NCBI GenBank assembly: GCA_032358165.1
Contig: JAALGY010000034.1
Span: 310,001-374,000 of the forward strand
Direction: 5' to 3'
Length of the DNA: 64,000 bases
Source of the DNA: Diplosphaera chodatii
Taxonomy: Eukaryota > Chlorophyta > Trebouxiophyceae > Prasiolales > Stichococcaceae
The notes below the pieces were generated by a model. That model did not search any database. It was not told the DNA's origin and saw only the letters and a program-made list of their open reading frames with translations. Below, piece by piece: positions 1 through 64,000 of this stretch. A program made the translations under genes and the position numbers. Position 1 is the first letter of the stretch. Every line of letters begins with the position of its first letter.

Positions 1-1
1 C

Positions 2-2151
2 ACCTTTGAGGACGCCTACTTCAAGTCGATGGGCGCCGGCACCGGCGTCAACTACGGCTACTCCAGGTGCGGCTGCCGGCCGGGTGCCAAGGCGCCAGGG
101 CTCCTGCAGCCGCTGGGCATGGCTGCTGCAGGGCCTACACACCTTTGTCATGGTGGACAGCTGGGACTGGGGTACACCTGGCAGAAACATGATCATCAGA
201 AGCGCAGAAGAAACACGCAAAACTATCTATCGGTGCGAGGCGATGCTGTGTGTGTTGCAGCGCTCCTCCGGCGAGGGTGTGGGACTACAAGACGTGCATG
301 GAGGTCGACAGCCAGTTCTTCTACTCAGGTGCCGTCAGACGTCAGATCTGTTGTTCATTCACCTGGCAGGCATGCTGTGCTGGTTCATGCTGGGTCAGGC
401 AGGGCGTCTCGTCATCTGGTCCCACTGGCACCTTGGATCTGAAACTCATATGGTATGTTGGGGTTCAGCGCATCAGAATTGCTCTGTCCACTCGACTGCA
501 GGTCCTCCGTATGACGAGATTGCGCGCGTCTACATCCAGGTGCTGACGCACATTGCCCTGCACCGCACCATGCTGATGCTTCTCGGCAGCAGCTGCACGC
601 GGTGCAGAATAGACTCACTGCTGTGTTCGGCACCACACTGGTAGTGCAGCTTTGCGCACACAAGCTGCACGTCATTGATGTCGTTGTTGTGTCCTTGCAG
701 AACTACCTCAGCGCGGGCCTGCAGATGAACATCAGCAAGAAGGAGGTCCTGGTGAGCACAGCTGTAGGCCTGTGCAGGTTGCGATGGCTCATTGGTTTGC
801 CACTCTGACAACCCATGTCGAAGTCCCATGGGTTGGCACAACCCATGTCAAGTCTGCCAAATGCAGCTGCATGTGTTCCAATTCTCTCCAGCATGCAGGT
901 GCCAATGGCATGCCAGCAGTCAGTGTGCGATCAGCGGTGACCAAGCTGCGCTGCGCTAGACTGTGGAACGCGAGCTGTAGCTACCAACGGGGTGCTGATG
1001 ACACCTGCGCTCTGCTGCAACAGGTGGTATCTGCCATGGAGGCGGTGGGCGTCATGGAGCTGCTAACCAAGTGGAGCTCCAAGCCCCAGAATCCCAAGGT
1101 GCGTGGTCGCGCAGCATACCATTCGTTCCGTTTTTCTTTCTTTTTTTCCGTCTTTTTTCAAATTTTCTGGGCGTTTTTCATTCACTTCGATGCTACTGTC
1201 AGACGCGCGCCAAACCTCGAGAGCAGAGGCAACGCGGTTCTGCAAGCTGTTTGCACACGCTGTGGGATCGCAAGCGAGCTGTTCAGCAGCGGAGAAGCTC
1301 TCACAAAGTTTCTCCCACCCACCCACCCCTGGATGATTCCTTTGACGCCCACGACTGCTGCTGTGTGCGATCGCGGGCTCACCCGTTCACTGACGGCGGG
1401 GTTGCACCTCGGCTCCTCGCTGTGTGTGCAACCTGTACGGAGATCTTGGGAATCAGTACTCGGGGGTAAGGTGTAGGTTCCTAACTTAGGGGCCTTTCAT
1501 CTTAACACGCCAATATCTTATGGCTAAACAGCTCAGCAGTTCAGCAAAAGACATGAGACGTTGCTCTGCAGGGCTGGCACAGCGTGTCTGCTGTGGTGGT
1601 GCGGCACTGCGGCTGTGTGTTTCGTCACGGCGGCAATGGTGACGCCCCAGGGCGAACAGTGCACAGTATTTCAGCAGCATGATGACCCTCTGTCGTAATT
1701 TGTGCAGATCCCGTATGTGATGGTGCGGGGCAACTCGGACTACCTGTACAAGCCCATCACCAAGCTCGCCAACGGCACCTGGGGGTATGCTTCGCCATGT
1801 CCACATGCATTACAAGCAAAGCTACCTGCTCATTGCAAACGACTAGCCTGGCAATGCACAGTGACTCCCGAGGCAGCACGTTGAGTGGAGTGTGCAAACC
1901 AACTCGAATGAGCTGTGGGCCAGGCCCAGTGCGTCTGATGCTGGTGTCCAACTGCGCTTTTTACATGTGGCGGCAGGTATGAGCCGGACCCACCGGAGTT
2001 CAACTTCAGCACGGGCTACGCGTACGCAATCGCCACCACCTCCAACGTCGTGTTGCAGTACCTGAAGACTGGCTGCATTGCAAAGTACAGCGCCAGGTCG
2101 GCAAGATGCACCTACATCATCAACTACCCCGGCACCATTCCCAGCGCATGA
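2..2151 (+). CDS. Nucleoside-phosphorylase-clan protein (purine nucleoside permease-like), 5' partial
   Basis: Seven exons are readable: 2-66, 261-328, 502-539, 701-751, 1024-1098, 1708-1784 and 1977-2151 (stop TGA). All intron phases agree. The 5' end lies outside the window. The segment with VVSAMEAVGV followed, one intron later, by IPYVMVRGNSDYLY resembles the 'MEA...IRG.SD' core of nucleoside phosphorylases. The tail FSTGYAYAIATTSNVVL resembles the C-terminus of NUP-type purine nucleoside permeases, which belong to the same clan. An early VDSQFFYSG also fits NUP proteins. If right, it binds or cleaves nucleosides or helps their uptake. The 609-nt intron 1099-1707 has a T-rich stretch near 1135-1175. 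The gene converges on trpB. The family call is from motif memory only; the exon model is firmer than the name. Confidence 0.55.
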
Positions 2152-2654
2152 CCGCTGGCAGCTCGGGATGTCCAGCAATATTGGTATCTGGGTACCATAT
2201 TCATTGGTCTATGCCTAGTGCAGCATTGCGATCTGCTTGACGGGCCAGCCCCCATGACATCGTGCATCAAGGGGCTGAAACCTGCATTTATCCAATGGGG
2301 ACTGTTAGGCCGGCATATGTCTGTTTGGGCTGTTGATGCTAACGACTATGCACTGATGTGAGCACTGCAGCGCCTCACTGTCAGACCCGCATCTTGCAGG
2401 TTCATCTGCAGTCAGCTACTGTTTCGTGATGCAATCCAATTCGAGTGTAGTCACATGTTGACAATAATGCAGGATCTGTTCGGCCAAAACGCCAAAAGAA
2501 CTCCACCACACCAGAAACCAGGCATGTCGGAACCATTTCGCCGCAGCCAATCTTAGTTTAAAGCCTGCAACATGCATAGGTGCACACATGCACCCATGCA
2601 ACAACCGCTGCTGGCTGTCGTCTGCGTTGCATGTTGCTGCTGTAGCTAATTGCA
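2152..2654. other. Intergenic, tail-to-tail
   Basis: About 500 bases between the stop codons of two converging genes. I see no coding exon, repeat or RNA gene here; it should hold both 3' UTRs. Confidence 0.6.
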
Positions 2655-5406
2655 CTAGGTCAGCTGGTCCAGGTTATCCCGGATCTCCCCAGTCTCCATG
2701 TCGAAGTAGCGCATCGCAGCGTTCACGTCCTTGTCGCCGCGTCCGCTGCAGCACAGCACAATGCGCGCGCCAGCTGGCACTGTCTGCGTGAGCTCCTCTA
2801 GATGCGCAATGGCGTGGCTGGTCTCCAGCGCCGGGATGATGCCCTCCGTGCGCGACAGCAGGCTGAAGGCCTCCAGCGCCTGGGCGTCGGTGGCCGACAC
2901 GTACTCGGCGCGCCCGATGTCCTTGAAGTGGCTGTGCTCTGGACCGATGCCCGGGTAGTCCAGGCTGCAGGCAGCAAACACTAAATCCTTAGGAGCGAGG
3001 GGGGTGGCAGAGTGCAACAACAGAGTGTGTGACTGATGAGGTGAAGTTGCACTGAACAGACCCCTGGGTGCGCGATCCCCACACACAGGAGCGACTTGCA
3101 GCCGTCCCGCCAACGCAATTCAGGACAATACATGTGGGTCTCAAACCTGGATCGCATTTTGATGCAGCAACCCCAACACACACCGAAATCAGGCACACCC
3201 TGCTGAAGTGGCGCGGGGCTCAATGACAAGCCCCTCAGCGTCCTGCAGCAGGCAGCTTACACCCGAGATGTAATTTAGGGTTTGAGGGAGCGACCCACCC
3301 TGCGGAGATGGAGTGGGGGTCGATGACCTGACCCTCCGCGTCCTGCAGCAGGTAGCTGAAGCTGCCGTGCAGCACGCCGGGCGAGCCCTTGGTCAGCGTC
3401 GCCGCGTGCTTCGCGGTGTCCAGCCCATGGCCGCTGGCCTCCACGCCCACCAGCCGCACCCCCTCCTCCTCCTGCACTTTCGCAAATGCAAACCTGAAAG
3501 CCGCCCCGTTGTAGGTAGCACCGTGGGGCACCCCAGTCGTCCTTCTACGTGTAGGGCATTTAGGGCTCGGAGATCGTCCCGAAGCAGAGGCACGTGAGGC
3601 AACCTCGGCTCTACATCGTTCAACCCGCTCTCTAAGCGCACCCCGGATACATCGCACCCCAGACATATGCAGTGCAACCCTGCTGCGCTGAGTTCAGACG
3701 CTTCCTGCCTCGACAGTAAGCAGTCATGGCCCACACTGAGGGTATGCTGCTCATGCATGCACCCAGCAGGGTGTACAGCACTGGCAATGACACTGCCTGC
3801 GGCCCAAGCGAGAGGTGCTGTGACGCTGCTGACATGCTGTTGACATATCTGTGCTGCGAAGTAGTACAGTGGACTGAAAAGCGCTCAGGCAGAGAAACCT
3901 GGGAGTGGACTGGCGGCACAGCATGCTGCTGTAAGCCACCAATGCAACCCAGCAGCTCGTCCGCCTCAGCACCCCTTGAGGTGCTGTCATACCTACAGAT
4001 AATACTTTGGCCTGTACCCTGAACAGCGCCTGACCAGGGCAGCAAGACAAAGTGCATGCTCACCACGAAGTCGTGGAACAGGCCGATGGCGTTGCTGCCG
4101 CCGCCGACGCACGCCAGCAGCACGTCGGGCAGCCCGCCCCACGCCGCGCGGCACTGCTCCTTCGTCTCCCGCCCGATGATCGCCTGGAAGTCCCGCACCT
4201 GCATGGCGAGTCACAGATTGTGTTAGTTTGGGTGGTCTGCTTACTGCTCCACTCAGCTCCAACCACCACATTGTTGCTTTCCAGCTCATGTTCCATTGGG
4301 ATGATGGTCCGGACAGATCGCTGGTCACCAAAGACTCCAGGGTGCAGTGGCACCCACCATCATGGGGTAGGGGTGCGGGCCAGCGGCGCTGCCCAGGATG
4401 TAGTGCGTCGTCTCCACGTTGGTGACCCCGTCCCGGATCGCCTCGCTGGTGGCATCCTGCAAGAGCATGACTGCAGTTGCAACAGACACATGACCCGAAT
4501 CAGCAGTTCGTTAGAAGGACGCCCGAGCCAGCGCGAGGATGCTGGGTAGTGATGAGGCAAAGCGCCCGTAACATCCTCTTTACAGGAACACGTGTGTGCT
4601 GCCGTAACGAGGAGTGCTGGGGTGCGCTGCCAGTTTGGATGCAGGTGCTGGTCTGCCTATTGCACGGGCCAATGCATGACGCTTTCGTGACAATTGCATG
4701 ATCACATCAATCTGGTTTGCTCGACCGGTTGAGTGGACAAGCCGGGAACACTTGCCTTCAGCGTGGCGGTGCCGGCGGCCACCTCCCGCACCTCCGCCCC
4801 CAGCAGCCGCATGCGGAAAACGTTCAGCTGCTGCCGCTCCATGTCCTGTGTTGCAACACTTGCCCTGAGTGACAGTGACACACAACGACGGGTACCGTGA
4901 TTGCTGATGTGGTTGCAGGTGGGGTGCATGTGGCCGAGCCTGTGCATCTGCCTGTTCTTATTGCACCTCGGCAGCAGACAGTGTCTAAAAGCACTGGAGC
5001 AACTGACCTTCTTGCCCATGTAGACGATGCACTTCAGCCCGAACTTGGCGCACACCGTAGCCTGCACGATGGTAAGCGAGATGTCTAGTGCCAGAGCACA
5101 GCAAAGCCAGCACAACATGCCGGCGATCCAGCCCTGAGCTGCGAGCGCAGCGCAGCTGCATGCATGGCGCAGGTTTCCGCTGCAGGGTGTCTGCACCCAA
5201 CCCACCGTGGCCACGCCGTGCTGCCCTGCCCCTGTCTCCGCAATGATGCGCTGCTTGCCCATTCGCCGGCACAGCAGGACCTGCACAACAGCGGGACACA
5301 GTGTCAACCCTCAGCATACGCACTGCATCTCACACAGCGGCATGTCGTTGCCAGGGCCTGCATGACGCCCTATCGTTCAGCGAGAAGCTGCTCGCCTGGC
5401 CCAGCG

Positions 5407-5437
<31 letters not shown>

Positions 5438-6199
5438 CAGGTCCTCGCGCTTGAGGTAGATCTCTGCGCGTGTGCCGTCTGGCCTGCACACCAGCCAGAC
5501 TTCCTCATCAGGTGCGGCGCCAAGCTGGCACGCAAAACTGCGCCACGTGGCCGCAGCGTCACGCAGCAGGGCTTCTGATATCACTGAGCGAGAAAGCTGC
5601 CTGCAGTCACCGTTTGTAGTGCTCCGACAGCCGCTCAGCATGGTACAATGGCGAGGGGCGCCCTACATAGTCCTTCAGCAGTGCTGCGTACTCCCTCTGC
5701 AGGACAGCGAGGGCGTACTGGGGTCAGCTGCAGCAGCAGTGACAGCTAGGGTGTTCTGAACGCATGTTTGGACCAAAGCTTGCATGCGATCAAATCTTTT
5801 CGACAATGGTGACGTCGAGCATCTGAATGCAAATCATGAAGACATCGGGGTGCATAGCGCCCGAAGTCTGCTTGCCTGGAATGTAGGGTCTGCCTGGATC
5901 GCCCTGTAATCCTCCTCCAGCTTTGCCAGTGCCGCAATCAGCGTCTCCGGCACGTACTTGCCTCCGAATTTGCCAAACCGGCCCGCAGCGTCTGGCCGCT
6001 GTGCAGGCGAGTTCGTGGGCAGAGGCTGCTCTGGCATAGCCACGACCGCTGCTGCTGCCATCTTGCAGCTGTTTCTGCGAGCGTGCCTGCGTTGCAGGCG
6101 ATGAATCACTGCGCTAAAACTGGCCTGGCGGCCTCCCGCTGGCACCACAACATGCGCACAGCCGACAGCCCGGCCGCTGGTGGATGCTACACCTGCCAT
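2655..6199 (-). CDS. trpB: Tryptophan synthase beta chain, plastid-targeted
   Basis: Catalyses indole plus L-serine to L-tryptophan with PLP, the last step of tryptophan synthesis, in the plastid. Ten exons: 6199-5876, 5696-5611, 5483-5396, 5280-5206, 5061-5008, 4845-4756, 4456-4358, 4198-4064, 3471-3299, 2964-2655. They sum to 1434 nt (477 aa) with every phase consistent. [15 protein letters not shown] opens the mature domain. HTGAHKINN carries the PLP lysine (K159), ETGAGQHG the catalytic Glu (E181, the same 22-residue spacing as Salmonella K87/E109), and GGGSNAIG the phosphate loop. SGRGDKD and the normal C-terminus follow. The first ~70 residues are Ala/Arg/Ser-rich and acid-poor, as a chloroplast transit peptide should be. 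I chose the ATG at 6199 (MAGVAS); an in-frame ATG at 6253 would add 18 residues. Introns 1, 3 and 6 have GC donors. Confidence 0.95.
4457..4755 (-). other. GC-AG intron 6 of trpB
   Basis: The exon ends CTGAAG and the intron starts GCAAGT. The join gives [14 protein letters not shown], as in other TrpB proteins. The nearby GTGTTC would break the frame. Confidence 0.9.
5281..5395 (-). other. GC-AG intron 3 of trpB
   Basis: The exon ends GGCCAG and the intron starts GCGAGC. The join gives [15 protein letters not shown], the exact length of the conserved NNALGQALLAKRMGK segment. Confidence 0.88.
5697..5875 (-). other. GC-AG intron 1 of trpB
   Basis: The exon ends TTCCAG and the intron starts GCAAGC. 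Joining to the AGG codon at 5696 gives [16 protein letters not shown], which matches TrpB without gap. No GT in the right phase is available. Confidence 0.9.
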
Positions 6200-7005
6200 G
6201 ATGGTATCAAAGATATGCTCGGCTTGCCGCAATGCCAAAGCGCGTACCTGCATGCACCACCCATTCTGAGAGTCTTGCCACCCCCCGGGAAGCTAGCCGA
6301 CTCGGAAATCAAGCCCACGAGATCCGCGAAACGATCACTGTCACTTCGCCGTCCCGCAGGCAAACAGATCGCGAACCGTCCACAGCGCGTGTCTCAGAAC
6401 AAGCTTCGGACCGTAGCCAGTCAAGCTACGCTCGCTGCGCAACAGCCGCCACACAGCCGGGTGTACCGCAGGGACTCCTCGCTGGCTGGTGTCTAGCCCG
6501 CCCGGCTGGCGCTGGCGGGGGCGTTCTGCAGCGGTCTCAGGTGCGCAGTGTGGTACTCTGACCTCACTCAGCAGATAGTAGAGACAAGCTTTGCGCGCAT
6601 GCATGGCAATGCTGTGATACACCGGGCAGGGACGTCCGTGGTTTGGTGACGGTGCACTTCCTGCACTTTGTCTCGTGGCGGATACTTTCCATGCATCTAT
6701 CTTGCGTCGGTGTACGTATGTGTGTCGGCAGCCTTTCCAAGCAGTCCCGGCAGTGCATGTGCACCCTGGGCCGTAGGGATGCAACCTGCCAGGGGCCCCA
6801 TCCTCTTGATCGCCAGTGCCGCCTGTGTGACGCTCTCGTATCGCCACTCTGCAGGCACAGCAGCTCCTGAGGTACAGCGGGGAGCGGGTGGATTTCCGCA
6901 GCCGTCAGACCTACATCAGCCGCACCACCGCCAGCTGCAAGTAGTTGCCCTATATTGCACAACCTGCAAGCAGACCGCCTGCGGCTGCTCCCGCCGGTGA
7001 TCAGC
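6200..7005. other. Divergent intergenic region
   Basis: About 800 bases between the divergent starts of trpB and the 7006 gene, so it should hold both promoters and 5' UTRs. I recognise no clear TATA box, exon or repeat. Open frames here lack splice logic and look like chance. Confidence 0.5.
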
Positions 7006-10000
7006 ATGGCGGCGGGCCCGCCAGACGAGGACGATCTGGTGGACGAGCTGCTGCATGACGACCGGGGCCGCTGCGAGGACAGCAGCCCACCGAAGCGGCC
7101 CAAATCCGGCGGCCACCCCCACTGGCAGCACACCAACAGCAAACTCGCCAGCACCGAGCGCTCACACTCACAGCCCCCAGCGTCACCAGCAGCTGACGGC
7201 GGCCCCTTCAACGCAGCCAGCAGCCTGGCAGCGGAAGCGGCCAACATTTTCTCACGTCTGAGCACCAGTAGCAGCGGTAGCCCTTCCGGGTCCAAGGCCG
7301 CGGCGGAGGCTGCGGCGGCCTTTGCAGTTGGCGACGGCAGTGCGCAGCCGCCGGGAACCATTCATCCGGGCGGGAGCGCTGCGCCATGCGGAGAGGTGGG
7401 TTTTAACTGCAGGGAGTCTGCTCATTCCTCCGCAATGTTGACCCTGGGAAGCCCTTGCAGGTGGTGCTGCCTTGTCAGGCCTTCAGAGGCCCTGATGCAG
7501 CCTCTCGTCTGTGCTACAAATCGACGACATCAGTCGCAGCTGCAGGTCTCATGACCCTGCAGGTCATCGTAGCAATGTCTGTCGCACCAAAGGATGTGCG
7601 GCGGCTTCACGGCTGGCAGCAGCTTTGCCGTACGACCATCCTCAGCATGGTGTCACCCTGTCCCAGGCACTGATGTGCTGCCATGTGCTGTCCCGCAGAG
7701 CGCGGCGGACCTGCGGCGGCTGCACGACCGGCAGTGGGACTGGGCGCTGGCGGTGCACGGCAGCGAGGAGGCCGCCCTGGCTGCAGGTGCAGACCTTCAC
7801 AATCTCCAGCCACTCTGGAAGGCACACGAGATCTGAATGCAGTGAGGGCGCCTCCAGCCACTCTAGATGGCACACGAGAATCCGAATGCAGTGAGGGCGC
7901 TTGATGATGCCAATCTTCCGTCTCGCAGCAACTCGAGGCTTCAGCCGTGCACAAAACACTGCCACTTCCCGCAGGCTGGAAGGCGAAGGACGAGCCCGAC
8001 TACGCGCTGTACAGCGTGTACATGGGGAAGGTGCGCAGGTGCCTGGAGTCTCCAGACGTCGAGGACCAGACCTCGAAGGCCGGCGCCCTGCTGCTGCGCA
8101 TGGTGCTGGCCTTCCGCGCATACATGGCCTGCCTGGTGAGGATCCGCAGGTTGTCAAGGTCCAGTGTGTTATTGTAGTTGCATTCTGCATGTGGTATAGC
8201 ACGCCGCAGCTGCTGTATCAAGGACGCCCGTTGCAAAGCGCGGCAGCGTGCTGCAGCAGCATGTGCAAAGCGTAATGCAGACATGCCCGTTTTCAGTGGA
8301 GTCCTCGTGTTTCTCAGCAAAATGCTGCGGAGTTTACCAGACGCTGACTCTCCTACAGTATGCTAGCGGCACACTTGTGATGGATCACTGATCCTTTGTC
8401 CCCAAACCCTAAAGCCTGAATCATTCTGAGCACACGCTGCTCCCCACCGCAGTACGCCAGCGGCGCCTTCGTCATGGAGCACCGGTACTCCAACCTGGAG
8501 ACGCTCAGCCAGCTGGGGGAGCTCAGCGCGGAGGTGGCCACGCTGTCCGGCGGCCGGGAGCAGACCGCCTACAGGTGCGAGCCGCTGTGCAGTCCGCTCG
8601 GTCTGGTCATGCATGTCTTGCACAGCACCGCTGAAGATTGCATGACATCTCTGGTGTCACTCTTACTCCACATGGTGTGGTGTTGCAGCACATGGTCGCC
8701 TGGTTGTGACCTTGCCTGATGCCATTCTGTGATGGTTGTCGGCTGTTCAGGCCCAAAGGCGACAGCGCTGCTGTCAGCAACGCGGACAGCGCAGCGCGCG
8801 ACAACAGCGGCGCCCCGCAGACCAACTTACCCGCTGTGGACAGCGACGCTGGCAGCCCGGGCACAGCGCCCGGGGCCCCGGCATCGGGAGAAGCAGGAGA
8901 AGCAGCAGCAGCGGAAGCGTCGGCGCCGCCGGCCCGCAGCCGTCGCAGCGAGTCGGCGCCGGTGGTGCGGCGGCTGGGCGGGCTGGGGGCTGTGCGCACA
9001 CGGCACCAGGAGTCTTCACCCGGTGGAGACGACCTCCGGGGCCGCCGCAGCCTGGACCTGGCGCCCCTCAGCGAGAACAGCGCCACCCGGCCCAGTGAGC
9101 TGTAGTGATAGTGTTGTACTCTGGTGCACAAGACCCCTGACGTACATAGTGCAGCCTGAGCCATGAGCAGGCCAGAGTCTGCTTGCTAAGGCTTAAGCAG
9201 GGCCCGAGGATTTCCCCTGTGCAGACGAGCCAGGCTGCTCACCAACCCACCGCTCCATGCTTTGTGAAGGAGCCGTTCTGGAAGTTGCAATCAATGACTC
9301 GCATGCACAGTGCTTGATCTGACGTCATTCCTACTGCAGCAAAACATGTTCAAGCCAGGCCCTCCCGCTGGGCGCCAACCTGCCGCCATTGACCCTGCAG
9401 GCGCCGAGAAGCTGAAGAAGGCATACCGAGACCGCGCCACAATGGATGTGCGGCCCACCATTGCAGCCATCAACCTCAGCGCCAAGCAGTGGCGGGAGGT
9501 GCTGCAGGTGCGTCTTTCCTGTAATGACACAGACTGCTTGTAAAGCAAAGCGCTGACACATGAAGGCGGCAGTCGCATGCACTTGCTCAGTTTATGACAC
9601 CCCAGCTGTATGTAGGGTACTCACAAGTAGCTGGTATGTCTGACAGACATGCAGATTGCGAGAAGCTGACCAGTTGTGGTGGTCTGGGGCAATCGGGTGC
9701 TATTGATGCTTGAACTGCTGGTGCCCCACCCTGCAGCGGCGGCGGGCTCTGGACGCCGAGCTGGAGCGCAGCCAGGCAGACCGCAAAACCCTGCTGGCGC
9801 GCCTTCAGGTGCACATGCTGTATGTCAGCTAGAAAACTACTTGGCAATGTTTACTGCATTCCCGTCAGACTTCTGCCTCTCCGACTGCTTGCACAGCGCA
9901 CCTGCCTGCCGGGCCTGCTGGCAGCCCGCGCCCTCACGCTGCAGGACAAGCGTGTGCGGCACGAGCACATCAGCCAGTCAAAAACCGCGCCCATCTTACA

Positions 10001-10450
10001 TAACAGCCTTGAAAAGCTTGGTAGCGCGAGTGCAGATGCTGACGATGCGGGGCGGCATGGGGCGGGAGGGCGTGGTGGACGCGTCCGCGGCCCTGCGGTC
10101 CAACTTGGATGCCGAGGGGCGCGTCATCACGGACTTCTCCTCCTGGTTCACGTGCCACCTGCTGGCCCCCCTGCAGCACGCGCGCTGCAACGCCACCTGC
10201 TACCCCTACATGGTGCGCCCCATGGGTTTTTGTTCTTGCCTGTGAAGTACGGCAGTCTCAGCTGCGGGGTATTTGATGGTACACTATGGGTAGTCAGCCG
10301 CAGTGTTCAAGGCTGGTGGCGATCATCAGCTACAAAGGGTGCACGGAAGCAATCAGATCATCTGACACACTTGATGGTTTGGGTTCTGCCATGCAGCCGG
10401 ATGTGATCGGCATCTCTGATGAGCTGGCCGCAGAGACGCAGGCAGCATGA
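7006..10450 (+). CDS. Uncharacterised multi-exon protein, Ala/Ser/Pro-rich with charged segments
   Basis: Not recognised. Well-supported exons: 7006-7395 (ATG; acidic start PPDEDDLVDELL, then Ser/Ala-rich), 7699-7786, 7975-8135, 8453-8574, 8751-9094 (Ala/Ser/Arg-rich), about 9311-9507, 9737-9808, about 10024-10212 and 10397-10450 (TGA). Phases agree through 9094. The next exon can be joined in frame only by a weak acceptor at 9310; a better acceptor just before CAAAACATG breaks the frame. The gene could therefore instead stop at 9105, with a second gene after it. The sequence between 9809 and 10023 is unresolved. The exon at 9737 is a short basic/acidic helix that could be coiled coil. The conserved-looking core is LHDRQWDWALAVHG and SVYMGKVRRCLES. 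A regulatory or scaffold role would be a guess. Confidence 0.55.
7804..7900. repeat. Tandem duplication of ~48 nt in an intron
   Basis: Two adjacent copies (7804-7851 and 7852-7900) starting CTCCAGCCACTCT and ending GTGAGGGCGC differ at a few bases. They lie in the intron between the exons at 7699 and 7975. Confidence 0.9.
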
Positions 10451-10806
10451 GGCAACCAGTGCTCGAAGATTGGCGACAACACAGACACCAGCTGTGGGAG
10501 CAGCAGTATGTAGAGGCTGAGAGTAGGGCTTGCAATCTGGCTGCTGTCGAAGACAGCACAGCATCGGTAGCATCAGTGACTCTGGGCAGGCATTGCCATG
10601 ACGGAGGTGCTGCGCCAAACAAATCAGCCCTATTTGATCAGTCAAACATAACCAAGCGTGCTCCATGTAGCAGAGCATGTCCGCTGTGCATAAACAGCCA
10701 GCACATATTGTTGCCGCCTTCGTTGTGCAACTACCTTCACTATCAAATGCAACCTCCTGGCATTGTGCGTCTCGAAAGCCGATGCCTTCAGGTGCGACTT
10801 CCCTCT
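10451..10806. other. Intergenic, tail-to-tail
   Basis: About 350 bases between two converging stop codons. No exon or repeat seen. Confidence 0.5.
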
Positions 10807-13429
10807 TCAACCCGTGCTCCACATTCTCATCTCAGCTGGCGTGAACCGCAGACGCATGCTGGGGTTTGCACCCACAAAGGGTGCGACCTGCAGCTGCCGC
10901 TTGTGCACGGGCATACTGCTGTCGCCAAAGTCCTCGTGCATGGCTGCTGCGAGTGCGTCGACCCTACAGACACCATCAAACCCTCAAATGTGGCTCTATC
11001 TCTATGATGCCTACTTCCACAACACACATGTCTCGCTCGAGAGCTTCAGTCCTGGTCTCGACCACCTGTGTGCTAGTTCCATCATGCACTGTTCATACGA
11101 TATTCTGCAGGATAAAATGTGCACCCGTGCTGGTCCAGCCGAAAGATGTCTGCATAGGTGGCAGGGAACTGCGGCGGCTGCGTGACATGCCCAACAGGGT
11201 TTGGACCACCTGTTATATTGCACAACGCAGCGTCATCTTGCTTGCAGCAAACTTCCATGTTGCTACATCAAGTAGACTGGCTCGTGCAGAATTTGGATAC
11301 CACACTCTGATCATGTGCACGTGGCAAATTTGTTCGTAGTGTGCGTTATCACAGTATGACAAGTGTGTTGTGCAAGATGACAGCAATCGCTGGAAGGCAA
11401 AGGCAAGGTATCTATGCGGAAACAGGCTACAGCGGTGAAATGCACCTGAAGACTCGACCACCAGTGGTTTGATTGGCACACCCAGGATCTGCATCCATTG
11501 CGGCAGATAGGCACCGACCAGTTGCTGGTCTGCCTGCAGACATATGCCAGATGCTAAACAGGTGGCAGCAGGCCATCAGCAACAGTACATAACTGTACAC
11601 TTCTTGCACTATGTCAGTGCAGGTGTTGCAGGCCCTGGTGATGTCAAGAGTTCTTGGATGCAATAGCATCACGCATGTGCCTGCTGTTCTCCTAGTGCGG
11701 CTTGTGCTTTTGGCGCGTCACTGACAAGCCGGCGACTCGCTGTCGGACAGTGACGACAGGCGCAAGGTGACATGCTAAGGTGCTTTTATTCCTGACGTTG
11801 CCAGAGGGGATCAGCGTACCTCGTCGGTCACCAGCCTGTTGTGCTTGCGCAGCTGCGTATTTGTTGTGCTGGCCTCCACACCTGCCAGCCGGCTTGTCAT
11901 CGCATCTACCTGCAGTGGCTAGCAGCAGCAACATGGTGCAGATACCCGCAATTGCCAGTGCACTATTGTCATGTGAGTGACTGTGTTTGTACTGAAAAAC
12001 ATCAGCCGACTATCCAGCGCATGTGTGTACAGTGTCAACCTTGTACGTGCTTCAAGTCAATCAGCAACTTCGTCATAGCAGCCATGAGGTTTGGTAGACG
12101 AAATGACATCAGCAGCTGCAGTGTGCATGCAGTGTCCATTCTATATAGCTGCAAGCCGCACCTGCTGCTGTAGTGCGTCTTGCCAATCTGCAAGCTGTTT
12201 GATGCGCTTCACCGCACCACGCAGCTCACTGGCTTTTGGGCCCGCATGCTCCCGCGGGCCTGCATGCTCACATTCACAATGGTCAGCCAGCCTGCACTCC
12301 TTGGCGCCCGGCACATGCTGATGCATGGATGTCGCCACAGGACCCTTCGGGCACCACAGCTGTGCGTGGCCCAGCAGCTGCCGCAGGGGAGTGCGCTCAG
12401 TCTCCCCACCTGCAGCGGGCGCAGACGGCGTGCAACATCAGCAGCCAGCAGCCCGCTGTGCGGCGGGCCACAGGTCTTGCGGGCTGTCTGGCGATTTCTC
12501 TTGCCTGTGAGGAGTAGCACAGCATCCACCGTCCGCATACTGCGAGATGCATGCCGTTTGCATGCTGGACATGCCGCCGGATGCTGCTGATGACAGTGCC
12601 GCGTGTACAACATGTCCTGCAGTAGTGCTGCAGCAACTGGAGGAACATAACTGCAACTGCCAGCCTCCCTGCTGCTGCCTACTGGAGGCAGACAGCATGT
12701 CTGCGGCATTGCTAGCACCAGTGGCGGAGCCAGAATCAACATAGCTGTGCACAGTCACACTGTGACACACATGTATACAGACAGAGGAGCAGCTTCGTTG
12801 CCTGTGCTTGAGCCATTTTCCGGGAGCAGCACTGCCGTGCTCAGCCTGCTGGGTGGCACGTCATCTTCAGGGCTGCTGGCGAATGTTGGAGCCGGGTCTG
12901 GCAGCAGGGTGTCAGATGTGTTAGGGTCGTGGGTCGCCGCCGGCACTGCTGCAGCTGTCTCGGGCAGCGCGGCTTGCCACTGCTGTGCCTGTGCAGGCCC
13001 TACATACAGCACACATTGATCGTGTCTGGCGCCGGTCGGCTGGAAGGCTCAGCAGCTTGCCTGCTCGTACAGTTACCAGCAGGAATCTGGCTGTGCCAGT
13101 CTGGCAGCCTTGGTGGTTGACTGCTGCGCTGGCAGACTCTAACGGCAAATGCCGCCTCATAGACGCGGCCTTGCAGAGGCCATGGGTCGCTGACATGTCC
13201 AATGTAAAAGATACCAGCTTGACTGTGTCAGACGCTCTATGCACAGCTTTGCAACTATTCCGCTGTCAGCACCGCTGACGACCCTCGTGACCATGCAGTT
13301 TTCGTCGCATTGCGCATTAAAGCTGCACACTGCCAGTCTTACACCGACAATCTTCGATGTGTTTCTTACAGCAGGGTTACCTGCTGCTGCATCACGGCCA
13401 CGACCACGTGGCTGAGGCGGTGTTGCCAT
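10807..13429 (-). CDS. Tandem family copy A: uncharacterised coiled-coil-like protein (245 aa)
   Basis: Family not recognised. Seven exons: 13429-13381, 12999-12802, 12232-12162, 11909-11820, 11533-11446, 11209-11125 and 10963-10807. They sum to 738 nt with all phases consistent (1,1,0,0,1,2). Order of parts: a short basic start MATPPQPRGRGRD; a Pro/Ala/Asp-rich linker; a helix with RIKQLADWQDALQQQ; a helix with TTNTQLRKHN; PLVVESSG; ATYADIFRLDQHG; then VDALAAAMHEDFGDSS and a short tail. No signal peptide or membrane segment. The same modules with the same phases occur in the next two genes on this strand. The intron after exon 2 uses a GC donor (CAG|GCAACG). Gene structure is well supported by comparison among copies; function is unknown. 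Confidence 0.78.
12233..12801 (-). other. Probable GC-AG intron in family copy A
   Basis: The donor reads CACAG|GCAACG in phase 1. Copies B and C have GT (GTACAC, GTGCGT) at the same intron. No phase-1 GT was found nearby. Confidence 0.65.
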
Positions 13430-14023
13430 CTCGTTGCTGCAGCTGCTCACTGAGACAAGCTTGAGTCAAGCTGCTCAAGCAATCAAAAGAACATCAATTT
13501 TTTGCCATGGCTGGGCGTGGCTTGGCTACTGATGGCATTGCCTACAATGCTTTCATCAGCATGTGCGGTGTAAGATGATGCCACCTTTCGAAGCGCCGGC
13601 GGAATATCTAGTGGCGTTGTTCGTGAACCACTCCACTGTGGCCTGCTGCATGCAAGAGCAAGTGCTGGCAAGCCGAGGCCGCCTTGGACGGCACGTGCCA
13701 TGTCCACGTCAGCTTAGTTGCTTCTGATGTGATGTCGGTTGCTGCTACCGTAAGCTCAAGATCGTCAGGCAACGTTTGGGACGGGATGATAACATGTTGC
13801 CCGTCACCACGCACCACACTGCAGTGGCTGGTGCTCATAAGCAAGCTGAGTGCCACTTGCCGGTCAAACACCGCGCAGGCAGACATGATGCAGCGTTGCC
13901 AGGAGCGCTGCGCGTCAGCTGGTTTTGCATATCCTTGCTGCCTGGGTCGTGTTCCTGATGACCATGCTTTTTAGTTTGCGTGCGCAGTCTGCGATTCTGA
14001 AGATACTGAGTCTTCATTCCTAT
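13430..14023. other. Intergenic between family copies A and B
   Basis: Upstream of copy A and downstream of copy B. It contains a block (13593-13735) related to 19948-20075. No complete exon is evident. Confidence 0.5.
13593..13735. repeat. Diverged repeat shared with 19948-20075
   Basis: Shares GCCGGCGGAATATCTAG and CCTTGGACGGCACGTG, and then a cCACGTCAGC segment, with the later block in the same order. Indels shift frames between the copies. It could be a duplicated upstream region of this gene family. Confidence 0.7.
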
Positions 14024-16184
14024 CTAGTATTTATCATCCTCAGCCCCCGATGCCGCAATCGCACAGACACACTCATGATGTGAGGCTAGCATGCACACAT
14101 CGGGGCTGGGGTGTGCGCCCACAAAGGCCGCAATACGCATTTGCCGTGTGTTCACGTCCATGCTCCTGCTGCCAAAGTCCTCGTGCATGGCCAGGGCCAG
14201 GGCATCAATCCTGCAAAAGTGGATCCACCACACATGTATATCCCAGAGACATCACAGCTTTGAGCCGCTCAACTACATCACTAGCACCTGATTGCCATGT
14301 GCCAGGCGCCGTGCAGCAACAGGACTGCTGCCAGCGTCATGGCAGTGTACAGTTGCACTCATCGAGTGGAAGATAATCAAAGTGCAGTGCAGTGCAGTGC
14401 AGTGATGAGTACGTAAGCAAAGCAACACACCCGTCTTGGTCCAACCGCCAGATGTCCGCATAGGTGGCAGGGAACTCCGGAATGACGTCTCCAACCGGGT
14501 TGGGACCACCTGGACAACAGAGAAGAAATAGAACACATGTGGTGGTCACGCTAAATGAAATAGAATAATTTGCTGGGTTTTACTCCGCTGCCGCTGAAAG
14601 GTGGCTGAGAGAATGCATGACCATGTAACAACCAATATACATGCACGTTCATCAAACCGGCATTTGCAGTGAGTCGTAGGCTGGTCTGCTCTGCATGCTG
14701 TCGACGAGGCTTTTGCTGCACATGAATCTGTTCAGCAATAGCCACGACTTGCCTGAACACTCCACCACCAGCGGTTTGAGTGGTAGGCCCAGGCATTGCA
14801 TCCATTCTTGGGTGTAATGGAGGCTGCCAGGCCAGTTGCTGATGCGGTGCTCCTCCCGAGCGTGATGCTTGGCCCATTGCAACTGCTGTTCTGCCTGCAG
14901 GCATAAGACACCAGGGAGCCTCAAATCAAAACGTGCTGTGATAGTGAGGATGAAAATACCTTGAGCGACACTTGCTTGACAACGCTCTTCCCAAGACGGC
15001 TGTGCAACAACATGTGCCTGCCGCCTGTTGGGAAATGCGCTGCATCACTTCCTACGGGTGCGGGCAGTTCAAAGTTTCCGAGACAGATGCATGGCACTGT
15101 CAAGCATGTTGCATACCGAGCTTGACATGTGATTGCACATGCATCTTGTTGCACGTGCCTCATCAGTGGTAACCTTGTTATCCTTGCGGCGCTGCAGATT
15201 GGTGGTGACAGCCGTCGCGGCCGTTAGCTGGCTTGTCACGGCTCTCATCTGCAACGCAGTGGGACACAGCCTTCCTCTCATTTGAGCAGACTTTTCGTTG
15301 ACATCCGCCGGCACCACGATCGTCATGGCAGAGCCGCTGCAGGATTGGAGTCCAACGTGGCTGATGGAATACATGCCAGCACTACTGTCAACCGAACATC
15401 TGCACAGCTGCAGATGGTCTGAACAATAGAACCTGACGCTGCAGTGCATTCTGCGTGTCCACGAGCTGATCGATGCGAGCAGCCATGGAGGCCACAACAT
15501 CCTGCAGGGCTTCTGGCCCTGCAAGCAAGGCTGAGAGCGGGGCTTGAGTGATGCAAGCATGGTTGTCAACCTTCATCACACAGATTGCAGCAGTTTGACC
15601 CGAGTCACAAATGCAGCTTGCAGAGTCGTGCAGACAGGAACACCAACATCAGTCAGCACCATCTGCGCCACTCTGTAGGGGTGGATGGTCATGTGTACCT
15701 GCGACTTGGTTGTGGTCCGATGCTGGCGCTGCAGTTGCAGCCGCAACGGGCGAAGCCGGGGGACCAGGACTGTCACACTCTTCTGACTCCAGGGCCTCAG
15801 CAGCCGGCCCCGACGCCGGCAATGCGGGGACCGCCGCCGGATGCCACAAGCGCAGCCGCTGCGCACCTGCAGACTCTGCAGTGCAACACGATGCATGCAT
15901 GCCTTACGCCCCCTGGCTAGATCACGATGCAGATCGGTGCCAAGGCAGGATATTGAACTGTCAGCAGTCCACAGCACAGGCAGCTGCGCATCGTGGACCA
16001 GTTCGCTAACATGTAGCAGCAGCCTGGTTGCAGGGCAACCCAGAGATGTCGATATCCTTCCTCATGCAGACACACCTGCGGCTGGTCGCTTGGGCGGTGA
16101 TGCCAGGCGTGACTTCCGTTTTGGCTGCCTGCGCAGCCAGCTGCGTTGCCGTGATGCTACAGTCGACGGTTGACCAAATGTCAT
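14024..16184 (-). CDS. Tandem family copy B: uncharacterised coiled-coil-like protein (286 aa)
   Basis: Seven exons: 16184-16076, 15866-15699, 15518-15433, 15248-15159, 14894-14753, 14509-14431 and 14210-14024. They sum to 861 nt (287 codons with stop); all phases match copy A. Parts: a strongly basic start (SWLRRQPKRKSRL); an Ala/Pro linker ending SPVAAATAAP; a helix with RIDQLVDTQNALQRQ; TTNLQRRKDN; WMQCLGLPLKPLVVECSG; VGDVIPEFPATYADIWRLDQDG in part; then IDALALAMHEDFGSRS and a tail GAEDDKY. The basic N-terminus could be a nuclear or nucleic-acid-binding tract, which is inference. Introns after exons 4 and 5 begin with GC. The family is unknown to me. Confidence 0.8.
14381..14404. repeat. 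AGTGC pentanucleotide microsatellite
   Basis: Nearly five perfect AGTGC units, within the last intron of family copy B. Confidence 0.95.
14510..14752 (-). other. GC-AG intron 5 of family copy B
   Basis: Donor TTCAG|GCAAGT in phase 1. Copy A has TTCAG|GTGCAT and copy C TTCAG|GCAAGC at the same place. Confidence 0.85.
14895..15158 (-). other. GC-AG intron 4 of family copy B
   Basis: Donor GAG|GCACGT. The exon is then exactly 90 nt, as in copies A and C, whose donors at this site are GTACGC and GTGCAG. Confidence 0.75.
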
Positions 16185-16687
16185 GACTGGCCAGCTGTCA
16201 GCTGTTGTGCCTCTATTTCGGTCTCTGTGTGTGGCGGATCGTGCTTGATCCTCTTGCAGATTGCAAAGTCCCGTGCATATGACTCAGCCGGTGCCATGTG
16301 AGGAGTGCTTGCATGCAGAGGCAGCTGGAAGCAGTCATTCAATATCAACGCCGATCGTCTGCCTTGCTGCTGGCCACCTCCTCCCTTTCTGCTGCGTGGG
16401 TATTAGCCTTGCCATGCCAACGGCACCGCAGTGGCCAGGACACCGCATATACTACTTGCGCACTGTGCTTGCAGCAGCGCTGTATTAGCGCCGCAACAGG
16501 GCGCGTCGTACGACAGCTTCATTGAAACGTCACGATCACAAACTCATGCAGCAGGACTTTGCATCTTGCCAGAACCCCACACCATGCAACGTCCACAGGA
16601 GCGCACGTAGTTGCAGAGGCATCCCTCAGCCTCTTCGGCGGGCTGCCCCGCCCGTTCCGCAAACGGCTTTTCCTTTCCTGCTGCGTC
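16185..16687. other. Intergenic between family copies B and C
   Basis: About 500 bases holding the copy B promoter and the copy C 3' end. No further exon or repeat recognised. Confidence 0.5.
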
Positions 16688-18693
16688 TCACTCATTACCG
16701 TCTGCACTGCACGGTTCCCCATCGTCCTCATCGCCATCCCCGTCCTTGGCGGCCTCTGAAGCCATGTCCAGAGCCTCCTTTCCCTCGCCCATCATTGCGT
16801 GCACCCGCAGCTCCTCGCTGTACTGCGCGCCAATGTGGACCGCAAACTGCAGCTGGCGCTTGTGCAGGGCCTCGCTGCGGCTGCCAAAGTCCTCGTGCAT
16901 GGCTTCCGCCAGGGCATCAACCCTGCGTATGCAACCATGATTGTGATGCACAGCTGGCGCTGACCATGGGTGTGGTGCGCCAGCTCCTGAGCACAAGAGT
17001 GCAATGTTGCTTTGACCTCCAACAGTATTGATGTCCTCATCGTGGCCTGCATAGCATCCACGAAGAGCAAGTAATTTCTTGTTAGCATGATGGTTGTCGC
17101 ATGAGCTGCGCACCCGTCCTGGTCGAGGCGGAAGATGTCTGCATAGGTGGCGGGGAACAGTGGCGGTTGGATGACATGCCCGACGGGATGCGGCCCACCT
17201 GCATGCATGTGATGAAGCTGAACACAAGGGAATGCAGTTGCAGGTCTGCAGGGTCCTGTCCCCCAGCTGAAGTGGAGAGACCATGCTGACCTGTCATCGA
17301 TCCTGGGCTGTGAAAGTTTGCAGTAGTTGCAAGGGTGGGCAGTGCCGTGTCGTCATTCTTTTTCACTGCCTGGTCTGCTGCTCGTGTCACGAGGCTGCGA
17401 CAACTGACGCTTGATATGCAACCAGATGCTTCTTCAGACAGCAGCACCAGCGCTACACAAACAGTGTCATGGCATGCACCATCAGAGGACCTAGTTGCAC
17501 TGTAGTATGCTGAGAAACCATCATGTCATCCATGCAATGCAAGGCTTGCCTGAAGACTCGACCAGGAGTGGCTTCAGCGAGACGTTCAGGAACTCCCTCC
17601 ACCGATTCATGTAGTACAGCCGGCTGCCGATGGCATTCCGCAACTGGGTGTCAGCCTGCAGGTGAAGTAAGGGCACATCTCAGAAGCACCAGACTGAGTC
17701 ATGCAAGCAGCGCTGCAGAGCACCTATCCAGCCTTGTACGCCACCCACGCTACTGAGTGGCAGCACGCACTATGCAGGATGTGTCAGCTGAGGCTTGCAG
17801 GGCGCGAGTGGCTACAAGCGCAGGTGCACTGCCAGCAACAGAGCAGCGGGCATTGGTGACGAATGCAAGTGTTGCATTCCAGAAAGTGCTTGCGCATGTG
17901 GTACAGGCTGCACCTTGTTGCTGATATTTCTGTTGTCCTTGCGCAGCTGCAGATTTGTGGTCAAGGCCGCCACACCAGTCATCTGGTTGGTCAGTGCTGC
18001 CACCTGCACCCAACCCCGCCACATCACACATTATGTATACTGTGCTGGTCGTCGTCACCAGGCTAACGGCTCCATGGCTGCGATTTGGTATGGCACAACC
18101 GCCAGCAGCTGGCTCATCACCGCAGGCAAGTTCAGGTGCACCTCCAGTGGGCATGAGTAATTCCTTAAGCTTGCTGGTGACCAGGACATGCAGAGCGTGG
18201 CATATGATGACCCTAGCAGATATATGATATAGCATCCGCACAGCACACCTGCTGCTGCAGTGTGTTCTGAGAGTCTACGAGCTGGTCAATGCGGCCCACC
18301 ATGGCGCCCATCACCTCGCGCAATGCACTGACCTCTGTGCGCAAGCCTGCATGCAGCACCTTGGCTGTGACTTGGCAGCCTCTGTTGACGATGCAAACCC
18401 GCACGTGTGCTGCTACAGTGGCATGCAGAGTGCAAACAGATTCAGGTAGGCCTCCAGTGCTGCAATGCCAGTGCAGCTGAATTGTACACATATGTGAATG
18501 GTTGCAAATTGGCACGCACCCGCAATCAGGTCGTGCTCAATAGCTGGCAGTGTAGTTGCAGCCACGGGTGATGGTGGAACACCGGCCATGTCGCCGCCAA
18601 ATGGGTGCAGACTTCCAACTCCCAGGCCCTCCACTTGAGCTGCGATGCCGACATGCGGCCGCAGGGACGGCAGCTGCAGCGCTGGCGCAGGAC
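16688..18693 (-). CDS. Tandem family copy C: uncharacterised coiled-coil-like protein, N-terminal exon unresolved
   Basis: Six exons in the family order: 18693-18520 (linker, GPAPALQLPSL to ATTLPAIEHD), 18346-18249 (RIDQLVDSQNTLQQQ), 18003-17914 (TTNLQLRKDN), 17655-17550 (RWREFLNVSLKPLLVESS), 17198-17114 (ATYADIFRLDQDG) and 16922-16688. The last exon carries VDALAEAMHEDFGSRSEALHKRQ and a long acidic tail ending EPCSADGNE. Phases match copies A and B. The tail, with DGDGDEDDGE, is longer than in A or B. The first exon must end in phase 1 and lie above 18693. An open piece at about 19130-19280 (VMAPDEAAAALLPGQ...NVSWLE) could belong but does not join in phase. The intron after PLLVESS has a GC donor. 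Confidence 0.75.
17199..17549 (-). other. GC-AG intron in family copy C
   Basis: Donor TTCAG|GCAAGC, the site that is GT in copy A and GC in copy B. Confidence 0.85.
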
Positions 18694-20588
18694 CTGCAAT
18701 GCAGGCGGTCACCCGTCAACTCGTTGGGTCAGCAGCAGCATGAACCCATGCAGTGAGAATGATCCCCTGGAAGATAGGCTCCCAGCATCACATGTCCAGG
18801 CGTGAAGGGCGGCATTGCATTGCTGACATTGTTTTCATGCCGTCGGCGGCATCTCAGCGGCTCAGTAATGTCAGTGCATATATACTATGCATGGCCAAAA
18901 GCTAGCTCTTATACTGGCAGCGCCAAACAGCCAATGTGATGCTGAGGCACTCAAGGTCTGAAAGGATTTCTGAACCTGCTGCTGGATGATGGTGACGCTG
19001 CAGTCATCGTGCTGTCTGTTTCTATGGGGCAGCTAGGGCAGCTGGGACACCCGCGCACAAACCCCATGGAACAGCATTAAGGGTTCTGATGCGGTCACAT
19101 CGATGCAGTAGCTGCCATTCATCGCAAGCACAGGTTTGCACCTCCAGCCAGGAAACATTGTCAGCCATGCCTGGGGTGTCGAGCAGGCTGCCAACATCGC
19201 CGGGCTGCATGGCCAACGGCTGCCCCGGCAGCAGTGCGGCCGCCGCCTCGTCTGGCGCCATTACAGGTAGTGCAGAAACTGGATACGATGGACTGTAGCC
19301 TGAATCTCCGTCGCAAGACAGCAAAATGCTAAGGAGACAAACAGTTTGCTGGTCTGTGGCATGTGCGAGACGTTTGACAGCTGTTTCAGTCACACATGCA
19401 GGTGCCTACTGTGCAATGCTGCCTCAAGTAGCAGATATCATAGGTGCCTGCATAGCCGAACGTGCAAAAGCACTCAGGATACACACCTGAGGGTGTCTGC
19501 TGCGGTACTGCTGCCATTTTGTTGTATCTCTTGCTCACCACTTCGTATCTGCTCACATGCAGCAATGTCACCAAAACAGTCAAGCCAGCACAAGCTGCCG
19601 CCTGATATCGATTTCTGTGTCTGGAGTCGTGTTTGCTTTGAAAGCGCAGATGAATTGCAGCTGCCCAAATAAAGTCTTGACATGGGCTGCATGAACCGGC
19701 AGCTGGACGTAGCACCGAAAGGCAAAGCTCCTGCACATCTGAAGTCCTGAACGGCAAGTTCTGCTCTTTGCAGGATAGGCCCTGTCCTCAATTTAACGGC
19801 AGATCCAAAGGCTTTACACAGGTCAGCAGTGATTGTGACTCAATCTGTGCTGCAGCAGGCTCACGCCACACTTCGCCTAACAAGCTGTGCTCATTGGGGA
19901 TTGGGCAGCTACACGCTGGACAGAACGCCTGCACCAAAACACCTAATACCGTGCCGGCGGAATATCTAGCGGCACCACTTCACGTGGCTTCACGAGCCTG
20001 ATGAAGGCATGTGTTCAGCCTGCCTGCCTGCCTTGGACGGCACGTGTCACCATCCACGTCAGCGATGAGGTTTGCCAGATTGCGTTCCTGCAAACACTCT
20101 CCACCACATTTCATTCTGTTTTTAGTTGTGTGCCACCATTTGCTTGAACATGCTATGAGCGCCAGCGTCAAACTCATGTGGCACCAGTCTGAACCTATGT
20201 GGTCCACCCTGATCTTGGCCCAGGACACCTTGCATCACACAGCCAGCAGCGAATCCAACCACAGCCATGAAACCTTTCTTGCCGCAGACTTAGCCAGCTG
20301 AGAGTCACAGCAGCGCAGGTGTTTTGGTGACCCACCAATAGTCATGGAAGGAAGAAAACTGGAAACCATACCAGAGTCCATGTATGGCCGGCCAGCGACT
20401 CACTGGTAGGCTTCTGGAAACGAACATGCTGCATTGTGGACCGCAGCCTGGAATTGGATCGATTTGAATATCGCTGTGAAGCACGCAGTTGTGCGGATAT
20501 GCTGCATGCATGATGCACATGGCAGACACTGCCGCCCAGACTCTACTGCATGGATCTCAGGTTCTGAGCAGCTGAGACGTACTGCAAC
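18694..20588. other. Upstream region of family copy C, no firm gene
   Basis: Should hold the missing first exon and promoter of copy C. An open minus-strand segment at about 19130-19280, rich in Ala/Pro/Asp, ends at a good donor (GAG|GTGCAA) and may be an exon. A block at 19948-20075 is related to 13593-13735. Nothing else is supported. Confidence 0.4.
19948..20075. repeat. Diverged repeat shared with 13593-13735
   Basis: Second copy of the block described at 13593. The shared words come in the same order and orientation, with indels. Confidence 0.7.
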
Positions 20589-20858
20589 ATGTTGAGCAGG
20601 AGCAGAAGCGACTGGAGCCAGTTCACATTGCGTGTGCTGTATACTTTGCTGGCGGCAGCGGTGCTGCTGATGTGCATCGTTTCATACCGCCAACAGCCAC
20701 CTGTCAGCAACATCGCACCTCCCGCCGCGGACATTCTGGGCCCCATAGCACGCAGCACTCCTGCTGCAGCCATCGGCAGTGAATCAGCATGTGCAGGGAT
20801 GGCAGACACAGCCGACTGCCAGAACCGCACAGTGGCAGTAGTAGTGCAAGACCCATGA
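20589..20858 (+). CDS. Small protein or first exon with N-terminal membrane anchor (89 aa)
   Basis: The frame from ATG 20589 has a short basic start (LSRSRSDW), one hydrophobic segment (VLYTLLAAAVLLMCIVSY, residues ~16-34), then a Pro/Ala stem. This is the layout of a type II Golgi or ER membrane protein such as a glycosyltransferase anchor. The frame stops at 20858 and I found no convincing downstream exon, so it may be a first exon of an unresolved gene or a relic. A clearly related but broken copy lies at 39448, which shows the unit has been duplicated. Function unknown. Confidence 0.4.
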   Translation: MLSRSRSDWSQFTLRVLYTLLAAAVLLMCIVSYRQQPPVSNIAPPAADILGPIARSTPAAAIGSESACAGMADTADCQNRTVAVVVQDP

Positions 20859-21541
20859 TGGCCCGATGGCTGCCTCAACAGCGGGGGTAGCCATGTCTGA
20901 ATGCGTGTACAAGGGCGGGTGTTGGCAGGGCAGCAGCGGCAGTACAGGACAGCGGCGGCAGTATATAACAAGCACTAACACCAGACCTGCAATATACCGT
21001 AAACTCTTTCAGCGCATCTGCAAGCCGTTGTAAGTTGGAAGGTTGGAAGGGCTGGCTCAGTGCTGGCAGACAGGCGGCCTGCCAATCACGCGCATGGCAC
21101 ACATTCGGCCAAAAGGCTGAGCATTCGAAGCACACAAGGATGTTCAGGTGTAGTGTTTCGGAATGTTCAGGTGTAGTCTGTCGGCACAGGTTTGCATCAA
21201 CCAAGGTTGTCCTGCACACTGCGCAGGCGGAGGTGTGGTGTGCCTATGACTGGCCAGTGGGCTGCAACAAAATTTGCGCTTTCGAGTGACTCACTCAGCT
21301 CGGAGCTAAACTCTACCTTGCGAACATCTGAAACTGCAATGCAATTGCTGCGTCTGACTGCAGGTTACCCAGACAGCACAAGGCGACCACAGGCGCACTG
21401 CTGCATACAATCGATGTGCAGGGCATCATCAATATCATTGTGTTTGCTCAAGTCTGATATGAACTGTGCTTAGGTAATTACGGATGGGTACGGCGCATCA
21501 GACCTGCCATGCGTCATACTAGGGAGAAGCGCAGAAGCGCA
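20859..21541. other. No gene recognised
   Basis: About 680 bases with only short frames on both strands. A ~14-nt word (ATGTTCAGGTGTAGT) occurs twice near 21140-21178. No exon with splice support seen. Confidence 0.4.
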
Positions 21542-24201
21542 TCAGCGGTCATAGCCCCATGCAGAGGCCCTGCGCCCACTGCTGTCCACAGGTGGTACGT
21601 GCAGCAGGATAGCTGCAGCACTGTACACGACGCTTGGTGGCGCTCGTTGGTTGCCGTACATGGTGACCCAGTGACTGTTATCGAACTTCAGGTCAGCCTG
21701 CAGCAGACACTTGATACCTGAGACCATGCGGCACATCGGTGTGGAACGGAACCCAGCATGCGGTGAGACAGAGTCAAAAGAGCAGCTGCGTCTACAGCAG
21801 AAGCGCACCTCATTCAACCACTGTACATGATCTGCTGTGGTGGCGCTCTTTCTGTCAAACAGCAAACCCCGTACATCCCCCTCGTACCACTCTTCGTCAT
21901 AGAACTGAATGTATGTGTCGGTCAGCTGATACCCTTTTGATGGCCTAGGTTCATCCTCGTCATCGTCTGCAGGAGTACACCTGCTTAGTTCAAAAGTTTC
22001 GCTAGTACATGTCATGTTGACAGCTCACGCAAGCCGGCATCTCAATCTTGATTGGCCATTTTCCCTTGGCAAGAATCAAAAAGCACGGCATCAGATATGT
22101 GCAGGAGCAAGTATGTGCATACATCTGATTGCAGCAAGTTTATTTGCATGACAGCTGTGCACGACGGAGCTCACGCACCCAGCTCAATCTCGAAGTCATA
22201 CTCGGACTTTACATTGAACACGTACTTCAGGTCGGGCTGCAGCCACAGCCGCATGGCCGCATCAAAAATTAGTGCATCATCACCTGCACGCGTGTACGAT
22301 TTCAGATCGCACCCCCAACTTTTGAGCTTGAGCTGCCTGAAATGGTGAGCTGTTGAACAGCATTATAGGGTACGTATCTGGTTGCACAGTTCGTACCCTT
22401 TAGCGCATGCTCGGAGAGCCGTCTGACATCAGCACTGCGATAGTACTGATGGCTGCAAGCTAGTCCCAATGTCCCGCCTGCATATGTGAACTCCCAACGT
22501 TCAACCACAAGGCAGCAAACTATGCTAGACCCCGCAGGCTGACATGGGGGTGAGAAGCAAAAGGCGTTTTGCACACGGCATGTGCACCTTGCGGCAGAAA
22601 CTTTGGGTCATCTAGCGCTGCCCGCAAGGCGGCATACGCTGGAATGCTGGCGGTGGCGCTGGCATCCACCACAGGGGTCGGGGGCATAGCAGACAAAGCA
22701 TTGCCGTCCACGCACAGCTCATATGTGAGAGTTATGCGGTAGCCCTTTGTGACTGGTTCAACCTGCAAGTCCCACGGTGACACAGTACAGTCTGGCGCAT
22801 CGTGTGATGGGTCGGAACTCGAAATTTGGCTGCCACTCCCGCAAGTTGTTAGGGCGGTTGGCCTTGTGTGGTGATGATGAGCATTTCAACAGTAGGATCA
22901 AGCAGTGCAGACTGATGGCGCACCTCATGCTCGCAATCAGAGTAGAAGGCTGCCCAGCGTGCCTTCGGAAGCAACCTGGCGCTGTCCTTTTTGCTTCCCC
23001 ACTCGGTACGAGCCTGCAGACTATGCGGTACGAGCCTGCAGACTATGCCTCTGTGGTGGCAAACACAGCAGAGCGAATCGAGGTTGCATTGCAGATCGAC
23101 TGCAGATGATGCAGCCGCATGCCGACTCACATTCTCGCAGCCGTCATGCCGGACCACCAAATCGCCACCTTCGTGTGGGACCGGCAGGCAAATTACAAGT
23201 GAACCAAACTGGTGGACTGACCGCGGCGTGTCCTGTGAAACCATTGGACAAGAAGATGTGCTTTCGCTGAACGTGCATGCTGTTGTTGCATCCTGCGCCA
23301 AGATGCAAAAACCGGAAACACAACTAAAATGCAGAGGGGTTTGAGCATAGCGTGTTGCAACTTTCTCTAGCAGAGTGCATTACCTTGTGGGTCTTGAAGA
23401 AGCCGCCTGGCCCGTAGACGTTCAGCATGTGCAGATGTGCCCTGATTGAATTGGCGTCAGGCCTGAGCAGCGAGCGCACATCCCAGAGTATGGAGTGTGC
23501 TGCCAGGTCGAAGGATGTGGAGAAAAGGTCTGGGGACAGAGCCACTGCCTGCCGGTAGCTGCTGTCGAGCACTTGCCAGGGCATGTATCACTAGTGGCCA
23601 GCCATGGTGGTTTATGACAGCATTGCGGCTGCTTGCTCCTGCTTAGCGACTGCATGCAGTAACTAACGAAGCCATGCGCATGTGCTCCGGTTGCCTGGTC
23701 CTGCTGCCTTGCCAATCAGCATGCGCATTACGAATTCTGATTAGACGCCGTACACCAGGTCATTAAAGCACGTCATATATGTGTTCACCTCTTCCGACCC
23801 TCGAAGACCGCTGGCACACATGCGTCCAGGAGCGGCTGCAGCGCCGCCTTCTTCCCCGGTGGCAGCTGCACAGCGAAGTGCTGGCATGCCTGGTTTCGCG
23901 CGTAGACTGTGACAGGCGAGCTGAGCTGCACCACGCCCTGGCAGGCGACAGGTCGCCGGCCAACCCGCAGCGCGGTTCGGATGCGCATGCTGTGCAGTGC
24001 GGTGGGGACGTCGGCGTGTGACATGGGGGCCTCGCCGCCATCAGCGTCATTGGATGCAGTAGTTGCCATACACGGGAGTTCCAGAGGGCGCCGCAATGTG
24101 TTGAGTTTGGGCGGCCGCTGGATGACTACTGGTACGCCATGACTGCGCAGTGTCTGTGTCTGATGGCAACCACTGCCAGCAGCAGACAACGCCCCCAGCA
24201 T
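21542..24201 (-). pseudogene. 2OG-Fe(II) dioxygenase-like gene copy 1, probably frameshifted
   Basis: Nine exons in family order: 24201-23789, 23571-23384, 23232-23131, 23013-22924, 22762-22588, 22477-22397, 22283-22179, 21966-21809 and 21697-21542. Residues for catalysis are kept: H-x-D across exons 2/3 (FKTHK|DTPR), HEGGDLVVRHDG, distal His in FYSDCEHE, and Arg after VTKGY. The C-terminal half ends VYSAAAILLHVPPVDS. Phases agree from exon 2 to the stop. Exon 1 is about 4 nt shorter at its 3' end than the intact copy at 31966 and ends in phase 2, whereas exon 2 needs phase 1. The join therefore fails. An ATG at 23583 just before exon 2 (MPWQVLD) could give a shorter protein with the whole catalytic core. 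So this is either a recent pseudogene or a gene with a new start. Confidence 0.75.
23004..23047. repeat. 22-bp tandem duplication across a 3' splice site
   Basis: Two perfect adjacent copies of a 22-mer starting CGGTACGAGCCTGCAG. Each contains the acceptor of exon 4 of 2OG copy 1, so two identical AG sites lie 22 nt apart. Confidence 0.95.
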
Positions 24202-24656
24202 GTTGTTTCCTGCCGGTGCTCAGCTGCAGACTGATAGGCAACAAAGAACTCGAAGCTACTTGTTTGAGGAAACGATTGTTTCGCGGACGATCTGCGTGTC
24301 CTGTCACACTCAAGGGCTTCCATTTCGTAAATGCACATCTCATCAGTCCCCTGGTTGAAGGGGGTTGCAGTGTCATGCCGATTGCCATGGGACTCGCCAT
24401 TACCAACGAGCATGCCACTTAACACTACGCAATCAGCAAGTAATGAGTCGGAGTGTTCACACATAATAAGCTGAAATTGATGGACGTACAATTGCAGAGT
24501 GAGGCTTGCTGGGACGGGGCCTACCGCTACCCGTCCCGTATACCCGTATTCACACCCTATCCGGCAACGCAGTTGCAGATTCCAACCCAAATGATACTGC
24601 ACCGGAGAGCTACCGGCTGCTATGCAGTGGTGTAGGTCCGCCAGCACAAGGATGCA
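24202..24656. other. Intergenic between 2OG copies 1 and 2
   Basis: About 450 bases; promoter side of copy 1 and 3' side of copy 2. No exon or repeat recognised. Confidence 0.5.
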
Positions 24657-27129
24657 TTATGCAGAGCCATTTTCATCTGCAACTGCCCTATGCCCGCTGC
24701 TGTCAATTGGCGGCACCTTTAACAGGATAGCGGTTGCGCTGCGCACGGATTTGGCCCAAGCACCAGTTCCCTCTTCACAAAGCACCCACCAATGATGGCT
24801 GTCGAACCTGAAGCCGGCCTGCGTTGCATGCAAAGCGCGGGCAGCTTGTTTTCGGTCAGCCGGATGAGTACAACTGCCTGATCGCAGTGGCCTGGGTGTG
24901 ATCGACTGAACAAAATCGGACAATTGGACACAAGGCGTCAGCACCAGCGCACCTCGTTGAGCCATGTCACATCCTGTGCAGCCGTTGGCTTATGATATAA
25001 GAACGCTCGCGCCCTATCATGCTCGTCAGCCGAGTATGACACAGATGCAAAATCGGAAAGCATTGTGTCTTTGTAGATGTCGATGATCTGGTACCAGTCC
25101 CGAGGCGGGCCCCCCGCGTCGTCCTCTTCCTCATCTGCAAGGCAGTCCAAAGAACGAAGCAGTCGAAGGGGCAGGGTTTAGGTTTGGCATAATGCATCTC
25201 TATCACCTAGGCTTTGCACTGGACCTGAACACAACAGACATGACATGGCCGGGCAGCTGTTTGCTGGATGCTCGAGATAGATGTAGGGCTTGACTGCGTA
25301 TACGTGCACCAGTTTGAAGTGAAACATCTGCTGCATGCACTCCATTCGGGTGAAGCATGTCGCTAGCATGTGCCACGGCATGCCAAACACACCTGAGCTG
25401 TATGTGGGCCAGCGTTCTATCTCGTCCTCTATGTGATCATTGAGGAAGACGTACTTCAGTACAGGTTGCAGCCGCAACTGCTCTGCCACGATGAAAGCCA
25501 GGAGGTCTTGGCTTGCAACGTCACACTTAGAAGGAGACAACATTCACCTTATCGCATGTTGATGTATGCTGGCGTAAGTCAGTGTTCAGGCTTGTTGTCT
25601 GCAGCAGTCTGTCATGTGGTTGCTGATGATGTGAGCATAGGCCCACCCTTCAGCATGTCGTGCATCAGCCGGCTGCCTTTGATGCCGTGGTGATACTTTT
25701 GGCTGCATGCTATCCCCAAGGTCCCGCCTGCATGTCCATGATTTGGCGCGTGAAACGCCTTGAAGAAGCACCGAAGGATCGTGCATTTGATGGGATCACC
25801 CTCAACACCAAATGCAGCGCGCGGTTCAAATGTCATCAAATGTGTACTTTTCAGAGACCTGAAGGCATGAATGTTGGGCTACTGACTGCTGCATGCAATG
25901 CTCCGAAAAGCGCGCTGCTCTCAATTGTTGACGGGTCGACTACAGGGGTGGCCGGCATGTCTGCCGGACGCGTGCTTCTTGCGATCAGTTCGTATCTGAG
26001 AATGACCCCTAGTCACCGGCTCAACCTGCAACACGCATAAATATGCGTCATCAGGAGCTACTAGTTGCTAGCGTCCACCAATAATAACGAAGGAGCTTAG
26101 TGGATGTGAGTGCAGCCAACCGCCTGCATACGAGGTGCTGGCCCTAAATGAGTGGAGGGAGGCTTTTGGCCCTTGCATATTGACCGAAACTTGGTACACC
26201 TCTTCGTGATAGTCAGAGTTGAAGGCTGCCCAGTGTGCCGTGTCGCGACTTGCACTGTCCTGGGTGCCCCAGCTGGTGCAAGCCTATACAACCACTCGAT
26301 TAGTGTTCACCTCGAAATCCGACAACAAAGCAGCTCGCTCGTCAGAAGCATTGGTTGCACTCCATGGTCATCGCACAACTGGTCTGGAGGCGAGGAATCC
26401 TACAACTCTGCAACCGTCATGCGTGGCATCAGATCAGACGTGCAAGCCAAGCTTGAGTCTGCCTTTGTGATGTATCATCAACCCGCCGCCCTGATGGGAA
26501 AAAGGCAGGCAGACTATCAGCAAGCCAAAGTGGTCGTCAGAGCGGGGTGTGTCCTGCGAGACCAGCAGACTCACTCTTGGTATATGTCATGATGTGTATG
26601 CACTGGTATCGAAGCAATCATACATCATGCAAGTATGACATTGCAACAGTGCGCTGGTGCAGACTTTGTATCTATGCCATTGGTAGCCATGTGGCACACA
26701 GAGCCACACCTGGTGCGCCTTCAAAACCCCGCCGGGTCCGCAAACACTCAGCTGGTGCAGGCGGGCTGTGAGTGACTGGGCGTCTGGCATGAGCAGCGAG
26801 CGCACATCCCGCAGAATGTCATGCGCTGCGAGGTCGAAGCTGGTAGCAAAGCGGTCGGCAGGCAGGATCATAACTTGCTGGTTGCTGTCGTCCAGCTGTA
26901 CTGAACACGAACAGTCAGTGTAGGACATTGCAGCTGGTGCAGCAACTCCATCGTCTCAGGGCATGACTCATATTGCTCACTACCACTCGGGCGCCACTTT
27001 GCAGTGACTATGGGACAGCATTCCTGTGCAGGTTCCCCGAAAGGCATGGCTACCTTGTTTGACCCTGGCTCAGCTGCTTCCGCTGGCTCACATGCATCCA
27101 TCAACGGCTGCAGCGCGGCTGCGTCTACA

Positions 27130-27149
27130 CACTAGCAATACACATGATG
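27130..27149 (+). repeat. Left terminal inverted repeat of the CACTA element
   Basis: CACTAGCAATACACATGATG. It pairs with the right end except at a few positions and is preceded by the target copy ACA. Confidence 0.9.
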
Positions 27150-27460
27150 TGCCGGCACCCTCCCAGCAGGGGTGCTGAGGCAGCGAAGTTTTTCACAAGG
27201 GTGCCGGCACCCTGCTGAGACACCTTCATTGGTCGATGCTCGGTCCAAGCACCCTGCCGGCAGGGGTGCCGGCAGGGTTCAAAGGCGCAGGTCATGCCGA
27301 CCAGCGCTTCTTGCTATGCTGGCAGGGTGCCAGCACCCTGCTGAGAAATTCCACACAATTGACGCTCAATAGCACTTTGATATTGCCAGCAGGGTGCCAG
27401 CAGGTCTAACGGGCGCGAGTCGTGCCGACCGGCGCCTATTGCTACGCTAAGTCCCCAGCA
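27150..27460. repeat. Left subterminal palindromic repeats
   Basis: Many variants of a GC-rich palindromic word, including a perfect GGGTGCCGGCACCC at 27199-27212 and several GGGTGCCAGCACCCTGCTGAG-like forms. Spacing is irregular. Confidence 0.85.
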
Positions 27461-27483
27461 GCCGTTTCCTGCCTACCGGGGAA

Positions 27484-29624
27484 CATGGGCAGCCGTGCTA
27501 TATATAGCGCTAGCTAGCATTGCGGGGTGCACCATTTATAACCACACGCCACCGTACCCAGACCATGCATGTCTCAGCCTTCAACGTACACAACTGTACA
27601 CGTCCCTAAGCTGACAATACTCAGGGAATTATGAACTTTTGGGAAGGCTGACCCGCTGCGGGTCGGCCCAATTAAATCATACTTATTCCACAGCCAGCAT
27701 GTCCAACCAGATGGCAAAAGGAATTTGCCAAGCGGTTTCCTATCAGGCCCAGTGAGTATCAAATGCCCAATCGGTCCAAACCTCCAACGCTCCAAGCCAG
27801 CTGCCCAAGGTCATCAATTGTGCTGTAGATGTGCACGACATACGTTTGCAGCGCAAGCACTGCAGCCATCAGAACAGTGCACGGTATCTTTAGGTTGCTT
27901 CTGCACAGGAGCCATGGCCCCGTCGCCAGACGCGGCAGATGGAGAGACAGTGACATCCTTGCAGATCAGCACGACGCACCCGCGGGGAGCGAGGCTGTGC
28001 CACCCGCAGACCGTGTGCATGCCAGCAGACATCATTGCGCAGGGCCCTGAGGGCTGGACTGAAGCGGTGCTCCGGAGCAAGGTGACCATTGAGTGCTTGT
28101 CAACACAGACATCGGCCCCATGCAAGACCAGGCAGATGTTCTGCTGCAGCCCGACATCAGAAACAGATTCTCCCATGCTATGTTGTGTCTGGTGTTCGTC
28201 TCCGCATCTTCATCTGCAACTGTCATCGGTGTTGCCATCCAGATGTGAATGCAGAATGGCACAGACAGGCAGTCTTGTTACATGTGCATCTCAGGCAGGG
28301 CGGTGGCCATGCTGACAGACACTACTGCTATCTTCGCAGGGTATCATAAGCTCCTGCGATGGTGTGCTGCAGCGACTGCGAGGATGCTGCTTTGCACTGC
28401 TAGCCCATCCCGCCAGCACTGGGCAGGCCCGCCATTGTGCTGCCTGCAGCATTGGCTGCTGACCTAGCCCGCAAGGTTCGCACTGATGTGCAGGAGCTGC
28501 CGCAGTGCAGTAAGCAGTCGCATGGCTTTCAGCGCTTGCACCTGCTCCTACCGTCATCTGGCTAATCAACGGCGCAAGGTTGGGCCTGACCAGGGTGTGA
28601 TGACCGCTCTATGCCTTGACTCTGCTGAGAACCGTCCACTGTTGATAAGCTGCTCAACCCTCGCGTATTGTACAGCGTGCCATGCTGCAGGTCGTAACAT
28701 TCAGCGCAGCAGATGCCAACAGATGGGTACACTGTCAGCGCAGCACCACCACTTGCTAGCAAGCTGTGGCGGGACTAGGACAACGTCGCCAAGGTGAGCA
28801 GCATGCCAGCCCACCGCACATGTCAGCGCTTCACGTGCAACTGACAACTTCCTTGCAAGGCTGCACCGGCTTTGTGAACGATTAATAGGGCCACATCCTC
28901 TGCCTGTTCAAGCAAGACTATCCTTCCAGATTGTCTGCAGTGTAGCGTGCGCATCAACACCTCTGCCCCTTGGTGTGGATGCAGATCTATGGCGGATGAT
29001 CCCACATAGCGACTGACTCCTGCAGTTGTGCCCATGGAAGCGCAAGGTGTGTTGCCTATCCTCTGCCCTGCAAACTTCCCTCACCCTGTTGGCATTGGCA
29101 TTGGCAATCAACAGTCATCAATGCACGCTGCATGGTGACCATCTTGGAGTGACGGTGCCAACGGATTCACGACGAACGTGGATGAGGTGCTGAGCTGCTG
29201 ACAATGGAACTGCAGGTGCTGACAGCAGTTGCCCGGTACGTCCTCTGCTACGGTGGACGAGCGGCAAGTGAAGCAGGCTGTGGTTTCAGCTGGATGCCAG
29301 CCTTAGCGGCGGCAGCGGCATGCGGCTCAAGGCATCCTAGTTGTGGAGCAGGGGCTTCATGCCAGCAGTCGTTCAGTCTGCAGACACGGCTTGCTAAACA
29401 GTCAAGACAGCGCAGCCAGGCAGAACCATCTCGCAGATCTGCATGATCTTGGTGCTGCACGGTGCGTGCGCATCAAAAGCTTGCTTGCGCAGCGCACACG
29501 TTGTTGCAGCTGGATTTCACTTGGCAGTATGCATGTTGGGAGCATGGTCGCCTGTCACTGTGCTTGCAAAAGCGTGTCACGAAGCTGTGAGAAGCTTGAC
29601 AAGAGCCTGAGGGCTTGTGGCCTC
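27484..29624. other. Transposon interior, no recognised gene
   Basis: A TATATATA box lies near 27500. A plus-strand open segment at 27914-28170 begins MAPSPDAADG after a possible acceptor and contains EGWTEAVLRSKVTIECL. It could be an exon of an element-borne or captured gene, but nothing ties it to a transposase. The rest shows only short frames. Confidence 0.3.
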
Positions 29625-30285
29625 AGCCGGGCACTCCCTGGCACACTGCCAGCACCCTGCCTGCACCCATCAACCGACAATTCGGCGGCCGCCGAACAGC
29701 AACTTACGCACCCCTGCTGGAACCCCCTGCTGAGAATTTCTCACCCTGCTGGAAAACTGAAGAAAATTGTAGCAGGGGCTGCCGGCAGCCTTGCCGGTAC
29801 CCCTGCCGGCATCCCTGCTGGCACCCCTCTGCAAATCAAAGCAAGGCATACCCCTCCCAGCATCCCCCTGCCGAGAGAGGGTGCCGGCACCCCCTGCCGG
29901 CGTGCCCAATATTCAGCAGCCCTGCAAGCACCCCCGTCGGAAAGTTGGGTCTGCTGGTTCCCAGCGATGGGTTCCCATCGTGAGAGGCTTCCATCGCGTT
30001 TCATGGGAACCAGCGCTGGGAACCAGCGGTACCATCGATGAGTTTTGGGTTGGCCCAACGCTGGGAATGCGAGTGAGCAAACCCATCGTACCATCGCGAC
30101 GTTTCCATCGCGACCCATCGCGATGATGGGAGCGATGGGTATCCAGCGCTGGATATCGGCGCTGTTGCTGCGCTCGATCCCATCAATCGACCGATGGGTC
30201 GCCACGATGGTTTCATTTGGTACGTACCAAAACGTTCAGCGCGGTCTAGACGGGCAACGTAGAGGCTGACACGCACCCTAGGCCC
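29625..30285. repeat. Internal palindromic repeat array of the CACTA element
   Basis: Two word families: GCCGGCACC/CCAGCACCC types (29625-29935, with a perfect GGGTGCCGGCACCC at 29879-29892), then CCAGCGCTGG and CCATCGCGA/CGATGGG types (29936-30285). The second family reappears inverted at 31140-31310. Confidence 0.8.
29936..29990 (+). repeat. Internal inverted repeat, left arm
   Basis: Matches the reverse complement of 31243-31304 in two perfect blocks of about 29 and 24 nt, separated by a 9-nt indel. Confidence 0.9.
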
Positions 30286-31139
30286 CGCATAACACTTTGT
30301 AGCATGTAGCATGACAACGCAAGCGACCGTTTCTGCCACGAGCGTAGCACATGGACCGTGCATGTCCTCAGTGCCCACCCGTTAGGAAGAGGATTAGCTG
30401 TCAGAAGGGGTTCCCTATTCAGGTGCTTCCCATCACTGCAAAGTTGCCGTTGAGCACTTGACCGGTTTGACGTCCATCTGTCGAAACCGTCAGGCCACAT
30501 TGCAGCACAACGCCACCCAGCCCTGGGCCGCCTCCGCATCCGTAGCCACATGTAAGTGGTCTGCAACATTCACGGGCTCATAGCCGTGGCTGCATGTCCC
30601 AACACGCACAGTTGCAGGTTGTCTAGGTGCTGTTCGGCCAACGTCCCAGGCCCCGACGGGACCAGGAACAGCAAGGCGCGTAGACCAGGTGCAAGATCAG
30701 AACTCATTGCAAGCATGTCTGCGTCGGCACATGCATGCGGCTGGACGCGAGGCATTGCACCTTGGCAACCAACTGCAGTGAGATCGCCCAACTGCTCCTG
30801 ACAATATCTATCAGTCCAGAGGCCGGCACCGCATGGCGCGGATCAACAAGCTGCTGTATTGAATTGCGTCAGTGCATCGCCAGCGTGCCGTGTGCTGTTG
30901 TGAATCTTGCGGCGCTGTGGCACCGGAGCTGTCGCACACCAGATCGGCACAGCAGGGCGGGCGGTCACGCCATCTCGCACGCAACTGGGGTGCACAATCA
31001 CTGCGTCATACCATCTACACATGCACATGCACAGCTGCACGCGCTGCGGCCAGCTCTGGCTCCAAAAGCAGTTGGCGTTTGCGGTGGGTTACCACCGCTG
31101 CACAGGCAGATCCAGTGCTGGAACTCAATGCAACCAGCG

Positions 31140-31371
31140 CAGTTCCCATCGGCCCCCAAACCATCGGCTCACACAACCAGCGCTGAGAACCCATCATGAC
31201 CAGCGCTCGATTAATCGAGGGGTTGAGAAGCCTCCCATCGTGGCCTCTCACGATGGGAACCCATCGTGACCAGCGCTGGGAACCAGCAGACCCAACTTTC
31301 CGACGCCTGCTGAGAGTTTGTGAAGAGAACATTGTCCATCACTCAGCAGGGTGCCAGCAGGGGTGCGGGGG
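31140..31371. repeat. Right subterminal repeats, including the inverted-repeat right arm
   Basis: CCATCGTG and CCAGCGCTGG words (31140-31304), including the right arm 31243-31304, then CAGCAGGGTGCCAGCAGGGGTG next to the terminal repeat. Confidence 0.85.
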
Positions 31372-31390
31372 CTGATGTATATTGCTAGTG
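31372..31390 (-). repeat. Right terminal inverted repeat of the CACTA element
   Basis: Read on the minus strand: CACTAGCAATATACATCAG. Followed on the plus strand by the target copy ACA. Confidence 0.9.
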
Positions 31391-31720
31391 ACAGATGGCA
31401 GCTGCACAGCGAAGGGCTGCCCAGCCTGGTGCTGCCCGTACACATCTATCTTGGCGGTCAGCTGCACTGCACCCTGGCAGGCAGCAGGCCGTCTGCCATG
31501 TCGCAACGCAGAGCGGATGCTGCGTAGCGCAGCGCACATCTCAGGCGGCGCTTTGCTGCCATCATCAGAAGGTGCTGCCGCAGCAGAGGGCACAGGGAAC
31601 GGGCGGACGGTGGAAAGCTGCCTTAGTGCATTGAGACAGATGCTGCCGGGCTGTGATGACACGGATGCGCAAGCTTGGCAACAACTGCGGGGCAATGCCT
31701 GCAGACAAGGTGCTCAGCAT

Positions 31721-31965
31721 GTTGTAAATTCAACTGAAGCCTACAAGACGAGATCTGGACAGGCGTGCGTGCACAACACAATTGGGTTGCAAAATTTGAA
31801 GGGGTGCGTCCTGCTGCAGGAGATCTCGGGACTGCATGTCCTTTCCGGACCCCTCCCCGGCAGGACCGTCACTCGTTTGATCGACCCGTCTTTTGCACTC
31901 ACACGCTCCCTTTTGCTCGCAACAGTTACATCACCAGCTTGTCAGCGTGCATCTAGAGTTTCACA
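31721..31965. promoter_or_regulatory. Shared divergent promoter region of 2OG copies 2 and 3
   Basis: 245 bases between the ATG of copy 2 (31720, minus) and that of copy 3 (31966, plus). Parts of it (for example GATCTCGGGACTGCATGTCC) recur at 35456-35476 between the two orphan exons there, so the divergent unit was duplicated. No core element identified with certainty. Confidence 0.55.
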
Positions 31966-34714
31966 ATGCTGAGGGCGCTGTCCGCCGGCGCTGGTGCACA
32001 GCCATTGTGGCAGGTTCTGCGCAACCCTGCTATCGCAAGCAGCCAGCCACGGCCAACATGCAGGGCGTTCTCACGGCATCTTTTGTTTTCAAATGCTGCA
32101 ACACCGTCTGATGGGGAAGGTACCGAAGGTTCACCGCCCGAAGACCACGCTGCACTGAGCAGCATCCGCAGCGCACTGCAGGACGGCAAGCGAGCTGTCA
32201 TGTGCCAGGGCACCGTGCAGCTGGGCTCGCCTGTCAGCGTCTTCGGACAGGATGACGCCGGCCAGCACTTCGCCGTGCAGCTGCCGCCCGCCAATGACGC
32301 AGCGCTGCAGCCGCTCCTGGATGCATGTGTGCCCGCGGTGTTTGGTCGAGGGGCCGAGGAGGTACTGAACAACTGATGGCACATACATCAGCGTGTATAT
32401 CACTTCGCAAAATGTGTACACACTGCACACACGGACTGCTGGCATACTGCATGCATGGATAGGAAGTACACGCAGGGTTGCAAAGCCAACGGCATACCAA
32501 CTCTCTACCTGCGAGTCTCTGGTACCCTACGGTAGGTGTTGGACGACAGCTACAGGCGGGCCCTGGCTTTGCCTGCCGACCGCTTTGGCATCACATTCGA
32601 CCTGTCAGCGCACCCCATCCTCTGGGATGTGCGCTCGTTGCTCATGCCAGATGCCCAGTCGATCAGAGCCCGCCTTCACAAGCTGAACATCTATGGGCCT
32701 GGCGGCTTTTTCAAGCAGCACAAGGTGTTGTTTGCTTATGTTACCGTGGTCCAAGGAGCAGCTGACGATTTCAGTGCTCTATGCTCGCAATCCTTTCAAA
32801 GCGACTGCATGGCACATTGGCAGGTTCAGTGTGCGACACACGCCCAGACATGTAGCAGTGCCAGTTATTGAATCTTGTCTCCCAACTGGCAGGACACGCC
32901 GCGCACTAAGGAACAGTTTGGCTCGCTGGTGATCTGCTTGCCGGTGCCCCATGAAGGCGGCAATCTGCTGGTCCGCCACGCCGGCGACGAGAAGGTCAGC
33001 AACTTCAGCATATGCCCTGTTGCATGATGTCGGGGGCTCCCCTCTGTATGTACACAGATTTGAAACATGGAGATGCAAATCACGATCAAGGTAGAATAAT
33101 ACTTACACCGTGACTGCCATTCTGATCCTGGCCTACTATGAGGCCATGCTGATGCCACTGCAGGCTCGCACCAGCTGGGGCAGTGATGCCGACTCTGCAG
33201 ACTGCACTGTGCGATGGATGACCTTCTACTCCGACTGTGATCATGAGGTGCAAGACCAGCCTGATTATTGGACTATTCCCTAGAGTACTGGTGTGTGTGA
33301 AGCCTGACCACCTCACTTGCTGGCTGGGCCTGCTGTGGCTATGTATGTTGCCCTGTGACATTTGACGTGCCCTGTGTCATGTTGCTGCCCTCTGTCATCA
33401 ATGTACAGACATGTTGGTGCGCCCGTAGGTCGAGCCAGTCACAAAGGGTCACCGCATCACACTGACATACGAGCTGACTGTGGACAGCGCAACCCAACGT
33501 GACACCCCTGCAATGGACCCCGGCACCGTCAACGGCACTCCCATGTATGCCGCCCTGCAAGCGGCCCTGGATGACCCGACCTTCCTGCCAGCAGGTGCGC
33601 CGCACCCTCACGAGCTCTCATTTCCCAATGCTGGTGAGGGTATTATTGATGGGTGCATCGACCCGATGTTACAATCGCTGCCCCATGCATGCATCTCTGG
33701 CTTGCAGGCGGGACCCTGGGCATAGCTTGTAGCCACAAGTACTACCGCAGCATTAGAGGCAACCGGCTGACGCAGGACATGCTTAAAGGTGTGCGTTGTC
33801 TGATATCTGATAAGTCATACGACAGCATCCGCAACAAAGGAGACGGTACATCATAGACCACAGCTTCATCAGCATTGCAGAATGGAGCGCTTTCCCTCTT
33901 ATAGTCCATTTTCATGCGCACGTAGGGGAAGACGCACTGGCTTTTGCTGTGGCCGAAGAGCTGCAGCTGGACCCGTGTCTAATGTACCTGTTTGCTGAGG
34001 AGGACTACAACGACATGTCAGACTGGGGTGTGCAATTCAAACATCTGCAGTGATGCTGCAGTATATCTGGCTCAATGCAGCGGCGCACAGTCCCCATTTA
34101 TTAAGTGCCCCCACTTCACCACCAGCCATCACACATAATGAGCCATTATTGTTGCTTCACTACGTCGTGACAAACCACTCGTAGTCGGGTAAAACACATC
34201 ATCTTCCGTGTGTTCAACAGCATATAGTTGAATAGTTTTTGAAACCAGCTGACCTGCACATATCAGTTGCCGAACCTGATGATGTGTAGATGCGGAAGAG
34301 GCCTTTCCAGGGGCGCGGCCAAGGAAGTGGTACCAGCTGCTTGACCAATACAAAAAGATCATGCTGTTGGACTGGGATTTTCAAGAGGGCAGCGAAAGGG
34401 ATATACTGGAACACATGGGGGCCGAGACAGCAGAAGGGGTGGTGTGGCTCAATGAGGTGCATGGTGCTCACATGCAATTGCGTTGTGCATGGCATACCGC
34501 ACAATGCTATGAACATGTCGCAAAGCTGAATTTCCTCCATGTTACAGATCTTCTGATGATTGTGGTGCAGGCCGATCTCAATTTCGACAACGAGCATATG
34601 ATTGTAACATATGGCAATGAGGCTGGCGCAAATGAGGTGTACAGTGCAGCTGCAATTCTATTAGAAGTGCCGCCGGTGGATAGCAATGGACATAGAGCTG
34701 ACGAATTCGAGTGA
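31966..34714 (+). CDS. 2OG-Fe(II) dioxygenase-like protein copy 3, intact (476 aa)
   Basis: Nine exons, all GT-AG: 31966-32361, 32536-32724, 32893-32994, 33164-33247, 33429-33594, 33708-33788, 33926-34027, 34290-34456 and 34571-34714. They total 1431 nt with consistent phases. The family oxidises an organic substrate with O2 and 2-oxoglutarate; the substrate is unknown. Ligands are all present: H-K-D across the exon 2/3 junction (His194, Asp196), distal His256 in FYSDCDHE, and Arg266 in VTKGHRITLTYEL as the likely 2-oxoglutarate anchor. VPHEGGNLLVRHAG is the usual strand between them. The N-terminus (MLRALSAGAGAQPLWQ, then Arg/Ser/Ala-rich) could be an organelle presequence. The ~220-residue C-terminal half (GTLGIACSHKYY ... 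VYSAAAILLEVPPVDS) is shared by all copies. This is the only full copy here with both frame and ligands. Confidence 0.88.
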
Positions 34715-34973
34715 GGATGGGAAATGAACATTTTGCAAGCTGGAACATGCGTTACCTTGAAACCTGTGACTATGAGACGAGCACCTGCAAAAGAGTTTAC
34801 AGCATAGCACATTGCTGGCGGTGCAACATCTGCCATGGCCCCAGGGCATGACTCATGTTGCATGGTATCACTCAAGTGCCAGTGCGCAAATCAAAAAGCT
34901 CAGTACAGCATCCTGGGTAAGTGCCCAGGCCATGACTACCTTAACCAGCCCTGGGTTACCTGCTGTCGCTGAT

Positions 34974-35312
34974 TCAAATGCGTGTAGGAGGCTGTAGCCC
35001 GGCTTCGTCTACAGGTGGCAACTTCACAACAAACGGCGTACCGACTTGGTTTTGGCCGCAGACACCTTCTCTAGTAGTCAGCTGCACTGTAACCCTGCTG
35101 GCAGGCAATAGGGCGTCTGCCGTCTCAAAGCGCGAGCGCATGCGCAGCGCAGGGCACATTTCAGGAGGTGCTTTGCTGCCATCACCAGAAGCTGCTGCGG
35201 CAGCAGTTGCGCAACAAATGGGCTGACGGCGTGAAGCTATACCACTCTGGCGGGGCGTCAACACATGGTTGCGCAAGTTTGGCAATGGACATGCATCTAT
35301 GCCAGCACACAT
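34974..35312 (-). pseudogene. Orphan 2OG exon 1, minus strand
   Basis: Resembles exon 1 of copy 2 (SGDGSKAPPEMCPALR ... GTPFVVKLPPVDEAGLQP). It has a small deletion after LQP, and the following ~110 bases still resemble intron 1 of copy 2. No further exons follow before the stop of copy 3 on the other strand. Together with the plus-strand fragment at 35630 it forms a duplicate of the divergent pair at 31.4-32.1 kb. Confidence 0.75.
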
Positions 35313-35629
35313 GATTTCTCAGCGATGTAGAAAGTCAGACAGCATACCAGCATGGCGTAATGCCGAGCAGCCTGCAAAGTACATTCTGGACATCCATGCG
35401 AGCACAAGCCTAGAACATACATTTCAACGGTGTCCTGTCACACACGACAAACTCGATCTCGGGACTGCATGTCCTCTTCAAAGCCCCTGCTGCTGCATGA
35501 CCGCCACTCAGTGGTACTGTCTCGTCAACTGCAGTAGTCTGAAATTGCTTCACACCGATCGTGTGACTGTGCTTTGCGGCATAAGGTCATTTTGCCGGCG
35601 TGCATTTGATAATCTAACATAAGGGCGCT

Positions 35630-35760
35630 GTCTGCCGGTGCTGGTTCACATGGTGGCAGGTATGGTGCATCGCAAACTTGCTGTCTCAGGCAGTCCTCGG
35701 CGGTCAACATGCAGTGCATTCTCACCGCAAGTGCGGATTTCGACACAACTAAATCCTGAT
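35630..35760 (+). pseudogene. Orphan 2OG exon 1 start, plus strand, start codon lost
   Basis: AGGGCGCTGTCTGCCGGTGC matches the start of copy 3 (RALSAGAGA). The ATG has become ATA with a local deletion, and the homology fades within ~130 bases. No downstream exons. Confidence 0.7.
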
Positions 35761-36164
35761 AAGCGCACTGCAGAATGTCAGCGCTTAGGGTATTGCAAGC
35801 AAAGAATAGGTGCGATTTCATGCACACCAGTCATAGGTAACCTGAGACGAAATGAACCGTTCATTTCGTCTCTGCTTGTAGACCCCGTCAACTCGATCGG
35901 ATGGCAGCAAAGTTTACATGTTCTGGTTCATGTTCTCTGTGCTGTTGTGAATGTTGGGTGTGTTGAGAGCCTTGTTTGGCACCATGTTCAAGGTGGGGCT
36001 GTTGAATGTGTATGGTCATCACAGCAACATGTTGTGTTTGTCAATTCCTTCCGACAAGCACATGCAACTTCCTGCCTCAGGAAAGTTACATGGCCGAAAT
36101 CGTCAAATGCTGTGACTTTACTTGTAGCATTAGCAATTTATGATGTTTGCAGATTGACAACGCA
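35761..36164. other. Intergenic, contains a perfect palindrome
   Basis: About 400 bases without an exon. The only feature is the palindrome at 35844-35872. Confidence 0.5.
35844..35872. repeat. Perfect 14-bp inverted repeat with 1-nt centre
   Basis: GAGACGAAATGAAC, then C, then GTTCATTTCGTCTC. Not near a coding end, so a terminator role is not supported. Confidence 0.95.
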
Positions 36165-38863
36165 TCAGCGTCTCCACTTGCCTATATATGCCCTCCGCAC
36201 ATTGTTGCCAACTGGTGGAATAGTGAAAAGGATTGCTACCGCGCTGTACAGGGACCCATGTGTGGGCTCATCGTAAGCGGGGTCACAAACCCTCCAGACA
36301 TGCTCGCTATTGAATGCCAAATCACCCTGCAACCCCAAGATGACCCTCATTGCCGATGTGTGGGCAACGAAGTGACATGCACTTGACAGCGCCCGTGTTA
36401 CTTAGCAATGGCAGGAACATACTACGTTGCGTCACAAGCAAGTAGCCCTAGCGCACTTCATTGAGCCACACCATCGCTTTCGAAGTCACGAACTTGCGGT
36501 TGTAGTGCTTGAAAAACAAGTCCCTTCCCACTCCGATGTAAACGGTTTCAACATAGTTGTCTTCCAACAATGTTTTGTGCGGGCCAATCATAGTGTACCA
36601 GTCTTGTGATTCACCTTCTTCCTCGCTCAAAAAGCAAGGGGGCATTCCATCTGCGTCAACATGTCCCGAGTGATGTAACAGTAGGCATGCGCATTTGAGT
36701 CATTAACAAGAATACAATCACCGAAGTCACATGTAACTGACATACCCAATTCCAGCTTTGGTGCATCTGAGAAAGGGGATAAATGCAAATCATCAGATGC
36801 GCCCATAAACCGCTCGTCCATGTATGACCAGCTGTGATCGAAGATGTACTTCAACACAGGCCGCAATGGTAGCTGTCTGCCCACAGCATAAGCAATTGCA
36901 TCGCCACCTGCGCAAAATTCGAACAACCACGTGGGCTTGTCCTCGCCCGATATTCAACTGTGTGACGGCTGTTAAAATGCACATTCCGTCATTGCAGCCG
37001 TGATCCACCCTTTAGCATGTCTGGCGTCAGCGTGCTGTGATTTGGATTGAGGTTGTACACATGGTTGCAAGCTAGTCCCAGTGTCCCGCCTGCATGCATG
37101 CACCATATCAAATTGAAAGGTTAACGCTTCGAAGTATGCGAAGCGCTGTGTCAAGAAAGGAATGTTCATGCAGTAACCATCCAATGTGTGACACCTCAGT
37201 GACTATGGACATATGTTGCCAATGGCTCGGTACACCTGCTGGTAGGAACGTAGGGTCGCTCAGGGCTGCATGTAGTGCTCCAAACATAGAGGTGGTCGTT
37301 GCCGTAGCCGAGGCTGCAACAGCAACGTCCGGTATGTTGTCGTCCAATGTCAGCTCGTATGTCAAGGTGATGCGGTGGCCTTTCGCAATCGGCTCTATCT
37401 GCAGGTGCAAAGAGTAGTAATTTGGCGCGCATGACATGCAAGTGCTACAGACGTCAGTATGACAAAAAGGCTTTGGCTGTGACGGGTCGAACCGCATGCA
37501 ATTACCGCACGGAAGAATTTGGTCATTTATACTATGAGCGCAAAGTAACACAAGGCAAGCCTTGGACTGTTGTAGCAATGTTGCACCTCGTGCTCGCAAT
37601 CGGGCTGGAAGGCAAGCCAATGCACGTTGCTTAAACTGCCGTCAACCTCATTGGGCCAACTGGTGCGAGTCTGCAGAGGTGCATGTAACCATACAGTTCA
37701 TGGCAGGTTGGATGCGGCTACACGTTAGGATGAGTAGCCTGAACGGCTGGTTCAGACTGCGTTAGTAGGGTGAATCATGCATGCATGGCATACGCTTCAT
37801 ACGGCGGTGAATGGATCAAACCTGCACACCCCATTGTGGCGGACAATCACATCGCCACCTTCATGGGCAACCGGCAGGCAGATCGTTAGCGTTCCAACAG
37901 TATCGCTTGACCGGGCTTCACCCTGCCATTCACAAGAGCCAACTTAAGCTGTACAGATGGAATGCCATCAGTCAGGTGTTTGCCTTGCTGCCAGTGGTGC
38001 TGCCAGGACTTTTCCACATACATAAAAATGAGAAACTGCAATCTGCAAGGGTCTGGGAGCATGTGCATAGGGCATGTCATGTATATAGGCAACGATCCGT
38101 TGAGCACCTTGCAGGTTTTGTAGGAACTGCCGTGTCTATCCACGTGTCTAACGATGAGCTCATGCACGCGAGCTCTGATTGATTGGGTGTCTGGCGTGAG
38201 CAGCGAGCACACACTTCGGAGAATGTCGTGCTGTGAAAGGTCAAAGGTACTGGCAAACTGGCAGTACTAGAGCCTGGTCTTTTCCGTCAGACACCTGGTC
38301 GTGAGCATTGACGGGCACGGCAGTAATCCGGCTGCCGCCAAAATGCATTTGGTAACATTATGAAATCGAAGCATCCAACAACTGGGGTATGCATGCTGTA
38401 ACGGAGTTTTCTGCTAACCAGCCTTAACGATGCAAGATGACAGCAAAAGCGCGAGTGTGTTACGATACCTTATGCAGGTGTTGGCTGATCTCGATTGGCA
38501 CACAGGCGTCCAAGAGCGGTTGTAGCTCTGCTTCATTTGCTGGCGGCAGCTGCACAGCGAAGGGTTGACCTGATAGCCTCTGCCCATATACCCTGACAGG
38601 CGAGCTCAGCTGGACAGAACCCTGGCAAGCGACAAGATGGGTGGTAGCTGGCAGTGCACTACGGATGTTGCGTAGTGCAAAGTGATCCTCAGCACTGCCC
38701 ATCTCATCATCAGAGTCGCCTGACACTGCGTTGGTCAGAAGCTGCACTTGCCGAGTTCGGGAGCATTATTGCCTGTACCTTGGCAGCGATGTGATGTGAC
38801 AAGTGCTTGATTCGGGATTCGCAACTGCTGTACTCCACTGCTGACATGCAGCATTCTCAGCAT
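36165..38863 (-). pseudogene. 2OG-Fe(II) dioxygenase-like gene copy 4, decayed
   Basis: Exons in family order: exon 1 38863 to ~38475 (ATG MLRMLHVSSG; frameshift before QLLTNAVSGD), exon 2 ~38280-38108, exon 3 ~37912-37813, exon 4 ~37673-37590, exon 5 37401-37235, exon 6 ~37090-37010, exon 7 ~36910-36750, exon 8 ~36655-36470, exon 9 ~36337-36165. Lesions: frame breaks in exons 1 and 2; exon 3 one base short; the H-x-D motif lost (QHK|DTPR of copy 3 corresponds to KTCK|GEAR). The distal His (QPDCEHE) and GHRITLTYEL survive. Exons 5-9 remain open, so decay seems concentrated in the 5' half. Confidence 0.8.
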
Positions 38864-39447
38864 AACATCTCGGTAGGTGGTTGCAGCCTGCTGGCAAGTG
38901 TCAAACCGGGCGTGTACGCAGAGAGCACACAGCGATTTGCGTTACCAGTCTGAAACCTGTGTTCTGACTCCCTCGGATATTTTGAGGCAGACCCTTGAAA
39001 ACTCCAACATGATGGTATGCCCCTCTGGTCTGGCCTGCATCCTGCAACAGGAGGCGACGACCATTGGCTACCTGCAATAATCTGCTGCCTACGTCAATCA
39101 GCTCTCCGAGAAACAGGCACTGCGGTCTATCTTCTGATATAAGTTGTCGCAAAGCATGGCATCCTACTCGCCGGCTGATCACGTGTATGTTTGTTTAGAT
39201 ACACAACACCGTATCTCTGGCGCCACTGGGTCAAAAACTTAAAGGTGTGCATATATGCCGCAACATTGCACACCGCAGCAGGTTGACTACGACGAGTACG
39301 AGTTATGCCTCGCTGTGTACGACGCAGTTGTAAATGAGTGCTAAATGCGTGCCGTACTTGGCGGACAGTAGTGCTGTCCAGATAGACTTGACTGCATAAT
39401 TTTCAGCTGCTGATGTGTACCCTATCTACGTAGCGTTCTAGCTGACC
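38864..39447. other. Intergenic, no gene recognised
   Basis: About 580 bases between the start of 2OG copy 4 and a decayed anchor exon. No repeat or exon seen. Confidence 0.45.
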
Positions 39448-39732
39448 ATGTTCAGCAAGAGACGAAGCGACTAGAGCCAAATCACAGTGCGAATGCTGCA
39501 CACCGTGCGTGGTGGCGGCAGCAGTGATGCTGATGTGCATCATATCATACCACCAGCAGCCATCTTTCAGCAACTAACCGCACGTGCGTGGTTCACTGCG
39601 GATGCTCTGAGGGCTTCAGCACACGGCGCCAGAACTGCTGCCGCCGCCAACAGCCGCACATCAATGTGTGGGGGGCCGGACCAAAGATTTGACTGCCGGA
39701 ATGCCACAGGTGCTGGGGTGCAATATCCCTAG
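39448..39732 (+). pseudogene. Decayed copy of the 20589 membrane-anchor frame
   Basis: Aligns by eye with 20589-20858: ATGTTCAGCAAGAGACGAAG against ATGTTGAGCAGGAGCAGAAG, then a shared GATGTGCATC(A/G)T(A/T)TCATACC block. It has an in-frame TAG after ten codons, further stops, and indels in the membrane segment. Confidence 0.75.
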
Positions 39733-40339
39733 TGGCTAGCCTAGGTCTAGTAGAGCGGGGCTGTGCCACAGCACTATGGCCTTGTAGTGGAAGATGGTCG
39801 AAGGACAGCAGCGGCGATGAATCCGCGTGCTGCAGCTGCCGGCATCAGAGATGCCTACTGCGTAATCAGAAGCCAACTGAACAATCAACCTGCAGGCCAG
39901 GCCAGTGTGGCCACCCACATTATTGCCGTGCTTCGTTTGGCAACCGGCACCCACAACATGCAGGGCTATGCTTTCCTTTCCCAAACCGCGTGCAAAGTAG
40001 CATCTCGGTGAGCAACAGGCAGGCTTCGAAGTCAAGACGCTATGCATCAGGTCGAGAACTGAGCTCTGCACAAGCAGTCTGAGTCAGTCCTGACTTTTGT
40101 AGATCAAGGAGGTCCAAAGCAAGGCCAGTCCGTGAAACAGTGGCCAACTATAATAATGACCTTACTGCGTTGCAGATCACTATATATATATATATTCGGG
40201 AATCCATCACATTACATGGACGAAATCTCGTATGGTGAACTACGTATTGAATCCAGCAGGCCTTTCACAATGCAGGAACATTGTTTCATGTTTGGTCAAA
40301 CATGAAAGGATTCATAGGGTCTGCCAGCATTAGCGTCAT
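39733..40339. other. No gene recognised
   Basis: About 600 bases between the decayed anchor exon and the 3' end of 2OG copy 5. A short (TA)n tract is present at 40181-40195. Confidence 0.4.
40181..40195. repeat. (TA)n microsatellite
   Basis: TATATATATATATAT, about seven units. Confidence 0.95.
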
Positions 40340-42998
40340 CTACCAAAGTATGTGCACGTTGCCCAGTGCTGTCCACGCAGGCACCGTCAATACAACTGCA
40401 ATTGCACCGTGCATGAACCCAAAACCGGGGCCATCGATGATCATCGTCCAGCACCCTCCAATCATGCGAGCGCGTCGACGTCAGGAAAGAGAGGGTGCTC
40501 TGCAGTGGGCAATCAGCAGCAAATCAGCGCAAAGCACACTTCACGCTTCACGCTTAAGCAAGCACAACATATCAGCTGGACGACATCATGCAAGTTTGGC
40601 ACGGCAAAAAGCACTCTCGCCAGCCAGTCGCGGCGCACCTTGTTTAGCCACACCAGAAAGTCTAACACATGCTCCAATAACAGATGCCATCTGAATCTGT
40701 CTCCGACTTGACAACCACATAATTGGAATGCATGCTAAAGCGGCTCCTCCGGTTCCTCCTCCCGGATATCCAGTGCTTCGGCGAAGTATGGGTCCAGGTA
40801 CTGGTAGGTGCTGCGATGCAGTTTTGTCCTGGTCTGCAAGCAGAGGAAGGGCGGCAAGTCAGGTCTGCTTACAGACTCATTAACGTTTGCGATCAGCAGC
40901 AAGTGGCAAGGGTAAGGGGGTATCGTTTAGGACAATGCCCGGAGCAGCATAGCATTGCAACGGATCGCGCTGCATCGTGCAATTCAGCCTGCCGAAGTGT
41001 AGGTTGCAAATGCATACAGATCTGAGCCTTTTGAGACATGAAGTACCTGGAGCCTCCTCGTGAGACACATGCTTCGACTCATGCTGCAGTTCCAATTCCT
41101 CAGCCACAAGGCGAATCAGTCTATCTCCGCCTGTGCGTGTTAATTTACACAACGTCATCATTCAAAATGAACGTTACATGGGTGCAGCATCTTGCTACAT
41201 GCTTCAATACACCCGCCCCTCTTGTGGCGGCACGCCAGCCACCATTTACAAACCACCAAAACATCTGTGTGGAAGCCGGACAGGGTCAGACTCAGAGGTA
41301 TCCTCGTTGGCTCGCTGCACCTTGACATGCAGCAGTCGCTTCGAGTTTCATGTACCTGACGGCACGAACGTTGGGTTGCTCAACGCTGCTTGTAGGGTGG
41401 CATACAGGAAACTGCTTTCCGCGGTGGCCAAGGCCACAACAGGGCATGTTGTGTGTTTCATGCTGTGATGTGAAGTAGTGGCAGGGACATTAGTCTCGCT
41501 GTATCAGGGTCAGCACTTTGATCCCTTCTGTCGGTAATCAGGTCATATGACAGGGCGATGCGGTGACGCTTCCCCACGTGCTCCACCTACAGAATGTAGA
41601 ACCTGCGGTCGACCGCAGAACGACGTTATGTCTGCAAAAGCTGGTCGGGGCAATGAGGAAGTATTGCATTGTAATAGGATGCTCCGTTCGACTAGCTGAT
41701 TGTGAGGTGCTGCGAAACAGCTGACGGTGTGTGTCAATAGCTGCGACAATAGTGACCCATATATACCTCTAGCCGGCAGTCGGCGTCAAAGGCTAACCAG
41801 TGTGCCTCGTCGCTTCTGATGTTTTGGCCCTTACTAGCACTGTTCCAACTGATGCGAGCCTGCATAACCAAGATCAACATGGTCGACAAACACATTGACA
41901 AATACATTCTCCCATGACACATAAAAATTGAAGAAATGTCAGCAGACTAGCAACATTTCAGCGGCGTGCAGACACACACACCTTCTTACACTGACATGTG
42001 ATCAAACTGCGAGCAGATCTTCACGCCACCACTGTGGCGGATCACCGTGTCACCGCCTTCATAGATTGAAGTAGGCAAATTTAAAGTGAGCCAGAGTGGT
42101 CAGCATCAGGATCTGGCATGCCCTGCTATCAAAGCAGACCACTCTTGTCAACCCAGAAGTCAAACTCTCGAACCAGGTTCTGCTTGTATGTCTGCACTCT
42201 TATCAGGCAGTGTGCTGCTCAGTTGCATGGCATCCTGACATGCAGCATGGACAGATGCGAGTGGGATATCTGCAACACCTTGTACTCGTTGACACCATTA
42301 GCAACTGCAAAGGTTTGGGGTCCATACGCATCAATGTGCTGCAAGCGGGCTCTGGATGCATGGGCATCAGGCACAAGCAGCAAGCGTACGTCCCGAAGCA
42401 CTTCGTGCGCTGAGAGGTCGAAGGTGGTGGCAACAAGTTGCTGGCCAGCGCTAGCACTTGTTGGGCAGAGCTAGCGCCTTACACCTGCGTGAGGATGGCC
42501 CTGCCTATGGGCTGATATTCCAGACCACCACTACCTGTGAATCTTACAAGATAGCAATACAATGACTTCAACGCCGTCATGTGGGAAGTACCGTTGTTTG
42601 ACCGAACGTGAGTGGCACACATGCTTTCGACGAGCGGCTGTGGTGCCAAGTCATCCACTGGTGGCGGCTGCACGACAAAGGGCTGGTCGTTTTGGCTCTG
42701 ACCAAAGACCCTGACAGGCGAGCTCAGCTCCACAGTGTCCTGGCAGGCGACCAGACGCCTGCCCTCCTGCTGGCAGTGCGCTGCGGATGTGCAGCGTGGA
42801 ATGGCTGTCATACACCGCTGCGGCGGTATCATCGTCATCATTATCCTCATCAAACGCTGATGCAGACACCTGGACCTGGAGTTTGCAGAAGCGTGAGGTG
42901 GGCCTGCACTTCGGTGACGGCAGTCGGGTCTTGATGCCACGTTCGTGCAGTGCCCAAGGCTGATGTGCTACAGCACTGGCGGACAATATCCTCAACAT
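40340..42998 (-). pseudogene. 2OG-Fe(II) dioxygenase-like gene copy 5, heavily decayed
   Basis: Starts MLRILSASAVAHQP at 42998. A 1-nt insertion shifts the frame inside exon 1, between IRSALP and RRLVACQDTVEL. Exon 2 (~42450-42260) keeps FDLSAHEVLRDVR but has lost the His of H-x-D. Exon 3 (~42095-42020) has YEGGD for HEGGD. Exon 4 (~41870-41768) ends DCRLE, without the distal His. Exon 5 (~41590-41360) is broken by a stop. Exon 6 is barely recognisable near 41215. Exons 7 (~41140-41050), 8 (~40800-40630) and 9 (~40480-40360) carry stops or lost motifs. All metal ligands are gone. Confidence 0.8.
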
Positions 42999-43509
42999 GC
43001 TGTGTCCTTGATCACTGGCTGTGCTACATGCACGATGAAGCTGAATGCTGCCAGGTGCGGTTCCAGAGCCTGGAGCCTATCACCTCGGACCCCTCAAGGC
43101 AGGCCTCGGAGGGCTAGAACCCAGCTCAATCACGTAGCCCCCACATGCATGACCGCCAGGAATGGGAGCATGTTGCAGCTGCTGCTAGAAAATGACAAAT
43201 AAACGGCGATGGCTGGATTGGAGAAGACCCATACATATTGCAAAATTCTCACCACATGGCCGCCAAGCTAGTGCTGTATTGGATATACATGCTGCAAGAT
43301 CTAGGACATGCGTGAGGTTGGGGCCTTGATGCCGCAGTCTTGATGACATCTGATCACCATCGGGCAATTCGAGCAACATTCCCAGCAGGCTTGCACACTT
43401 CATAAGGTATCAATGTGATGAACGGCTGATGAATGAACGCTGCAGTGCTGCATGCACATAAGTACACTGAGCAACATCGATGGTAGTACTGGTTTTTTGA
43501 CATGGGACA
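42999..43509. other. Intergenic between 2OG copies 5 and 6
   Basis: About 510 bases without a supported exon or repeat. Confidence 0.5.
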
Positions 43510-46305
43510 TCAGCATGTTTGTACAGCAGAGGCAAAAGCCCGCTCCCCATTGCTAGTCATTGGCGGCACCGTCATCAAGATTGCAGCTGTGCCATACATC
43601 GATCCATCCTCGATGTATGCGTCCGGAGCATCAAAATCGCTCTCAAAGATCTTCCAAACGTGCCTGCTTATCGAATTGTTCAGATCCAACTGCGCCAAAC
43701 AAGCAACCCTCTCAGAACCGTGACACAGGTGCAGTTGTATGACAGCCTTGTGGAGCGCTGTTATATGCACCCTGCATGCCAGCGTCCGTCACAGCGCACC
43801 TTGTTGAGCCACACCACAGAACGCGCATCGGCGGCGCCGTACTCAGATAAGAATTGCCTGTTGCCTTGGACCCAATTGCAAGCACCGTCTTCTTCGAAGT
43901 GTTTCTGTCGCTGCGTCAAGATCTCTTCGTCAATTTCGTCCAAGTAAAAGTGCAACGCCTCCCCACGGTATGGGCTGATTGTTTGGTATAAGTCTCTCGG
44001 TCCAGGCACATCATCTTCTGCAAGCCAGGAACACATCTGAACTGGTCAGTATTTGAGGTAACATATTTTGTCGCAACCAGGCACGCCGCTGTCTAATGTG
44101 TAGAGGCAATGCACACCCCGATATGTACAATTGCATGGCGATGTGCATGGCACCATCAATGCAAATCATAGACCACTGCCTGCTATGATGTTTATGCCAG
44201 CCAAGTTGCAGGTTGCTCGTGCAATGACATCGAGTACTTCACACCTGAACTGGGCTCGAAGGATGTCTCCTTTTCATTGAAGACATGTTTCAGCTCAGGT
44301 TGTAGCTGTAATTCTCCTGCGACCAGAAAGACCAGCGCATCCCCACCTGCGCACGCACACATTGTCAGATTGAGCAATATTGAGCGCACGCGATTGGGTA
44401 CCAGCTGATTATGCTATTGTATCTGCCGTCATTCACTGTGTTCCGGTTCCCACCGTTGAGCGTATCTTGCGCCATCCATCCATCGTCTTCCTCACCCCAA
44501 CTGCTAGTGCTGCAAGGTACGCCCAGTGTGCCACCTGCATGCTTTGGACCATTACTTGACCATCCAACGAAGTCCGTGATCTGCCGAAGTCAGCGTGGTT
44601 TGCTTTGTAGATTGGGACTGTGCCATGTCATAGCACCGCTGGATCACAATCTGCATGCTTGAGGGACTGCGCACCTGCTGGCAGGAATGTCGGGTCTTCG
44701 AGGGCTGCTTGTAGCGCAGCGTAGAAAGGACTCTCTTCGACAGTAGCCGTGGATAAGATGGGAATAGGCGGTTTGTCATGGCGACTTCTTGGCATACTAT
44801 TTTTTCCAGCAGTCAGCTCGTACGTCAGGGTGATGTTGTAACCGCTCCTGATCTGCTCAATCTGCATGTAACGTGAGCGTCATGATGCAGTGTGTGCAAG
44901 GAAGCGTCAGTTAGCAGCGGGGTATCATCATGTGCTATGTTGCGATGCATTAACCCAGGCTCGGGTTGCGTGTGTTGTGCTGCAAGTTGCATTTAGTTGT
45001 CAGCATGAGCTGCAACAAAACACACCTGTAGCTTACATTCCGTGTGGAAGGCCGCCCATCGTATATTCTGAATGGTACCAGTATCAAATGTCACCGGCCT
45101 GCTGCGAGCCTTCGAAATCATCAACACGGCTTCGTGATCATAATGGAAACGATAGCCTCACCGCAGCGTTGGTGCAGATGGTCATGACCTTCTACAGGTC
45201 GGGTGCGTGCATTGATAGCGCACATGCCAGGATCGAGACTGCACACTAGTAGCTACTAGCTACTATAGCAGGCGCTGGCAACCATGCACAAACCTTTTCG
45301 TTCCCTTGATGATGGACCACCAGGTCGCCACCTTCATGCAAAGATGGCAGGCAGATCACCAGTGAGCCGATGTTCTTATCTGACAGCGGTCTATCCTGTA
45401 AGGAAGGAAACAGAGTGGCGGGGCCGTTTACACCTAAAATTCAGCATGCTCACGCTGTGTATTTGCACATCAGTGTCGGTGTTAGCCTATGCAGGACTGA
45501 CACAAAAGTTACTGTGAAAGCTGCAAGGGCATGTGGGCACGTGGAGCACCTCATGCGCCTTCACGATGCCACCCGGTCCATACACAGACAATTTGTGCAA
45601 GCGCGCGATGATAGTCTGGGCATCCGGCATGAGGAGCGTCTGCACATCTCGCAGGATGCCGTGCGTTGATGGGTCAAAGTTGGTAGCAAAGCGGTCGGCA
45701 GGCAACACCAGAGCCTGCGTGAGTCAGTGCCTGATGGTGGCCATCAGTTGGTAGTATGGTTTTTGGTTTGAACAACCGTGAGGAAAACCTACAAGTGTGG
45801 GACAAGATGCACGGTGCTCAAGGTATCAAAAGTGGGTGACGGTGCTGCGGCTTTGGTATGCACTTCTGCAAGGTGGATTACAACCAATTGAGGGAAAAGT
45901 GTTTACCTCCTCTGACTCATCATCTCCAACCTTGCCGCGCATACACGCGTCCAGCAGCGGCTGCAGCGCCGCGTTGTCTGCTGCTGGCAGCAGCTGCACG
46001 ACGAAGGCCTGGCCGGGCTGGCTCTGCCCATAAACGCTGACATGGCAGCTCAGCTGCACAGCGCCTTGGCAGGCGACAGGGCCCCTGCCAATTTGCAATG
46101 CATCGGTAACACTACGCAGCGCAGCATGAGAGGGCAAGTCTGCTGTGCCATTTTCAACAAACGTTACTGCATTGATCTGAAGTGGGAGCTTTCGAGAGCG
46201 TGCAATTGGTCTGCATCTTTGCAGCGGCTGTCGTGTTGAGATGGCACGTCTGTGCAGTACCTGCCCCTGCTGTGCAGCAGAGTTAGCAGACAATGACCTC
46301 AGCAT
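43510..46305 (-). CDS. 2OG-Fe(II) dioxygenase-like protein copy 6, frame-intact but lacking catalytic residues (505 aa)
   Basis: Nine exons with consistent phases: 46305-45907, 45714-45550, 45395-45294, 45109-45026, 44861-44675, 44534-44454, 44346-44245, 44017-43800 and 43689-43510, total 1518 nt. H-x-D is kept across exons 2/3 (KAHE|DRPL), as is LHEGGDLVVHHQG. The distal metal motif, FYSDCDHE in copy 3, reads FHTECKLQ here with no His. The Arg of GHRITLTYEL is Asn (GYNITLTYEL). Exon 2 starts later than in copy 3 and lacks the VLDDSYRR segment. Open frames over nine exons suggest selection or a recent loss. It could be a non-catalytic binding protein. Alternatively the GTAAGC inside exon 4 is used as a donor, but that would break the phase. 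Confidence 0.8.
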
Positions 46306-46831
46306 GCTGTGCGCTTGATTGCAACCTGAGGATTGCAGCCAATTTGTGCATGCAAAGACAGCGTGCATCTATCTCCAAGGCAAATGCCTCATGACACCCT
46401 CGGACCTCCCGAGGCAGACTCTCTCCAATGCGACATTCCTCTTGATTCCCCCCTTCCAGGCCGCGGCCGCCATAGATGAATGAGAACAGGCAAGCAGTTT
46501 CACTGCAATATGAGTGTCACGCACTCACACTACTAGGACACCAGAATTCGTTCTTCGTTCCTAGACAGGCTGCAACTATGATATGGGTCCTCCGCGACTC
46601 ATGTTTGAATTCTCTAATTCTCTCCACGCACACACTACCGACCTACCGACTTACACCTGATGCGCACTTGGATGTCTGATTGACTTATGACCTGACAGAA
46701 AGCTGGGAGTGCGGCCTGTATGACTTGCTTGAAAGTTCGCAAACCATGAGACCTGACACAACAGCCATGGCATTTGTCCGAACAGCTGCTGCGACGACCA
46801 TTGTGTGCACGGTAGTGTAAGACCACAAGCC
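46306..46831. other. Intergenic, no gene recognised
   Basis: About 525 bases between the start of 2OG copy 6 and the stop of the TARBP1-like gene, both on the minus strand. No repeat or exon seen. Confidence 0.5.
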
Positions 46832-49800
46832 CTAATCGTGCTGCCGCACATACTCGTACACCGCCGTTGACGCCGCCACGTGCACGTTCAGGGAGCGGAT
46901 GACGCCGTGCTGAGGGATCTCCACTGTGGCGTCCAGGATTCCCAGCAGGTCCGGAGGGATGCCCTCCCGCTCGCGGCCCAGCAGCAGCGCAGTCTTTGCC
47001 GGGAACCTAAAGCAGCAAGAGGGAGAAAGGCAGGTACACTGCACGGTTCTGTTTAGTCAGCACTACCTAGCAACAGCGAACACTAGGTTTGCGCTGCGTG
47101 CATACTGCCAAACAGCTGCAGATGCATTTTCCGCATTCTCATTATACAGCACATTTCATGTCATCACATATATGACCATCATTTGCCCCACCTGTAGTCT
47201 GGCAGCGGGACGGAGTCTGTCGTCTGCTCCAGGCCCACCAGGGTGTAGCCGGCCGCTTGCAGCCTATGCAGGTGTGTGGCCAGCGCCGGGACCGCCACCT
47301 GCCGCATCGGCAGCTGCGCGTGCAAAGTGCTCGTTCAGCGCCTGAGCAGGTGATTGGTTCAGCATCTTCTGTGAAACACTTCGGTTCTACTCTTCACTGC
47401 CGTCTACTTGCACATGGCAGCAGAAAGGCAGCACTGGCAGGGTCACAACAACACAAAGGCCTCGTGTAAATGTAGGAAGTGGCAGCACATGTGGCACGTG
47501 ACACTCAAGACCCTCAGAACACGCTTCACCCATTGCTCGGCGGTCATGGAGATCTGCTGAAATTCGCGGGCTGATGTGACGCGGGCGTCGGCCACAACCA
47601 GCTCAGCTGCCCTGCAGGTGCAGCATAAGAAGTGCTGGGTAACCGCCTACCCATCGGGCAGGCTGCCAGGTGCCCACATAGCAAGCTGTCAGCTGATATC
47701 TGGCCAGGTGCCACCCAAGTGAAGGCCAGGAAAACACGGTTGCAGGCTTTGCTTGGTGCAACGGCAGGTCCTGTGATACTGCAAGTGTACTGCGAGGCGT
47801 CTCAGGCCCGGCCACTCACCCGAACACCTCGCAGGTGCGCGTGAGGCCCGCGAGGTTGGGCACCCTGTCCACCAGGCTGGCCACTAGCACCAGCGGGTGG
47901 CGCCGGCTGCTTCCGCCGCTTCCGCCTTCCAGCACGCCGCGCAGCGCGCCGTCCAGCTCTGCTGCCTGCACACCACATTGGCGACATCTCTGCGAAAGCC
48001 TGTGCAACAGCCACGTCATCAGCAGCAGCCTTCAATTCAGCCTCTGAATAACCGTGCAAACTCTCAACATGACAATTTGGAATATGACGGTGATGCTGCA
48101 GGACTGACCTGCTGTGCTCCAGATGCGAGGAGGCCCAGGCGCCCGAGCTCTGCTACAGGGCTGCCCACAGTAGCTGCGGGTCCGGTCGCGCCTGATATGA
48201 GGGCCGCCCTGGCTGCCGGCACCGCCTTGCGCTGGTGGTTGGAGCCCTGGGGCATGCCTGCATACAGGAGCCACGATGTGTGCGCGATTGAGTCTTTGTT
48301 GTTTTATTATCATTCTTTTCAACTTATCCCGAAGGTAACGTGGTGATAAGTCAAACATCGAATGACCTGCTTGATTAGCAGGTTGTTAGGATAATAAATT
48401 TGATAGATAACAATTCCACAAAAACAACTAAAGGTGCCAGGACCGGAGGAGCAAGCACTCAACATAAGTTGCTTGGTATGTATGCATGGGTACAACGAAG
48501 ACCCTATTGACACCTGCAGTCCAGCATACCTGCGGATTGCATAGCGATTGTACCCAATGGCCTGCAGCAAGGAGCAAAATAGCGCCTACGGGCACACCCG
48601 ATAGCGTCGTGCAAGCTGCATGTGTTGACCACCTGCGGGGCTCCTGCTGGCTGTGCTGAGTGCCGCTGCGACGGCGGCTTCTGCCGCCTGCGCTGCAGCT
48701 TCTGCCGCTTCCCGCTGCCGCCGCAGCCGCGCGCGCTCCTGCACCAGGTACGCCTCCACGGTGGCGACCAGTGACGCAGGCGCGCCCTCCAGAGACACAG
48801 TCTGCAGAGGGTAGACAGCATGTCAATGCCTCCCATCCGCGAAGCATCGTTTTGACGCAGCTCAGTGCAGCCAATGCTGTTGATGAAAAGCTGCCCTGGT
48901 CAACCTTGGTAAACACATCTGTAAGCTCGGCATTGTGACAAACATACTGCACAAGGTTAGCTGCCAGGTTGACACCATGGTCCTGAGTGTGTATATTTTA
49001 CGAAATTACATCACAAAACTGTTCACAATACATCTACGTCGGAACTCAGTGTACGGTTTGACGTCTTGCCAGCGATGTGGACAGAGGGTACCTGCTTGTC
49101 GCCAATGTCGCTGCAGCCGCCAGCGAGCGATGTGCCGGCATGCAGCACGCCCTCCGGTGTGACCGCCCTCATGGGATCTACGCCCCGCAGCCCTGCAATG
49201 TTCACCCGCAGGCTTGTCAAGGTCTTGTGGCTGCAGCTCTTGACACATATCAATAAACTTGTGACGCCACTCATACGACATGACATTTTCATGAAAAGTT
49301 GACTGCAATGTCAAGCGCTGGTTATTATGACCCAGCAATCATTTGTGCTGCGTTTTGCAGTCCTGCACAGTGCGCCTGTACCACGTAGGAGCTGTGCCAC
49401 AGCGGATGACAGTGCCACTCATCTGCTGTCTACCCGAAAGGCTCTAACCATGACGGTGTGTATGACGTTGAAACTGAAATGTTAGACGTCACATGGACAC
49501 CCGCACCTGGGCCCATGGCAGCCTTCAGGCGCTGCACATCGGGCGCCTGGGCCACGAATGCACCCACCGCCGAGCCAAGCGCGCTGTCTGCAAACGTGTC
49601 TGGGAACGCCTCTGCCAGCGCCTGCACACCAGAGAGCAGGCCAGGTTGGCAGTGCAATTCGCTGCAAGCAAATTACCCGGACTGATGTGGGCCCTCAGAA
49701 TCTGGTGAAACATTCCCAGCGCTCCCTTCCAAGTCTTGCATCTTGACTTGAGGAGATCTAAGACTGCCCGTTGCAAGCTGATGTCAAACCGTCTGGCATT

Positions 49801-52800
49801 GGCAGCAGTAAAATCACCCAACCTGTGTTTGCAGTTCTCCATGATACCAAAGGTGTTGCTCCACTCTGCATATTGCCAAAAAAAACACAAGATGGGGAAT
49901 GCATGTTCTGCCAGAATAGGGGCCTTCAGGTCCTGCACCTCAAGCACCATGACGGCCATGGCGCGAGGTGCGTGCTGGTGCGTCATCGCCCAAGGCGCGA
50001 GCGCAGAGATGAGTGGCATCCGAAGGGGCGCCGAAACGTCCGGTGGCACATGCAGCAGAAACTGCGCAGCCAGCAGCGCCAGAGACGGCATGGCTTCCAC
50101 CCTGCAATGCTAAATAGCACTGAAACTTGAAAGACGTGCATTGATTCTTGCAAGATATGAGATGCCAGCATGTTCAGGCGTGAGCGCTGGGAGAGTGTGC
50201 CTCACTTGCGCACGGCAGACATGCTGCAGCCTTCGAGTAGGCAGGCATGCTCATGAAAGCACTGATGTATTGCAGTGTAAAAGCACAGCATAGCAACAAC
50301 GAACTGGGAACTTGTGTTTGCCACAATTGCGACAGCTCACGCTTTGGCATCGTAGCGCGTGAGCCTGGGCACCAGGAAGGGCCGCGCCAGAGCAGGCTCC
50401 GCCAGCAGCAGCTGCAGGGCAGCCGCCTCCTGGTACTGCTTGACGTCGCCCACGTCGTTGGCCTGCAAGCAACAAGGCTGGATGTGCTGCAAGGTGATGT
50501 CTTGTGTCTGACTGTCTAACTGTTATGCATGCCTCGAGATGTACGCGCCGCAGCATCCTGGTGCCGCTTCAACATCGTCCTGCAATGTTGACCCATCATG
50601 GCCTGTCAGCACTGAGCTCCCAACCACTTCAGGTCCTGCAGTACATCCCAAGTATGTTATTGGCAGCAAGCTTGCACACGTGAGTGCTGACCTCGAGGAT
50701 GGTGTGCAGCTGCTCCAGGGTGGCCCTGCGCTCCGCGGCAGGCACCGCCGGCGACAGGACGCACAGCGCCTGCCACAGCCGGATCTGCACCCAAAAAAGC
50801 CAGCAGCTCAGCAGACGTATTTGCGCTGATACGGTACGAGTGCTGCTGATGGACCCCTGATGCTTTTTCTTTCCAACTGGCTCGGATCCGGAAGAATGAA
50901 GGGCGCCGACCCGCCGAGAACCATGGCTTTGGAGGTATTGTGCAAGCATCCAGTCACAAGTGATCATGCCATCATCACTTGCCTTGCGGCGGTGAATGGG
51001 GCCGCTGAGCCTGTACTTGCGTGACGACAGCGCATTGTCATGCTGCGCAAGGCGCAGCAGCTGATGCCACAGCTGTGCAGCCACGGCACCTGCATCCGTC
51101 ATCAGGACATTGTATCTGATATCCGACGAAAACACGGTAGATGTGTCTAAAGCTTGTCCTCCAAGCCATTTTCGACGACATCTGGGAACCCGTGTTATTG
51201 ACTGCAGTAGCAGCCGCCACATCCTTGCCAGGTCGTGTGTCATCTTGCAAGGAGCAAGGCCTTGACAGCTTACGGTGTGACCACAGCCGATCTGAGCAGT
51301 CCACATCACAGCAGAGCAACCCAAGAGGTCCATGCACCTGCTGTCGCGTCACAGTTGGTCACCAGGCTGTGCAGCGCACACAGGGCCATGACCCGCGGCG
51401 CCAGCTGTGTTGCCTGCAGCGCCTCAGCAGCCGGCTGTCCCAGGCGCCCGATGGCTGCCCTGTAGTCTCCAGCGCCCGGCACCGCATCCTGTCAGCATGT
51501 CAACACGCAGTCCAGCATTGTGCATGTGATGTAGCTGGCATATAGATGACACGATGCAACAGTCACATGGTGGAGAACCCAAGTCAGTGCTGATTATGGA
51601 TTAGCACTTGCGAAGCTTAGGGCGCTACCGCAAGGAGGTCTGCTTCGCCTGTGGGAACTGCTTCCAGCTGCCCGTCCAGCAGCAGCGCCTGCATCTCGGG
51701 GAGGTACATCCCCGCCAGCAGCGGTGATGCTGACCTGCACAGCAGAGACGGTTGTATCTGGAACAAAAGCTGCACACGCTGCCAAGCTTTTTGAAGGTAC
51801 AAAGGTAAGCATGCAGGTTGGGGAACGCTCTGCCAGCATGGCCAGCAGCTTGTTGAGGGCCGGTTGTGCGCTACCCCTACTGGCCACACTTGCTTGCATG
51901 AGCATGCAACCGGACAGCAACGGTGGTGTAGTATCAAGGATGAGGCGAAGGGATAAGGCGAAATGCACGGGTAATACCAGGCTGCTGCCAGCGGTGCGGC
52001 TGCTGCTGCCCGGACTCGCAGGCTGCGCTCCCCGGCAGCCAGCAGCTGCCGAACCACCCACCGGATTGGGCCGTCCTCGCCATGCAGCAGCGCCCTGCAC
52101 AGTTGCATTCGGAGCAGGTGCAACGAAGTTCGGCTCCTTGTGCAAGACGTCAAGCCTGGAATCGGCATCCAGCAGCAAGAGGTCGTTTGTCAAGGGGCAG
52201 AAGGAGCCTGCACCCAGAAGGCTGCAGTGCATGCAGCATGCATCAGACTTCTGCCTGCATATTCATGTATGCTGCTTGTGCGCCTGCAAATTCTTCAGAC
52301 CATGTAAAAGGCGGTGCGACTTACATGAACTTCCTGCAGGGGTCGGCCAAGAGCATGGCTGGCTGCAGGAAGGCGCTGCAGAAGGCAAATGCCGTCTCCG
52401 CTCGCCTGTCTGCATGCAGAGCAGGGCTTCATTGCTGCTTGGCACGGCTGGTGCTCAGGTAGGCATTCATGGCATTTGCTCACCTCATGTGATGTGTCAA
52501 AAGGAATGCTCCTGTGCAATTACAGGCTCATAGCGAGCATATATGCATTTGTAGGCAGCACTGTACATGAGTGCAAGCGCCGCGCACATCAAAGAGCCTC
52601 ACCTGTAGCATCTTCGAGGGCTCGCCAGCAGGGAGTTGCCGCCAACCACACCGCCGCACAGAAACTGCTGCTGTCTGGCGCGCTGTCACCGTTAGGGTCC
52701 CTGATGAGGCTGTCTGTGCTGCTGCCAGCCGAGGCTGCTGCGGGCTGCTGAGTGGAAGCCATAGCCTGGGTCGCCAACACAGCAAGGCACACCCTGCACA

Positions 52801-55800
52801 CATTGCAGCGGCCTCGCAGTACAGCAGGCAAAACCTGGGTCAGGTGTGACTGTGACGTCCACTGTCTGTAGCTCGCAACGAATTGGTGGCGCGCGTGAAG
52901 CAGGGTGTACAACGCCAGACCTGACACAGTCCAGCAGGTCCAGCAGCGCTGCCGGCTGCGCAGAGTCCGCCTCGGCTGCTGCTGTCGCTAGCAGCATTGC
53001 AGCAGTTGGTGCGTCCAGTACAGCTTCTGAACCCGACTGTCCGAGTGGCTGTGACTGGGGCAGGGGCAACTGCTGAGCTGGATGGCTGTGCTGGCTGCCC
53101 GCAGCTGATGTGCCCAAGCCGTTGGCATTTTGCTGAGGCCCAAATCTGGCGGCAGAGGCGACAGCAGCTGCCATGAATGCCCACTTTGCTTCTAGCAGCG
53201 CTGCGCGAGCCTACACAGGAATGTGAATGCCGTTTAAACAAGTTCAAACAAAGTGCCTCTTCCTGTTGCATCTCCAACCTGTCCTAGCAGGCAACGACGA
53301 GGACTCGTCATAGCAATCTGATGGATCTCAAAGTGCCATGCATATGTGCCAGAGTGTGTTAGCATTGATTTTGAGATGTGGTAGTTCCTGGTTGCAATCG
53401 CCACATGCCGCCTGGCTCACCTGCTCAGCAGTCCTTATCGCACACTCGACCAGGCACTTGGGGCTGCAGCTGCCCTGCAGCACGTCCATGGCTGCCAGGC
53501 GGCTGACGAGCGGTGCAGCTGCAGCTAGCACTGACGCCATAACCTCTGCATGAGCCCCACCCTGGGGCATGTGAAGGGCTGACCCTGTTGTGTTGTCTGA
53601 TTTAAGCAACTGAGCGTTTTTCGTGAAAAAACGGGCGGACACATGTCGAGCAGTGTCAGCGTATGCCAGTGCAACAGTGGGGCCGAAGAACTGTCCACAC
53701 ATGATGGCGCACTGCAATTGACCCGTACCAAAGACATGCACACACCTTTGCAGGTTGTCGTCCATTCGGGAAGCTGGCAAGCCAGGCTACAGCCTCAGAT
53801 GCCAGCGCTGCCAATGCCGCGGTGCTGCCCCGAACACTATCCATGCTGATGTGAAGCACTTGCAGTGCACTCTGCAGAATGCATCCCAGTCGTCATTCGC
53901 AGCAGCTCACTCGTGCCGTGCTGCAATTGCAGCTATAGTACAGATACACAAACCCATGCGCCGACGTTTAAACATGAGTTGTTGAAACACTGTAATGTTG
54001 CAGATGCCAACCATGCAGTTAGTGCATTAGGTGCAATGTGCCAACACACCGCAAGGCACTCCAGCGCCAAGGTGGCAAGCGAAACCTCGGCAGCCAGCCC
54101 AGGCGGCAGCTGGGAAGCTGCCATGCCATACTCCCTGGGAAGCGCTGGGCCCTGCGCTTGGTAAGTGTGTGAGACAATGCTGCCATAGACCTTGGAGCAC
54201 CAGGGACCACACTTGATAGCATGCCGCCGAAGCACAGCCAGCGATTGAAGCTTGCTTGACATGCCAACTTACTCTGCTTGACAAGCATGTAAGATGTTGG
54301 TCCACACGATAAAGGCAACATGATTGCGAAGTGAGAGTCAAGTAAGGTAACGGCGTTGCTGCCCTGGTAGTTAAATCTGACAAAGAGCATGCACCTGCTC
54401 CTGTGCTGGTGACGGAGCTAGCGAACCGAGCTGGTCCGCCCGGCTGAAGACTGCCACTGCCGTCTGGAGCGCTGGTGCCAGCTCAGCATGCTGCCTGGCC
54501 AGCAGCAGCGCCATGCGCTGCTGCAACCAGTGGCCCCCTGCACAGTCTGAGCGCTTGATTGCAAATTGCTGTGGTGTATCAGCGCCAGCAACTTGGCTTC
54601 CATTGCATGCAGCACCCGCAGCTGGGTCTTGCCAGCAAGCACTACGCAACTGCTAGGTACATCATACTTCACGCATTCGCAGCTGAGAAGGAACACATCA
54701 GGGCGGTGATAGGCACTGAATGGGGTGCTGATAATGACAGCCACCGCAATCCAGCTCACCAACAGCTGCCGCTTGCAGGTAAGCTGCCAGCAGCGTGAGC
54801 GTGGCCTCCCGCCAGCCGTGCGGCGCATACCGCCGCCGCCACAGCCCGCCAACCTGCACCCCAGTCAGGATTTGACAGCGCTGTCCTTGCCAACACCTCA
54901 GGACCACTTACACAGGCATTTTGAAGTGTGCACTTGAAGCAGAAACTCGGGAGCCTTGACATTCCCGAGTCGTTGCTCGCGCACAGTCGCAGCATGCACC
55001 GCGACTGCTATAGCACTTATCCCGAAGCCTGCCGCGGGAGGAAGCCAGAGGTGCACCTGGTTCTCCAGCAACTGGAGAGGCTGCTCCCAGCTGCCAGGGG
55101 CGGCGCTGCAGGTGCTGGAACACGCCACCGCTAGAGCAGCACACCTGGTGCACACCCTTGCAAGGTTTTCTGGAATTGGACTGATTTGGTATGGTTTGGT
55201 GTGGTGCTTAGCAAGCCAGGGGCTGGCTGCAAGCCCGGTCGAGGAGGACTTTATCGTCACCTGTTTACCGAGGTCCGCATCGCTGCTAGCTGCTCAGGGC
55301 TTATTGGCATCTGCTTCACAACCCTTGGCCAAATCTCCGTTCTGGCTGCAACGTACACTGCTGCCACCATGATCACTGCTGCTAGCGCCGTGGCCATCGA
55401 CTTCGCCATTGAGCAGTTGAAGCATCAGGGTTTGCATGGCAGCTGCCGCCTGAGCGCTGACGTTGCTGTCCCCTTCTGGCACTAGCCACCCTGCAGCAGT
55501 AGGGAGGAAGCAGCATGGGTGCATAGCACAGGATGGCTTTGACTGGTGCATGACAAATGATGACGCAGGGTATTAATCGCTGCTGAGCATGCTGGATCCT
55601 TGTGCACAGCTGCAGGTGAAGTGCTGAGCTCACCTGCCGCCGTGTCGTGCAGCTGGCCACCGGGTGCCAGCTCATGCAGCGGCACCGCCGTCAGCAGTGC
55701 AGCTGCGCCTGACACATCATCCTCCAGGGCATTCGGCACCAGCGCTGCAGCTGCCTGCAGTAGCCCTGCCGTGCAGAGGATGTGCTTTGGCACAAATGTG

Positions 55801-57924
55801 TGCAGGAGCGATCATCCAGCTGTCAGAGCATCAACTAGCCCCAGCCTTCTGATACCTCAGAGAGTACGACGGTCACCTTGCAAGGCGGATACACAGTAGC
55901 GGGTGCTGCGGCCGCCCGGGATGCACTCTGACGCCTTCAGCAGCAGCCGCAGCAGCTCACATGACCAGGTGCTGTCAGCTGTTGGGTTGTCTGCACGACA
56001 GCATCAGGCAGCTAGATGCAGCTGGAAGGGCCATGTATTCAGTTGCAAATCTGCTTAATTGCTGCAAATGGTTGGTGTCCACTCTAGCGGAAGTCACAGC
56101 CGCAGCCTGGGTGTGCTAGGCAGTCAGCACTTCTCTTTGCCTGCATCCGGCGCTGTAGACAACTCCGTAGTGTTGCAGACTGGAGAGGACGCAGCCGCCA
56201 GCACACAGGCAAGCTGCAGGCGGTGCGCTGCCTGCGGCATGTGGCGCGCTGCCAGCGGCGCAACTAGCAACACAGCAAGCTCCCGTCTGCACAGTGCAAC
56301 AAGTGCCATTGTATGTTGTATCGTTTGCATGGCGTTTTATGCACCGATGTCACCTGCACACCGGGCCAAGGCGGCTCAAAGTAGGGACATGCAAAAGGCA
56401 TAACAGACAATGGTACATGTCAAAGCAGCTGGTTGCATGAGATGGCAGTGTTGCTGCACGTACCGTTGTTCAGGCTGTGTGGCTGCTGCATGATGCCGCA
56501 GGAACGCTGTCAGGCCCTCCAGCAGTCCACTCTCGAGCCTGCCTGCAGAAACAGCGATTCTGCATCTGGCTGCAGCCAACCTGACGATGCACAGGGCACT
56601 GGATACAATGACCACGCAAATGGCATCATCATGACACAGCTTTCACCCTTGTGGGAGACCAGGGTTTGGGCTACAGGCACCAGGGCTGCTGCTACAAATG
56701 AAGCGGGCACATCTGCCAAATACTCTGCCAGCCGCCAGTCACGCTCCAGAAACGTGCTCAGCACCAGCTGCTGCACCTGCATCACCCCCAGTAGTCAGGT
56801 TTATGGTCCGAGGGTCGAAGGACATGGTGAACTCCAAATTGCACCGTGAGTCCTGTTCACAACCATCGTGCAGCTGCATCAGTCCAGCACCTTGACCCCA
56901 ACACGGCAGGCTCACATGCACTATTGCTATGCCATGAGGCACTCCCAGCACCAGGGCGGTAGGTCAGGATGTGCAGCATGTTTCCAGTCGCGCATCAGCC
57001 TGCGATCCCGATCCCGCTCTAGCAGCTCTGGACAACCAAAGGCTTCGCTCACGGAAGGGTTGGAGCTGTGCACCAATCCGTGCCGCCAAAGCACCTCCAT
57101 CCACTCGAAAGGCAGACGCGGCTCTGCTGGTGCTGAATCTGCTGCCAGCGCCGGATGCAGCTGTGAGATCGCATCCCATGTGGCCTGCATAGGACATGCT
57201 GGATATCGTGCAGCTCTTGACGCACACCACCAGGCTCACCACACAGCAGATGGGGACGAATCACATTGCACAGTAGCTGCCCGGCCCACAGCAAGCCAGT
57301 GTCGGCAGTTTGGGGGCGGTGTGCCCTAAGACGTCTCAAGACACAGTATCCCTGCATTGCAGCAGGCTGTCATTCTGGGAAAGCTGGAAAGCGCAACTGA
57401 GAGCTGCAGTCACCTCGACTCCATGTAGCGAAAACTCGTCCAGGGTCTCGTACAGCTGCAGCAGCACCGCCAGCAATGGCGCAGCACCTACAGAGCCGAG
57501 GCAGCGCAGCAGGTACACCGCACGCTTGCGGTCCAGTGGGTCGTCACACGCCTGTGAGACCAGAGTTGCATCCATTCACCGACAAAGCAGCTGAGGCTGC
57601 ACAGCAGGCATACGGCGCACACACACTCCTGTGGGTTACATCGGCATCCTTTGGCATGCCAACTGACACAATCGCCTGCTCATGATGGCGGTTGCTGTTG
57701 ACCTGATAGTAGCTTGCGTGTGTGACAGTGTGCATAAGAGTTGTCACTGTTGCAGGTTTGCACATTGCCAGCATGGTGAACACGTGCACTTTCCAGTGAC
57801 CTCACCAGGGCTTCACACATGAGACGCAGGAACTCGGCGTCTTCGCCAAACGCTGTGTCCTCCTCAGAGTCCGCGTCGGTACTCGCATCGCTCTGAAGGC
57901 TGCTCGCAACGGCGCCTCTGTGAG

Positions 57925-57961
<37 letters not shown>

Positions 57962-60190
57962 ACCTGGGTCACCAGGCTCGTGGTCGAACGTCGGCTCCCC
58001 AGCCAGCCGGGGCGCCAGGGATATCAGGCATGCGAGGGCGATGCGCCGCTGGGCATCGCCCTCGTGACCGGCGGCGCTGCGCGAAGCAACACACCATCAC
58101 TTCAGGGTTTGCACCGCACCGCTCGCAACGAAGCAGGAAGTGCATTCTGGCTGAACACTGCATGTTGTCGGTCTGCAGTGGTCAAACAATCAGCTCTGGG
58201 ATGTGCAGCACTCCTATCTGACATACCGCAGCATGCATTGGCGATCACGATGCCACGATGTACAGGTACCAGCTGGCAACAGAATCCTGCAACCTTCACC
58301 GCAGCAGCGCACAGCAGATGTCTCACATGCACATGTAGACGATGCTGCTGAGGACTTCTGCCTCCAGCTCCGGCGCAAAGGCCGCCGTGGCATCCAGCGC
58401 CGCCAAGAGAAGCGATGGGGCAGAGGCTGTTGGAGACCATGACTGCCTGACAGACAGACAGACGAGCCGATCAGCAGACTGCCCATGGCGCAGCAGACCA
58501 GCAGCGTGCACTTATAAACATGGTCCATCATCACAAGGAAGGCAATGTCAACAGCTCTGATGGTGATCGCGATGACTCCCACCTGCCAGCCTGCAGCTGC
58601 GGAGCTTCCAGCATCGCGTTTGCGGCCGCTACACACTTTCTTGCTGCCCAACCGGCCAGCAGCACTGCTGGAGAAGGCCTGACACCCGCTGTGTTATCCG
58701 CCAGTGCTGCTCTAGCCGTGGCAGCAGACAGGTGGCACAGCAGCAGCACTGCAGCTTGCGGCGCCAGCGGCTGCAGATGCATGATGGTGGTGTCATCTGT
58801 TTGCTTGTTGTCTGCCGATGGCAGCTGCTGTGCTGATGACAGACATTGTGCTGCCCCTGTCGATGCTGCTGGGTCTGGAAACGCCGCCACACCGATGGCG
58901 TCAGCCGCCACATCCGTGGCTGGGGTGTCGGATGCCATGCTGCTGGCTGCATCAGCAGCAGTGCCGCTGACGCTGCTGCAGAGAACCTCTGCAGCGTGCT
59001 TCAGCAGCTGCCAGCCTGTGGGCCACATCTGCAGTGCTACCAGCAAGCCTGCTGTGTCGGCAGCCACTTCCATGCGAAGTGCCTCTGACCCAAGCAGAAC
59101 TGCCGGTGTCGACAGCAGCGGCAGCAGCAGCTGCTCAATGGCACGAGTCTCCGCTGCCATCGCCAGCGACTGGTCACCATCTGCAGGTTGGTGCCAGTCG
59201 ATCCTTACGCATCCCGTATCCTACTCGCTGTTCATCTGCACATGCGGGCATCATGTGTGCAATTATGCGAGGCGCAGGATGTGAGCACGCACCTGCTAGG
59301 CTTGCAATATGAAGCAGGAGCTCCACAGCGCACGCTGCATGCATCAGTAGCAAGTACGCCGGTGCAGTTGCCAAATCGCCTTCTATCTGCTCGCTATCCT
59401 GAAAATATTGGCAGGCGCGGATGTTGGACCCATGCCACAAAGAAGATGATAGGAGGTCAGCTGCTATGCTCGCCAGCGACGTCAGCTTGCATGCAGTAGA
59501 TCCTGAGTACTGCGAGCAAGAGTCAGCTTGCACCTGTGCGGAAATGGCATCACGGTAGGCACTGATGGTGGCAGCAACCAGCCGCAGGTACCACGCGGAC
59601 TGGGCCGTTGAGGATTCTGCAGCTGATTCGGGTGCGTTGATGATCGCAGCCCGCACCAGCGCCCTGCGCTGCACCTGCGAAGCATCGGCTGGCAGCGCAG
59701 CCGCGAGGGCTGCCAGCTGGGCTGGCAGCTGCTGCTGCGCCATGCTCAGCTGCAATTCACGGTCTCGCAGTACAATTCCGGGTGGTTTGCCAGCATTGTG
59801 GCTGCCTGATCAGGGAATCACGGAAGCTGATTGGTGCATGTCGGAAGTGCAGATCATCACCCCACATGCAGCGTCAACACACCCTCGGCAATCGACCAGG
59901 GCAGCGCTCGACTAAACAGTCGCATCCTATGCCCTTTCATACCGCAGGTCGCTCAAACTGGTCGAATGTAGCAAAATGCAGTTGGCCAGTTGCAGCGTGT
60001 GCCTGAGGTGTGCTGCAGGGTGGCCATGTGCATTCATCAGTCTCTGGAGGCAGCAACCTTGTTCCACCGTAAAGCGAACATCTCTGATGCTCAGATGGTC
60101 ACAGTTGCTCCACAAGGACGCGAGCATATCGGGCTGCCAGGAGGCAGCAACTAACGCTGTCTGACAGTTGTTGCGGCTACCGTCATACAC
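46832..60190 (-). CDS. TARBP1: TARBP1/Trm3-like tRNA (guanosine-2'-O)-methyltransferase with long helical N-terminal region
   Basis: The C-terminal SPOUT domain is clear. Exons 47965-47820 (LVLVASLVDR, PNLAGLTRTCEVFG), 47611-47530 (LVVADARVTSAREFQQISMT), 47313-47192 (GYTLVGLEQTTDSVPLPDY) and 47006-46832 (LLLGREREGIP, VEIPQHGVIRSLNVHVAAS, stop TAG) join in phase. They match TARBP1/Trm3, which methylates G18 of tRNA using S-adenosylmethionine. Upstream, about thirty Ala/Leu-rich helical exons lie on the same strand, for example near 48250, 48800, 49640, 50100, 50460, 53200, 54550, 55770, 56785, 57190, 57555, 58560-59160 and 59755, as expected of the HEAT-like N-terminal region. The first exon found is at about 60190 (YDGSRNNCQTALVAASWQPD); the start codon is not resolved. 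A split into two genes cannot be excluded. Confidence 0.75.
57926..57961. repeat. (TGC)12 trinucleotide repeat
   Basis: Twelve perfect units. On the minus strand it is (GCA)12. In the frame that continues into ASSLQSDASTDADSEED it would encode polyalanine, but a splice acceptor inside the repeat could exclude it from the mRNA. Confidence 0.95.
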
Positions 60191-60769
60191 CTGGTTCAGT
60201 CAGGCAATGGCAGCATCAGTAGTGTCCTGCAGACAGCAATACTTCCCGCAGAATCGGGTTCGCCGATCGCTGCGCTTCCTCTTAGTCGGTAGATGATCAT
60301 GCGCAGAAGATCCATGCTTGGCAGCCTGACATGCGTGTAAAATGCGTAGGTGCGCCATCCTCATCAATCTTACAGCTGTGGTCGATTGCCAGACAATGAA
60401 TGATGTCGATAAATTACAAATGTCTGCTCGTTTGCAGTCTGCAGACTTCAGCCAGCTCTATGCTAACACGTACCACCAGCAAGACTCAAAGCTACACCCG
60501 TGCAGCATGCCCCTCTCAGTGTGAATACAGCCAGCTTGCAGCTGGCCACTGTTCACACTTGGGGCCGCTCTGTCGGCCGCTGCCCACCAGCCCTCACACC
60601 AGAATTGGCTGCCTGTGTTCAATGCTCAAGCCGTTGTGGCGCCCTTCTCTGAAGGCTGCCCAGTGATCTTGTCCTTGATGGTGGCTCCCGTCGTCAGCGC
60701 TGACACTGCTGGCCGCAGCTGCACATTGCATGCGAATAGCATGATCAGACCATACCAACTATACTGCTT
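60191..60769. other. Region between TARBP1-like 5' end and catalase 3' end
   Basis: About 580 bases that should hold the promoter and perhaps the first exon of the TARBP1-like gene. A minus-strand frame at ~60300-60225 starting MIIYRLRGSAA is a weak candidate. Confidence 0.4.
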
Positions 60770-63700
60770 TCAGGCGCACACCCCACGTACACAGTGCACC
60801 CGCATCAGTGTGCAGTGCGGCTGTATGACTGGCGAGAATGCACACTCTGCAGCCTGAGACATCCCATCCCTAAACCCTGTATCCACCTTGTTGACCAGCC
60901 CGGGGTCGACCCGCTCCCAGATGTCGAACCAGCGCTCCCGCACGCTGTCTGGCAGCTTGGGGTCCGACATCCAGCTGCCGATCTCCTTCAGGAAGATGGT
61001 CTTCCTGCGGACGACAATCACAACATGTGCTCAGCACTGCCGGCACCAGCATGCTTCTTGCGGACCCCACCATATCCCTGGGGTACTGCCCTGTCACGAG
61101 GTGGTTGCCGTGGTAAGGCAGTGAGTGTATATCGAGACCAGAGACAACACCCTTGATGGCTCCTCTGCTATGGTGGCTCCTATTGCATCAGCAGCATTTC
61201 GGTTCCTCTATCTGCAGAAGCCGGCTGGTCTTTCAGCCTGAGTTGCCCGATGCTGCAGTGCTCACCGTGCAATGGACATCTCCCGCCACCGGTCGCCCGC
61301 CTGCTTGTAATCATCCCACTTGCCGCCTGCATTATTGGTGCAATTGCAACAATTTTACACAGTCCACAAGGCACACAGCATACACCTGGCGCGGAACATT
61401 GTCCTACGTGAGTTGCACGATGACAGGAGCATGCTGTCCTGCACGCAACACCTGCAAACTGCAGATGTTGAGGCAAGATTTGCTAAACCCTGCAGCCCAG
61501 CAGGGCTGCAACCCGCCGGCAGCCGGATGCTGGCAGGCCACAGCAGATGTGCTTCCACGCAAACATCTTGACGAAACTTCACTTTACGTAAACAAAATAT
61601 ACGTAAACAAAAGGCGCACCGTTGTCGCCGATGTCCTCCTTGACGCGGTGGCCCTCCAGCTTCTCGTCCTGGGCGTGCTTGAAGCGCGGCGCCTCCACCC
61701 CCCGCGCCCCCGGGTCCTCGTGCTTCGACGACCCCCAGTAGTTCACCTCGCCCACGTTGTGGGTGAAGTTCTGGGACCCGGCTGCGGTGCAGTGAGGATC
61801 ATGTCAGCGCCACACAGCCATGCAGGCACTTGAGTATACTGGCATCAGCTGCGTGCAGCTGAGGGTTGCCGGCAGCAGCGTGCGCACCCTCAGAGTTGAG
61901 GTGGAAGGGGCACTTTGGCGCGTTGATGGGCAGCTGGTCGTAGCTGCAGGGAGAAGGAAGGCCTGTCAGACTTCGAGGAAAACCCCTTGACACGGGGCGC
62001 CTGCACCTACAGCAGCTAGCAGGTAGTCCACATGAGATGGTTGGCAAGGGCGGGCGCAACTACGATGCACTCACTTGACGCCAATCCGGTACCGCTGGGT
62101 GTCCTGGTACGCGTTGATGCGCGATTGCAGCACCCTGTCGTTGCTGTAGGTGATGCCTGCACGCCGAGCGCCCCAGTTTAGCCATGGCGTTGCCTTGATC
62201 GAAGTTGGTGCATGCTTTACATGTGCATCATGAGCATGTGTGGGTGTCGACAGCTAGATCCTGTCGTCACCTGGCACCACCCGCCCTGGCGAGAAGGCGA
62301 TCTGCTCGCTCTCGTTGTGGAAGTTCTCGATGTTGGTGTCCAGCACCAGGCGGCCGATCTGGCGCAGCGGGAACTGGTCTGTGGGCCACACCTGCAGCCC
62401 CACAGTGCACGCCTGTTACTTGAGGAGGGTTGTGCCACAGAGAGCGCCTCGTCATGACCATCCGGCAATTTATGGCTGGAAGGCTTAAAAGCACACCTCT
62501 TCTGACACATATGTATCACAAGCTTTGCAGCCAGGCAGCCTTTTGATCCCATCCCGCTGCAGACTAGTGTCCCACTTGGGTGCGTGCACAGGTATGCCCG
62601 TGTTATGAGCGCGCTCTGCCAGGCAGGCGGCTGCACCTTGGTGGCATCCAGGGGGTCGAAGTCAAAGTTAAGCTGGTCCTGGGGGTCCATCGTCTGGATC
62701 TGCAGGTCCCACTCCGGGTAGTCGCCCGCCGCGATGGCGTTGAACAGGTCGTGCGTCGCGTGGCTGCAGCAAAGCAAAGTGGACGTGCATGTGGACGTGC
62801 ATGTGAATGTGATGCGCCTGCTCATGCCCGTCAGATGCACCTGTTCAGGCAGCGCCCTGTGCTGCAGGGCACTGGTGCTGACACTAATAAACACAACCGG
62901 CACTGATGCAGCAGCCTGCTGCTAGCTCCCTGCACACGTTCTGCTAACCTGTGGACCTTTATGTATGCACAGGCAACCCAGGCAGGGAGGCAGCAGGAGG
63001 CAGGAAGCACCTGTGGCGCATGTTCAGCGCGCCGGCCAGCTGCGCGGTCTCGTCCGTCATGAACTTGGCGCCCAACTTGGGGTACATGTGCCACTGTGAG
63101 GCCACATACAGAACCTCTCGCAGCGGCAAAGTGATAGGTTGGGGTACATGTGCCACTGTAAGACCACATACAGAACCTCGCAGCGGCAAAGTGATAGGCA
63201 GGACATTCAGGCACGGAGCAAGCATGTGCAACAACTGTGTACAGAACATGCTTGCGAGCGACGCAAATCAGACGCTACACCATGCAAACAGAGCTGCAGC
63301 AGCACAGGGTGGGGACGCAATTACTTGCCAGCAGGCGCACCTTCACAAAGGTCTCCTTGCCCTCCTTGTTCACCAGCACGAACGTGTTCACGCCGTACCC
63401 TGCACACAGCATGGGTAGAGCGCTGCTGGTTCGGCGCCTTAGCTGTCAGTACAGGAACGCTACCGTCATGTCATGCTATCACATGTGAGGTCTCTAATCC
63501 TGCAGTGAGCAGTACATCATTTGGCTCTTTACAGTGGACACTGTAAGGAGGAATACCAGAGTAGCTCGCCTTTCCTGGAGCCATCCAGAACCACTGCTGT
63601 ATGTCATTTTGTGCAGCTTAGTACACTTCAAGGAAAGGCTTCCGGACTGGGGTTTGAGGGCCGCACCCTCCTGGTGCCGGTAGTCCGTCGGGAGGCCCGA

Positions 63701-64000
63701 CTCGTCCAGCATCCACGTCAGCATGTGGCAGCTCTCCGGGTAGTTCTGCAGGAAGTCCAGGATGCGCCACGCCTGCGTAACACAGGAACACCTCGTTATG
63801 GGTGTCAATCCGTCGGCAGGGTACTGGCAGCAGATGCCAGACTGTTATGCATAGCGCCACTGTCCATCAGCAAATATGTTGAGGCAGCCGCCTCACCGTG
63901 GCAAGCAGTGTTGTGATGACATCGCATCGAACTGCACACATCTGGCAGCGCCATCATCAGCGTCAATTGTCTTCTGTATCTAAAGCAGGACGCCCACCTC
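60770..64000 (-). CDS. CAT: Catalase, 5' partial
   Basis: Decomposes hydrogen peroxide to water and oxygen with heme, usually in peroxisomes. Ten full exons: 63772-63667, 63399-63341, 63093-63011, 62763-62637, 62391-62271, 62156-62075, 61943-61888, 61781-61620, 61326-61266 and 61004-60770. The last codon of an upstream exon (GAG) is at 64000-63998. All phases agree. Diagnostic segments: [77 protein letters not shown] and [14 protein letters not shown]. The heme-ligand tyrosine is in [13 protein letters not shown]. The first ~165 residues, with the distal His and Asn, lie outside the window. The very C-terminal ~20 residues after [11 protein letters not shown] are uncertain. A tandem duplication surrounds the start of the exon at 63093. 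Confidence 0.92.
63077..63198. repeat. ~60-bp tandem duplication across a catalase 3' splice site
   Basis: Copies 63077-63138 and 63139-63198 are nearly identical. Each holds the acceptor (CAG|TGGCACATG on the minus strand) and the first ~17 exon bases. The inner copy (63093) is the one in frame with the rest of the exon. Confidence 0.95.

Follow-up and report, generated by a model that had tools for sequence, protein, structure and literature searches.

Exon 1 of one gene in a tandem array of 2OG-Fe(II) oxygenase genes of the green alga Diplosphaera chodatii lies in two parts about 4.2 kb apart. The question raised by this locus is what separates the two parts, and in which order the events that led to the present arrangement took place. 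We analysed a stretch of 64,000 nucleotides on contig C28 (the window) together with the whole genome (85.6 Mb on 55 contigs). The initial annotation of the window described one CACTA transposon of 4.2 kb caught inside the exon and flanked by an ACA target duplication.

CACTA elements are defined in the accessible part of PMC10741241 by the termini CACTA/CACTG...TAGTG/CAGTG and by short inverted repeats. Subterminal repeats of a few hundred bp belong to the definition in the portion of PMC8978399 that was available. Here we describe the structure of the insertion, its relatives in the genome, the state of the host gene, and a history of the locus.

The interrupted exon

The host gene, copy 2, is a minus-strand member of the array. 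The coordinates of its exons, of the neighbouring copies, and of both transposons are collected in Table 1. The concatenated exons of copy 3 match the 2OG-Fe(II) family PF13640 (E 8.4e-7, 30.3 bits against a cut-off of 27). At E <= 0.001, 45 relatives were obtained among 7995 candidates scored, and the named ones are mostly fungal.

Direct reading of the window and the comparison of copies place ACA flanks and perfect 11-bp inverted ends exactly where the initial annotation had put them. When the flanks are joined with a single ACA, the two parts of exon 1 give ...AVQLPSVDAAALQPLMDAC... in one frame, as had been claimed, and alignments of the joined site run without a break through five paralogous sites in the window and one on C30. 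Copy 4, the closest in the window, has ACA once; the other four window sites differ at the ACA. The 2OG gene on C30 has an uninterrupted site and carries neither transposon in the 2.5 kb read. The proposal that the split exon of this gene is explained by an insertion is borne out by these six uninterrupted sites. No second full-length match to window positions 25000-27129 was found in the genome, only short paralogous matches, and hence no allele of the left flank.

Table 1. Features of the copy 2 locus, and complete copies and transposase genes elsewhere in the genome (window positions unless a contig is given)
Feature	Position	Strand	Basis or remark
Target site duplication ACA, left	27127..27129	.	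read from window, copy comparison
Terminal inverted repeat CACTAGCAATA, left	27130..27140	+	exact match
Outer element (family A), putative non-autonomous CACTA, left part, 2805 bp	27130..29934	.	similarity to C8 and C22 copies
Subterminal repeat zone, left	27130..27419	.	16/43 motif matches in first 290 bp
Subterminal repeat zone, right	29740..29934	.	15/43 motif matches in last bin; runs to nested element, resumes 31306-31390
2-bp duplication CC of family B, left	29933..29934	.	
Nested element (family B), 1371 bp, ends CGTCGGAAAGTTGGGTC	29935..31305	.	genome-wide similarity, end pairs
Inverted terminal repeat of B, left arm, 36 nt	29935..29970	+	97% complementary to right arm
Inverted terminal repeat of B, right arm	31270..31305	-	
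2-bp duplication CC of family B, right	31306..31307	.	
Outer element, right part, 85 bp	31306..31390	.	similarity to C8 and C22 copies
Terminal inverted repeat TATTGCTAGTG, right	31380..31390	-	exact match
Target site duplication ACA, right	31391..31393	.	read from window, copy comparison
Copy 2 exon 1, 5' part	31391..31720	-	from ATG aligned with paralogues' start; has frameshift
Copy 2 exon 1, 3' part	27054..27129	-	donor border by eye
Copy 2 exon 2	26710..26895	-	open
Copy 2 exon 3	25857..26025	-	8-bp frame-breaking deletion; borders by eye
Copy 2 last two exons (24950-25138, 24684-24818)	24684..25138	-	open
Copy 3, 2OG-Fe(II) oxygenase (PF13640)	31966..34714	+	lacks the element; head-to-head with copy 2; exon borders by eye
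Copy 4 exon 1 fragment, uninterrupted site GTCTACAGGTGGCA	34805..35238	-	single ACA; 70.9% over 446 columns
Complete family A copy, C28 (window)	27130..31390		duplication ACA
Complete family A copy	C8:470412-473285		duplication ACC
Complete family A copy	C22:418251-421089		duplication TTA
tnp2/DUF4218-type transposase gene	C42:6266-10147		within ~10 kb of contig end; PF02992 and PF13960 exons
tnp2/DUF4218-type transposase gene, cut	C26:4336466-4337554		at contig end; PF13960 beside partial match to C42 tnp2 exon

Copy 2 is a pseudogene. Its ATG is offset by 1 in frame from the conserved part of exon 1 (the offset is 0 in copies 1, 3, and 7), and the 8-bp deletion in exon 3 is absent from the five other aligned copies. 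Because of these two further frame-breaking lesions, the CACTA insertion is not the sole cause of the breakage.

At window positions 26197-26238, CEHEV in copy 1 corresponds to YHEEV in copy 2. Copy 2 may here have lost the metal-binding histidine.

Two observations concern the genome at large. Window positions 59025-63776 are collinear with C30:1402492-1407013, where identity is 90-96% in some blocks and 70-83% in others. The genome has 56 matches to the chlorophyll-binding family and two to the RuBisCO small subunit, as fits a photosynthetic eukaryote; several of the former genes and both of the latter occur in pairs of equal or near-equal score on different contigs. The paired genes and the collinear segment suggest two diverged subgenomes or an old genome duplication.

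The outer element and its copies in the genome

The outer element, which we call family A, is 2,890 bp long without the nested part (27130-29934 plus 31306-31390), and its termini match at 11 of 11 bases at both ends. Chance figures within the window say little about it. Exact matches to the terminal 11-mer occur twice, at the two ends themselves; with up to two mismatches 16 are found against 15.5 expected, which is no enrichment. The window contains four pairs of perfect 11-bp inverted repeats that lie 0.3-6 kb from each other and have equal 3-bp flanks, against a mean of 3.7 in 30 windows simulated with an order-1 Markov model, and such a pair is therefore not rare alone. One of the four starts with CACTA, as did none in the 30 simulations. 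The strong evidence for the element comes from the genome rather than from these figures.

A genome-wide search for the 11-mer CACTAGCAATA gave 23 exact matches, compared with 4 for the reversed control pattern. Six of them pair up as three complete family A elements, the window copy included (Table 1). The further copies for which the initial annotation had suggested a search with the ends do exist, and perfect 3-bp duplications flank all three copies that have both ends intact. With the nested part left out, identity of the outer element is 93.0% with the C8 copy and 85.1% with the C22 copy; for its left part, two aligners give 92-93% and 82-85%, respectively. Even the closest copy differs by 7%, and very recent activity is therefore not indicated. 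At each of the joined insertion sites of the C8 and C22 copies, open frames that cross the site reach 129 aa at most.

Two more of the exact matches are the left ends of partial relatives on C45 and at C10:1693872, whose right ends were sought and not found. Decayed or partial relatives include C10:209745-212530, C19, and C25 among others, these counts being lower bounds. The copy at C10:209745 has both ends, in decayed form, and no matching flanks. Across the window, searches with each of the two families returned no further copy besides this locus, so that the element does occur in one place only there, as had been stated.

The other 15 exact CACTAGCAATA matches, still more than the 4 of the reversed control, fall outside all similarity matches listed, whose counts are lower bounds. 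Such isolated matches, for example at C44:1253416 and C51:318210, have no likeness to family A beyond the 11-mer; they may be chance occurrences or ends of other families.

Subterminal repeats were counted as the motif TGCYRGCA / GCAGGG / CCCTGC in ten bins of family A. The window copy has 43 matches, where base-shuffled sequence has 2.6 on average, and they crowd into the outermost bins; each of the eight inner bins has 0-4. The C8 and C22 copies show the same crowding at their ends, which places dense subterminal repeats in all three complete copies. These repeats complete the diagnosis, and family A, judged from its sequence, is of the CACTA type.

A second transposon inside the first

The designation as CACTA holds; that as a single unit of 4.2 kb does not, and about a third of the length is a second transposon, family B. 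In a whole-length search of the genome, 29935-31305 matched other places than the flanking family A parts did, among them C26, C15, C8, C17, C21, C1, and C36. The C8 and C22 copies of family A have no family B element at the corresponding point, and the run of C there is two bases shorter in the C8 copy and one base shorter in the C22 copy. Two-ended copies of family B number nine in the genome (eight besides the one on C28), and a single mismatch occurs in an end of one of the nine. With one mismatch allowed, the ends of family B have 24 matches (19 exact), against 15 for the reversed control. All nine two-ended copies are flanked by 2-bp duplications: CC on C28, TA on C26 and C15, TT on C8, TG on C17, C36, and C10, CA on C21, and AA on C1. 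Repeats crowd near the ends of family B as they do in family A.

Two classifications of family B were tried and rejected. It is not a CACTA family, for its ends read CGTCGG and its duplications are of 2 bp, not 3 bp, in 9/9 copies. Tc1/mariner elements duplicate a TA target. Family B has TA in only two of nine copies, TG in three, and CC, TT, CA, and AA in one each, and does not belong with them. That it represents an undescribed cut-and-paste lineage, with a transposase that would cut at a 2-base stagger and show no preference for TA, is a long shot.

Two members of the family deserve mention on their own account. The longest pair of ends, at C36:915368-919474, spans 4.1 kb with the duplication TG and is a second case of nesting, as it encloses a frame that resembles a LINE reverse transcriptase, judged by eye. 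At C10:231373-233621 an element of 2,249 bp with the duplication TG has only its ends in common with family B and no frame longer than 173 aa; it is perhaps a second subfamily.

Search for a transposase

A Pfam scan of one 226-aa frame in the outer element (27635-28312) gave no match. With the transposase exons of C42 as tblastn queries, neither the outer element, nor seven related loci, nor the nested element gave a match below E 0.5. A tnp2-type DDE transposase is required only of autonomous CACTA members. As these searches found no transposase inside it, family A is best read, on present sequence evidence, as a non-autonomous CACTA element.

Elsewhere in the genome, the PF02992 profile found C42 only and the PF13960 profile C42 and C26. 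The tnp2 exon of C42, used as a genome query, returned its own locus and, where C26 ends, a partial match, and in a database search it returned two relatives. Around the C42 gene no convincing pair of terminal repeats was seen in 9 kb and then in 14 kb. The initial annotation had proposed a search for a related element encoding a CACTA transposase. No transposase-bearing element with CACTAGCAATA ends was found in the genome, and the tnp2 genes on C42 and C26 have no recognisable ends. Given the position of the C26 gene at a contig end, gaps in the assembly may conceal copies.

History of the locus

We consider the following history very likely. A tnp2-type transposase supplied from elsewhere in the genome would have moved the 2,890-bp non-autonomous CACTA (En/Spm) element in trans and pasted it into exon 1 of one tandem copy of the 2OG-Fe(II) oxygenase gene, and repair of the 3-base stagger would have duplicated ACA. 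The 1,371-bp family B element would then have inserted into the subterminal region on the right side of the CACTA element and duplicated CC, and the carrier gene was probably lost at or around the insertion.

Copies 2 and 4 had already split when the CACTA insertion took place. The idea that it can be dated against the tandem expansion stands to this extent, as a relative date. In the trees of copies, the terminal branch of the outer element measures 0.033 substitutions per site and that of the nested element 0.023; as upper limits, these lengths say nothing on the order of the two insertions. That B inserted into A, as read from the sequence, is certain because of the nesting. Most likely it did so after A had landed in the exon, since two other complete family A copies are without B.

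Some other accounts of the locus have to be weighed against this one. The outer ends match across the whole span, as they would if 29935-31305 were simply the interior of one 4.26-kb CACTA element. This account is refuted, and we give it practically no credence: the C8 and C22 copies are without that interior, which is found by itself at other places with ends and 2-bp duplications of its own (nine two-ended copies in all). It is also conceivable that B had entered A at another site and that the composite of 4,261 bp then jumped into the exon as one. The outer ends and the ACA duplication would be identical under either order, but B is missing from both other complete CACTA copies and no other composite occurs among the matches listed, whose counts are lower bounds. 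We regard a joint jump as unlikely. A question of a different kind is whether copy 2 was already dead when it was struck, in which case no working gene was affected; this is compatible with the history that we favour, and we would put it only a little short of an even chance. The two additional frame-breaking lesions point that way, as does the nearest paralogue, copy 4, which is itself a fragment with several indels. On the other side, no other copy in the alignments shares the lesions, which may thus postdate the insertion, and most of the remaining exons have an open frame.

Splicing of a defective Spm element in maize offers a precedent for one more account, in which the whole insertion would be removed from the transcript like an intron and the local frame restored. 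Candidate sites can be named: the GT of the duplicated target as 5' site (CCATCT/GTCACTAG) and the AG of the terminal repeat as 3' site (TTGCTAG/TG). Splicing there would give the junction CCATCT/TGTGTAGAC, open in frame, with three extra bases and one added residue (PSCVDA). Against this, the intron would be 4,261 bp long, and the frame of copy 2 is broken elsewhere, by the offset of 1 in exon 1 and by the 8-bp deletion in exon 3. Splicing is unlikely to matter because of these other lesions, and a rescue of this kind is very improbable.

With the CACTA insertion and the later arrival of family B as the preferred reading, the locus can be read as a series of steps in which a gene was duplicated, a CACTA element inserted and left a footprint of 3 bp, and an inner element left one of 2 bp. 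The exact ends of two algal transposon families are now defined, and their autonomous partners can be searched for with them. The 4.2-kb element needs to be split into two before it is annotated or dated.

Comparison with known systems

Introners, in the part of PMC9860276 available to us, carry a 3' splice site and borrow the 5' site from the target duplication, and in one case they add bases. The copy 2 insertion is like them in its coding-exon site, in a duplicated target with GT, and in a terminal repeat with AG. It is unlike the introners of that account in its length of 4.3 kb, in the frameshifts elsewhere in the host, and in that its splicing is hypothetical; after such splicing the host frame would be kept locally and broken in exons 1 and 3.

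The titles and opening lines of abstracts in the literature surveyed contain no description of family A or B, and the available portions of PMC8226300 and PMC4158355 do not touch on CACTA elements of green algae. Families A and B count as new only insofar as these titles and opening lines do not mention them; they are of known kinds and move by known mechanisms. Family B is like other inverted-repeat DNA elements of unassigned superfamily in its inverted ends, subterminal repeats, and target duplications, and differs from them in the variety of its 2-bp duplications (CC, TA, TT, TG, CA, AA) and in its CGTCGG ends. Family A differs from the CACTA (En/Spm) system in that no transposase was found inside it and no autonomous partner in the genome, but shares with the non-autonomous elements of that system the CACTA...TAGTG ends, the short inverted repeats, the 3-bp duplications, and the dense subterminal repeats (PMC10741241 and PMC8978399, in the parts available). 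As a whole, the case illustrates known transposon behaviour clearly, without being out of the ordinary.
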